A DNA stretch of 37,497 bases from contig JAFGFM010000035.1 in the NCBI GenBank assembly GCA_016931115.1, positions 1 to 37,497 of the forward strand. Reading direction: 5' to 3'. The notes beneath the pieces were generated by a model. It did not search any database. It worked only from the letters and a program-made list of their open reading frames with translations, and was not told the DNA's origin. The translations under genes and the position numbers were made by a program. Numbering within the stretch: position 1 is the stretch's first letter; every line of letters starts with the position of its first letter. The stretch comes from Deltaproteobacteria bacterium. GTDB taxonomy: Bacteria > Desulfobacterota > DSM-4660 > Desulfatiglandales > HGW-15. Positions 1 to 37,497 of the stretch are shown piece by piece.

Positions 1-1
1 C

Positions 2-508
2 GCCGATAAACTCATCGCGGCCTATCCCCCGGGCACAGGTACTGTGGCCAAAACCGCACGCGACCTGATGCGCGATGCAGCCTTCGGGTGGCAAACCTGG
101 ATCTGGGCGCGGTTACAGTCGAAGGCGGGTAAATCCAAGGTGTTTTACTATTACTTTGATCAGCACCCGGATTATCCTGCCGATTCACCTAAGGCAGGGC
201 AGGGATCGCCACACGGGCAGGAAGTGTCCTATGTGTTTCAGAACATGAATCCGAATCAGCAGCCCACCAAGTCAGACAAGGCAATTTCGGAGGCCATGGC
301 CGTCTACTGGACGAACTTCGCCAGATTCGGAGATCCGAACGGCTCAGGCCTCCCGGAGTGGCCCGCCTTCAGCGACGCCAACCCTGTGCTGATGTACTTC
401 TCCCAGACGCCTCACACCGGGCCGGTCCCCAGCGCAGATTCGCTTAAAGTCATGGATCAGTATTTTGCATGGCGAAGGACTCCCGAGGGCGAGGCCTTTG
501 TGAAATAG
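2..508 (+). CDS. Carboxylesterase type B (para-nitrobenzyl esterase family), C-terminal part
   Basis: The reading frame is open from the window edge, so the gene begins upstream; about 168 residues are visible. They match the C-terminal portion of the alpha/beta-hydrolase family of type B carboxylesterases, which hydrolyse carboxylic esters. Visible signs are a FYYYFDQHP strand, the segment PHGQEVSYVF that holds the catalytic histidine, the late motif YWTNFARFGDPNG, and the closing WPAFSD segment. The serine nucleophile and acidic residue would lie outside the window. Whether it is secreted cannot be judged because the N-terminus is missing. It ends 115 bp before the nitroreductase, with no clear terminator between them. 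Family assignment is firm; substrate is unknown. Confidence 0.87.
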   Translation, partial: ADKLIAAYPPGTGTVAKTARDLMRDAAFGWQTWIWARLQSKAGKSKVFYYYFDQHPDYPADSPKAGQGSPHGQEVSYVFQNMNPNQQPTKSDKAISEAMAVYWTNFARFGDPNGSGLPEWPAFSDANPVLMYFSQTPHTGPVPSADSLKVMDQYFAWRRTPEGEAFVK

Positions 509-623
509 GTCTGGTCCGTCGCTTGCCGGCTGTTCTTTTCTGAGCATGCCGGAGGCGTCACTGGAAAAGTATCTAAATAAAAAATAGAAAATAGAATATA
601 GAAAACAGAAAAGAGGGAAACTA

Positions 624-1202
624 ATGACTGTGATGGATAACGACACAATAAAATCGATACTGGCCCGCCGGAGTTATAAGGCCTTTGATAGCAGGCCTTT
701 CAGTGAGGATATCCTTGAAACGATTATTGAAGCAGGGAAATACGCACCGACTGGCAGGAACAGACAGGCCTGGCATTTTACAGTTGTTAAGTCTGAAGAT
801 GGCAAAAAGATGTATAAAGAGGCGCTTACTGATTTTATGATAAACGGTGGAGGTCCAAAAGTAGCGCCGCCACCTGTTCCGCCAAATATAATCGTAAAGC
901 CTGAACCTGAGTTCAGAGGTGCACCAGTACTGATTCTTGTTTCAGGTCCAGCTTCAGATGATCTCGTTCGCATAGACTGTGCACTGGCTATGGGAAATAT
1001 GTTTATCGCTGCCGCCTCTTTTGGGGTGATGTCAGGATGGACACATACCACTGTCAGGGACCTTTTTCCGGATCCTGCTGTAAAGAAAAAATTTAAAATT
1101 CCTGATGGTAACGATGTATATGCTGCTGCTTTTTTTGGTTATCCACTGGGTGAACCTAAAGATCGTGGTCCCAGGAAAGAGGGAACAGTTACGGTTGTTT
1201 AA
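624..1202 (+). CDS. Nitroreductase family FMN oxidoreductase
   Basis: A 192-residue protein of the nitroreductase superfamily, FMN enzymes that use NAD(P)H to reduce nitro groups, quinones or other electron acceptors. The N-terminal ARRSYKAFDSRPF segment and the following APTGRNRQAWHF are the family's FMN-phosphate and isoalloxazine contacts. A central DCALAMGNMFIAAASFGVMSGW helix region and a C-terminal FFGYPLG strand also fit. A second ATG lies three codons in (633); a purine-rich GAGGG stretch stands just before 624, so the first start was kept. A proline-rich insert (PPPVPP) at about residues 77-82 lies where family members vary most. It appears to be a single gene, followed by the heptad array. 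Substrate cannot be deduced. Confidence 0.9.
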   Translation: MTVMDNDTIKSILARRSYKAFDSRPFSEDILETIIEAGKYAPTGRNRQAWHFTVVKSEDGKKMYKEALTDFMINGGGPKVAPPPVPPNIIVKPEPEFRGAPVLILVSGPASDDLVRIDCALAMGNMFIAAASFGVMSGWTHTTVRDLFPDPAVKKKFKIPDGNDVYAAAFFGYPLGEPKDRGPRKEGTVTVV

Positions 1203-1207
1203 CCTTC

Positions 1208-1410
1208 AGGCTATAGGCTATAGACTGTAGGCTGTAGGTAACAGGTAATAGGTGATAGGTTGTAGACTGTAGACTGTAGACTGTAGGCTGTAGGCTAAAG
1301 GCTAAAGCCTAAAGCCTAAAGCCTAAAGCCTAAAGCCTAAAGCCTAAAGCCTAAAGACTAAAGACTAAAGACTAAAGACTAAAGACTAAAGACTATAGAC
1401 TATAGCCTGA
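1208..1410. repeat. Tandem array of 29 in-register 7-bp units
   Basis: Reading from 1208 in steps of seven gives 29 consecutive units without one phase break. The consensus is roughly AGRCTRW: AGGCTAT, AGACTGT, AGGCTGT, AGGTAAT and AGGTGAT early on, then AGGCTAA, seven AGCCTAA, five AGACTAA, two AGACTAT and a final AGCCTGA. Blocks of identical units sit next to each other, as expected from slippage. The unit length is not a multiple of three and the array is not coding. The same units recur at 4003-4030 and 5950-6012. This fills most of the spacer between the nitroreductase and the DUF3795 gene. Confidence 0.95.
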
Positions 1411-1472
1411 TATTTACATTACCACATAAAAAGATCGTTAAGATAAGCATTCTTAAAGGAGGAGGAAAAAAT

Positions 1473-2162
1473 ATGGCTTTACATAATAGCAGTAAAATAG
1501 GTCGAAGAATGTTTGTTAAAGGTCTTGCCGGTGCAGCTGTTTGCTGTGCCTGCTGTTCACTGGATCGCCTGGCAGCCTCAAAAGAAATTAAAGTACAGGG
1601 TGGTGAGGCCAAGGCACATCTGGCAGCCGCATGCGGGACATATTGCGGAGCCTGCCCTGCTTACCTCAATAAGCATGGTGGAGTTGCAGAGAATTATCCA
1701 TCCAGACCGGTAAATGCCAGTATTGACAGTTTCGTCGCTATGATGGAGACCTTACAATGCGACGGCTGTCTGAGCGGCGGTACACTTGCCGGTCATTGCC
1801 AGAACTGCAGCATAAGCCGATGCGCAGCAAACACACAGAATAACGATCGTTGTTCTGAGTGCACACAGTTACCCTGCTATCGTATTACCAATTTAATCAA
1901 CCAGGGCAACTATCCGCACCGTGACGAATATCTGCCAAACCTTGCAAAAATTCATGAAATGGGCCTTCAGGAATGGGCTATATACGAAGAAGAGCGCTGG
2001 AGTTGCCCGCAGTGCGGCGGTGCTATAAGCTGGTATGATACCCAGTGTACCGGATGCGGGGCCACAAGATCAAAGGACTTGTTTACCCTGTTTGAAGAAG
2101 AACCAACCATCCCGGATAAAAAGGTCTCTCTGCAGCCAGTTTTGAACCTGCTCCTGGAATGA
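1473..2162 (+). CDS. Tat-signal DUF3795 domain protein with C-terminal zinc ribbon
   Basis: 229 residues; a strong AAAGGAGGAGG ribosome-binding site stands before the ATG. The N-terminus has a twin-arginine leader (GRRMFVKGLAGAA, about residues 11-23) followed by a cysteine-rich CCACCS stretch. The body starts with ACGTYCGACPAYLNKHGG and continues with CDGCLSGG, HCQNCSISRC and CSECTQLPC, the cysteine pattern of DUF3795, a family of unknown function presumed to bind metal or an Fe-S cluster. A separate zinc ribbon (CPQCGG...CTGCGA) lies near residues 173-192. Tat export would mean the cofactor is loaded in the cytoplasm before transport. The next gene is also Tat-type, so the two may act together at the outer face of the membrane, but no reaction can be named. 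Confidence 0.85.
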   Translation: MALHNSSKIGRRMFVKGLAGAAVCCACCSLDRLAASKEIKVQGGEAKAHLAAACGTYCGACPAYLNKHGGVAENYPSRPVNASIDSFVAMMETLQCDGCLSGGTLAGHCQNCSISRCAANTQNNDRCSECTQLPCYRITNLINQGNYPHRDEYLPNLAKIHEMGLQEWAIYEEERWSCPQCGGAISWYDTQCTGCGATRSKDLFTLFEEEPTIPDKKVSLQPVLNLLLE

Positions 2163-2354
2163 ACCTCCCCGCTGCAAGGCAGCCGGGAATTAAACCTTTG
2201 CCCGCCTCTGGCGTACTAAATAATTTTATTGCTTCAACATTGGTCATTATTTTCGGAAATAAAAGGCGGAGCGTCAATAAAGGATGTTACCACTGTAGTA
2301 GTGGGAGCAAGAAAAGAAGGTGAAAAATAATTCTAAATCAAAGGAGGACTTTTT

Positions 2355-3242
2355 ATGGAAACCAGATTTACACGACGTGAAGTATTGGGATTGGTAGGAG
2401 CCGGTGCGGCAGTTTTAGGGGCATCCAGCCTTGCAAGTTCCGCAACTAAAAACGAAGCCACACCTGCGCAGCAGGAGGAACAGGCTATGACCCCTTTAGA
2501 GAAATTCAATAAATACGGTGAGGATCTCGAATATCACCTGATGCTTCGAACATCTCCTATTGCAGCCAAGATGCTTGTAAGTGAATCCGATATCCCTGTA
2601 GGGGCATTCAGGCCAAAAAAGGAGCGTGGATATCATTTTGCCCAGTGTCAGGCATTTGCCCTCTCCCGCAGGGACGGGGTCACGATCGCCATGCTGAAGG
2701 AAGATCACTGGTGTCCGGCAGCCCCCCTTGCCTATGGAAATGTGCCTCCGAACCAGCAGAGCCAGGACTATGACTGCTTTCCATATGGGAAATATGTTGG
2801 TATTGTCACAGCCCCGTTGAAAACCGCGAGTTTTATACCCGATGTGGTTATCATCTGGTCCAACAACGCCCAGTTGAGGTCACTTATCCTCTCCATGGAC
2901 AGAAAGGATAGCTCTCAAATAAAGAGCTGTTTTCTTCCCCCTTCCTGTTCATATTCCGTGGTCAATCCCATACAGGATGGTAACTACTGGGTTGTACTGC
3001 CTGACCCGGGAGAGTATGAAAGGGGATTAGGAACGGAAGACGAGATGATGTTCTCTGCCCCGGGTGCCAGGATGGAGAGCCTTATTTCCGGGTTGAGAAA
3101 GGGTGAAAAAGGATATTTTGCCTATCGTCATCATCATCCCTACATTCGGCCAAACTTTCCAAGACCCGATTTCTACAGGCAGTCATTTAAATCCTGGGGT
3201 CTGGATGCCGATGATACACTTGATTGGCCGGAATATAAATAG
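2355..3242 (+). CDS. Tat-signal DUF169 family protein
   Basis: 295 residues with an AAAGGAGG site before the ATG. Residues 4-30 are a Tat leader (TRREVLGLVGAGAAVLGASSL). The mature part begins PLEKFNKYGEDLEYHLMLRTSPIAAKML, the usual opening of DUF169 (COG2043, uncharacterised), followed by the conserved CQAFALSRRDG block and an HWCPAAPLAYG cysteine motif. The family is normally cytoplasmic, so a Tat leader is notable. A histidine run (YRHHHPYIRP) lies near the C-terminus. It is separated by about 190 bp from the DUF3795 gene, in the same direction, and both genes carry the same kind of leader. A rho-independent terminator follows. Function unknown. Confidence 0.85.
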   Translation: METRFTRREVLGLVGAGAAVLGASSLASSATKNEATPAQQEEQAMTPLEKFNKYGEDLEYHLMLRTSPIAAKMLVSESDIPVGAFRPKKERGYHFAQCQAFALSRRDGVTIAMLKEDHWCPAAPLAYGNVPPNQQSQDYDCFPYGKYVGIVTAPLKTASFIPDVVIIWSNNAQLRSLILSMDRKDSSQIKSCFLPPSCSYSVVNPIQDGNYWVVLPDPGEYERGLGTEDEMMFSAPGARMESLISGLRKGEKGYFAYRHHHPYIRPNFPRPDFYRQSFKSWGLDADDTLDWPEYK

Positions 3243-3310
3243 CGTATAGAAACATGACGTTAGAGGTACTCCATAAGCAGCTGAGTAACTATGTAATACA
3301 CTGATACCAG

Positions 3311-3352
3311 GGCGGTTAAAGGTTATTATCTTTAATCGCCTTGCTTTTTTTT
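3311..3352 (+). terminator. Rho-independent terminator after DUF169 gene
   Basis: GGCGGTTAAAG and CTTTAATCGCC form an 11-bp stem with one G-T wobble and an 8-base loop, followed by TTGC and eight T residues. It lies about 70 bp after the DUF169 stop codon. Confidence 0.85.
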
Positions 3353-3495
3353 GGGATAATTAAAGGAGAAATCAGATATTATTTTCTTAGCAGTGGATTT
3401 AAATAAGTGATCTCTTACAACATAAGCGTGCATGTTTTCCATGACCTGGTGCTGGATACAATAAAGAAATTCAGGTTTATACCCTGTGTAGCTTC

Positions 3496-3524
3496 TTGAC
3501 ATGATCATGGAATACCCCTATGCT
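3496..3524 (+). promoter_or_regulatory. Sigma70-type promoter for the exported SAM-hydroxide-transferase-like gene
   Basis: TTGACA at 3496-3501, a 17-bp spacer, and TATGCT at 3519-3524. A transcript from here would begin near 3531 and leave an untranslated leader of about 80 bases before the chosen ATG at 3612. Because the longest open frame would begin inside this -35 box (3501), the promoter argues against that longer start. Confidence 0.6.
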
Positions 3525-3611
3525 CATTATAAAGTTTACGAAAATGATCCTTTACATTCTTTTCAAAAAATATTTCCCGGATCTAAACACACGGAATCAA
3601 TGGAGGCAAAA

Positions 3612-4004
3612 ATGAAAAGAGGTCTTACGCTTGTGCTTGTGGTTGGCATCTTTCTGGTTACTTGCACCACATTGCTCGCGATCGAAACAGATAGCGCCAT
3701 ACATGATAGCAGCTCTGCATCCGGCATGGTAAGAGCCATTAATCCTGAATGGGGAAATATTGATACTGACTTTATGTATCCTGACCTGGAAAGGCTTGGG
3801 ATCACAAAAGGGAACATGTTCACGGTTCAATTCGAAGATAAAAGTTTCAAGGTAATAATGGCAACCACTTATGATGATGTACAACAAGGAGAATGGGTAG
3901 CTTTTATTACTCCCGATGGTTTTCTAAGGATTGCCAGAAATGTGGAGAGCGCGGTTGATCTGCTTGGATGTAAGCCGGGGGATAGGATTGTGATAAAAAA
4001 TTAG
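3612..4004 (+). CDS. Exported protein resembling the C-terminal domain of SAM hydroxide adenosyltransferase
   Basis: 130 residues from the ATG at 3612, which has GGAGG five bases upstream; the longer frame from 3501 would overlap the promoter. The first 22 or so residues (MKRGLTLVLVVGIFLVTCTTLLA) are a signal peptide. The mature part, from about GMVRAINPEWGNIDTDF to PGDRIVIKN, follows the beta-barrel C-terminal domain of the DUF62/SAM hydroxide adenosyltransferase family: the GNIDT start, a TFDD-like TTYDDVQQGE centre, and DGFLRIARNVESAVDLLGCKPGD. The N-terminal catalytic half of that family is absent, so the protein is unlikely to hydrolyse SAM by itself and may only bind a ligand. The TAG stop lies in the first unit of a heptad repeat. 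Confidence 0.7.
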   Translation: MKRGLTLVLVVGIFLVTCTTLLAIETDSAIHDSSSASGMVRAINPEWGNIDTDFMYPDLERLGITKGNMFTVQFEDKSFKVIMATTYDDVQQGEWVAFITPDGFLRIARNVESAVDLLGCKPGDRIVIKN

Positions 4005-4030
4005 GCTATAGACTATAGACTAAAGGCTAG
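4003..4030. repeat. Four-unit heptad repeat
   Basis: AGGCTAT, AGACTAT, AGACTAA, AGGCTAG in register, the same unit type as the array at 1208. It overlaps the last two bases of the preceding gene's stop codon. Confidence 0.85.
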
Positions 4031-4105
4031 CTACTTACGGACTGAAGAGTGAACCGGCTGAAAGCGGAAAGTGTTATTATTACCGAATCATACATTCCCG
4101 GTCTC

Positions 4106-4139
4106 TTGACATTTTTTGTGTGTAGTGTATTGTAATACA
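4106..4139 (+). promoter_or_regulatory. Promoter and inverted-repeat operator of the RHH/PIN toxin-antitoxin pair
   Basis: TTGACA at 4106-4111 is followed after 16 bp by TATTGT (4128-4133). The -10 region lies inside TGTATTGTAATACA (4126-4139), an inverted repeat with 6-bp arms and a GT centre. Ribbon-helix-helix antitoxins typically bind such sites and repress their own promoter, so this is the likely operator; the binding is inferred. Confidence 0.7.
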
Positions 4140-4163
4140 AAAAACAAAAAGGAGGTGTTCGGG

Positions 4164-4382
4164 ATGAGAACAGTTCTTTCTGTGAGTTTGCCCGAAAATC
4201 TGGCAAAGGATTTGAGTGACTTTGCCTGTGAAACAGGCCGTAACAAAAGCGATATTTTAAAGGATTCTCTTGTACGGTATATCTGGGACGCTAAACTGCG
4301 CAAGGCGCAGGAACTGTTTTATACAAAAGCCAAAGCAAAGGGCATAGTTACCGAGGAAGATATGTTGAGAGAGATCTCGTGA
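4164..4382 (+). CDS. Ribbon-helix-helix (CopG-like) antitoxin
   Basis: 72 residues from the ATG at 4164, chosen because AAAGGAGGTGTTC precedes it; a longer frame from 4116 would begin within the promoter. MRTVLSVSLPENLAKDLSDFACETGRNKSDILKDSLVRYI is a ribbon-helix-helix domain: the beta strand RTVLSVSLP inserts in the DNA major groove and the ETGRNKSD turn joins two helices. The rest of the chain would wrap the PIN toxin. Its TGA stop overlaps the toxin's GTG start, so the two are translationally coupled. It presumably represses the operator at 4126-4139. Confidence 0.87.
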   Translation: MRTVLSVSLPENLAKDLSDFACETGRNKSDILKDSLVRYIWDAKLRKAQELFYTKAKAKGIVTEEDMLREIS

Positions 4383-4783
4383 AAACGATCCTGGACACAA
4401 ACGTTCTGCTTTCTGCGTTTCTTACCGACGGTACATGCGCCCGCATCCTGAAACGGGCACGACAAAAGGATTTTTCATTCATACTCTGTGAACCGGTCTT
4501 ACTCGAAACAAAACGGCTGTTAAAAAACAAGTTCTCCCTTTCATCCAGGGATATCAAACTCTTTGTCTCCATACTTACTGAAGCTGCGGATGTGGTATAT
4601 CACCCTGCGGGAGTGCCTCCTTCTATATGTCGTGATCCGGATGATGATATCATCCTTGTCTGTGCTGCGGAAACAGAAAGCGATTTTCTTGTAACCGGAG
4701 ACAAAGACCTTCTGGTACTTAAGGCGTATCAAGGTGCCAAAATTATTGGTCCCAGGGATTTTGAACTTCTTTTCATGGATTAA
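4379..4783 (+). CDS. PIN-domain ribonuclease toxin
   Basis: 134 residues starting at GTG 4379, overlapping the antitoxin stop by four bases. The protein belongs to the PIN family of the COG1569/TIGR00305 type. The acidic residues expected of a metal-dependent ribonuclease are all present: D in ILDTNVLLSAFL (near residue 6), E in PVLLETKRLL, the DPDDD cluster in RDPDDDIILVCA, and D in VTGDKDLLVL. The catalytic set looks intact, so the module should be active. Known relatives cut RNA and stop translation; the target here cannot be predicted. The following membrane-protein gene starts two bases after the stop and may be co-transcribed. Confidence 0.87.
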   Translation: MKTILDTNVLLSAFLTDGTCARILKRARQKDFSFILCEPVLLETKRLLKNKFSLSSRDIKLFVSILTEAADVVYHPAGVPPSICRDPDDDIILVCAAETESDFLVTGDKDLLVLKAYQGAKIIGPRDFELLFMD

Positions 4784-4784
4784 T

Positions 4785-5192
4785 ATGGTTGATCTGGTTA
4801 ACTGGCTAATAATTGTTATCAGTTATTTTTCATCTGTAATCTGTTCCATGCTCCTGTTCACAGCAAGAACCCAGATTCCTGAACAGACAGTATATATTAT
4901 TTTCTGGCTTGGTCTTTTCGTCGGAACGATTGGCCTGATAATACAGGCCAGGAAAGATCTATATAATGTCTGCATTTTTACAACTGTATCCGGTTTTTTA
5001 GCCACTGTTATTTTTAGTTCTATCATCTATTATGGAACAGTACCACATCCTGTCGCTACCAGCCTTGCAGTTGCTGGGGCTTTACTCATGATCACAAATA
5101 ATAGAGGGGAATACAGGAAGCCAGGAAACTCAACAGGAAAAAGATTTCCGGTTTTTTATCCATTTCTTCTGAGGCTCAGCACATCAGCTTAA
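4785..5192 (+). CDS. Small four-helix membrane protein of unknown function
   Basis: 135 residues starting at ATG 4785, two bases after the PIN toxin stop. Four hydrophobic segments are visible: about residues 5-25, 33-52, 58-80 and 86-100. A polar, basic tail (RGEYRKPGNSTGKRF) follows. I do not recognise a family. The tight spacing suggests read-through from the toxin-antitoxin promoter. No Shine-Dalgarno core is close to the ATG, which also points to translational coupling. Confidence 0.6.
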   Translation: MVDLVNWLIIVISYFSSVICSMLLFTARTQIPEQTVYIIFWLGLFVGTIGLIIQARKDLYNVCIFTTVSGFLATVIFSSIIYYGTVPHPVATSLAVAGALLMITNNRGEYRKPGNSTGKRFPVFYPFLLRLSTSA

Positions 5193-5213
5193 GCCTGATC
5201 AAAGGACAATATT

Positions 5214-5918
5214 TTGGAAAATATATCTATTAAGTATTGCTTTAAGTTTCCAAATGAGACTCAGGAGGTATTTGATCTTGAATTAGATGCACAGAGTCTT
5301 GAGCTGGTTGCTGACATTCCGGAAAATCCTCCTCAGTGGGTTACGCTTGATTTCCACCAGTGCCCGAACTGCCCGCTGGATAGTCGTACCCATCCTGAAT
5401 GCCCATTAATGGTGCACTTCATTGATATCGTTGATCGTTTCGATCGCATTTTATCATATGATAAGGTCAGGCTGGAGGTGGTGATGGATGAGAGGACCGT
5501 TTCCCGCTCAATCACAGCCCAGAAAGGTCTCAGCTCTCTTGTAGGAATTGTGATTAGTGCCAGTGGTTGTCCCCATACAAAATTTTTTAAACCCATGTTA
5601 CGTTTTCATCTGCCTTTGTCCAGTGAAGCAGAGACCATATACCGTGCTGTATCCATGTATATGCTGGCCCAGTATTTTGTACAAAAAGAGGGGAAAAAGG
5701 CTGATTTTGAACTGCATGGCCTTGAAAAGATCTACAATAATATGCATGTGATAAATACTGCAATTGCAGAACGCCTGCGAGTTGCAAGTAAAACTGATGC
5801 ACTGGTTAATGCCATTATATTATTGGATATGTTCACAGGAACAATTCCATCTGTTATTGATGAATCCCTGGAAGAACTCCGGTATCTGTTTAATCCATAC
5901 CTGGAAAATAAAAGCTGA
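5214..5918 (+). CDS. Conserved cytoplasmic protein with CPNCPL motif (DUF6901-like)
   Basis: 234 residues starting at TTG 5214, with AAAGGA seven bases upstream. Visible features are an N-terminal beta-rich region (IKYCFKFPNETQEVFDLELD), a motif HQCPNCPLDSRTHPECPL near residues 47-64 with four cysteines, the block LSSLVGIVISASGCPHTKFFKPM, and a helical C-terminal half. The overall pattern matches, from memory, the family annotated DUF6901; I could not check this. There is no signal peptide or membrane segment. Four cysteines in a small loop, plus another CPH, suggest a metal site. No function known. Confidence 0.75.
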   Translation: MENISIKYCFKFPNETQEVFDLELDAQSLELVADIPENPPQWVTLDFHQCPNCPLDSRTHPECPLMVHFIDIVDRFDRILSYDKVRLEVVMDERTVSRSITAQKGLSSLVGIVISASGCPHTKFFKPMLRFHLPLSSEAETIYRAVSMYMLAQYFVQKEGKKADFELHGLEKIYNNMHVINTAIAERLRVASKTDALVNAIILLDMFTGTIPSVIDESLEELRYLFNPYLENKS

Positions 5919-5949
5919 TAAAGGGGATAGAACTGGGAATGATAAAAAC

Positions 5950-6012
5950 AGGTAATGGGTCATAGGTAATAGGTGATGGGTAAGAGGTGAGAGGGTATAG
6001 ACTGTAGACTGT
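5950..6012. repeat. Nine-unit heptad repeat
   Basis: From 5950: AGGTAAT, GGGTCAT, AGGTAAT, AGGTGAT, GGGTAAG, AGGTGAG, AGGGTAT, AGACTGT, AGACTGT, all in register. Same family as 1208-1410, but richer in the AGGTRAT variant. Confidence 0.85.
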
Positions 6013-6040
6013 CAGCAATTTAAAAACAAAGATTTCTATT

Positions 6041-6169
6041 TAACCGCGAACCACGTCCGCCGTCGTAAAAGACACTCTCACTATGGCGGGACAGGCGAAA
6101 AACGCAAAAGTAAAAATAAAAAAATAAAATAGATAATATTTAAATTCTTTTTCGTGTGGTTCGTGGTTC
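6041..6169. repeat. CACGAA/TTCGTG inverted repeat, copy 1, with nested element
   Basis: The outer arms GAACCACG (6048-6055) and CGTGGTTC (6162-6169) are perfect complements and belong to the same family as the copies at 6189, 7191, 9722 and 9821. Inside, at about 6055-6095, is a foreign segment with GTCCGCCGTCG...ACTATGGCGGGAC that also occurs in unrelated repeats at 14303, 32095 and 37137. The middle is A-rich. Confidence 0.8.
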
Positions 6170-6188
6170 ATAGATTTAAGATTTTATT

Positions 6189-6279
6189 TACCACGAAATA
6201 CACGAAAAGCACGAAAGGGTTTTATTATTTTAGTAATAAATAGTTTTTGTTCGTGTGGTTCGTGTGGTTCGCGGTTAAC
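6189..6279. repeat. CACGAA/TTCGTG inverted repeat, copy 2
   Basis: Starts TACCACGAAATACACGAAAA, contains the segment GTTTTATTATTTTAGTAATA, and ends with GTTCGTGTGGTTCGTGTGG and CGCGGTTAAC. Left and right arms are complementary, so the transcript would fold into a long imperfect hairpin. Nearly identical to the copy at 7191. Together with copy 1 it fills the 575-bp spacer before the lipoprotein gene. Confidence 0.9.
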
Positions 6280-6493
6280 TTTTTCTGTGTCCTCCGTGGT
6301 TGAAAATCTTTTTTAGTTAAAGCCAGGGCTGTTTTTTTAACATCAGGTGACTATTTTATAAAAAAAGGTGTCTAGAATAGTAAAACACTCATTTGAGGGA
6401 TACGGCTTTAATAAATACAATTTATTGCATCTCACTTTTTTATTACTGGTTTATAATATAACCATAATTTACTGGAAGCAATGGAGGCCCATG

Positions 6494-7180
6494 ATGATAA
6501 GCAGGAATCAGATCAGAATGAAAAGATACAATGGCGTTTCTCTGGCAGGAAGTATCGTTATTTATGCGGTCCTGGTGCTGGCGGTGTTTGCACTTAGTGG
6601 CTGCCGAAGTAATAATGACCCATTGCGTACATACGATACAGAAATCGTAAGCGATATGGATGCTGACGGCGACATCGGGCTGGCTCTTGACGACACCTAT
6701 GCGGTCTCTACAGCTATAGATACGGGGAGTGTTCTCGCAGGGATCGATCCAGTGACAGGTGAAGAGTTTCGCGGTTTTCTCAATTTCCCGCTCCGGGAAG
6801 TCGATGGAATTCCCCGGAATGCTCTCATTGAATCGGCGACACTGGAGGTTTTTATCGCAGGGATGAGCGATTCACAGTCCGGCCAATTTTTACCATTCCT
6901 GATCGATCTGGTTGATTTTCAGCCGCCTTATCTTGTGGCTGGCGATTTCAGCCGGGCGATCCAGCCCCCCCTGCTGACAATGCTCATCAATTTCTACCCT
7001 TCAGATGTTGGCCACTTAGTGGTAATAGATGTTACAGAACTGGTGGATGAGGCACAGTATCAGGGGCTGCCGGATTTGCAATTGAGGTTTCTGCTCGATT
7101 TTTCGGCAGATTCAGGTTTAATTGAAATAGATGACGCTGATTTTGCCACTGCGCCGCTGTTAAAAGTGACCTACTACTGA
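6494..7180 (+). CDS. Lipoprotein with DNRLRE-like beta-sandwich domain
   Basis: 228 residues from ATG 6494, chosen because GGAGG stands six bases upstream; a longer frame from 6368 has no signal upstream. The N-terminus has basic residues (NQIRMKRYNG), a hydrophobic core and the lipobox LSGC, giving a lipid-anchored protein. The mature part resembles the DNRLRE family of extracellular beta-sandwich domains: LNFPLREV...ALIESATLEVFI early, DVTELV in the middle and a final FATAPLLKVTYY. Such domains are structural or sugar-binding modules. The gene stands alone between two copies of the CACGAA repeat. The domain assignment is moderate; the lipoprotein call is firm. Confidence 0.7.
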   Translation: MISRNQIRMKRYNGVSLAGSIVIYAVLVLAVFALSGCRSNNDPLRTYDTEIVSDMDADGDIGLALDDTYAVSTAIDTGSVLAGIDPVTGEEFRGFLNFPLREVDGIPRNALIESATLEVFIAGMSDSQSGQFLPFLIDLVDFQPPYLVAGDFSRAIQPPLLTMLINFYPSDVGHLVVIDVTELVDEAQYQGLPDLQLRFLLDFSADSGLIEIDDADFATAPLLKVTYY

Positions 7181-7190
7181 GCCAATTATC

Positions 7191-7280
7191 TACCACGAAA
7201 TACACTAAATACACGAAAGGGTTTTATTATTTTAGTAATAAATAGTTTTTGTTCGTGTGGTTCGTGTGATTCGCGGTTCA
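7191..7280. repeat. CACGAA/TTCGTG inverted repeat, copy 3
   Basis: Begins 11 bp after the lipoprotein stop. Same sequence as copy 2 with a few substitutions, including TACACTAAATACACGAAAGG and GTGATTCGCGGTTC. It can fold as a hairpin at the 3' end of the lipoprotein transcript. The following 190 bp up to 7471 show no gene or clear signal. Confidence 0.9.
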
Positions 7281-7471
7281 TAGTTTTAAAGAACGATTTA
7301 TTTCGGGCAAGCTCAAAAGGATGCAGGGACAATGATCAGTTATCAGTTAAAGTTAATTTCAAGTTACACCATGTAGAGCAAGTCAATCCTTATTCAATTC
7401 AATACAAAAAAGATTCACCCCATTTAATATTGCTTCGCAACCCCCTCTGTAAATAGAGTCTTTATTATTAT

Positions 7472-7500
7472 TTGCAAAACAGATAATATCTGTTTATTAT
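7472..7500 (+). promoter_or_regulatory. Promoter with palindromic operator in its spacer, upstream of the AOR-family gene
   Basis: TTGCAA (7472-7477) and TATTAT (7495-7500) are 17 bp apart. The spacer is occupied by AAACAGATAATATCTGTTT (7477-7495), a perfect 19-bp inverted repeat with a single central base. A dimeric regulator bound there would cover the promoter. The regulator is unknown, and the gene start is 95 bp downstream. Confidence 0.6.
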
Positions 7501-7595
7501 GTTAAAAATAGCATATTCCATTAAATAGCATTGTTATAAGTTTCGCTCTTTTTGTGCCGACACCAGGCGGCATGTTTAATGAAAGGAGAACTATT

Positions 7596-9698
7596 ATGGC
7601 TGCACCAGGATTTGGCGGAAAATTATTGCTGGTTAATCTTACCAGTAAACAGGTAACAGCACTGGACACAGAAAAATATGAACAGTTCGGCGGAGGGCAT
7701 GGAATGGCCACTGCGCTTTTCTGGGATTATTGCGTAGCACCCGGAGAGTGGGATCTCCAGGACGCCTTTCACCCGAATAATATGGTTGCTATTATAACCG
7801 GTCCGGTAAGCGGGACAGGTGTGCCATGGGCAGCAAGGACAAGTGTTTCAGGATTATCACCCCAGTGTTATCCCATACAGTGGTTCGGCCACAGCAATTT
7901 CGGCGGCATGTTCGGTGCCTTTATGAAAATGGCCGGCTGGGACGGTGTGGCTGTCATTGGCAGGGCTGAGTCCCCGGTATACATCAATGTGGTGGATGAC
8001 AGGGTGACCATTGAAGATGCAAAGGAGCTGTGGGGTTTAACCACGTGGGAATGCCAGGAGGAGATATGGAAGAGATCCGGCATCCGATACGGCAAGGAGT
8101 GGCAGGAAATCGAAGACAGGTATACGCTTCAGAGACCGGCCATTGTAACCATAGGGCCAGCTGGCGAAAACATGACCAGGGTAGCTTCCCTTGTCCACGG
8201 AGGCGGAAGCGGTGCCGGGCAGGGAGGGTTCGGCGGGGTATTTGGCTCCAAGAACCTCAAGGCAATTGCCTTTCTTGGAACAAAGGGGATAAAAATAGCC
8301 GATCCAAAAGGATTGCAGGATGTAAGGGACTGGTATTACAAAAACTGGCCGGCCGGGGCACCCCCTTTTGCCGGCCAGGGGGTATCATCAGCGTGTATTG
8401 GCTGCGGGCAGGTAAGAAAGTGTCATAACCGGGACAGGGTACATGGCCAGGATTCGGATGGCTGCGCAGAGGCCGGATGGTTTTATCTTACACCCCAGGA
8501 TGCAAATGGGATGTCCGATGCAGAAAAATTCAGGATTAACGCTAAAGGCACAGACATTGTCCAGCAGCTCGGCATAAACGGTATGGAGACCTGTTTCATG
8601 GGCCCCCTGACATTTAAAACCGATCATAATCCCGGTTTCCCGATCCAGCCGGAAGTACCTGCCTATACAGCCCTTGGGTGGTATATGAAGAGGATGTATG
8701 ACATGGGGGTTATAGGCCCCGGTACAAAATATGACATGGCCCCTCTCAACATGAAAAAGTTCGCCACACAGGAGTTCATGGAGATCTACGGGATCGCCCT
8801 GGCAAACCGTTACGGGATAGGTGACCTGCTGGCCGAGGGAACAGCACGCATGGCGGATAAACTTGGAAGGACTGATGACTTTAACACCCTGGCCAGGCTG
8901 ACCAACTGGGGTTATGTGGATCACTGGTCCATGCCCGGGGTTGACTGGGCCTATGGAAACCTGATGGATTCAAGGGACATCAACAGCCATGATATAGACC
9001 TTGCAAACCCGGCAGTGGGTCTAATGGGTCTGGGGGGCGGCGGAAACAGCAAATGGTCATGCGAAGAGTTTGTAAAGATCCATGCAGAACGAACCACGCG
9101 CAATAACCCCTACTGGTTTGATTTCAGCTGGGAGGGTAAGCAGGCACACAAAACGGGAGTATTTTCAAGACACAAGGCGGAATTTGTCGCATGGCGCATG
9201 CATTACTGGACCTATTACAAGGAATCGGTTGGGTTCTGTGACTGGGGTTATACCAAACTGTTTGATGCAAACCACCCGAAAGGCTATGGCTATACCCCGG
9301 AGGCTGAACCAGCCTGGCTTAACGCAATCACCGGAAGGAAACACACCTTTGAGGATGGGCTTGAAATGGGAAGACGTGCCTGGAATCTGAAACGGGCAAT
9401 TTTTGCCCTCCAGGGCAGGCACAGAAAGATGGAAAAATTTAATGGCTACATGTACAGACCCGGTGCCTCCTATTGCGGATTTTACAACACAAAGCCTGTA
9501 TACGATGGGAAAAACTGGGAATGGAAGGACTGCAAAGAGCTCTACCTGACTGAAGAGGGTGTAGAACAGTGGAAGAGCTATTTCTATGAGATCGAAGGCT
9601 GGGATAAGGATTCGGGTTATCCGAAGAGGAAAACCCTCGAAGATCTTGGTCTGAAATATGCTGCTGATCTGCTTTCTAAAAAATTTGCTTCGGTATAG
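7596..9698 (+). CDS. Aldehyde:ferredoxin oxidoreductase family tungsten/molybdenum enzyme
   Basis: 700 residues from ATG 7596, preceded by AAAGGAG; an in-frame ATG at 7554 lacks a site. Members hold a W- or Mo-bis(pyranopterin) cofactor and a [4Fe-4S] cluster and oxidise aldehydes to acids with ferredoxin; the BamB branch acts in benzoyl-CoA reduction. The N-terminal domain shows FGGGHGMATALFWD, GPVSGTGVPWAARTSVSG and FGGMFGAFMKMAGWDGVAV, typical of the cofactor-binding beta barrel. Cluster ligands are probably C267, C270 and C276 (CIGCGQVRKC), with C548 in ESVGFC. The spacing between the second and third cysteines (five residues) differs from the usual three. No ferredoxin or cofactor genes lie nearby, so the electron partner must be encoded elsewhere. 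No export signal. Substrate unknown. Confidence 0.9.
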   Translation: MAAPGFGGKLLLVNLTSKQVTALDTEKYEQFGGGHGMATALFWDYCVAPGEWDLQDAFHPNNMVAIITGPVSGTGVPWAARTSVSGLSPQCYPIQWFGHSNFGGMFGAFMKMAGWDGVAVIGRAESPVYINVVDDRVTIEDAKELWGLTTWECQEEIWKRSGIRYGKEWQEIEDRYTLQRPAIVTIGPAGENMTRVASLVHGGGSGAGQGGFGGVFGSKNLKAIAFLGTKGIKIADPKGLQDVRDWYYKNWPAGAPPFAGQGVSSACIGCGQVRKCHNRDRVHGQDSDGCAEAGWFYLTPQDANGMSDAEKFRINAKGTDIVQQLGINGMETCFMGPLTFKTDHNPGFPIQPEVPAYTALGWYMKRMYDMGVIGPGTKYDMAPLNMKKFATQEFMEIYGIALANRYGIGDLLAEGTARMADKLGRTDDFNTLARLTNWGYVDHWSMPGVDWAYGNLMDSRDINSHDIDLANPAVGLMGLGGGGNSKWSCEEFVKIHAERTTRNNPYWFDFSWEGKQAHKTGVFSRHKAEFVAWRMHYWTYYKESVGFCDWGYTKLFDANHPKGYGYTPEAEPAWLNAITGRKHTFEDGLEMGRRAWNLKRAIFALQGRHRKMEKFNGYMYRPGASYCGFYNTKPVYDGKNWEWKDCKELYLTEEGVEQWKSYFYEIEGWDKDSGYPKRKTLEDLGLKYAADLLSKKFASV

Positions 9699-9721
9699 GT
9701 GATAAAAAAACTGATTTTTTT

Positions 9722-9802
9722 TTAACCACGAAAAGCACGAAAGGTTTTTATTGTTATAGTAATAAATAGTTTTGTTCGTGTGGTTCGTGTGGTTCGCGGT
9801 TC
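9722..9802. repeat. CACGAA/TTCGTG inverted repeat, copy 4
   Basis: TTAACCACGAAAAGCACGAAAG at the left, the AGTAATAAATAGTTTTG centre shared with copies 2 and 3, and GTTCGTGTGGTTCGTGTGG with CGCGGTTC at the right. It lies just after the AOR-family gene. Confidence 0.9.
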
Positions 9803-9820
9803 AAAGACTAAAGATTTTTT

Positions 9821-9904
9821 TAACCGCGAAAGGGGCGAACAGCGCGAAAGTTAAAAATATGAAAGTAATATTTAATGTTTTTGTTCTTGTGGTTCGTGGT
9901 TAAC
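9821..9904. repeat. CACGAA/TTCGTG inverted repeat, copy 5 (diverged)
   Basis: TAACCGCGAAAGGGGCGAAC at the left and GTTCTTGTGGTTCGTGGTTA at the right, with an A/T-rich centre different from copies 2-4. It sits 18 bp after copy 4 in the same spacer. Confidence 0.8.
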
Positions 9905-9986
9905 TTTTTTTAAGATGAATGTAAGCAATATTTTGTTCTTTCCAAAAAGTTGAGTTTCTTGCCTGGTAAATATAAGAGGCGAAACC

Positions 9987-10015
9987 TTGACTTACCTGCC
10001 AACCCTTCTTAAAAT
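9987..10015 (+). promoter_or_regulatory. Sigma70-type promoter for the TPR protein
   Basis: TTGACT at 9987-9992 and TAAAAT at 10010-10015 with a 17-bp spacer. The start would fall about 60 bases before the ATG at 10083. Confidence 0.65.
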
Positions 10016-10082
10016 ATATTAAAATAAAAAGGATTTTCAATACTTCCTTGAAAACTACCATTTTTTAACAGGAGGTGCTTCC

Positions 10083-10622
10083 ATGAACAGGAAAATATCA
10101 ATTTTTATTACTTCCCTTTTATTTGTTTTTTCAGGGCTATATGCGACAGCAGAAGAATCTACCGGAACCCGGATAAAGGATATGGATAGCTCCTATCCAC
10201 AGACTGTTGTATGGTTCTCCGAACCCAATGAAATCACGGGGATACGAACGCTGCTGCAGGAGGGGAAAAAGGATCTTGCAGTTGAAAAGGCGCGCGAATA
10301 TGTTGCACGTCTTAAAAACATATCCGGCCCTGAGGCAAAACAGCTTCGTTATTTTGGATATAATGCACTGTGTGCAGCCTTAACCAGTAAAGGCGAAATA
10401 AACGAGGCAGTTGACGCATGCACCCGTGCTGTAAAGATCAACCCCTCTCTCTGGCAGGCCCTGAACACCCGCGGTACAGCATACTATATATCCGGTAAAA
10501 ACGAACTGGCCCTGAAGGATTACCTCAAGGCACTGGATATAGTCAAGGGATCAGAACCCCTGGTTGACCTGGTTCAGCACAACATAGGGCTTGTGGAAAA
10601 GAAAATGGCTGGTTCAAAGTGA
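10083..10622 (+). CDS. Periplasmic tetratricopeptide-repeat protein
   Basis: 179 residues with AGGAGGTGCTTCC before the ATG. Residues 1-23 are a signal peptide ending near LYATA. The mature chain has about three helical repeats, clearest at EINEAVDACTRAVKINPSLWQALNTRGTAYYISGKNELALKDYLKALDI (about 112-160), where the NP and the A/G/Y/A positions of TPR motifs can be seen. TPRs bind proteins or peptides, and no catalytic motif is present. It has its own promoter and is followed by a separate promoter for the next gene, so it is probably monocistronic. Partner unknown. Confidence 0.8.
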   Translation: MNRKISIFITSLLFVFSGLYATAEESTGTRIKDMDSSYPQTVVWFSEPNEITGIRTLLQEGKKDLAVEKAREYVARLKNISGPEAKQLRYFGYNALCAALTSKGEINEAVDACTRAVKINPSLWQALNTRGTAYYISGKNELALKDYLKALDIVKGSEPLVDLVQHNIGLVEKKMAGSK

Positions 10623-10670
10623 TAGCGCTTTTATCCCTTCAACTCTGCAATATAGTAGGAGGATCTTCTA

Positions 10671-10699
10671 TTGACATGCAAAACTGATCTCCATATACT
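10671..10699 (+). promoter_or_regulatory. Strong sigma70-type promoter for the GlsB/YeaQ gene
   Basis: TTGACA at 10671-10676, a 17-bp spacer, and TATACT at 10694-10699, close to the consensus. The leader before the ATG at 10811 would be about 105 bases long. Confidence 0.7.
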
Positions 10700-10810
10700 T
10701 CACACATCAATAAGGGAAATTTACCAGTCAACAACTTAACCAGATAATCAAAAGAGATTTCTTATTAACCAACTACTTTACACATACTTAAAAGAAAAGG
10801 AGGATTCATT

Positions 10811-11065
10811 ATGGGGATTCTATCCTGGATCATTTTGGGATTAATTGTCGGATTATTAGCAAAATTTATCATGCCTGGAAAAGACCCTGGAGGAATCTTT
10901 ATCACTATTATCCTGGGTATAGCAGGCTCTTTTTTGGGTGGATTGATCGGTTCATTTTTAGGGCTTGGGTCCACCAATCAGTTTAATATTAAAACACTCC
11001 TGATGGGTGTTGTTGGCGCAATAATCCTTTTGACTATTTTTCGTTCTGTAAAGAAAAAACAATAG
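10811..11065 (+). CDS. GlsB/YeaQ/YmgE family small membrane stress protein
   Basis: 84 residues; AAAGGAGGATTC precedes the ATG. The chain is three hydrophobic helices with glycine-rich faces: ILSWIILGLIVGLLAKFIMPGKDPGG, ITIILGIAGSFLGGLIGSFLGLG and LLMGVVGAIILLTIFRSVKKK. The MPGKDPGG loop and the G/S-rich second helix are diagnostic of the 'transglycosylase-associated' family. Its members are induced by envelope or acid stress, but their molecular role is not settled. The htpX gene follows by 74 bp and also concerns membrane quality, which fits a joint stress role. Confidence 0.9.
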   Translation: MGILSWIILGLIVGLLAKFIMPGKDPGGIFITIILGIAGSFLGGLIGSFLGLGSTNQFNIKTLLMGVVGAIILLTIFRSVKKKQ

Positions 11066-11139
11066 GGCCATCTGTCCTGTCAGCTAATGAGTATGGATCA
11101 AAAGAACCCTCTATAAAATAAGAGAGATGTGAATTAACC

Positions 11140-11970
11140 ATGAATAGAACCCGTACATTTTTTCTGATGGCATTACTGACTGTCCTCTTTGTTATTATCG
11201 GCGGATTTGTGGGGGGTGGACAGGGTGGTTTATTAGCCTTTCTTATAGCCGCTGCCATGAACCTTTTCTCATACTGGTTCAGTGACAAACTGATACTGAA
11301 GCGCTATTCAGCCGCTCAGGCAGGGCCGGAAACACGTCTGTATAAAATTGTTGCTCAATTGGTTCAAAAGGCAGGTCTTCCTATGCCAAAGGTTTTTGTT
11401 ATCCCGGAACAGAATCCCAATGCCTTTGCAACCGGCCGTAATCCCCAGCATGCTGCTGTTGCTGCAACAGAGGGGATATTAAGCATTCTTAATGATGATG
11501 AATTGACCGGGGTAATGGCGCATGAGCTGTCACACGTAAAGAATCGTGACATACTTACCGGAACTATCGCAGCAACATTTGCAGGGGCTATTGCCATGCT
11601 CGGACAGTTTGCCCGCTATGGCACAGGGAACCAGAACAGGCGGGGCAATCCTCTTATGACAATCCTTATTTTAATCGGTGCCCCTCTTGGCGCCATGTTG
11701 ATTCGCATGGCTGTCTCAAGGGTGAGAGAATATGCGGCAGATGAAGGGGCTGCTGCATTAAGCGGTAAGCCTCTGGCGCTTGCAAATGCCCTTTTGAAAC
11801 TCCAGAGAGGTGTTCAGACACTCCCTTTAACAAATGGAAACCCGGCACATTCACACATGTTTATCATTAACCCCTTCTCTGGCGGACTGCAAAGGCTGTT
11901 TTCAACTCATCCGGCAACTGAAGAGCGTGTAAAACGTTTACAGCTTTTTTCTGAGAATAAAATTCATTAA
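11140..11970 (+). CDS. htpX: HtpX-type M48 membrane zinc metalloprotease
   Basis: 276 residues. HtpX cuts misfolded membrane proteins on the cytoplasmic side. Two N-terminal hydrophobic segments lie at about residues 6-24 and 29-46. The zinc site is MAHELSHVKNRD, with the HExxH histidines at residues 128 and 132 and glutamate 129; the third ligand is the glutamate in RVREYAADEGAAALSG. Two further hydrophobic segments (about 144-156 and 175-192) flank the catalytic site. The C-terminal FSTHPATEERVKRL is the typical ending. Length is close to the usual 280-290. Placed directly after GlsB/YeaQ. Confidence 0.93.
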   Translation: MNRTRTFFLMALLTVLFVIIGGFVGGGQGGLLAFLIAAAMNLFSYWFSDKLILKRYSAAQAGPETRLYKIVAQLVQKAGLPMPKVFVIPEQNPNAFATGRNPQHAAVAATEGILSILNDDELTGVMAHELSHVKNRDILTGTIAATFAGAIAMLGQFARYGTGNQNRRGNPLMTILILIGAPLGAMLIRMAVSRVREYAADEGAAALSGKPLALANALLKLQRGVQTLPLTNGNPAHSHMFIINPFSGGLQRLFSTHPATEERVKRLQLFSENKIH

Positions 11971-12038
11971 CAGTGAAGAGAATGCAGGCCCTGTAGCGTT
12001 GATGTTTTTACAGGGGATGCAGGGGAAAAAACAACTGG

Positions 12039-12061
12039 ATTCTCCGATCAAGCCGGAGAAT
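12039..12061. repeat. REP-like palindrome
   Basis: ATTCTCCG and CGGAGAAT form perfect 8-bp arms around ATCAAGC, in the context CTGGATTCTCCG...GAATGACGGGC. This resembles the GGATTCCCG/CGGGAATGAC palindromes scattered in many proteobacterial genomes. It may also help end the htpX transcript. Confidence 0.7.
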
Positions 12062-12112
12062 GACGGGCTGGTGGATTAAGAAACAGGGTAATACCTCAAA
12101 AAATCCTGTGGC

Positions 12113-12153
12113 TTGACTAAATTATCTCCTTACAATAAACTGGTTTTGTAAGG
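12113..12153 (+). promoter_or_regulatory. Promoter and inverted-repeat operator of the AbrB/PIN pair
   Basis: TTGACT at 12113-12118 and TAAACT at 12136-12141 with a 17-bp spacer. The perfect inverted repeat CCTTACAA (12128-12135) and TTGTAAGG (12146-12153) encloses the -10 box. This is the expected place for an AbrB-type antitoxin to repress its own gene; binding is inferred. Confidence 0.65.
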
Positions 12154-12181
12154 AATAAAGTAAAACATACATGGAGATAAA

Positions 12182-12415
12182 ATGGAATCAATAGTAACAT
12201 CCAAATTCCAGACCACTATCCCTAAGACAGTAAGAGATAATCTTAAGATTAAAGTCAACGATGCTATTGAATGGAAGATAGAAAATGGCAGGGTTATTAT
12301 TACCCCTGTCCAGGCAAAATTTCTGAAGCACAAAAATAGTGTAAGCACAGGAAAGGGAAACATCAGCGAAGATATCCAGACGGCAAGAAAGATGAGGGCA
12401 GAAAGATACAGATGA
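12182..12415 (+). CDS. AbrB/SpoVT-type (VapB-like) antitoxin
   Basis: 77 residues. MESIVTSKFQTTIPKTVRDNLKIKVNDAIEWKIENGRVIITPV is a swapped-hairpin AbrB DNA-binding domain with the usual TSKFQTTIPK strand and the GD-like turn replaced by VNDAIEW. The tail (SEDIQTARKMRAERYR) would bind the PIN toxin. The stop overlaps the toxin ATG by four bases, so the pair is translationally coupled. An inverted-repeat operator overlaps the promoter just upstream. The antitoxin family differs from that of the pair at 4164. Confidence 0.88.
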   Translation: MESIVTSKFQTTIPKTVRDNLKIKVNDAIEWKIENGRVIITPVQAKFLKHKNSVSTGKGNISEDIQTARKMRAERYR

Positions 12416-12828
12416 AAAAGATAATCATTGATACCAATGTACTTATCTCTTTTATAACGGATAGAGACCTTGAACAGCAAAAAATGGCATCAGTTCTGTT
12501 CTACGGTGCTTCTCAATATAAATATCTTATTTTATGCCCTCAAAATGTATTGACCGAGTTTATTTTTGTCATGGATAAGGTATATAACTCATCATTGGAA
12601 AAGATTAATGAAATCCTGAATGATTTTATTTCAATGCCGGGAATAGAGGTTATACATGACCTGGATTTACAACTGGTTCTCTCATACTGGCCAAAATATT
12701 TCAGTGATTTTGGAGATGCAATTGTTGCTTCTGTATGCAAAGGCATCAAAGGAACATCTGTAGCAACTTTTGACCGAAAATTCAAAAATGCCTTAAAAAA
12801 AGCAGATATTGAAATACAATCCTTTTGA
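12412..12828 (+). CDS. PIN-domain ribonuclease toxin (VapC-like)
   Basis: 138 residues, with an ATGA overlap with the antitoxin. Acidic residues of the PIN site are all visible: D in IIIDTNVLISFI (near residue 7), E in NVLTEFIFV, D in DFGDAIVAS and D in VATFDRKF. It is therefore likely to be an active metal-dependent ribonuclease. The sequence is only distantly similar to the PIN toxin at 4379, so the two modules are not a recent duplication. RNA target unknown. Confidence 0.88.
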   Translation: MKKIIIDTNVLISFITDRDLEQQKMASVLFYGASQYKYLILCPQNVLTEFIFVMDKVYNSSLEKINEILNDFISMPGIEVIHDLDLQLVLSYWPKYFSDFGDAIVASVCKGIKGTSVATFDRKFKNALKKADIEIQSF

Positions 12829-12927
12829 TTGCCCTGAAATATGAGGTAAAACACAAAATGGGGCACGTTAAAATAAAAATTCAATTTTTCATGATTCTCA
12901 TAGATTCTATATGGTTTTGATAAAGAG

Positions 12928-13020
12928 GATGGGCAGCAAAACGGGGAGGAGTTGTCCTGCTGCCCATCACCCTGTAAAAAAGGGAAGTATGTCCCCTCCT
13001 GTTTATACTCTGTGAGGGGA
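12928..13020. other. Non-coding spacer with two strong hairpins
   Basis: The 323-bp gap between the PIN toxin and the DUF4197 gene contains an 11-bp perfect stem (GATGGGCAGCA at 12928-12938, TGCTGCCCATC at 12958-12968; 19-base loop with GGGGAGGAG) and, 23 bases on, a 7-bp perfect stem (TCCCCTC at 12992-12998, GAGGGGA at 13014-13020). The first loop and the second 5' arm are complementary in part (GGGGAGGA with TCCCCTCC less one base), so alternative folds are possible. No T-run follows either stem. I recognise no known RNA family. Confidence 0.5.
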
Positions 13021-13151
13021 AGAGTTTAGAAGGTTGGAGTATGTTTAATGTCTGGTTTGACAACACCTTAAAAGAAAAGTTCCATTATTTTTTAAAATGC
13101 GATAAAAATAAAATCAAACACTAATTAATCTTCTTTAAAAAGGAGCGTGTT

Positions 13152-13898
13152 ATGAGAAAGATGCTGATACCACTAATCCTGGTCACTCTTGCACTTATCT
13201 ATTTACCATCATGCTTGACAGTAGAGACATCTGATTTTCTGAAAAACATGGGGGGCAGCCTTTCAGGAAACAGCGCCTCTTCAGGGCTTACAGAAGGCAG
13301 AATAATTGAGGGGCTTAAGGAGGCATTAAGGATAGGCACAGATAATGCTGTTAATTCTCTTTCTTTTGAAGGCAGCTTTTTAAACAATCCGGAGGTTAAA
13401 ATTCCACTACCCGGCCCATTAAAAAAGATAGAGGAGAATGCAAGGAAGGTTGGACTGGGCTTTTATTTTGACTCCTTTGAAAAGAGCATAAATACAGCGG
13501 CAGAAAAGGCAACACCGCATGCAAAGAAGATAGTGTTTAACGCCCTTAAAGAGATGACCTTTTCAGATGCAAAAAAAATACTGTACGGCAGGGATAATGA
13601 GGCATCTCTTTATTTTAAAGAAAAAAGCTTTAATGAACTCATGAATATTTTCAAGCCTGAAGTCCATTCTGTCATGTCAAACACAGGTGTAACAAAAAGA
13701 TACCAGGATATAGAGACAAGGGTAAAGAATATTCCTTTTATTGAGGCGCTCCCTTTAAATTTTGATCTTGATAAATATGTAGCTGAAAGCGCTTTGAACG
13801 GAATATTTTATATGATTGAAAAGGAGGAAAAAAAGATAAGAGAGAACCCCGCTGCAAGGATAACAGAACTCCTGAGGGAGGTATTCGGGAGGAGATAA
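13152..13898 (+). CDS. DUF4197 family lipoprotein
   Basis: 248 residues with AAAAAGGAGCG before the ATG. The N-terminus is MRKMLIPLILVTLALIYLPSC, a lipoprotein signal with the cysteine near residue 21. The mature part follows DUF4197: LTEGRIIEGLKEALRIGTDNAV at the front, NNPEVKIPLPGPLKKIE and the late MTFSDAKKILYGRDNEASLYFKE. The family is a helical periplasmic lipoprotein of unknown role, widespread in Proteobacteria and Bacteroidetes. Length is normal. It appears to be a single gene that converges with the small membrane-protein gene at 13930. Confidence 0.88.
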   Translation: MRKMLIPLILVTLALIYLPSCLTVETSDFLKNMGGSLSGNSASSGLTEGRIIEGLKEALRIGTDNAVNSLSFEGSFLNNPEVKIPLPGPLKKIEENARKVGLGFYFDSFEKSINTAAEKATPHAKKIVFNALKEMTFSDAKKILYGRDNEASLYFKEKSFNELMNIFKPEVHSVMSNTGVTKRYQDIETRVKNIPFIEALPLNFDLDKYVAESALNGIFYMIEKEEKKIRENPAARITELLREVFGRR

Positions 13899-13929
13899 TA
13901 TAGACAGTCCAGGTGATATGAGACAGGTG

Positions 13930-14241
13930 TTATTTTTTCTTTTTTTTGAATCCGAGATAGATCCAGTAGATGCCCCAGTAGAGGACAACCGGGCCGATCC
14001 CTGCGTAGATATAGATATACCATTCATTCAAACCGTTCATCCAGGGCTTAAGGAAGAGCGCCAGGAATGAGAGCCAGAGTATGGAGAGGAGGATCGCCAT
14101 GCGCTGCCAGCCTGTGAGCATGGAGTCCTGTTTAAAGTTCGCCTTTTTTACAGGTTCAGAACTTTTTTTAAATCTTTTGGGGAGCACGAAAATAGCCAGG
14201 ATTATCGCGATAATGATTAGGATTTCTGTAATACTCGGCAA
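13930..14241 (-). CDS. Small three-helix membrane protein of unknown function
   Basis: 103 residues from a TTG start at 14241, with AAGGGGG about nine bases upstream. Hydrophobic segments lie at about residues 5-21, 47-64 and 76-96, and the chain ends in five lysines. The first 26 residues (MPSITEILIIIAIILAIFVLPKRFKK) look like the start of TatA/TatB proteins, but the rest does not follow that family. No family recognised. The stop lies 31 bp from the DUF4197 stop on the other strand. Confidence 0.55.
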   Translation of the reverse strand: MPSITEILIIIAIILAIFVLPKRFKKSSEPVKKANFKQDSMLTGWQRMAILLSILWLSFLALFLKPWMNGLNEWYIYIYAGIGPVVLYWGIYWIYLGFKKKKK

Positions 14242-14290
14242 AAAATAGCCCCCTTATTAATACCTGAATTTTGCGCCAGATATCTATTAC

Positions 14291-14353
14291 GTAGAGACGG
14301 GTCCTCGTCCCGCCATAGCCGTCCTGGTGCCGGCGGATAAAACCCGTCTCTAC
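14291..14353. repeat. GTAGAGACGGGT palindromic repeat with nested element
   Basis: Perfect 12-bp arms GTAGAGACGGGT (14291-14302) and ACCCGTCTCTAC (14342-14353). Between them lies CCTCGTCCCGCCATAGCC and GCCGGCGGAT (14303-14338), the same element seen at 6055, 32095 and 37137. The 290 bp from here to the GT9 gene hold no convincing gene or signal. Confidence 0.9.
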
Positions 14354-14644
14354 AACAAATTTACCATTCGTTTCATAATTTTAATCCTCACCATACAGGC
14401 GATATGGCTGCAGATTAAAATCATTCCAAATTCCCATTTGACACAACGAATGGTTTTCTATCAGAAATATCAGGTTGATGCAACACGGGAAATAGGTTTA
14501 TTGCAGTTGGCACTGATATATGGTGTTTATACAGTGTACCGGAAGAAAGTTTAATGGTCTGAATAGATCCACAGGAAACAGCAGGTTCAGCCATTAAGAT
14601 TGACACAGGTAGTTGAGGGGGATAGAAAAGAGGCTGGAAAATAA

Positions 14645-15589
14645 ATGGAAAATGGATTCCCCGATTTTGAAAAATATGCAGATATGAAAATCCTTATTAT
14701 AAGGGCTGGCGCCCTGGGCGATACACTGATGCTTATGCCCTCCATAAATGCCATGAGGGGTGAGCATGAGATAATTATTGCGGGCAGGTCACCTGCTATA
14801 GAATACCTTGAACCATGGGTAGAGAGGTGCATTGATCTTGAAAGGGGGGAATGGCACAGGCTCTACAATGCTCAAGCCCAATTTGATACGCTGAACATTA
14901 TGCCTGACCAGGTTACAGGTTTTTTAAATGACAGGGATAATATTGTTCTTGATAACCTCTTCCACCTGTTTACAGGCGCAAAGATAGATATATTTCCCCC
15001 TTTCCCCGGTACAGGTAATAAGACCCATGTTGCCCTTTATATGGCAAAAGCCATTCAATCAGCAGGTATCAATATCAACCCCCATGCTGCATTTTCTGAG
15101 GTATTAAAAAAACCCCTTATGGGTCAAAAAAGAGGTAAAGGAAAAGGGATAGTGCTTCACCCCGGCTCAGGGTCAAAGACAAAAAATTACTCACCTGAAT
15201 TCTGGCTGGAGCTGATAAGGGGCATAAGGGATAAAAACCTGTCTGAACCTTTTGACATAAATGTTTTGATCGGCCCGGCTGAACAGGAAATACTTAACGC
15301 CTTTGATAAAATGACAGAGGTTTATGTCTCACATAACAGGGAAGGCCTGCTCTCCATACTTGATAACACATGCCTTTATATTGGTCATGACAGCGGTGTG
15401 ACACACCTTGCGGCCATGATGGGTATAAATACAATTGCACTCTTCAGAAAAAGCCCCATTCAAAACTGGCACCCTCTTGGCCCCTGCGTGAAGATTGTTG
15501 AAGAGATGGGCAATATGAAATCAACACTGGATCAAACTCTGGCCCTTGCACTTGAAGCAATCAGGCAGATGGGAGATACCTGTACCTGA
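14645..15589 (+). CDS. Glycosyltransferase family 9 (ADP-heptose:LPS heptosyltransferase-like)
   Basis: 314 residues. GT9 enzymes move heptose from ADP-heptose to the inner core of lipopolysaccharide on the cytoplasmic face. The N-terminal KILIIRAGALGDTLMLMPSINAM is the diagnostic first strand and glycine loop; GIVLHPGSGSKTKNYSPEFWLELI and YIGHDSGVTHLAAMMGINTIALF mark the nucleotide-sugar domain. The latter contains the GHDSGVTHLAA signature. An alternative start is ATG 14684 (MKILII), which is where most homologues begin; neither has a clear ribosome site. The last 29 bp overlap, tail to tail, with the histidine-kinase gene. It stands alone among unrelated genes, so the glycan target is uncertain. 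Confidence 0.88.
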   Translation: MENGFPDFEKYADMKILIIRAGALGDTLMLMPSINAMRGEHEIIIAGRSPAIEYLEPWVERCIDLERGEWHRLYNAQAQFDTLNIMPDQVTGFLNDRDNIVLDNLFHLFTGAKIDIFPPFPGTGNKTHVALYMAKAIQSAGININPHAAFSEVLKKPLMGQKRGKGKGIVLHPGSGSKTKNYSPEFWLELIRGIRDKNLSEPFDINVLIGPAEQEILNAFDKMTEVYVSHNREGLLSILDNTCLYIGHDSGVTHLAAMMGINTIALFRKSPIQNWHPLGPCVKIVEEMGNMKSTLDQTLALALEAIRQMGDTCT

Positions 15590-17168
15590 TATTCCTCACC
15601 TTTTTCCGGGATGAATGTTCATCAAGCACCATTCTTATCTTGCACGCAATTTCCTGTGTTACAAGGGGTTTCAGGATAAATGCATTTACCCCCATATTGG
15701 CGGCCTTTTCTTCATTAATGCTTTCACTGTAACCTGTGCAGATAATAACCGGTATATCATGCCTTATATTTCTTATGCTCTTTACAAGCTTTGCGCCTGT
15801 AATGCCCGGCATTGTCATATCAGAGATAACAAGATCAAAATAATCAGGGTCTGAGTAAAAGAGCCTGAAGGCATCCCTGCTGTCGGTCATCATGCTCACA
15901 CTGTAACCAAGGTTTTCCAGTATGTTTTTCCAGAGCCTGGTAAGGGCTGCCTCATCATCAACAAACAGGATCTTTTCAGTGCCGCATGGGATATCCTGTT
16001 CACGGGCCAAAAGATCGGACACAGGCTCTCTCTTAACCACAGGGAAATATATCCTGAATGTTGTGCCTGATCCAGGCACACTCTGGACATTTATTGCACC
16101 GCCATAGCTCTTTACAATACCATGCACCACCGCAAGGCCCATGCCTGTGCCCACCCCCTTTTCCTTGGTGGTAAAATAGGGTTCAAAAATCCTTTCTATT
16201 ATATTGGGTGTCATGCCCTGCCCTGTATCGCTTACAGACAAAACTGTATATTTACCCGGAACCATTTCAGGATGTGACACGGTCAGGTTCTCATCAAAGA
16301 TAATATCATAAAGCAACACCTCAAGTATGCCCCCCTCTTCAGCCATAGCGTGTGAGGCATTTGTGCAGAGGTTCATCATTATCTGGTGTATCTGTGTCGG
16401 GTCAGCCATCACAACACCGGCATCCCCCTTAAGGTTTTCTCTTATCTCTATTGTTGATGGCAGGGATGCCTTTAACAGCTTGAGCACCTCTTTTATCACA
16501 GGCTTGAGATACATTGGCCTGAGCTCCTGTTCACTCTTCCTGCTGAATGCAAGTATCTGGGCAACAAGGTCTTTTGCCCGGTAGCCGGCCTTGAGAATCT
16601 CATTAATGGAGTCAAAGGCAGGGTTATTGTTTTTGAGCTGGTAATTGGCAAGCTCTGAATAGCCTATAATAGCAGAAAGTATATTGTTAAAATCATGGGA
16701 AATCCCGCTCGCAAGGGTGCCTATTGCCTCCATTTTCTGCATCTGCTTGAGCTTTTCATCAAAAACTGTACTCTTCGTAACATCATTAATGATGCCCTGT
16801 ACTGACAGTTCACCGTCGTAGGCAACAATTGATGCATTTATCTCGATTCTTATAATGGAGCCCTCTTTTTTAAGACCGGTAAACAGGCCGGATTTTGTAG
16901 GGGCGTTTTCATAGTCATCAGGCCATGTCTGGAGGGTTTTTTCTATTGCTTCATGTTCATTGGGGTGTATGAGGTCCCATATTGTGAGGTCAATCCCCTC
17001 TTCTTCTGTATAGCCGAATATCTCACACACTCTTTTATTGGAAAACAGGAGTCTCCCTGAGAGGATATCAACAATAAAAAGACCGAAGAAGGAATTTTCA
17101 ACCAGGCTGCGGTACCTGTGCTCTATCTGCCTGTAGGCCTTTTTTACTTCATTGGAACTGAATCTCAT
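15561..17168 (-). CDS. PAS-domain hybrid sensor histidine kinase with C-terminal receiver
   Basis: 535 residues from the ATG at 17168, which has AGGA five bases upstream; an ATG at 17180 would add four residues. There is no membrane segment, so this is a cytoplasmic sensor. Order: PAS domain (about 20-135, RSLVENSFFGLFIVD...IINDVTKS), HisKA with the phospho-acceptor in SGISHDFNNILSAIIGYSEL (near 160), HATPase_c with N-box NLCTNASHAM, DTGQGM and TGMGLAVVHGIV, then a receiver (about 405-525) with VDDE, the phospho-acceptor in DLVISDMTMPG, and LKP. It is the type found widely in Desulfobacterota. No response regulator with an output domain lies nearby. The 3' end overlaps the GT9 gene. Confidence 0.92.
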   Translation of the reverse strand: MRFSSNEVKKAYRQIEHRYRSLVENSFFGLFIVDILSGRLLFSNKRVCEIFGYTEEEGIDLTIWDLIHPNEHEAIEKTLQTWPDDYENAPTKSGLFTGLKKEGSIIRIEINASIVAYDGELSVQGIINDVTKSTVFDEKLKQMQKMEAIGTLASGISHDFNNILSAIIGYSELANYQLKNNNPAFDSINEILKAGYRAKDLVAQILAFSRKSEQELRPMYLKPVIKEVLKLLKASLPSTIEIRENLKGDAGVVMADPTQIHQIMMNLCTNASHAMAEEGGILEVLLYDIIFDENLTVSHPEMVPGKYTVLSVSDTGQGMTPNIIERIFEPYFTTKEKGVGTGMGLAVVHGIVKSYGGAINVQSVPGSGTTFRIYFPVVKREPVSDLLAREQDIPCGTEKILFVDDEAALTRLWKNILENLGYSVSMMTDSRDAFRLFYSDPDYFDLVISDMTMPGITGAKLVKSIRNIRHDIPVIICTGYSESINEEKAANMGVNAFILKPLVTQEIACKIRMVLDEHSSRKKVRNIRYRYLPSA

Positions 17169-17341
17169 AATAATCCTCATTCATTGTGAAAGATTATCAC
17201 TAACCCTGTCTTGCTGAAGTAATTCTAAAGAAGTCAGCATTATATGCCCACAAAAACTGGAAGGCAATGGAAATTTTTTAATTTTAAAACCCGCTCTTTT
17301 ACCCACTCATTTGCCGGTAATTTTTACAGGGAGGGGTAAAA

Positions 17342-18154
17342 TCAGATAGATTCAAGAAAGCTTGCAGGGTCACCTTCCTTACGAATACCAAGGCGTGTAA
17401 GTGCAAAATCATATTTTACCGGGTCTTCAGGTATGATCCTTTTAAAGGCATTCGTTATCTGTATGGCTGTAACCATATTTGCCTGTTTACGCACGGTCAT
17501 CTTCATGCCTGACCCGATATTATACATATGGGTATCAAGAGGTATAATCAGTTTTGAGGGGGATATCATATCCCACCCACCGGGGTCTACAGCATCCCTT
17601 CTTACCATCCACCTCAAAAAAAGATTCAGCCTTTTACATGCGCTGCCTCTGTCAGGTATGGGGATAAGGCTGTTTTTAATGCCCCCTGACTCATGGGTGA
17701 GTCTCTTTACAAAACGGGAAAGGCCGGGCAGGATATTTTCATTTGATTCCATGTACCCTGATAAAAAGGCATTTAAAAGAGAGCCATCTGTTTTAATAAT
17801 TTTTTTAATAGCCCTGAGCATGCCTGATACATCATCCCCTGTGGTAAAGCGGTGTTTGAAGCCGTTAAAACTCTCTCTTAATCTCTTTTCTGTTGTTTCC
17901 ATAAGATAGTTGTATGGAGAGGGAGAGATGATATTTAATATAGTCGATACACTCTTAAGTATCTGTGCCACCCTGCCATATGCAAGGGATGAGGCAATGA
18001 TTCCAACTATCTCCCTGTCACGGATATCATCATAATCATAAAGGAATTCAAGCGGGTCAGGGTGCACGAACTCCCTTTTGTTGTAGTGGGAATAGAGCTC
18101 TTCGAGTTTTTGTTTCAGATTCAAATCTGTCTTACTGTTTTTCATGATAACCAT
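17342..18154 (-). CDS. TIGR02757 (DUF2400) family protein
   Basis: 270 residues; an alternative ATG lies three codons in (18145). The family is uncharacterised. Diagnostic blocks are NKREFVHPDPLEFLYDYDDIRDREIVGIIASSLAYGR near the start, KRLNLFLRWMVRRDAVDPGGWDMI, and PLDTHMYNIG with a final PVKYDFALTRLGIRKEG. The helical layout and the LDTH element recall HhH-GPD base-excision glycosylases, which is the usual speculation for this family. The gene begins six bases after the stop of the zinc-ribbon partner gene, so it belongs to the same transcript. Confidence 0.88.
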   Translation of the reverse strand: MVIMKNSKTDLNLKQKLEELYSHYNKREFVHPDPLEFLYDYDDIRDREIVGIIASSLAYGRVAQILKSVSTILNIISPSPYNYLMETTEKRLRESFNGFKHRFTTGDDVSGMLRAIKKIIKTDGSLLNAFLSGYMESNENILPGLSRFVKRLTHESGGIKNSLIPIPDRGSACKRLNLFLRWMVRRDAVDPGGWDMISPSKLIIPLDTHMYNIGSGMKMTVRKQANMVTAIQITNAFKRIIPEDPVKYDFALTRLGIRKEGDPASFLESI

Positions 18155-18160
18155 CTCTTA

Positions 18161-19390
18161 TCAGAGTGTCATCCCGAATTCAAGGGATTGCCTGTTAATG
18201 CTGATACCAGTCTCTTCATTTATCATGTCAAAACGGCTCTTTTTAAAAGGCAGATAGATAAGGCACTTTTCATTGATTTCAAAACTGGTTTGCGGCAGCA
18301 GAGGCAGGATATTTTTTTTCATAACCGCTGATGCGGCAAGAATAATCTTAAGGGCCTGAACAGCCTCCATCAGGGGAAGCGTAACCGGGTGTATACCCTT
18401 TGATGGGATGATATCCACAGGGTCATAATCAGCCATCTGCATTATTGTAAACTGGCGGGCAAGATTAAGGAACATCTTTGGCCTGATCTTAAAGGCAGGA
18501 GAGATATAGCTCATGGCTCTTGAACCGCGCCTTTTATCTATTATAAAGGGCTGATTGGTCACTCTCACAAAATCGCCAAAGGTATCTATATCTACACCCT
18601 TTGCCTGCGCAGTAATCTTCCAGAAGGGGATAAAAATAGTGTCATTAGACTGTTTTGCAGAGAAGATTACCTCTATCTCAGAAAATTTACCATTCTTTAC
18701 ATCCCATCCCTTAAGGCAATTGTCACAAAGGAGTACGACGCTCTCCCTTTCTCCCTTCATGTCTGAACCGCACTCAGGACAGAGCATTGGGATAAAGGAG
18801 ACGGATTCAGGGGTTTTATCAGCTATCCTTGAGTCTATATCCTCTTCAGAAACAAAGGATTCTGCCAGGGCTCTTTTAAGAATGGCATCATGGAGTTTCC
18901 CATTCTCTATATATACAGGCAGATAAAAAATACTCATTGTCTCACCAATGAATGCCCTGTGGAGCAGCACATCACTCCCCTCATAAGAAGTGAGCCTTGC
19001 TGCCTTTGTGAGGATATCTGCGGCCTTGAGGGTGAATTTCATGAACCTGCCTGCTGTATCACCCCGCGCAAACCTCGCCTTCATGGCCTGTGGCCTGAAA
19101 CCAAGGGAAATTGGTATACCGGCAAGGTTTACCCCTGCCTGTGTGATATCAATTACCCTGTGATCAACAGACGCATTGGTACAAAAAAAGATGTTGCCCC
19201 TGAACCTGAGATAAGGGATATGGATGATCTCCTTTTCAGCTGCCTTATGGGGAAGTATATACCGGAAGTAACCATGTGCAAACATGTAACTCTGCACATC
19301 GCAATGAGGGCAGGTCAAAATTCTGTCTCGCTCTGAAAGCTCAAGGGGAGCGCCGCACTGCGGGCACTCCTGTTCTATGACAAATCCCAT
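18161..19390 (-). CDS. Two-zinc-ribbon protein, partner of the SPFH protein
   Basis: 409 residues. A TFIIB-like zinc ribbon opens the protein (CPQCGAPLELSERDRILTCPHC, about residues 9-30) and a second lies in the middle (CPECGSDMKGERESVVLLCDNC). The rest is mixed alpha/beta without membrane segments. The start codon overlaps the stop of the upstream SPFH gene by one base (TGATG), which signals fixed stoichiometry with that protein. The arrangement recalls the zinc-ribbon plus SPFH pair YdjG-YdjI of Bacillus, part of a Psp-like membrane-stress set, but no PspA or TPM protein is present here. Function unknown. Confidence 0.75.
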   Translation of the reverse strand: MGFVIEQECPQCGAPLELSERDRILTCPHCDVQSYMFAHGYFRYILPHKAAEKEIIHIPYLRFRGNIFFCTNASVDHRVIDITQAGVNLAGIPISLGFRPQAMKARFARGDTAGRFMKFTLKAADILTKAARLTSYEGSDVLLHRAFIGETMSIFYLPVYIENGKLHDAILKRALAESFVSEEDIDSRIADKTPESVSFIPMLCPECGSDMKGERESVVLLCDNCLKGWDVKNGKFSEIEVIFSAKQSNDTIFIPFWKITAQAKGVDIDTFGDFVRVTNQPFIIDKRRGSRAMSYISPAFKIRPKMFLNLARQFTIMQMADYDPVDIIPSKGIHPVTLPLMEAVQALKIILAASAVMKKNILPLLPQTSFEINEKCLIYLPFKKSRFDMINEETGISINRQSLEFGMTL

Positions 19391-20523
19391 CAGTCGCCCA
19401 GTTTTTCACCGCATTGATTGCAGAAGGTTGCCCCCGGTAAATTTTCAGTGGAGCATTTTTTACACAGCCTTGTAGCAGGTTTTTCATCTGCCGGATGGCC
19501 GCATCTGGAGCAAAACCTTGCGTTTGGCGGTAGATTCTTGCCGCAGTTGGCGCACTGGCTGAACACAACCTGCTGGTGCCCGCATAAGGGGCAAAATTTT
19601 GATTCATTCGGGATTGAGTTTCCGCAGTCAGGGCATTTACTCTCCTTCTGTGCATCCCCCTGATGGTTCTTTTGCCCTGGCTTTAACATCTCTGCAAACA
19701 TGGCAGGCATCATGAGGCCCAGACCCATGCCCATGCCTGAGCCTGCGTCTCCTGTGTTTTCCGATGCCTTTTCAATGGCCATTGCCGCCTTCATCTTGAC
19801 AAGCCTGTCAAGGTCATCAAAGACCTCCAGCCTGCTCTTGTCATCAATGGCCTTCTGTACCTCTGGCGGTGGCGTGATTGATGTGATAAATATCTGGCTC
19901 AGGGCCAGGCCGAATCTGGAAAAGTCCTCCTGAAGCCGTTTTTGAAGGCCGTCAGCCAGTTCATCATACCTGCCTGTAAGGTTTATTATGCTGTCAAGGT
20001 GCTCACCCAGGTGATCATTAAAACGGGAGACAATCACCTTTTTCAGGTAATCACCGATCTCATCCGCACTGTACATCCCCATTGTGCCTACGAGGCTGTT
20101 TATAAAAAGCACCGGCTGAACAATCCTGATATTGAATATGCCGTGGGCCCTTAATCGTATAAGACCCAGCGCTGTATCCCTGAATGCAACAGGGTCCCTT
20201 GTGCCCCATTTCAGGTTGGTAAAGACCTTGAGGTTTACCATGTAGACCTCAGCCCTGAGCGGACTGTTCATGCCCCACGGTGCAGAGAGCAGCTTTGTAA
20301 GTACAGGGATATTGCCTGTCTTAAGGGTGTGTCTTCCCGGGCCGAATGCATCCACTGCCTTGCCCTTGTAAAACAATACAGCGGCCTGACTCTCACGCAC
20401 AATAAGCTGGGCCCCGAATTTCAGTTCGCCTGAACCCTTTTCCGGTATTCTGTGTGTGAGCTCATTGCCTGTCTCATCAAACCATTCGATCAGTTCAAGA
20501 AAAACAAGGTTGTCTGTTCCCAT
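19390..20523 (-). CDS. Cytosolic SPFH-domain protein with three C-terminal zinc ribbons (YdjI-like)
   Basis: 377 residues. The first two thirds form an SPFH/band-7 domain of the type named 'virion core protein': KFGAQLIVRESQAAVLFYKGKAVDAFGPGRHTLKT, then DPVAFRDTALGLIRLRAHGIFNIRI and a helical LSQIFITSITPPPEVQKAIDDKSRLEVFDDLDRLVKMKAAMAIEKA segment. A GMGMGLGLMMPAMF glycine-rich hinge leads to three zinc ribbons at about 295-375 (CPDC..CPLC, CANC..CSRC, CKKC..CNQC). There is no signal or membrane anchor. In Bacillus the homologue YdjI helps recruit PspA to the membrane. The stop overlaps the partner's start; the diguanylate cyclase ends 15 bp upstream. Confidence 0.85.
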   Translation of the reverse strand: MGTDNLVFLELIEWFDETGNELTHRIPEKGSGELKFGAQLIVRESQAAVLFYKGKAVDAFGPGRHTLKTGNIPVLTKLLSAPWGMNSPLRAEVYMVNLKVFTNLKWGTRDPVAFRDTALGLIRLRAHGIFNIRIVQPVLFINSLVGTMGMYSADEIGDYLKKVIVSRFNDHLGEHLDSIINLTGRYDELADGLQKRLQEDFSRFGLALSQIFITSITPPPEVQKAIDDKSRLEVFDDLDRLVKMKAAMAIEKASENTGDAGSGMGMGLGLMMPAMFAEMLKPGQKNHQGDAQKESKCPDCGNSIPNESKFCPLCGHQQVVFSQCANCGKNLPPNARFCSRCGHPADEKPATRLCKKCSTENLPGATFCNQCGEKLGD

Positions 20524-20538
20524 AAGATTTTATTCCTC

Positions 20539-21894
20539 TTATTTAGTTGATAATCCTTTCTGGCTTTCCTTTAATTCATACATGGCACTGTCGGCCCTGT
20601 CTATAAAAGACTCTATTGTGTCGTTCTCCATTATCATTGCTATACCTGCGCTGACAGAGAGGCTTATCTCCCCGTGTTTCTGTGAGACAAACCGTCTTTT
20701 TTTCAGGTTTTTGTTGAATACCTCTATCTTTTGCCTGGCCATCTCTTCTGTAAGATCTTCGATTATTACTGTAAACTCATCACCGCCATACCTGGCTATG
20801 AAGTCATCCTTTCTGAAGCTTTCCTCAAGGCATTCGGATATCTTTTTAAGCACCTTGTCACCGGCGATATGGCCGAGCTTGTCATTGATATCTTTAAATT
20901 TATCCACATCAAATACTATTAATGCAAATTCCTTTTTCCGGGTCTTATAGTTCTCAAAGGTCTCTTTTATCTTTACATCAAAGGCCCCGCGCGTGAAGAG
21001 CCCTGTAAGAGCGTCCCTCATGGCTGCCTTCTGATACTCCTTTGCCTTAACCGATATCTGCTGTGCCTTTTTTTCTACCAGGTTGATCCTCTGGTTAAGC
21101 CTTTCTATACTCTCCTTTGCTGCGGCTGTCTTTTCCAGTTCCTGCTTTTTCTTCAGGGATACAAGGTCTTTAATCTTGACAAGTTTTCCTATAACCGCCT
21201 CTTTGATCTCCTCTATTGTTGAATATGAATCAAATGATTCTGTGATATTACCTACCTGCCGGTTGATGTCAGATTCAAAATTTTCCATATCCTTAATATT
21301 TGAATCACCACTGAAATCTGTGACAAGGCTCTTTTCAAGCTCCTTTACCTGACCGAGCAGATTGATGAAGGTATTGTTTATCTCGGTAAAATCCTTTGAT
21401 ATCTTGATCTTTATCTTACCGATAAAATCCAGAAGCTTATCTGAAGGTTTCTTGATATCTATTTCAGCAGGTATGCCTTTACATTCAAGCTTGATGGAGT
21501 CGGCTGCCTTTTTCATATCATCAGACACAGGATAAAAATCCTCAAGGATTGCTGCCATGATCCTTTTTATAGCCCTGCATGACTCAATAAACCTCTCTGA
21601 AAGCAGCTCTATTTCATTTATCTGTTCACCCCCGCTTTCACGCTCCTTTGCAAGAAGTGAGTCCTTGAGGTCACGGTTAAGGGCTATAATATCATCAAGC
21701 CTTATCTCCCCTTCAGGGATTATTCTCTCCTTTATTCCCCTGATCTTTACAGATATCTCTTCCTGGCCTGCTGCCAGGAGATTGAATGAATTAAGGAGCT
21801 CTATCATCAGCTCCCTTTCCTCTCTCCTGGACTCTAAAAGTTTGATAAAGTCCTTCTTTAATTGCGCTATTTCATCCTTTTTTGTATCTGCCAT
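20539..21894 (-). CDS. GGDEF diguanylate cyclase with long helical N-terminal region
   Basis: 451 residues. The C-terminal third (about 285-445) is a GGDEF domain that makes cyclic di-GMP from two GTP: DALTGLFTRGAFD at its start, VFDVDKFKDINDKLGHIAGDKVL for metal and base, and the active-site RYGGDEF at residues 368-374. An inhibitory I-site RxxD (RKDD) stands five residues before it, so product inhibition is expected. The first 270 residues are charged, mostly helical and without membrane segments, ending in a coiled coil (KKKQELEKTAAAKESIERLNQRINLVEKKAQQI). This looks like a cytoplasmic sensory or docking part. It lies between citrate synthase (26 bp upstream) and the SPFH gene. Confidence 0.92.
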   Translation of the reverse strand: MADTKKDEIAQLKKDFIKLLESRREERELMIELLNSFNLLAAGQEEISVKIRGIKERIIPEGEIRLDDIIALNRDLKDSLLAKERESGGEQINEIELLSERFIESCRAIKRIMAAILEDFYPVSDDMKKAADSIKLECKGIPAEIDIKKPSDKLLDFIGKIKIKISKDFTEINNTFINLLGQVKELEKSLVTDFSGDSNIKDMENFESDINRQVGNITESFDSYSTIEEIKEAVIGKLVKIKDLVSLKKKQELEKTAAAKESIERLNQRINLVEKKAQQISVKAKEYQKAAMRDALTGLFTRGAFDVKIKETFENYKTRKKEFALIVFDVDKFKDINDKLGHIAGDKVLKKISECLEESFRKDDFIARYGGDEFTVIIEDLTEEMARQKIEVFNKNLKKRRFVSQKHGEISLSVSAGIAMIMENDTIESFIDRADSAMYELKESQKGLSTK

Positions 21895-21920
21895 AAGGTG
21901 TCCTGTCCTGTCTTAGATAA

Positions 21921-23216
21921 TTATTTATCTTTTCTTTCAGACATGGGGATATAATCCCTCTCATTAAGACCGATATATACCTGCCTCGGTCTCTGGATCT
22001 TCCACTCAGGGTCTTCCATGCTCTCTTTCCACTGGGCGATCCATCCCGGGAGCCTGCCAATGGCAAACAGAACCGTGAACATATTGATTGGTATGGAGAT
22101 CGACCTGAGCAGAATACCTGAATAAAAGTCTATATTGGGGTACAGGTTATGGTCAATAAAGTAAGGGTCTTTCAGGGCAACCTCCTCAAGCTCCATGGCG
22201 ATATCCAGCAGCGGGTCACTGATATTTAGTTTTTCTATTACCTTGTAGCACCACTTTTTCATGATGATCGCCCTCGGATCATGTGTCTTGTAGACCCTGT
22301 GCCCGAATCCCATGAGTCGGAAAGGATCGTTTTTATCCCTTGCCCTTGCAACATAGGTGCCAACATTCGACCCGTTTTGCCTTATTTCATCAAGCATCTC
22401 TATTACCGCCTGGTTTGCGCCTCCATGCAGAGGCCCCCAGAGCGCGCATATCCCTGCTGATATGGCTGCATACAGGTTTACACGGGCGCTTCCTACAAGG
22501 CGTACGGCTGCGGTTGAACAATTCTGTTCATGATCCGCATGCAGTATCCAGAAAACGTTCATGGCCTTTACCAGGTCAGGGTCAATTTCATAGGGCCTCA
22601 CAGGTGTTTCAAACATCATATTTAAAAAATTGGCCGCATATGAATAATCATGCCTCGGGTAGACAACACTGTGTCCCCTTGAAATCCTGTATGACATGGC
22701 AGCCATTGTGCGTATCTTTGAAAGCAGCCTTGTAACTGTAAGATTCAGCTCTTCCTGCTCAGACCTTTCCGGTATTTCAGGATAAAAGGCCCTGAGTGCA
22801 TTAACCATTGATGAGAGTATGCCCATGGGATGAGAGCTTCTCGGGAAATTGGAGAAAAAATGCCTCATGTCTTCATGCACCAGGCTGGTGTCATTAAGCA
22901 TTACAGAAAAACCGTTCAGCTCCTTTTGAGAGGGCAATTTGCCATTTATCAGGAGATAGGATGTCTCTACAAATGTTGACTTATCAGCAAGCTGTTCTAT
23001 AGGTATACCCCTGTATCTCAAAACCCCCTTTTCACCGTCCATAAAGGTTATTGTGCTTATACAGCTTCCTGTGTTTGCATAGCCAGGATCAAAGGTGATA
23101 AGCCCTGTCAATTTTCTCAGTGTGGAAATATCAATAGCCTGTTCTCCTTCTGACCCGGTAATTATCGGGAGTTCATAATTCTTCCCGTTGATTGTAAGTA
23201 GTGCCTTTTCTTCCAT
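21921..23216 (-). CDS. gltA: Type II (hexameric) citrate synthase
   Basis: 431 residues with AGGAGGAATAG before the ATG. It condenses oxaloacetate and acetyl-CoA to citrate. Catalytic motifs are complete: HADHEQNCSTAAVRL, the first active-site histidine in LWGPLHGGANQAV, the second in RLMGFGHRVYKTHDPRA, and the aspartate in YPNIDFYSGI. The N-terminal beta domain (LLTINGKNYELPIITGSEG) is the type II feature that carries NADH control in E. coli. Length matches that type. It heads a tightly packed set with the cyclase, SPFH, zinc-ribbon and TIGR02757 genes. In anaerobes some citrate formation uses a different Re-type enzyme, so this Si-type gene is informative. Confidence 0.95.
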   Translation of the reverse strand: MEEKALLTINGKNYELPIITGSEGEQAIDISTLRKLTGLITFDPGYANTGSCISTITFMDGEKGVLRYRGIPIEQLADKSTFVETSYLLINGKLPSQKELNGFSVMLNDTSLVHEDMRHFFSNFPRSSHPMGILSSMVNALRAFYPEIPERSEQEELNLTVTRLLSKIRTMAAMSYRISRGHSVVYPRHDYSYAANFLNMMFETPVRPYEIDPDLVKAMNVFWILHADHEQNCSTAAVRLVGSARVNLYAAISAGICALWGPLHGGANQAVIEMLDEIRQNGSNVGTYVARARDKNDPFRLMGFGHRVYKTHDPRAIIMKKWCYKVIEKLNISDPLLDIAMELEEVALKDPYFIDHNLYPNIDFYSGILLRSISIPINMFTVLFAIGRLPGWIAQWKESMEDPEWKIQRPRQVYIGLNERDYIPMSERKDK

Positions 23217-23349
23217 CTATTCCTCCTGAATGGCTGTATGTCTATTTTTTATCTAAATATTAAGATCAACAATAATATGTAATATTTAGCAAATTGCCAA
23301 TTCTTTTCATAGGTAATTGTATTAAAAAGGATATTCCACTAAGCGAGTG

Positions 23350-25266
23350 TCAAATTATTGGCAAGATATCCGGGCAGTAATCACCCGGCATTGTCTTAAT
23401 CAGCCAGCGCCTGTTTAGATCAAGCCTCGAAAAGGTTATATGGATAAGATCACCCGCCTCATCAGCCATCTTATCCTGAAAGCTTTGTATATGATGCCTC
23501 TCTATACCCGAATCTATCAGTATGCCATCAAAACCCTGAGATTCAAGCCTGTTGATTATCTCTTTATCCGGGAGAGATATGGCCTGCCACCAGTATACAT
23601 GCCTCTGCATTTCCCCTGATAACCCGGAATCAGCTCCTGAGCTTACGACAGTGAAGAGAATAGCGCGGTTCCCACCCTTGTAATAAAGGGGGCGCAAATG
23701 GCCGTCAAGATAATGGGGCCTGTCAATATGAGAAGCCTCCAGTAGCCGGGGCACTTCAGTCATATAAGGCGGATCAAAAAAAACAAGCTCACAGGGTGTG
23801 TGAGGGTTCATCTCTGTAAACAGGGACAAGGCCCTTAATACATAATCATGATCATCAACAGATGGCGGAACCATAAGCTGATATGGGTGGGTAACACCTC
23901 GCGCAGCCCTTTTCAGCTCATCCATGGTACGGTTCCTGTGAAGCCATACCTTGCAATATAGATATGCATCATCAATGCGCACCTTTACATCGGCCATTCT
24001 TTCAATGGGGAGGGCCTCTTCACCCCTGAATGAGAGGTCAATATCAGGCATTGGGTAAAAGGATACCTCAAGCCTCTTTTCAGCCTCAATAAAGGCATCC
24101 AGCATCTCATCCTCTGTAAAGGTGTTTGTTGACAGTACCGTGTAGGGCGGAATTTTATCATAGGTAATCCCAAGCCTCTCTGCATCCCGCCTGAACCCTG
24201 TTCCAGGCAGAATGGAGAGTGGGAAGAGCTGAATATCATCACCAAGGTTATTATCAATAATAAACTTGAGGGTATTTTTGAACCCTTCCATGTCATCACC
24301 GGGGAGGCCAAGTATAAGGTCTATCTCTGTGGTGATACCCCTATTCTTCAAAGCCTCTATCCCCTTTATAAAACGATTCAGATCGGTCTTTCTGTTCATA
24401 AGGCGGAGGGCATTTGTATTTGTACTCTGAAGACCTATTTCAAACCATTTGAACCCGGCATCTGCAAGAAGGGCCGCAAGCCCATCATCCACTGAGTCTC
24501 CCCTGATCTCGCTTATCAGGGTCATGTTGTGCTCTTTGTTTATTTTGGCTAGTCTTTTTAAAAGTGAAGGAAGGTCAGGCCTTGCGTTAAATGATGGGTC
24601 AAGGAAATATACCTCCTTTACATCATTTGAAACAGCCCATTCAAACCCCTCTGTAACGAGAGTGTCCGCCTTGAAAAGAGCTCTTTTCCTCGCCTTGCCA
24701 TAGTAGCAATATGAGCATGCATATGTGCAGCCCCGCATGGTCTCAAGCAGCATGCTGTTTTCTATGGAGGGATTAAGTATGCCTGAAAGATATGGGGATC
24801 TGGATGAGCTGAATATTTTGCCTGCATCAGCCTGCCCCCTTTTTTTGAGCCACACCTCTGGCTCAGTAAGGAGCTGTGCAAATATCCTTTCACCTTCACC
24901 ATATACACAAAAATCTATAAGGCTGTTATTTACAAGCATGGCGTTATCTGCTGTCACCTCAGGGCCTCCAAGCACCACCTTTGGTGAATAGCTTTTTTTT
25001 ATCTCCTTAACCAGGTGCAGTATGCGTTTTATGTTCCATACATATGAGGTAAAGCCAATGATATCAGCCCTTATGGCAAGGATACTATCGATTAGCGCTG
25101 TGTCACCCATATATGAGGCGCTTATCTGCGGATAAACAATGATCTCTGTACCCGGTATATGATCCGCTGCCTGTTGCAGGCAAGCTGCGGCAAATGGGAT
25201 ATTACCTGTCCTGCGGCCGAAATTAAGCTGTGGTACAGGAAGCTGAATTAAAAGCGCCTTGATCAT
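23350..25266 (-). CDS. B12-binding radical SAM protein (DUF4080 type)
   Basis: 638 residues. An N-terminal cobalamin-binding domain (about 1-135; IIGFTSYVWNIKRILHLVKEIKK and VVLGGPEVT) is followed by a radical SAM core, with the [4Fe-4S] ligands C180, C184 and C187 in RGCTYACSYCYYG. Further core features are YFLDPSFNARP, LISEIRGDSVDD, WFEIGLQSTN and IDLILGLPGDD. A C-terminal domain of about 250 residues matches DUF4080. The classic DxHxxGx cobalamin lower ligand is not evident, as is common in this class. Substrate unknown; such enzymes often methylate or cleave unactivated carbons. Gap of 18 bp to the Hsp33-like gene upstream, 133 bp to gltA downstream. Confidence 0.88.
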   Translation of the reverse strand: MIKALLIQLPVPQLNFGRRTGNIPFAAACLQQAADHIPGTEIIVYPQISASYMGDTALIDSILAIRADIIGFTSYVWNIKRILHLVKEIKKSYSPKVVLGGPEVTADNAMLVNNSLIDFCVYGEGERIFAQLLTEPEVWLKKRGQADAGKIFSSSRSPYLSGILNPSIENSMLLETMRGCTYACSYCYYGKARKRALFKADTLVTEGFEWAVSNDVKEVYFLDPSFNARPDLPSLLKRLAKINKEHNMTLISEIRGDSVDDGLAALLADAGFKWFEIGLQSTNTNALRLMNRKTDLNRFIKGIEALKNRGITTEIDLILGLPGDDMEGFKNTLKFIIDNNLGDDIQLFPLSILPGTGFRRDAERLGITYDKIPPYTVLSTNTFTEDEMLDAFIEAEKRLEVSFYPMPDIDLSFRGEEALPIERMADVKVRIDDAYLYCKVWLHRNRTMDELKRAARGVTHPYQLMVPPSVDDHDYVLRALSLFTEMNPHTPCELVFFDPPYMTEVPRLLEASHIDRPHYLDGHLRPLYYKGGNRAILFTVVSSGADSGLSGEMQRHVYWWQAISLPDKEIINRLESQGFDGILIDSGIERHHIQSFQDKMADEAGDLIHITFSRLDLNRRWLIKTMPGDYCPDILPII

Positions 25267-25284
25267 AAAACCCCTGTGCTGAAA

Positions 25285-26040
25285 TCACCGGCTGATAAGA
25301 TATTTTCTGCTGCACCTTGGGCATGAGACCTCAAGGTGATCGAGGTTGCCCCAGAGCTCATTCTGCTGATCGTCAGGAAGTGATTGAATCATTTTTGTAA
25401 TCATCTGCATATTGCAGGGGCATTCATAAAAAAGGAGCATCTCCTGGAGCAGGGTGATTTTATTATCTGCAGCAAGGCCAAAGCAGCGTGATATCAATTC
25501 GCTGTCAGTTAACCCCTCTATTTTTTCAAACCTGCCGCCAGGTAAAGGTCTTAAAAGTACACCTTTACCTTTGTCATCAACAGCAATGCGTATAAGGGTC
25601 TGCTCTGATTCAGCAAAGTAATGCTCAACCGCCTCAACAGGGTCATGTGTAAATAATGAAAAGCGGCTCTGCGTAACAGGCGAATTCTTTGCCTGTCTCT
25701 GGACAGCCACAAGGTTCCTTTCAGGATCGCTCTTAAGCAGGGTCCCGCACATCATGCCGTTTGGCTCCACTCCGCAGAAGAGCCCGGTGCTTAATCGCGG
25801 GAATGTTACTGACCATCCCCAGTATTCGGTTTCAGGGAGTGATACTGCTGCAAGCCCTGCCGCAGCTAACATGCGAAAAAGCATGGTGGTTTTACCCTTT
25901 TCCGGGACAGCTATTTCATACCTGCCGCAATAGGCCATGTAGCCTTCCCATATCTGTTCCGCCTCACCGGTAACGACTATAAGATCAGCGTCTTCCCAGT
26001 GGTACCTGTAATAGTGTGCAAGGTGCATATTTCTATTCAT
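25285..26040 (-). CDS. Hsp33-family protein (redox-switch zinc motif)
   Basis: 251 residues. The C-terminus carries a four-cysteine site C208-x-C210-x29-C240-x2-C243 (ECPCN...CPRCSRKY). This is the CxC-x(27-32)-CxxC arrangement of the Hsp33 zinc switch, which releases zinc and activates holdase function when oxidised. Supporting core elements are YMAYCGRYEIAVPEKGKTTMLFRMLAAAGL and the ISRCFGLAADNKITLLQEMLLFYECPC run that leads to the switch. The N-terminal part is more diverged than in ordinary Hsp33 and the protein is shorter (about 290 usual), so it may be a lineage-specific version. It is cytoplasmic. Placed between an HD hydrolase and a radical SAM enzyme. Confidence 0.72.
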   Translation of the reverse strand: MNRNMHLAHYYRYHWEDADLIVVTGEAEQIWEGYMAYCGRYEIAVPEKGKTTMLFRMLAAAGLAAVSLPETEYWGWSVTFPRLSTGLFCGVEPNGMMCGTLLKSDPERNLVAVQRQAKNSPVTQSRFSLFTHDPVEAVEHYFAESEQTLIRIAVDDKGKGVLLRPLPGGRFEKIEGLTDSELISRCFGLAADNKITLLQEMLLFYECPCNMQMITKMIQSLPDDQQNELWGNLDHLEVSCPRCSRKYLISR

Positions 26041-26088
26041 ATTTACTCAATGTTATTTAATAAACCTGTATATCTATTAAGCCCGGAA

Positions 26089-26724
26089 CTAGTCAGCGCC
26101 GCTGCATTCCTTGAGAAATCTCTCAAAAAAGCTCTCCATAAAGGCGTGTCTTTCAAGGGCGATCCTGAGACCCTCTTTAGTAAGAATACGATCTTTTACC
26201 TTTACGAGTTTAACCCTGTACTCACGGTAACAGGTATCATTTTTAGAGTAGGATTCGCTCTCTTCAGGGGTTATATCGGGGTTGTGCAGGGTTGCTCCAA
26301 CCTCGCCTGCAAAGAGGAATGCCCGGCCTATACCAACAGCACCAATTGAGTCAAGCTTGTCTGCATCAAACAGCACCTTTGCCTCAATGGTTTCAGGGAT
26401 ATTTTTACCCCTGAACCTGTGTGTCCTTATGGCATGTATAATATTCTTTCTGCCTGCATCAGGTATAGTGAGCTTTTTCAGGATCTCTGCTGCGAGTTCA
26501 GCCCCCTTTTCAGCGTGACATATCCTGCCCTTTGCCCTGTCCTGAAATGGCCGACCAATATCGTGCAGGTAGGCCGCGATCCCCAGTATATCAAGGTCTG
26601 CCCCCTCAACCTTACCGATCCTCATGCAGAGGTCATAGACCCTTTTGGTGTGATACCAGTCATGGCTACCGCTTGATTCAGCAGCCATCTTTTTTGCCGC
26701 CTCTTTTATATATTCCATGTCCAA
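26089..26724 (-). CDS. HD-domain phosphohydrolase
   Basis: 211 residues; a nearby in-frame ATG (26718) is also possible. HD enzymes are metal-dependent phosphohydrolases, often acting on nucleotides. The motif residues are H in GSHDWYHTKRV, the HD pair in AAYLHDIGRPF, and D in KVLFDADKLDSIGAVGIGRAF, the arrangement of the YedJ/COG1418 type. The chain is all-helical, without membrane segments. It starts 12 bp after the topA stop and ends 48 bp before the Hsp33-like gene, so it belongs to the same transcript. Substrate unknown. Confidence 0.87.
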   Translation of the reverse strand: MDMEYIKEAAKKMAAESSGSHDWYHTKRVYDLCMRIGKVEGADLDILGIAAYLHDIGRPFQDRAKGRICHAEKGAELAAEILKKLTIPDAGRKNIIHAIRTHRFRGKNIPETIEAKVLFDADKLDSIGAVGIGRAFLFAGEVGATLHNPDITPEESESYSKNDTCYREYRVKLVKVKDRILTKEGLRIALERHAFMESFFERFLKECSGAD

Positions 26725-26736
26725 TTTAAATATCTC

Positions 26737-29334
26737 TTATAAATCCTGATCCTGGCTGCCCTCTTCCTGCATGGCATTTTCCATTTTCGGTATATAGTTT
26801 TCTCCTATCTCTTGACCTTGCAGGTTTTTTATCACTGGCAGAGGATTTCTTTTTTCATGCTCATCAAGGGCCTTTTCCCACTGCTTCTTTGTCTTTTCAT
26901 CAAGGGGGGCCCATCCCATCCTGCCCCTGCATTTAGGAAACTTTGAGCAGCTGAGCCAGGGGCCTCTGGCGCTTCTCCTTATATTGAGATTTGACTCACA
27001 CTTGGGGCACTTGAGGTCTGTGAGAAGCGGCGGTGCCTTTGGCAATGTGATAAAACCCTTCTTATCCATGTTAAGGATGCCATCACATTCAGGGTATCTT
27101 TTACAGCTGATAAATGGCCCGAAACGCCCCTTTTTCATGAGCATCGGCTCTCCACATTTTGGGCAGGCTATGTCAGTCTGCTCCGGCACAGAGGGCGCCC
27201 CGTTCCGGTCTATGGGCGCGGCATATTTACAGTTCGGGTAGCTTGCACAGCTTAAGAATCGCCCGTTTTTACCAAAGCGGTATACTGTCCCGCTCCCGCA
27301 CTGGGGGCATTTATGGGGCGCAGGTTCTGTCTCAGCCTTTGCATGCTCCATATCACTGTATGCCTTTTCAAGGTCGGTCTTAAAGGGGCCATAAAAATCC
27401 CTGAGCATCTGCACCCAGTCAGCATGCTTATCAGCTATGTCATCAAGCTTCTGTTCCATGTCCCTGGTATATCCTACCTGCAGGATGTCAGCGAATGCAT
27501 CAACAAGCTTATCAGTAACAACCTTGCCCAGGTCTGTTGCATAGAAACGATTCTTTATCTTTTCAGAATATTTCCTGTTCTGTATGACCTGTATTATCTG
27601 GGCATAGGTGCTTGGCCTGCCAATACCCTCTGCCTCAAGCTTCTTCACAAGTGACGCCTCAGTATACCTGGGCGGGGGTGATGTAAAATACTGCATGGGT
27701 TCAATATGTAATGCTGCAACCTGCTGACTGTTTTTTAACGCAGGCAGGGTAGCCTCATCAGATGAGCTGGGCACACCAATAACCCTGTAATAACCGTCAA
27801 AGATAAGCACCCTTCCTGATGCTTTGAATATGAATTCATCTCCGTTATCAATACCTGAAATCAGGACTGATGTATAATCCCATTCCGCCTCGTTCATCTG
27901 ACATGAAACAAACCTATCCCATATGATCCTGTAAAGCTTGTATTGTTGATCAGTAAGTGATGATCTTACCCTGTCAGGGGTGAGTGTTACATCTGTAGGC
28001 CTGATCGCCTCATGCGCCTCCTGGGCCGATTTGTTTGAAGAGGCAAAATAGTTAGGTTTTTGAGGGAGATATTTTTCCCCATAATTCTTTGCTATGAATT
28101 CCCTTGCCATTGAGATGGCATCAGGAGAAATATGAGTTGAATCGGTTCTCATATAGGTGATAAGGCCTACAGAACCCATACCGCTTATTTCCACACCCTC
28201 ATAAAGTGCCTGTGCTGTGCGCATAGTAGCCTGTGTTGTAAAACCCAGTTGATTTACGGCTGCCTGCTGAAGGGTGCTGGTAATATATGGTGCGTTGGCC
28301 CTGTTCTTTGTACGTTTTGTCTGGATAGATTTAATGCGCCACTCAGGGCCTTTTTCCGCATGACCCTTAAGCATCACAAACAAACCGCTCCGGCTGTTTT
28401 TATCCTGCTCCTCTTCCTCTATCTTTTTATCAAGTATAAAACCTGTTCTTTTAGCTGTATCAAGCGCTTCCTGGAAATTTTGCGGTTTAAATTTATTACC
28501 GTTTACCTCTGTCAGTTCCGCTGTAAAACCTGCATGGTCACAGAGCCATTTATTCTTCTCATCAAGTGTCCTGCCTGTTAATCGCCCCTTTGCCTTTGGC
28601 AATGACTTTTCAAACCATGCCCTCAGTTCATCTCCAAGTTTTACGCATGATGCAAGGTCAGAGGTGAAGTATCCTGTTATCTTCCAGTATTCCTCTGGTA
28701 TGAATGACTCTATCTCCCTTTCTCTCTCAACGAGCAGCCTTACTGCTACAGACTGCACCCTGCCTGCGCTTAAACCCCCTGCCACCTTTTTCCAGAGGAG
28801 CGGAGAGACCTGGTATCCAACGATCCTGTCAAGTATCCTCCTTGCCTGCTGTGCATTGACCTTATCCATGTCAATATGCTGAGGTTGACTGAATGCCTTT
28901 TCTATCTCCTGTTTGGTGATGGCATTAAACACAACACGTTTGGCGGTTTTGATATCAATATCAAGGGCCTCTGCGAGGTGCCATGCTATGGCCTCCCCTT
29001 CACGGTCAAGGTCTGTGGCAAGCCATATGCCTGATGCCCCTTTTGCAGCAGTCTTAAGCTCCTTTACTGTTGTACCCTTACCCTTGATTATCTGATAGGT
29101 CGGCGCAAAGTCATTCTCAAGATCAACACCGGGCACAGGGTTTTTGACACCTTTCGGATTTTTGCCGGGGAGATCCCTCACATGCCCTACCGATGCCATT
29201 ACAATATAGTCCTTGCCCAGGTATTTATTTATGGTGCGCGCCTTGGCCGGAGACTCAACAATAACAAGCTGTTTACCTGTCTGGGTTTTCCGGCTTGCTG
29301 TCTTAGAACTCTTTTCTTTTTTATCTTCTATCAT
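26737..29334 (-). CDS. topA: DNA topoisomerase I (type IA)
   Basis: 865 residues. It relaxes negative supercoils through a 5'-phosphotyrosine link. TOPRIM domain: KQLVIVESPAKARTINKYLG at about 22-41, with the DLDREGEAIAWHL acidic cluster. The catalytic tyrosine is in MGSVGLITYMRTDSTHIS. Three C-terminal zinc fingers of the topoisomerase type follow (CPQC...CASYPNC, CPKC...CKRYPEC, CPKC...CSKFPKC), in line with the normal length. A lysine-rich stretch (KKEKSSKTASRKTQTGK) precedes the TOPRIM domain. It lies directly downstream of dprA. Confidence 0.96.
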   Translation of the reverse strand: MIEDKKEKSSKTASRKTQTGKQLVIVESPAKARTINKYLGKDYIVMASVGHVRDLPGKNPKGVKNPVPGVDLENDFAPTYQIIKGKGTTVKELKTAAKGASGIWLATDLDREGEAIAWHLAEALDIDIKTAKRVVFNAITKQEIEKAFSQPQHIDMDKVNAQQARRILDRIVGYQVSPLLWKKVAGGLSAGRVQSVAVRLLVEREREIESFIPEEYWKITGYFTSDLASCVKLGDELRAWFEKSLPKAKGRLTGRTLDEKNKWLCDHAGFTAELTEVNGNKFKPQNFQEALDTAKRTGFILDKKIEEEEQDKNSRSGLFVMLKGHAEKGPEWRIKSIQTKRTKNRANAPYITSTLQQAAVNQLGFTTQATMRTAQALYEGVEISGMGSVGLITYMRTDSTHISPDAISMAREFIAKNYGEKYLPQKPNYFASSNKSAQEAHEAIRPTDVTLTPDRVRSSLTDQQYKLYRIIWDRFVSCQMNEAEWDYTSVLISGIDNGDEFIFKASGRVLIFDGYYRVIGVPSSSDEATLPALKNSQQVAALHIEPMQYFTSPPPRYTEASLVKKLEAEGIGRPSTYAQIIQVIQNRKYSEKIKNRFYATDLGKVVTDKLVDAFADILQVGYTRDMEQKLDDIADKHADWVQMLRDFYGPFKTDLEKAYSDMEHAKAETEPAPHKCPQCGSGTVYRFGKNGRFLSCASYPNCKYAAPIDRNGAPSVPEQTDIACPKCGEPMLMKKGRFGPFISCKRYPECDGILNMDKKGFITLPKAPPLLTDLKCPKCESNLNIRRSARGPWLSCSKFPKCRGRMGWAPLDEKTKKQWEKALDEHEKRNPLPVIKNLQGQEIGENYIPKMENAMQEEGSQDQDL

Positions 29335-29382
29335 TCTTAATATGATTCCAGTCTCTGAATATTGTTTTATAGATTAAACAAG

Positions 29383-30495
29383 TTACTTCACAAACATCTT
29401 TCCGGGCAACTGTTTTATGATACCCTTGAGCTCCAGTTTAGTAAGGGTACCTGAAAGCTCGCCTGAGACGATATTGCCCTGCTTCTGGATCTCATCAATG
29501 TGCATCGGGTAATCACCGATTATGTCAAAGATGGTTTTTTCAATATCATTCATCTCAGGCAAAATCCTTTTTATCATGGTATCACCCTTGGGAATTCCGG
29601 GATAATTCATGCCAAGAGATTCCATGATGTCATCCGCATTTTCAACAAGCATGGCCCCATGTTTTATCAAAAAATGGCATCCCCTGCTCTTATAAGATTC
29701 TATGCTCCCCGGAACAGCAAATACATCCTTGCCCTGGTCAAGTGCAATGGAGGCTGTTATCAGTGAACCGCTGTTTTTTGTGGCCTCAACAACCAGCACT
29801 CCCTTTGATAGACCGCTTATGATCCTGTTTCTCTGCGGGAAATTGGGTGGAGAAGGTGATGTCCCCATTGGGAATTCAGACACAATGGTCCCGCTTTCAC
29901 ATACTTTATCATATAGCTTTCTGTTGGCTAACGGGTATACTATATCTATACCGTTTCCAAGCACTGCAACTGTAAAACCCTTTCCTGCAATACAACCCCA
30001 ATGTGACCATGCATCAATACCGAGGGCCATGCCGCTTACAATGCCAAGGCCTCGCCTCGCAAGCCCCTGACCAAATTCCTCTGCCACCTTTAATCCATAA
30101 TGTGTAGCATTCCTCGACCCGACAATCGCTATAAAGCTTTTGCTTTGAGGGATACATGCGCCTTTCATATAAAGGATCATGGGCGGGTCATGTATCTCTT
30201 TCAGTGGCGCAGGATACTCAGGGTCATGGAATGTAACAATCCTTGCGCCGCATGCCCCGGCCTTTTTTATTTCCGCTTCAGGGTCAATTTCAAAACGCTG
30301 GTTTACTATATCCTGAACAGTCTCTTTCCTGAGGCCATTCACATCGGATAACTCCGATTTGGATGCCCTGATAATTCGCTCAGGATCACCAAACTTTGAT
30401 AAAAGATTCTTAAAAGTTACATTCCCTATACCTTTTACCCCGGACAGGGCAATCCAGTAGCATTTTTTATTCGACCATAAGGACATCTGTGCCAA
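29383..30495 (-). CDS. dprA: DNA-processing protein DprA/Smf
   Basis: 370 residues from a TTG at 30495; ATG 30486 (MSLWSNKK) is an alternative and neither has a good ribosome site. DprA loads RecA on incoming single-stranded DNA during transformation. It shows an N-terminal SAM/HhH-like region (ALSGVKGIGNVTFKNLLSKFGDPERI), the Rossmann core FIAIVGSRNATHYGL, IVSGMALGIDAWSHWG, ERNRIISG-like QRNRIISGLS and GSLITASIALDQGKDVFAVPG, and a C-terminal winged helix (DIEKTIFDIIGDYPMHIDEI). No other competence gene lies in the window. A weak promoter (TTGACT-17-TGTATA) lies at 30551-30523. Confidence 0.94.
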   Translation of the reverse strand: MAQMSLWSNKKCYWIALSGVKGIGNVTFKNLLSKFGDPERIIRASKSELSDVNGLRKETVQDIVNQRFEIDPEAEIKKAGACGARIVTFHDPEYPAPLKEIHDPPMILYMKGACIPQSKSFIAIVGSRNATHYGLKVAEEFGQGLARRGLGIVSGMALGIDAWSHWGCIAGKGFTVAVLGNGIDIVYPLANRKLYDKVCESGTIVSEFPMGTSPSPPNFPQRNRIISGLSKGVLVVEATKNSGSLITASIALDQGKDVFAVPGSIESYKSRGCHFLIKHGAMLVENADDIMESLGMNYPGIPKGDTMIKRILPEMNDIEKTIFDIIGDYPMHIDEIQKQGNIVSGELSGTLTKLELKGIIKQLPGKMFVK

Positions 30496-30522
30496 CCCGG
30501 TTAGTATTGAATACGGCGGGAA

Positions 30523-30551
30523 TATACAACAGAGCTGTATTTAGTAGTCAA
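30523..30551 (-). promoter_or_regulatory. Possible promoter for dprA
   Basis: On the minus strand TTGACT (30551-30546) and TGTATA (30528-30523) are 17 bp apart, about 28 bases before the dprA start. Only a moderate match to the consensus. Confidence 0.4.
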
Positions 30552-30573
30552 GCTTTTTCTTTAAGAGACCTTT

Positions 30574-31686
30574 TTATTGGGCAGAGCAGTTTGCCTTTGC
30601 TGAGATATAATCAGGTATCTCTGTCCATGATACGCTTTTCATGTATGCGCCTGTTTCAATCTGTTCAGGTGCAACAAGAACAATTGCTGTTGCAGTATCA
30701 GGGTATGTATCAATTACCATTGCAATGCCAAAATGGCGGTCAGGAAGGATGACCATCTCTTCCCAGACCTTAAGTATCTTTTCAGGCTTTGGGTCTTTCA
30801 CAATATTGGATTCTACTATCTCAAAGACGTTACCATTTTTTATACCGGCATTGCTGCCTTTATCCATATATATTAAATTATATTGATGTATCAGGGTCAG
30901 GTTGTGTTCTGCCGCAACGATATTTGCAAGGATATCCCCACTGTTTGATTCAGGAAGTATACAACCGGGAATAACCCTCAAAGGTAATATGATATCATCT
31001 ATATTGATAGGAGTGTGGGCCTCTGTTATCTTTGCCTGGTAAACGTTCTCCTTCTCCCTTAATACCTCTTCCTTCAATGTAAAACCGGTTTTTTTCTCAA
31101 TAACAAGTTTACCGGAGACATCAAAAACATAACCTGACTTTTCTTTTGTTACAGGGTGTATTACACGCTGTGATACCTTCCCGATGCTGAACTCATCACC
31201 TGTATTGATCTTTTTAGTATTCTCAAAAATTACATATACAGTATCATCCTTGCTCAGAATAATATTCTTATCTGAGCTGGCAAAGAGTGTACCCCATGTG
31301 TCTATTTTTTCAGACGAGTAAAAGCCCATTTTATTGGTGTTTATTATCCCGTGGATGTCAATACCAGTGAAAGGTGACGGTTCTTCAGCCTTCGCAACCT
31401 CAGGCACGGTTTTTTCCGGTTGGGCAATAAGCTCAGAGATCTCATATAGGGTAATTACATCACCTGGAATAAGCAGGTGCGGGTTTGTAATAAAACTGTT
31501 CATCTCCCACAATTTTGGCCACACGCTGTTGTCACCGTAGTAACGCTCACAAATATCCCATAGAGTATCACCTTTAATGACGGTGTGAGTCATTTTTTCA
31601 GCGGCTATGGAAAGGGGGGAATAGAGTATGGCTGTGACAAAAAAGAACAACGATATTTTGAATAACTGTATTTTTATCTTTTTCAT
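30574..31686 (-). CDS. Exported LysM-domain protein
   Basis: 370 residues from ATG 31686, which opens a signal peptide (MKKIKIQLFKISLFFFVTAILYSPLSIAA); a longer frame from 31749 has 21 unlikely extra residues. A LysM domain follows directly (THTVIKGDTLWDICERYYGDNSVWPKLWEMNSFITNPHLLIPGDVITLY, about 32-80), so the protein binds peptidoglycan. The remainder is beta-rich, contains LSKDDTVYVIFENTKKINTGDEFSIG and matches no enzyme that I recognise. Such LysM proteins precede dprA in several deltaproteobacteria. It is the first gene of the long minus-strand set. Confidence 0.85.
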   Translation of the reverse strand: MKKIKIQLFKISLFFFVTAILYSPLSIAAEKMTHTVIKGDTLWDICERYYGDNSVWPKLWEMNSFITNPHLLIPGDVITLYEISELIAQPEKTVPEVAKAEEPSPFTGIDIHGIINTNKMGFYSSEKIDTWGTLFASSDKNIILSKDDTVYVIFENTKKINTGDEFSIGKVSQRVIHPVTKEKSGYVFDVSGKLVIEKKTGFTLKEEVLREKENVYQAKITEAHTPINIDDIILPLRVIPGCILPESNSGDILANIVAAEHNLTLIHQYNLIYMDKGSNAGIKNGNVFEIVESNIVKDPKPEKILKVWEEMVILPDRHFGIAMVIDTYPDTATAIVLVAPEQIETGAYMKSVSWTEIPDYISAKANCSAQ

Positions 31687-31890
31687 AGGTGAATATCCTG
31701 TAATTGTTTGGATTTTTGATAAATTACATCTTTCAGTGATTATTGTCAAACGATTTTTACCCTGAATTAGTTCAAGTTAATTTGTTTTAAGTAATATTTT
31801 TACTAAACGATCCATATCCCCACTTTTTTACTATGCCAAAAAAGTATATACTTACCGGGGAAATGCAAAATTGATGCCTGAAAGGAGGTT

Positions 31891-32079
31891 TTGAGTCATG
31901 ATTTTTTTATAAACAGACGGAAGTTTATGGGTAAAAATATATTTGAACAGGATCAGATGAAACAGGCGGTGGAAATCGGGTTAGGGGTTTCAGGCCCTGA
32001 TGATATAGAGATCGTGACAGATGATTCTATCAGCAAGGCATATGCGGATAAGATTACAGGAATATTGATGAAAGGTTAG
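31891..32079 (+). CDS. Short hypothetical protein, possibly frameshifted at its start
   Basis: 62 codons from a TTG at 31891, or 50 from ATG 31927. The strong AAAGGAGG at 31881-31888 is placed for the ATG at 31898, but that frame ends after four codons because of the T7 run at 31902-31908. One more T would join that ATG to this frame. The sequence MKQAVEIGLGVSGPDDIEIVTDDSISKAYADKITGILMKG looks like a real, soluble small protein. No family recognised. A terminator lies 86 bp downstream. Confidence 0.5.
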   Translation: MSHDFFINRRKFMGKNIFEQDQMKQAVEIGLGVSGPDDIEIVTDDSISKAYADKITGILMKG

Positions 32080-32084
32080 TAAAA

Positions 32085-32141
32085 CAGGGTAGACACGCCC
32101 GCCGTCGCAGGGCTATGGCGCAGCAAGCAGGTCTATCCCTG
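32085..32141. repeat. Imperfect palindromic repeat with nested element
   Basis: CAGGGTAGAC (32085-32094) and GTCTATCCCTG (32131-32141) form arms with one unpaired base. Between them is GCCCGCCGTCGCAGGGCTATGGCGC, the reverse complement of the element at 14303 and 37137. Confidence 0.75.
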
Positions 32142-32164
32142 CAATCTCTTAAAACATATTATCT

Positions 32165-32194
32165 GGTTCCTGTGTTCGGCAGGAACCTGTTTTT
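32165..32194 (+). terminator. Rho-independent terminator
   Basis: GGTTCCTG (32165-32172) and CAGGAACC (32180-32187) form a perfect 8-bp stem, followed by TGTTTTT. It can end transcription from the short plus-strand gene and, on the other strand, lies beyond abiEii. Confidence 0.75.
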
Positions 32195-32297
32195 ATACGC
32201 TCTGCATTGAATTAGCCTAACGATGAATAATGTATTGAATGAATTATCTGCAGAGCGTCAAGGCATATGTCTCCACGGACTGTTGGAACAGGAAAAA

Positions 32298-33203
32298 TCA
32301 AATAGTAAAAGATGAAATATTTTCAAGTCTGTCTGCTACGGCTCTAACTACCTTAAAAACCCTTTCAAGGTCAAACCCCTTATAATCATCACCTCGCAAT
32401 ACAGGCTTTAATTCTGTATCAAGCTGTTTTTTTAGAGAGTCATAATGCTGATCAGTGACATTTACAGGCGCATTATCTGGTACAGCAACCTTTTTTGAAA
32501 CAAGGTCAAGAAATGTCACATCATCAGGGATAAAGTTTTTCTTACGTATGGCATAATCTATATCATAAAAATCCCTGATAGCGGGTTCTCTGCGCGACAG
32601 GGCAGCCCGAAATTTTTCAGCCATTCCCTCTTCATAGGAAATACACTGGAAATAGAAAGGCTGCATCATGGCATTACCGGAAACAGGGTTAAGAAGAATG
32701 GTTTTTAAATTACCTTTTACAGGAGGCATAATGAGCGGTTCACGTAAACCCAACTCAATCTTGATGATCTCCTCATACCCGCCCAGCAGAGACTGATAAC
32801 CTACAACAGCAATATATTGCATGGAATTGTTAGCACCTGTAAGTGGCTGAACCAGCCTGAACATATCCAATTCATTGGTAAGGTTGTTTATTGCATTTTT
32901 TAAAGGGTCTGCCATTTTGCTTCGTTTTGAACGTGACAACACTAAAGGGGCTGATATTGCAAAATCGAGGTCTTCGCTTAACCTGTAAAATCCTGCATGC
33001 ACTTTTGCAAGGCATGTCCCCCCTTAAAATACAATGGTATCATCTGTTGTTGCCAAATAATGGAGGAGCAGGGTGCAGAAATAATCCTTTTCTATCAACC
33101 TTTGCGAGAAAAGTGTCTCAGCAGCAGTATAGTTAACCGCCTCTCTGAAGAGAGGAACATCCCTGTGAACCTGGACAATAGTTCCTGTTTTATGATTATT
33201 CAT
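32298..33203 (-). pseudogene. abiEii-type nucleotidyltransferase toxin interrupted by an in-frame TAA
   Basis: The frame from ATG 33203 is open for 59 codons, meets TAA at 33026-33024, and continues without shift to 32298, for 301 codons in all, the normal AbiEii length. The ATG overlaps the antitoxin stop by eight bases. Across the stop the protein reads IVF[stop]GGTCLAKVHAGFYRLSEDLDF; family members have IVFKGGTxLxK...RxSEDxD, so a lysine codon changed to TAA directly before the GG of the catalytic motif. A restart at GTG 33002 would lack that GG and be inactive. AbiEii toxins are GTP-binding nucleotidyltransferases of type IV toxin-antitoxin phage-defence systems. Confidence 0.85.
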
Positions 33204-33990
33204 TTAAGGTAACCCCCCAGCGTCGGTTGATTCTGCCGCGTTTCGGCCTTAAAGGTATCCATGGAATCAGGGAAGTTGTAGGTTTTAGCTGCCTCTGTAA
33301 CCTTTTAAGAAGGCTTTCTTCTGTCCCCTCCATATCAAGGAGCAGGGCTATTCTCCTTATGGTGCCGGTATCGCCATAGCGAAGGGTCAAATTAATGAGG
33401 TTCTTAGCATCAATACGCCCTGAATTTAGCTCATTCTTTATCCACCCGTATGCACGGGGCAGAGAGTTGAATCTCGACCAGTCATACACTGCATCAACCA
33501 GGGTACGAATCCTTGAGGAATATACTATTGTTAAACCTTCGGCAGTCTTAAACTCTTCTGTATCTCCAAGCCTCTTTTCATCCACCTTGATGAGTGAAAG
33601 AGAAACTGCGCCTACATTTCGTTCACCTGAAAGGCAGTTGTTATAGGCATAAATCCTTACTGGTACCTGTTCATCAAAACCATAGCGATTAAAGGCATTT
33701 GGACCGCATACCTGGTATCCGCCCTTATAGGCATCCATAAGGGTTTTGATAACCAGTGTTTGATCAGGGCTCCATTTTCCACCCAGGGGTAACCTTTCCG
33801 GTACAAGATAAAGGCCGCGCTGTACCCTTGCTATCATCCCAGCCATTGCAAGGCGACTAAAGAGGTTTCGCTCCTGATCAGGGGATAGTTCAAGTGCAGA
33901 AGCAATATCACCAGGTTTTAAAACCCGCAGCTTTCGCATCTGTATATATGCAAAAAATTGTGTCTCAAGTCTTCCTAATCGTTTTTTCAT
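33196..33990 (-). CDS. AbiEi-type antitoxin/transcriptional regulator
   Basis: 264 residues. AbiEi proteins have an N-terminal winged helix that represses the operon and a C-terminal part that neutralises the toxin. The winged helix is seen in LKPGDIASALELSPDQERNLFSRLAMAGMIARVQRGLYLVP (about 25-65); the middle holds the AbiEi block GGYQVCGPNAFNRYGFDEQVPVRIYAYNNCLSGER. The frame is intact. Its stop overlaps the toxin start, as in known AbiE operons. The promoter at 34025-33997 leaves almost no 5' leader. Since the toxin is broken, the antitoxin may persist only as a repressor. Confidence 0.85.
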   Translation of the reverse strand: MKKRLGRLETQFFAYIQMRKLRVLKPGDIASALELSPDQERNLFSRLAMAGMIARVQRGLYLVPERLPLGGKWSPDQTLVIKTLMDAYKGGYQVCGPNAFNRYGFDEQVPVRIYAYNNCLSGERNVGAVSLSLIKVDEKRLGDTEEFKTAEGLTIVYSSRIRTLVDAVYDWSRFNSLPRAYGWIKNELNSGRIDAKNLINLTLRYGDTGTIRRIALLLDMEGTEESLLKRLQRQLKPTTSLIPWIPLRPKRGRINRRWGVTLNE

Positions 33991-33996
33991 TGGTGC

Positions 33997-34042
33997 ATTG
34001 TATTTTATAGTTAATAGTCTGTCAAGCGATTAACTTAAAATA
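33997..34042 (-). promoter_or_regulatory. Promoter and imperfect inverted repeat of the abiE operon
   Basis: On the minus strand TTGACA (34025-34020) and TACAAT (34002-33997) are exactly 17 bp apart. Six bases (GCACCA) separate the -10 box from the ATG at 33990, so the predicted transcript starts at or next to the start codon. TATTTTATAGTTAAT (34001-34015) and ATTAACTTAAAATA (34029-34042) form an inverted repeat with one extra base in one arm, overlapping both boxes; AbiEi is known to bind inverted repeats in its promoter. Confidence 0.7.
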
Positions 34043-34069
34043 GAATACATATGAATATTCTAAAACCTT

Positions 34070-35188
34070 TTAATGCTGTTTATCCCTTTCATCTTTTTCT
34101 GCGACACAATAGATACCGCCCTCTTCAGCGCCCGGTTTAAAGCACCTGTTGCAGGATATGCATCTGGCCTTTGTGGTGTCACCCCTTTTCCACCTTGATG
34201 CAAGGTCAGGTTCCCTGATTAGCGGTCTTGACATGGTAATGTAGTCGATCCCATCATCTTTTACAGCCTTTTCACACACCTCATATGACCTGAAACCACC
34301 CACAACCATGACAGGGCAATTGACAGATGCCTTGACTTTCAAGGCATATGGCATGTTCCATCCCTCTTTTTCAGGCCTGTTTACCCTCATCCTTAATGGG
34401 CCGTTTTTTATACCAGATGCGCTGTTGCCCGATGATACCTCTATGGCGTCAATGCCAGCATCAGAGAGCCTTTTTGCCACATATAAACCATCATCGATCT
34501 GGAGACCTCCATCCATATTATCCGCGCAATTCATCTTGATCATTACAGGAAAATCATCGCCCACCTTTGTCCTTACCTTTTTATAGACCTCCATGACAAA
34601 CCGGCTCCGGTTTTCTATATCTCCGCCATATTCATCCTTTCTCAGGTTTGTATGTGGCGACAGGAACTGGTTTAAAAGATAACCGTGTGCAGCATGAAGC
34701 TGCACCGCATCAAAGCCATATTCCCTTGCCCGGTATGCGCCTTCACCAAATGCATTTATTATTTCCAGAATTTGTTTCAGGGAGAGTTCTTTAGGTTTTG
34801 CCTGGTAATGGGCCACCATTACCGCTGATGGCGCAACCAGTTCACCCCCTGCATTATCAGGTATGGCCTGGCCGCCTGCATGCACAAGCTGGATGGCAAT
34901 AGCTCCGCCTGAATCGTGAACAGTATTAACAAGCCTTTTATAATCCCCTTTAAATGCATCTGTATTGATTCCAAGTTTTCCTGCAAGCTGCTTACCCTCA
35001 GGCGTTACAAATGCATAACCTGTTGTCATGAGCCCAATACCGCCCAGGGCAAGTTTGCTGTACAGAGTGATCAACTTTTCAGTTGGCCTGCCATCAGGGT
35101 CACACATCCCTTCCCATGTAGCAGACCTTACAAGACGATTCCTGATTCTCATGCCCTTTATAACTATTTCATCAAATATTGCTGCCAT
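34070..35188 (-). CDS. Old Yellow Enzyme-family NADH:flavin oxidoreductase
   Basis: 372 residues forming an FMN-binding TIM barrel. Motifs: IRNRLVRSATWEGMCDPDGRPTEKL at the start, IAIQLVHAGGQ, the substrate-binding histidines in DAVQLHAAHGYLLNQFLSPHTNLRKDEYGGDIENRSRF, and DYITMSRPLIREPDLASRW. The C-terminal CISCNRCF and YC supply four cysteines as in the Fe-S site of 2,4-dienoyl-CoA reductase-type enzymes, but the FAD/NAD(P) domain that follows there is missing. It therefore needs a separate electron donor. The gene starts six bases after prfB on the same strand, so the two are co-transcribed. Substrate unknown. Confidence 0.9.
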   Translation of the reverse strand: MAAIFDEIVIKGMRIRNRLVRSATWEGMCDPDGRPTEKLITLYSKLALGGIGLMTTGYAFVTPEGKQLAGKLGINTDAFKGDYKRLVNTVHDSGGAIAIQLVHAGGQAIPDNAGGELVAPSAVMVAHYQAKPKELSLKQILEIINAFGEGAYRAREYGFDAVQLHAAHGYLLNQFLSPHTNLRKDEYGGDIENRSRFVMEVYKKVRTKVGDDFPVMIKMNCADNMDGGLQIDDGLYVAKRLSDAGIDAIEVSSGNSASGIKNGPLRMRVNRPEKEGWNMPYALKVKASVNCPVMVVGGFRSYEVCEKAVKDDGIDYITMSRPLIREPDLASRWKRGDTTKARCISCNRCFKPGAEEGGIYCVAEKDERDKQH

Positions 35189-35194
35189 AGTACC

Positions 35195-36293
35195 CTATCT
35201 TTTCATCCTCAGATAGGCATCTATAAAATTATCAATATCACCATCCATGACCTTTTCAAGGTTACCGACCTCTTCATTTGTCCTGTGATCTTTTACCATC
35301 CTGTAGGGGTTGAACACATATGACCTTATCTGGCTTCCCCAGGCAATATCCTTCTGGTTCTGGTGCATCTCGTGCTTTTTTTGATCCTGCTTGCCCTTCT
35401 CAAGGTCATACAACCTTGCCTTAAGGACCATCATTGCCATCTCTTTGTTCCTGTGCTGGGATTTTTCATTCTGGCACTGTGCCACAGTATTTGTCGGGAG
35501 ATGGGTTATCCTGATGGCTGAACTTGTCTTGTTAACATGCTGTCCGCCAGGGCCGCTTGCCCTGAATGCATCTATACGCAGATCCTTTTCATCTATCTTG
35601 ATATCTATATCCGTGTCCACCTCCGGGATAACTGAAACAGATGCAAAGGTGGTATGCCTGCGGCCAGTCGCATCAAATGGCGATATCCTGACCATGCGGT
35701 GAACACCGTGTTCAGCCTTCATAAACCCGTATGAATAGGGGCCTGATGCAGAAAATGTGACACTCTTGATACCTGCCTCATCGCCTGGCATGTAATCAAT
35801 TACCTCGGTCTTATACCCCTTTGATTCACACCATCTCAAATACATCCGGTAGAGCATTTCGACCCAGTCCTGAGACTCTGTGCCCCCTGCTCCTGCATTA
35901 ATTGATACTATGCTGTTTCTTCTGTCATCAGGATCACTCATAAGGCACTGAAGATCGAGACTTTTTACCCTTTTCTCCAGACCGGTTATGTCCTGTTTAA
36001 ACTCTTCAATCGACTCCTTATCATCATCTTCAGAGGCCATCTCAACAAGCATGGTCAGATCCTCTGTTTCCTTTTTCAATCCCTCCCAATTTTCTATGGT
36101 ATCCTTCAGATTCGAGCGTTCCTGTGATATGCGTGAGACTTCGTCCTGGGGCTTATCCCAGAAACCCGGTTTTGACATTATTGCATCGAACCGTTCAAGC
36201 TCCAGTATCTTGGAATCCAGGTCAAAGATGACTCCGAAGCATGACAAGGATTTCATTGAGTGTATCTAATTTTTCTTTAAGCTCATTTTCCAT
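35195..36293 (-). CDS. prfB: Peptide chain release factor 2, with programmed +1 frameshift
   Basis: The true start is ATG 36293 with AAGGAG upstream. Frame zero gives MENELKEKLDTLNEILVMLRSHL, then TGA at 36224-36222. Slippage of one base at CTT-T (skip 36224) continues with GAC as DLDSKILELERFDAIM and so on to 35195. Total 365 residues, the usual RF2 length. CTTTGAC is the classical prfB shift site; a CGGAG purine stretch four bases before CTT can serve as the internal Shine-Dalgarno. RF2 reads UGA and UAA: the SPF recognition tripeptide (VRISPFDATGRRH) and the catalytic GGQ (ASGPGGQHVNKTSSAIR) are present. Low RF2 favours the shift, giving self-regulation. Confidence 0.96.
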
Positions 36294-36380
36294 AATTTTT
36301 TCTCCTTCACAGATTATTAAAATGAGCAGAGAAGATAACACCAAAAGGCTTGAGAGTAAAGGGAATGATATGTGACGATA

Positions 36381-36400
36381 GGGCGAATAATTATTCGCCC
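36381..36400. repeat. Perfect 20-bp palindrome
   Basis: GGGCGAATAATTATTCGCCC, a perfect palindrome, in the 346-bp spacer upstream of prfB. The GCGAATAATTATTCGC core is familiar as a scattered repeat in other bacteria; no dedicated function assigned. Confidence 0.8.
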
Positions 36401-36429
36401 GTACATTGGGTTTCAATCTACAATCCTGT

Positions 36430-36611
36430 GGGAGAGTTTCAAAAACTACTGTAGGGGAACAGTGCCTGTGCCCTCTTTCCACATCACGCACTAGCGAGGG
36501 GGTCATCATAAAGTTCACACAAAGACGCAAAGCCACAAAGTGGGTGAGCATTAATAAATGTAGGGGCACAGCGACTGTGCCCTCTTTCAAACCACGTTCC
36601 CGTGAGGGGGA
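36430..36611. repeat. Composite repeat I: two TGTAGGGGCACAG units with linker
   Basis: Unit 1 (from about 36449) reads TGTAGGGGAACAGTGCCTGT and CCCTCTTTCC, then an ACGCACTAGCGAGGGGG tail. Unit 2 starts at 36559 and contains a perfect stem GGGCACAG (36564-36571), loop CGA, CTGTGCCC (36575-36582). The linker TCATCATAAAGTTCACAC and CGCAAAGCCACAAAG lies between them. The same parts recur at 37064-37203. Confidence 0.8.
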
Positions 36612-36639
36612 CTATCGCCTCGCTAATACTCCCCATTCC

Positions 36640-37065
36640 CTAGATCTGGTACTGCATGTCATGCAGCTGGCGAAATCTTCCATTAAGCTCCATCAGATCC
36701 TTATGTGTCCCTGACTCAACAATCTCTCCTTTTTCAAGGACAAATATCCTGTCGGCATTTCTTATTGTGCTAAGCCTGTGGGCAATAACAAAAATGGTGC
36801 ACTTGCCTTTCATGGATTCGATTGATTTCTGAATAAGCTCTTCACTTTCAGCATCAAGGGCAGAAGCCACCTCGTCCAGTAGCAGTATGGAGGGATTCGT
36901 AAGAATTGCCCTCGCAATGGAGATCCGCTGTTTCTGTCCGCCGGAAAGCAGTGTCCCCCTGTCACCTACTACAGTATCGTATTGCTCCGGTTGCGCCATG
37001 ATAAAATCATGGGCATGGGCTGCTACAGAGGCTTCTATTATGGCATTCTTATCAATGTCAGGAGA
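36640..37065 (-). pseudogene. ABC-transporter ATPase, C-terminal fragment
   Basis: The frame runs from a TGA at 37068-37066 to the stop at 36640, about 141 codons. It is the C-terminal half of an exporter-type ATPase: PDIDKNAIIEASVAAHAHDF, the signature LLSGGQKQRISIARAIL, Walker B ILLLDEVASALDAESE, the H-loop VIAHRLSTI and the closing RNADRIFVLEKGEIVESGTHKDLM. Walker A and the membrane domain are missing. Homology stops at about 37060, where the composite repeat begins, so the 5' part was lost by rearrangement. Even if translated, it could not bind ATP normally. Confidence 0.85.
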
Positions 37066-37203
37066 TCATCATAAATTTCACACAAAAACACAAAGGTTTT
37101 AATGGGAGAGTTCCAAAAACTGTAGGGGCACAGCGCCTGCCTGCCCCGCCATAGCTTTAGCGTCGGCGTCGTGCCCTCTTTTTTCAAGCCACGCCCCGCT
37201 AGG
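37064..37203. repeat. Composite repeat II, cut by the IS element
   Basis: ATCATCATAAATTTCACACA, then GGGAGAGTTCCAAAAACTG and TAGGGGCACAGCGCCTG, and later GTGCCCTC and TTCAAGCCACGCCCCG, in the same order as composite repeat I. The loop between GGGCAC and GTGCCC carries the CCCGCCATAG...GTCGGCG element (about 37137-37170). It ends at the presumed IS left end. Confidence 0.8.
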
Positions 37204-37497
37204 AGGCTGTCCGAGAATAGGTAGTCACGCCTTATTTAGTAAAAAAAAATAGAGAGGAATGATAACGCGAAAAAGGTAAGTATAAATAAATACAGGGTCA
37301 ATCAGCATTAAACAATAATGATATCAAATAGTTAAACCAATTTACATATTGACATTTTGTGCATTATATGGTTATCTTCATTTACAATTCACAACATAAA
37401 AGGAATCGTTCAATGAAGATACCCTTCAAGAAAGACCCAGTTGAATACAAGCAAAAAGCCCTGTTTGTCAGTAACGTATTTGATCTACTTCCGTCCG
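37203..37497 (+). mobile_element. Left end of an IS1182-like insertion sequence (partial)
   Basis: The repeat stops and GAGGCTGTCCGAGAATAGG begins at about 37203, resembling the terminal inverted repeat of IS1182/IS5-group elements (from memory). An A/T-rich leader of about 200 bp follows, then the transposase start. The right end is outside the window, so the boundary and target duplication cannot be confirmed. Confidence 0.6.
37413..37497 (+). CDS. IS1182-family transposase, N-terminal part
   Basis: 28 residues are visible before the window ends, from ATG 37413 with AAAAGGA upstream. MKIPFKKDPVEYKQKALFVS followed by NVFDLLPS resembles, from memory, the opening of IS1182-type DDE transposases found in deltaproteobacteria. 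The catalytic residues lie outside the window. The call rests on a short sequence plus the IS-like end 210 bp upstream. Confidence 0.6.
   Translation, partial: MKIPFKKDPVEYKQKALFVSNVFDLLPS

Follow-up and report, generated by a model that had tools for sequence, protein, structure and literature searches.

The stretch of DNA analysed here (the window) comprises 37,497 nucleotides and represents contig C52 of a 5.18-Mb genome of 240 contigs (G000). For the oxidoreductase gene at positions 7596-9698, the closest named relatives are MAG contigs labelled Deltaproteobacteria. The window carries four arrays of seven-base units (Table 1). A preliminary description had reported 29 heptads in perfect register over 203 bp, with related shorter arrays at 4003 and 5950, and unit-by-unit reading bears this out. 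The unit order of the main array is AGGCTAT (twice), AGACTGT, AGGCTGT, AGGTAAC, AGGTAAT, AGGTGAT, AGGTTGT, AGACTGT (three times), AGGCTGT, AGGCTAA (twice), AGCCTAA (seven times), AGACTAA (five times), AGACTAT (twice) and AGCCTGA. As had also been claimed, three of the arrays coincide with or closely follow a stop codon: the main array begins 5 bp after the end of the nitroreductase gene at 1202, the first unit of the second overlaps the TAG of the SAM-HAT-C gene (ending at 4004), and the third begins 31 bp after the end of the DUF6901 gene at 5918. The AT-rich array upstream of the nitroreductase gene is related to AGAAAAT/AGGAAAT heptads found in spacers of a congener, G001.

Table 1. Heptad arrays of the window and the genes next to them.
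Feature	Coordinates	Strand	Remarks
Heptad array, AT-rich, unit AAATAGA (fourth array)	575..612	+	Immediately upstream of the nitroreductase start
Nitroreductase gene	624..1202	+	PF00881; upstream neighbour of the main array; DNA 89% identical in G001
Main heptad array	1208..1410	+	29 units AGNNNNN in a single register
SAM hydroxide adenosyltransferase C-terminal-like domain gene (SAM-HAT-C)	3501..4004	+	PF20257; upstream of the 4003 array
Heptad array, 4 units	4003..4030	+	First unit begins within the SAM-HAT-C stop codon
DUF6901 gene	5214..5918	+	PF21842; upstream of the 5950 array
Heptad array, 9 units	5950..6012	+	AGGTAAT/GGGTCAT type, last two units AGACTGT

The main array folds much better than dinucleotide shuffles, with z = -5.5 on the forward and -8.8 on the reverse strand, and its extremities, TCAGGCTATAG (1206-1216) and CTATAGCCTGA (1400-1410), are inverted relative to each other over 11 bp. 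A palindromic layout of the whole array was considered and rejected, as shuffling the order of its units gave no support for it. Since arrays of the same units in shuffled order fold equally well, the self-complementarity of the main array is a property of the unit and not of the unit order; indeed, the unit AGNCTNN is its own reverse complement by rotation. Column-specific conservation within the arrays, as would be the sign of a binding motif, showed no excess in what is a weak test, the statistic used flattening the counts. Positions 1-10000 of the window returned no Rfam match at gathering scores. Three copies, approximately 95% identical, of a different hairpin lie at 6184-6276, 7186-7278 and 9727-9801; they are devoid of an ORF, their arms are tandem 9-mers (CACGAAATA / GTTCGTGTG), and further copies are present elsewhere in G000, in G001 and in G027. 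These hairpins are possibly a similar thing at period 9. The window also contains two probable toxin-antitoxin modules, namely a ribbon-helix-helix/PIN pair identified by Pfam at 4116-4783 and a pair of AbrB-like/PIN-looking genes, recognised by eye, at 12182-12828.

Comparison with the congener revealed that the arrays differ at orthologous sites. After the nitroreductase gene there are 29 units in G000 versus six in G001, and after the SAM-HAT-C gene four versus 15; the orthologous G001 arrays are partly made of different units, and the gene order around them is rearranged, with the arrays sitting at the junctions. Copy number is not, therefore, invariant between relatives, the outcome that would have told against the preliminary description, and its proposal of slippage is supported both by these differences and by the runs of identical units. 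The order of units is in some cases common to separate loci: it is shared between the 1208 and 5950 arrays (p=0.01 against a unit-shuffle null) and between the 1208 array and a non-orthologous G001 site (0 of 200 shuffles), while overall 4 of 105 array pairs share it at p<=0.01. The solo array L053, located elsewhere in G000 and belonging to the same AGRCT family as the window arrays, immediately follows a stop codon; G001 does not have it. The suggested seeding between loci is supported by this presence/absence difference, by identical variants at many sites and by the shared unit order of a few pairs.

A genome scan for AGRYTRW heptads, which had been proposed as a check, returned many further copies, with 43 exact matches to (AGRYTRW)x3 as opposed to none for the reversed pattern; 34 of 99 relatives also possess matches. 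Other heptad families (AGCTCAA, AGGCTCA, AGGTTAA, AGACAGA and GAACATC) occupy the same spacers, where they are sometimes joined in a single register. Our genome-wide statements rest on such pattern searches and on samples. In an unbiased sample of 485 kb (40 contigs of G000 picked irrespective of arrays), we counted, lag by lag, the intergenic segments in which 21 or more of 28 positions were identical: there were 16 at lag 7, 12 at lag 14 and six at lag 21, with at most two for each other lag between 4 and 20. The period-7 arrays of this sample are built from many unrelated units; the period is conserved and the unit is free. At a coding density of 0.88, 16 of the 19 period-7 segments were intergenic, and extrapolation from this sample alone gives approximately 170 arrays genome-wide. 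Half of the intergenic arrays (8 of 16) terminate no more than 15 bp from a stop codon, a small sample in which the distances depend on gene calls that are simple ORF picks; the anticipated bias towards 3' ends is thus supported at that scale. The arrays have the characteristics of STRRs in that the seven-base register is constant, the arrays are dispersed and mostly intergenic, and copy number varies between related genomes. The form CCTAAAG superficially resembles plant telomere units. The telomere likeness that had been noted goes no further than this, as the arrays occupy internal positions and their units are of many types; a telomere-like or CRISPR-like identity, for which the loci read offer neither spacers nor a preference for contig ends, is refuted by the census and retains practically no probability.

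The census extends the earlier description in three respects: one unit can stand in for another, a period of 7 prevails throughout the genome, and arrays pair in inverted orientation around ORFs of a single protein family. Two array clusters in G000 flank a small ORF matching PF05635 (23S rRNA-intervening-sequence protein, S23p/IVP; a 'four helix bundle' and Avd relative), a protein with a homologue of solved structure (2RLD). There are 18 PF05635 matches in G000, 13 of which exceed the curated cut-off, while 14 control genomes yielded no match. In G000, 11 of 12 loci have ORF flanks that are mutually reverse-complementary (0-1 of 200 shuffles). In a separate set of 12 elements with predicted folds, 11 have arms that pair chiefly with one another. 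Among the five sub-threshold matches, which served as a negative set, four represent a different four-helix protein without arms, and the flanks of these related proteins showed no reverse complementarity; the fifth (L158) is a decayed fragment next to heptad arrays and, together with L155, exemplifies decayed ORFs that have arms. From the opposite direction, only one of 350 background genes in the sample has period-7 arrays on both sides, and by its coordinates this gene is the PF05635 ORF on C15. The complete element is thereby shown to consist of a PF05635 ORF between two reverse-complementary tandem arms, mostly of period 7 and with an element-specific unit; the examples measured span approximately 440-780 bp.

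This anatomy extends well beyond G000. Across the phylum, inverted flanks were found at 0/200 shuffles in 40 of 55 PF05635 loci and direct flanks in 10 of 55, the first loci tested in each genome being the best-scoring ones, selected irrespective of their flanks. The arm period in this set is seven in 51 arms and eight in 14, and of the arms located 5' of the ORF, 33 of 39 are rich in purines. PF05635 ORFs also occur on named plasmids, mainly of cyanobacteria and also of Bacteroidota, Spirochaetota, Bacillota and Chloroflexota; in these five other phyla all 18 plasmid loci examined have inverted flanks at 0/200 shuffles. The arm period is seven in 17 of the 18, as in the (CAATTCG)n arms of Nostoc N6 and the (GTAATTC)n arms of Dolichospermum. 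Control genes have inverted flanks at an overall rate of 1-5%: one of 80; 3 of 59, an IS630 transposase among them, on three of these plasmids; and 3 of 200 in G000. One PF05635 ORF (L248:1096-1413; G015:C298:4095-4412) has strong flanking repeats that are direct and not inverted, and loci L151, L272 and L273 possess long direct repeats too.

The PF05635 loci read, like the window arrays, lie between protein-coding genes and not in rRNA. Many of these ORFs split tight operons, including hsdS/hsdR, cas2/cas1, cas6/cas4 and DUF1156/Swt1. Armed PF05635 ORFs inside defence operons were observed at L260, L265, L268, L270, L272 and L273, with the cas2/cas1 position occupied in two cyanobacteria and the DUF1156/Swt1 position in two phyla. 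In G000, trpF and trpB are separated by approximately 512 bp of arm-ORF-arm, whereas in G001 the two genes abut and are free of heptads; this empty site indicates that the arms travel with the ORF. At the G000 locus (L146:814-1863, on C128) the element lies near the 3' end of trpF in frame, creating a 349-aa TrpF-IVP fusion ORF. At recA, what lies between the GGTGAAT arrays is a PF05635 ORF in G000 and an unrelated 8.2-kb island in G001, suggesting that arrays may also act as exchange points. This island (G001:C101, 29.3-37.6 kb; L255) contains large helicase-like genes between its GGTGAAT arrays. The kinship of PF05635 with Avd led us to consider a reverse transcriptase as helper, a candidate that was rejected since the presence of a reverse transcriptase does not track that of the PF05635 ORF among 14 genomes; no mobilising enzyme was identified for the elements.

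Solo arrays are far more numerous than complete elements, and 49 of the 60 tested have no detectable partner. Some of the solo arrays form tight inverted pairs devoid of an ORF, with arms 7-8 bp apart (L100 and L050), the L100 pair being absent from G001. A comparison of 14 related genomes, a small sample in which families f1 and f3 are represented in both groups, ties solo arrays to the ORF family: the eight genomes with PF05635 yielded 37 intergenic period-7 arrays in 142 kb, while the six without it yielded none in 57 kb, where about 15 were expected. In the samples, intergenic heptad arrays are thus shown only in genomes that carry the ORF family. The unit family of the window, AGRCTRW, itself builds the arms at C128:11972 (L145/L056), where the element is complete, and the unit order of the solo array L053 matches an arm of that element (0 of 200 shuffles).

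On balance, we favour the reading that the window arrays stem from a family of small selfish PF05635 elements, as arms that have no ORF or as derivatives of such arms. The window, contig C52, contains no PF05635 ORF or fragment, the 18 profile matches of the genome all lying on other contigs. Neither bordering complementary arms nor a separate inverted partner was detected within 350 bp of any window array. The link between these arrays and the element is thus one that we infer, and the array at 1208-1410 is classed by association as a probable ORF-less derivative. The sequence of events might be as follows. Insertion between co-transcribed genes, at stop codons, would do little harm, and transcription through an element would produce a long imperfect stem that could be processed or tolerated in the manner of 23S rRNA intervening sequences. 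Loss of the ORF, or spreading of the arms alone, would leave ORF-less arms, which might then grow and drift through seven-base slippage into arrays such as 1208-1410.

Slippage has shaped the main array whichever origin is assumed, and the main rival for the window arrays is that slippage did so alone. On this account the arrays are plain STRR-like tandem repeats, generated in spacers by replication slippage at a preferred seven-base step, with mutation and local re-expansion producing the blocks, and the arms of PF05635 ORFs are a separate or secondary matter. This is a credible explanation, to which we assign a real if minor share of the probability: it accommodates the homogeneous blocks of the main array, the differences in both copy number and unit at orthologous sites, the many unrelated unit families and the overall weakness of unit-order sharing, and a preference of slippage for seven nucleotides has been proposed in literature cited by PMC4679880. 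It leaves unexplained, however, why inverted complementary arms surround one ORF family in six phyla, why arms arrive together with the ORF at an empty site, how a whole array is gained between abutting genes, and why arrays are absent from the sampled genomes that do not possess the ORF.

The association could also have arisen the other way round, with PF05635 elements inserting into heptad arrays that already existed. Arrays do outnumber PF05635 ORFs in G000, and the recA locus, with its GGTGAAT arrays around different cargo in the two species, would suit such a target preference; yet insertion into an array would give direct flanks, contrary to the predominance of inverted ones, and the trpF/trpB empty site is free of arrays, leaving this possibility a slim one. 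A regulatory role of the arrays for neighbouring genes is scarcely probable either. Their closeness to stop codons recalls the Xanthomonas GGGNATC repeats, which favour positions within 50 bp of stops (PMC4692102), and a role has been suggested for the TAACTGA heptads of Beggiatoaceae, although these lie upstream of starts (PMC4679880). Proximity to stops is, however, also expected from the avoidance of gene disruption, while units are exchanged freely among sites and species, presence differs between congeners, and the weak test for column-specific conservation described above found none.

Derivation of the window arrays from PF05635 elements would join two observations that have so far stood apart. 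S23p ORFs within complementary borders are already known in rRNA, and heptanucleotide repeats have been described in several bacterial lineages without agreement on their origin or function (PMC4692102, PMC4679880); no paper in the openly licensed literature searched joins the two or describes S23p/IVP elements with heptad arms outside rRNA. Outside rRNA, ORFs of the PF05635 'four helix bundle' type occur commonly and have so far been without explanation. A single anatomy now ties these ORFs to heptad arrays: an ORF is bordered by two mutually complementary heptad arms, in which the step is fixed at seven while the unit is free, and its occurrence in several phyla may point to an origin of bacterial heptanucleotide repeats. 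Were this the case, two orphan observations would become a single mobile-element family, presence/absence differences within tight operons, including CRISPR-Cas and restriction loci, would be explained, and the question raised would be which activity writes inverted pairs of seven-base repeats with a new unit. A broader version would cover bacterial heptanucleotide repeats generally, with cyanobacterial STRRs and the Xanthomonas, Beggiatoaceae and Geobacter heptads all being arms or leftovers of one widespread, undescribed class of S23p/IVP-encoded mobile elements; movement of such an element would create new inverted heptad arms, the unit being specific to the element and the step always seven bases. 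This version is tentative and, in our estimation, less likely than not.

The closest known systems include the 23S rRNA intervening sequences of Coxiella, Leptospira and others, which are sporadic and described as selfish; those with an S23p ORF have complementary borders and are excised by RNase III in several bacteria (PMC4990558). Unlike these, the elements described here lie between protein-coding genes and have arms of tandem heptads with an element-specific unit, and the window arrays are both outside rRNA and devoid of an ORF. A resemblance to the Avd proteins of diversity-generating retroelements is also apparent (PMC10053308), with bAvd (PF22296) appearing as a weaker second match of one ORF; in contrast to those retroelements, reverse transcriptase and PF05635 ORF did not go together among the 14 genomes. 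With MITEs and REP-type elements the arrays have in common that they are ORF-less, dispersed, hairpin-forming and intergenic, whereas their arms, in place of terminal inverted repeats of fixed sequence, consist of tandem heptads whose sequence is free, and target duplication is not established at the window arrays.

A MITE that contains heptads was encountered in G041 (L079, L080 and L082). It is dispersed, measures approximately 250 bp, ends in GTATCTACTCAGG..CTGGGTAGTTAC, and carries AGGTTGAAGACTGAAGGCTGA heptads subterminally; two copies have clear 8-bp target duplications (TCTTGGTT and AAATTTCT). The abundance of the phrase AGGTTGAAGACTGAAGGCTGA in G041 was not counted as evidence, as the three copies read are part of this terminal-inverted-repeat element. 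Separately, three genomes (G024:C283, G045:C80 and G074:C33; L230-L232) have AGGCTGA-type heptad phrases at a distance of approximately 30 bp from a PF05635 ORF, and the G041 MITE and the IVP elements may accordingly share arms.

The arrays are also similar in form to the heptanucleotide STRRs of cyanobacteria and to the heptads of Xanthomonas, Beggiatoaceae and Geobacter metallireducens (PMC4692102, PMC4679880, PMC2700814). The inverted pairing around an ORF family is unreported in these prior papers, and none of the 29 units of the main array contains a GGG run, in contrast to the G-quadruplex heptads of the Xanthomonas/Nostoc type. The unit sequences also differ, and many unit families coexist in one genome here; nevertheless, seven-base tandem units that are dispersed, mostly intergenic and variable in copy number are common to all of these systems and to the arrays of the window.

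Follow-up and report, generated by a model that had tools for sequence, protein, structure and literature searches.

The proteins described here belong to two families, DUF3795 (PF12675) and DUF169 (PF02596, COG2043). In the sources searched, we found neither a described function for DUF3795 or DUF169 nor a solved relative that could be recognized by sequence. A Desulfovibrio DUF169 gene is listed among those that, when interrupted, confer high fitness with nitrate (PMC4001038). One gene of each family was found at positions 1473 to 3242 of a 37,497-nucleotide stretch of DNA from a Deltaproteobacteria bacterium (assembly GCA_016931115.1, contig JAFGFM010000035.1), referred to here as the window. 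Both proteins carry twin-arginine (Tat) leaders, and a sequence-only reading had proposed that, together with a neighbouring nitroreductase, they form a small periplasmic redox or metal-handling set. As judged from the sequences compared, the best reading is that the Tat-DUF3795 proteins would form an exported branch of a known uncharacterized family, one that is rare, stands alone in most cases and has spread laterally.

The ORF calls and Pfam searches confirmed both genes, their ribosome sites and their neighbouring position (Table 1). The first gene matched PF12675 at 1473-2159 (E-value 2e-11; 44.7 bits, cut-off 22.6), and the second matched PF02596 at 2355-3239 (2.8e-27; 96.4 bits against a cut-off of 27) in two stretches that cover the whole DUF169 domain. 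The genes are separated by 192 bp, and gaps of 270 and 369 bp lie upstream of DUF3795 and downstream of DUF169, respectively. Since these gaps are wide and the 270-bp one consists mostly of a heptanucleotide repeat array, a tight operon is not evident. The array (1208-1408), between the nitroreductase and DUF3795 genes, is made of about 29 copies of 7-bp tandem units, AGGCTGT and then CTAAAGC. Words resembling these repeats were seen by eye near the corresponding locus of G001, the one genome of the same genus that was searched (L048, 7700-7830). Terminator-like sites in the region numbered three against 3.2 expected in shuffles, a number not above chance.

Table 1. Features of the DUF3795-DUF169 region, in window coordinates.
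Feature	Position	Strand	Basis and remarks
Nitroreductase-family protein (PF00881), without export leader	624..1202	+	Pfam; 89% DNA identity to G001 counterpart
Upstream region with TTAAGATAAGCATTCTTAAAG (1438-1458) and ribosome site	1410..1472	+	blastn; also precedes some Tat-DUF3795 genes in other phyla
Tat-DUF3795 gene	1473..2162	+	229 aa, ATG start, AGGAGG-type ribosome site
Predicted DUF3795 twin-arginine leader, GRRMFVKGLAG plus cysteine-rich hydrophobic stretch VCCACC	1473..1583	+	sequence, alignment; end approximate
DUF3795 domain, cysteines CGxYCGACP / CDGC / CxxC / CxxC....C	1623..1889	+	Pfam placement, invariant columns
C-terminal zinc ribbon W-x-C-x2-C-x10-C-x2-C	1998..2057	+	sequence, invariant columns; same cysteines in leaderless relatives
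Tat-DUF169 gene	2355..3242	+	295 aa, ATG start, AGGAGG-type ribosome site
Predicted DUF169 twin-arginine leader FTRREVLGLVGAGAAVLGASS plus linker	2355..2486	+	sequence, alignment; end approximate; similar leaders in 20-row clade
Intrinsic-terminator-like stem, 16 pairs plus T tract, 3' of DUF169	3308..3343	+	number of such sites in region not above chance

Other genes of the window were also noted. The contig start truncates the gene of a carboxylesterase family protein, of which the C-terminal end is left (1-508). At 3612-4004 a signal-like N-terminus precedes a lone SAM hydroxide adenosyltransferase C-terminal domain (PF20257, 1e-9), and this SAM_HAT_C-like gene was also seen by eye in the G001 locus (L048, 7319-7711). 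Beside the DUF169 region, at 4164-4783, a candidate pair of ribbon-helix-helix antitoxin and PIN-domain toxin was recognized by eye.

The leaders read ..KIGRRMFVKGLAGAAVCCACCSLDRLAAS.. in the DUF3795 protein and ..FTRREVLGLVGAGAAVLGASSLASS.. in the DUF169 protein. In the latter the RRx[FLIMV]-type motif is present as TRREVLGLVGAG with a hydrophobic stretch, and similar leaders occur across its clade. Among 33 Tat-DUF3795 copies with a readable N-terminal region the motif is kept in 31, the exceptions being L075, where RS replaces RR, and L139 from genome G076; such retention argues that the twin arginine is not there by chance. An N-terminal RR leader was found in none of 30 other DUF3795 rows, the starts of which came from a simple ORF caller, and one of them has RR inside the domain. 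TatC is encoded in the genome of the window (G000:C22, 4.9e-79). The leaders recognized earlier on both proteins were thereby corroborated, and they are very likely export signals. The accompanying description of both families as mainly cytoplasmic needs qualifying, as Tat leaders are present on three of the five DUF3795 matches of this genome (C52, C97 and C81) and on four of its nine DUF169 genes; the two families meet in the window only. Inspection by eye of the Tat-DUF3795 leaders revealed no clear lipobox, and a lipoprotein signal was rejected on this ground. As a separate observation by eye, the hydrophobic part of the leader (1536-1560 in the window) contains cysteines spaced C-x-C in 17 of the 33 copies and C-x2-C in seven more.

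Fourteen cysteines, the four of the ribbon included, are invariant in all 53 rows, exported and leaderless, of a DUF3795 alignment. Besides the window's own, 12 of 65 rows were omitted from it, namely fusion proteins, fragments, distant members of short length and the G001 copy with its deletion. The invariant columns preserve the four-cysteine CxxC...CxxC spacing of a zinc ribbon or RanBP2-like finger. Thus, the zinc ribbon assigned to the DUF3795 protein by the sequence-only reading is real, but it is not an addition of this protein, being common to long DUF3795 proteins. Foldseek gave weak matches for DUF3795, and VIA-align gave none with a Z of 2 or more. For DUF169, a structural model of pLDDT 93.6 and pTM 0.88 yielded a best Foldseek match of E 0.028 with a TM of about 0.2, and a best VIA-align match to cystathionine-lyase-type domains (Z 5.3, rmsd 3.5, 100 aligned) that lies within the background of the tool; missing matches in either list do not show a new fold. 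Sequence searches of solved structures with the two families returned one and five rows at chance level (E 0.29 and worse). One cysteine is invariant and two are nearly so in 40 DUF169 rows, an alignment that leaves out L008 and six of 47 rows lacking an ATG start or a stop codon. By our reading of the alignment and the secondary structure of the model, the DUF169 protein may be built of two similar halves, a cysteine opening the equivalent helix of each (C54 and C154), plus C76. Both proteins look like cysteine-metal proteins.

The redox or metal-handling character proposed before is consistent with these cysteines; the joint periplasmic set is not supported. The nitroreductase begins with MTVMDNDTIKSILARRSYKAF, where no hydrophobic leader was seen by eye, and a set that includes it was rejected for lack of a leader. 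A conserved pair of Tat genes was rejected as well: among the Tat-DUF3795 loci examined no second adjacency to a Tat-DUF169 gene was found, and G001 has no ortholog of the window DUF169. In spite of this, DUF169 genes lie within 2 kb of four of the 26 Tat-DUF3795 loci from 17 DUF169-bearing genomes, against 0.185 expected (Poisson P about 4e-5), or at three loci against 0.177 (P about 8e-4) when the window is omitted, the expectation being based on hand-entered DUF169 counts with split matches merged and on genome sizes, with contig ends ignored and the fused L060 and L062 and the deleted L048 counted. Besides the window, the loci are L079, with divergent genes; L086 (G076:C98), with DUF169 on the same strand 128 bp downstream; and G654:C52, where a Tat-FmdE gene lies in between. 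These three are Acidobacteria loci and their DUF169 partners are leaderless; Pfam confirmed the family at L079 and L086, and PF02596 places the one of G654. In a DUF169 tree of 66 rows most Tat leaders fall into two groups, where 8 of 10 rows and 16 of 20 carry one according to a simple script rule that mislabelled at least one row (L122, called leaderless) and with the start of L158 unsure. This distribution suggests that the exported state recurs within the family.

The excess of nearby DUF169 genes, and the position of the G654 DUF169 in the same 20-row branch as that of the window, would be in line with a loose cooperation of the two proteins, for instance in metal or thiol transfer, with a DUF169 partner that varies in subtype and export. 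However, leaderless partners at the three other loci would place the two proteins in different compartments, and those of L079 and L086 belong to other DUF169 branches. Moreover, no DUF169 was found in 10 of 22 named genomes with a DUF3795 relative, which are bins of completeness not given, a count from which nine of the 32 loci were excluded (L064, L067, L078 and L083 from isolates already included; L085 and L088-L091 as fragments or distant) and which includes the genome of L081, where the leader is cut off. Nor did the flanks, up to 1.5 kb, contain a DUF169 gene at any of 27 loci from the same family and order that encode leaderless DUF3795 proteins, regardless of DUF169 elsewhere in the genome. 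We regard such cooperation as unlikely; the DUF3795-DUF169 link may be a weak, loose tie, and it is not a conserved exported pair.

Comparison with G001 bears on how the two genes came together. In G001 the nitroreductase, SAM_HAT_C-like and DUF3795 genes of the window all have counterparts, but these are arranged in a different order. Its DUF3795 counterpart is internally deleted, with 113 aa left and 73% identity over the first 70 aa, and two further Tat-DUF3795 genes are intact. Eight of the nine DUF169 proteins of the window's genome have G001 counterparts of 90-96% identity; that of the window alone has no ortholog and finds there a 52% paralog only. Its closest relatives are L189, from an Acidobacteria bin (93% over 203 aa, on a 4.7-kb contig), and L190 (88% over 234 aa), from G006, which belongs to the same family as the window's genome. 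Contig ends truncate both, and the Tat-DUF3795 genes of these two genomes sit on other contigs. The absence of a G001 ortholog and the 93% match in an Acidobacteria bin argue for separate acquisition. The same is argued by the window DUF3795 domain, which is nearer to a domain fused to an oxidoreductase in L060 (75% identity) than to the paralogs of its own genus (56-57% or 42%). Against independence, the proximity of DUF169 above expectation implies that the adjacency may carry meaning. Gene neighbours vary across 22 Tat-DUF3795 loci examined by eye; some of them recur, so that the contexts are not wholly random. In the genus of the window, one Tat-DUF3795 copy is preceded by C_GCAxxG_C_C and SDR genes in each of the two genomes, another copy has mscL as a neighbour, and a similar large oxidoreductase subunit was seen by eye beside two Acidobacteria copies. 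On balance we lean, with modest confidence, towards two separately acquired genes for putative Tat-exported metalloproteins that became incidentally adjacent by local gene shuffling.

The window DUF3795 domain finds its nearest relatives (75% and 71%) at the C-terminus of Gfo/Idh/MocA-type oxidoreductases encoded in two bins of Sedimentisphaerales (Planctomycetota). The gene in L062 (8519-10489) is complete and encodes 656 aa with GFO_IDH_MocA and DUF3795 domains and a twin-arginine leader, for which the Pfam TAT_signal match is below the cut-off. That in L060 (1-1374) is truncated by the contig start, its N-terminus missing, and is 84% identical to L062 over 395 columns. This fusion is the best functional clue, suggesting that the module can serve an exported oxidoreductase.

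Molybdenum or tungsten enzymes were considered in the same context, in the sense that both families could be accessory to exported hydroxylase metabolism with these metals; the two genes of the window would then be left over from a locus of this kind. In G654, locus L111 (5139-10999) encodes Tat-DUF3795, Tat-FmdE, DUF169 and a Tat [2Fe-2S] protein, followed by ORFs that by eye resemble the medium and large subunits of xanthine-dehydrogenase-like (molybdenum hydroxylase) enzymes; this is perhaps an exported molybdenum enzyme locus. The same type of large subunit adjoins Tat-DUF3795 in G081 and G580 by eye, a MoaF-domain protein lies two genes from Tat-DUF169 in G070, and the window itself has an AFOR_N-domain (aldehyde ferredoxin oxidoreductase) gene at 7596-9698. 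However, the three DUF3795 cases all come from the Acidobacteria sample, and at most of the 22 loci inspected by eye a gene of this type is missing from the neighbourhood. AFOR_N genes are common, with 17 matches in the window's genome and 2 to 23 in 11 other genomes searched, so their proximity is expected. This accessory role appears improbable. An enrichment of AFOR_N near DUF169 was likewise rejected, as at least three within a few kb by eye are about what abundance predicts. The Tat [2Fe-2S] protein of L111 also matches a C2H2 zinc finger weakly.

Other neighbours were recorded beside DUF169. Five SnoaL_4 proteins within about 2.5 kb, counted by eye against a hand estimate of 1 to 2, are a lead. 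SnoaL_4 proteins are near neighbours of Tat-DUF169 genes in L145 (1640-5079), L124 (4719-8519, also with a MoaF-domain protein) and L131 (818-2724), two with twin-arginine leaders and one apparently membrane-anchored. DsrE-type proteins with a signal-like N-terminus adjoin Tat-DUF169 in two Acidobacteria bins (L126, 5406-5852, by Pfam; L153, 4322-4756, by eye).

The relatives of each protein are scattered among distantly related anaerobic bacteria. Scanning a species-genome collection with two peptide patterns, we obtained 32 Tat-DUF3795-related loci. At E 1e-30 or better, matches were found in 4 of 395 (one of the four beginning past the leader), 8 of 396 and 1 of 392 genomes, or 0.3-2% in three phylum samples. 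The centre genomes of these samples were included deliberately, and within each genome only part of the first-look candidates was scored, so that the counts may be low. The window protein falls in a 27-row Tat clade (SH-aLRT 100), apart from the leaderless clades, in which Bacteroidota, Planctomycetota, Spirochaetota, Calditrichota and Acidobacteriota mix with the window's own lineage; its members come from six phyla and are 48-75% identical to the window protein. The member from the window's family is in the Deltaproteobacteria bin G006 (L061). A second Tat clade of five rows (SH-aLRT 91) joins Acidobacteriota and the window's genus. The G006 protein (L049, 3892-5076, the same as L061) is extended to 394 aa by what by eye appears to be a duplicated C-terminal domain without Pfam match.

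Likeness between distant copies extends upstream of the gene. The blastn alignments continue upstream of the start codon for 44-63 bp in the G001 locus, in G006, and in one copy from Sedimentisphaerales and two from Prolixibacteraceae; by eye, the likeness is also present in a Bacteroidetes copy (L075) and, in part, in three more of the 20 aligned. Shuffles of the window yielded no copy of the upstream motif. A regulon operator was rejected: at up to three mismatches the motif has one match in its own genome, and so has the backward control pattern. No conserved 3' flank, integron-like or other, was seen by eye in 22 downstream flanks.

Many of these genomes are metagenome bins of one project, and mis-binning can mimic lateral transfer. 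The spread across phyla could then be largely an artefact within one metagenome, of a family confined mainly to one or two lineages. Seventeen of the 32 loci have 'Zod' in the isolate name, which we take to denote the sulfidic Zodletone spring, two more have 'Zgenome', and many are on short contigs. However, bins with other names (Go_SlDig, ADurb, AS06, Reactor, USDV, nzgw75 and Ch23) contain Tat members too, on contigs as long as 291 kb, and the divergence of main-clade relatives from the window protein is 25-52%. Mis-binning as the main explanation appears unlikely. Our literature searches found no text joining Zodletone with twin-arginine, or at least two of Tat signal, FmdE and DUF169. That the leaders are uncleaved membrane anchors, with the domains facing another compartment than assumed, would fit their C-x-C and C-x2-C pairs without clear lipobox but is improbable given the RRxF-type motif conserved across phyla and the presence of TatC.

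From the leaders, the conserved cysteines, the rare and scattered occurrence and the fusion, we infer the following scheme. The DUF3795 chain would bind metal and fold in the cytoplasm, zinc most likely occupying the C-terminal ribbon, and the cysteines of the DUF3795 domain would hold zinc or an iron-sulfur cluster. The folded protein would then be exported by Tat and act in the periplasm as an independent metal or thiol module able to serve an exported oxidoreductase. Tat-DUF169 would belong to a different exported branch, which has a three-cysteine site of its own. The specific role of a metal or thiol module that works for exported redox enzymes is put forward tentatively. Equally speculative is a broader picture of Tat-DUF3795 as a single-gene, mobile, multi-cysteine trait moving among at least six phyla in anoxic communities, which sometimes carries about 60 bp of upstream sequence and plugs into exported oxidoreductases, in some cases by fusion. 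An exported branch that crosses phyla, with 14 cysteines and an oxidoreductase fusion, offers a concrete and testable handle on the function of the domain, and the finding that the two adjacent genes do not form a conserved exported pair guards against a false operon inference.

Among known systems, the Gfo/Idh/MocA-DUF3795 fusions of L062 and L060 have the DUF3795-ribbon part closest to the window domain (71-75%); the window protein differs from them in having no oxidoreductase part, and its leader resembles those of stand-alone members. The leaderless DUF3795 proteins share with it the domain and the invariant cysteines, C-terminal ribbon included, but lack the twin-arginine leader, form separate clades and are about 25-30% identical to it. 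The spacing of the ribbon is similar to the RanBP2-type consensus, and most of the top Foldseek matches are RanBP2/NZF-type zinc fingers, although as structural matches they are weak (E 1.3 or worse). Finally, the window DUF169 protein shares the three conserved cysteines of DUF169/COG2043 and differs in belonging to a branch in which most members (16 of 20 rows so labelled) are Tat-led.
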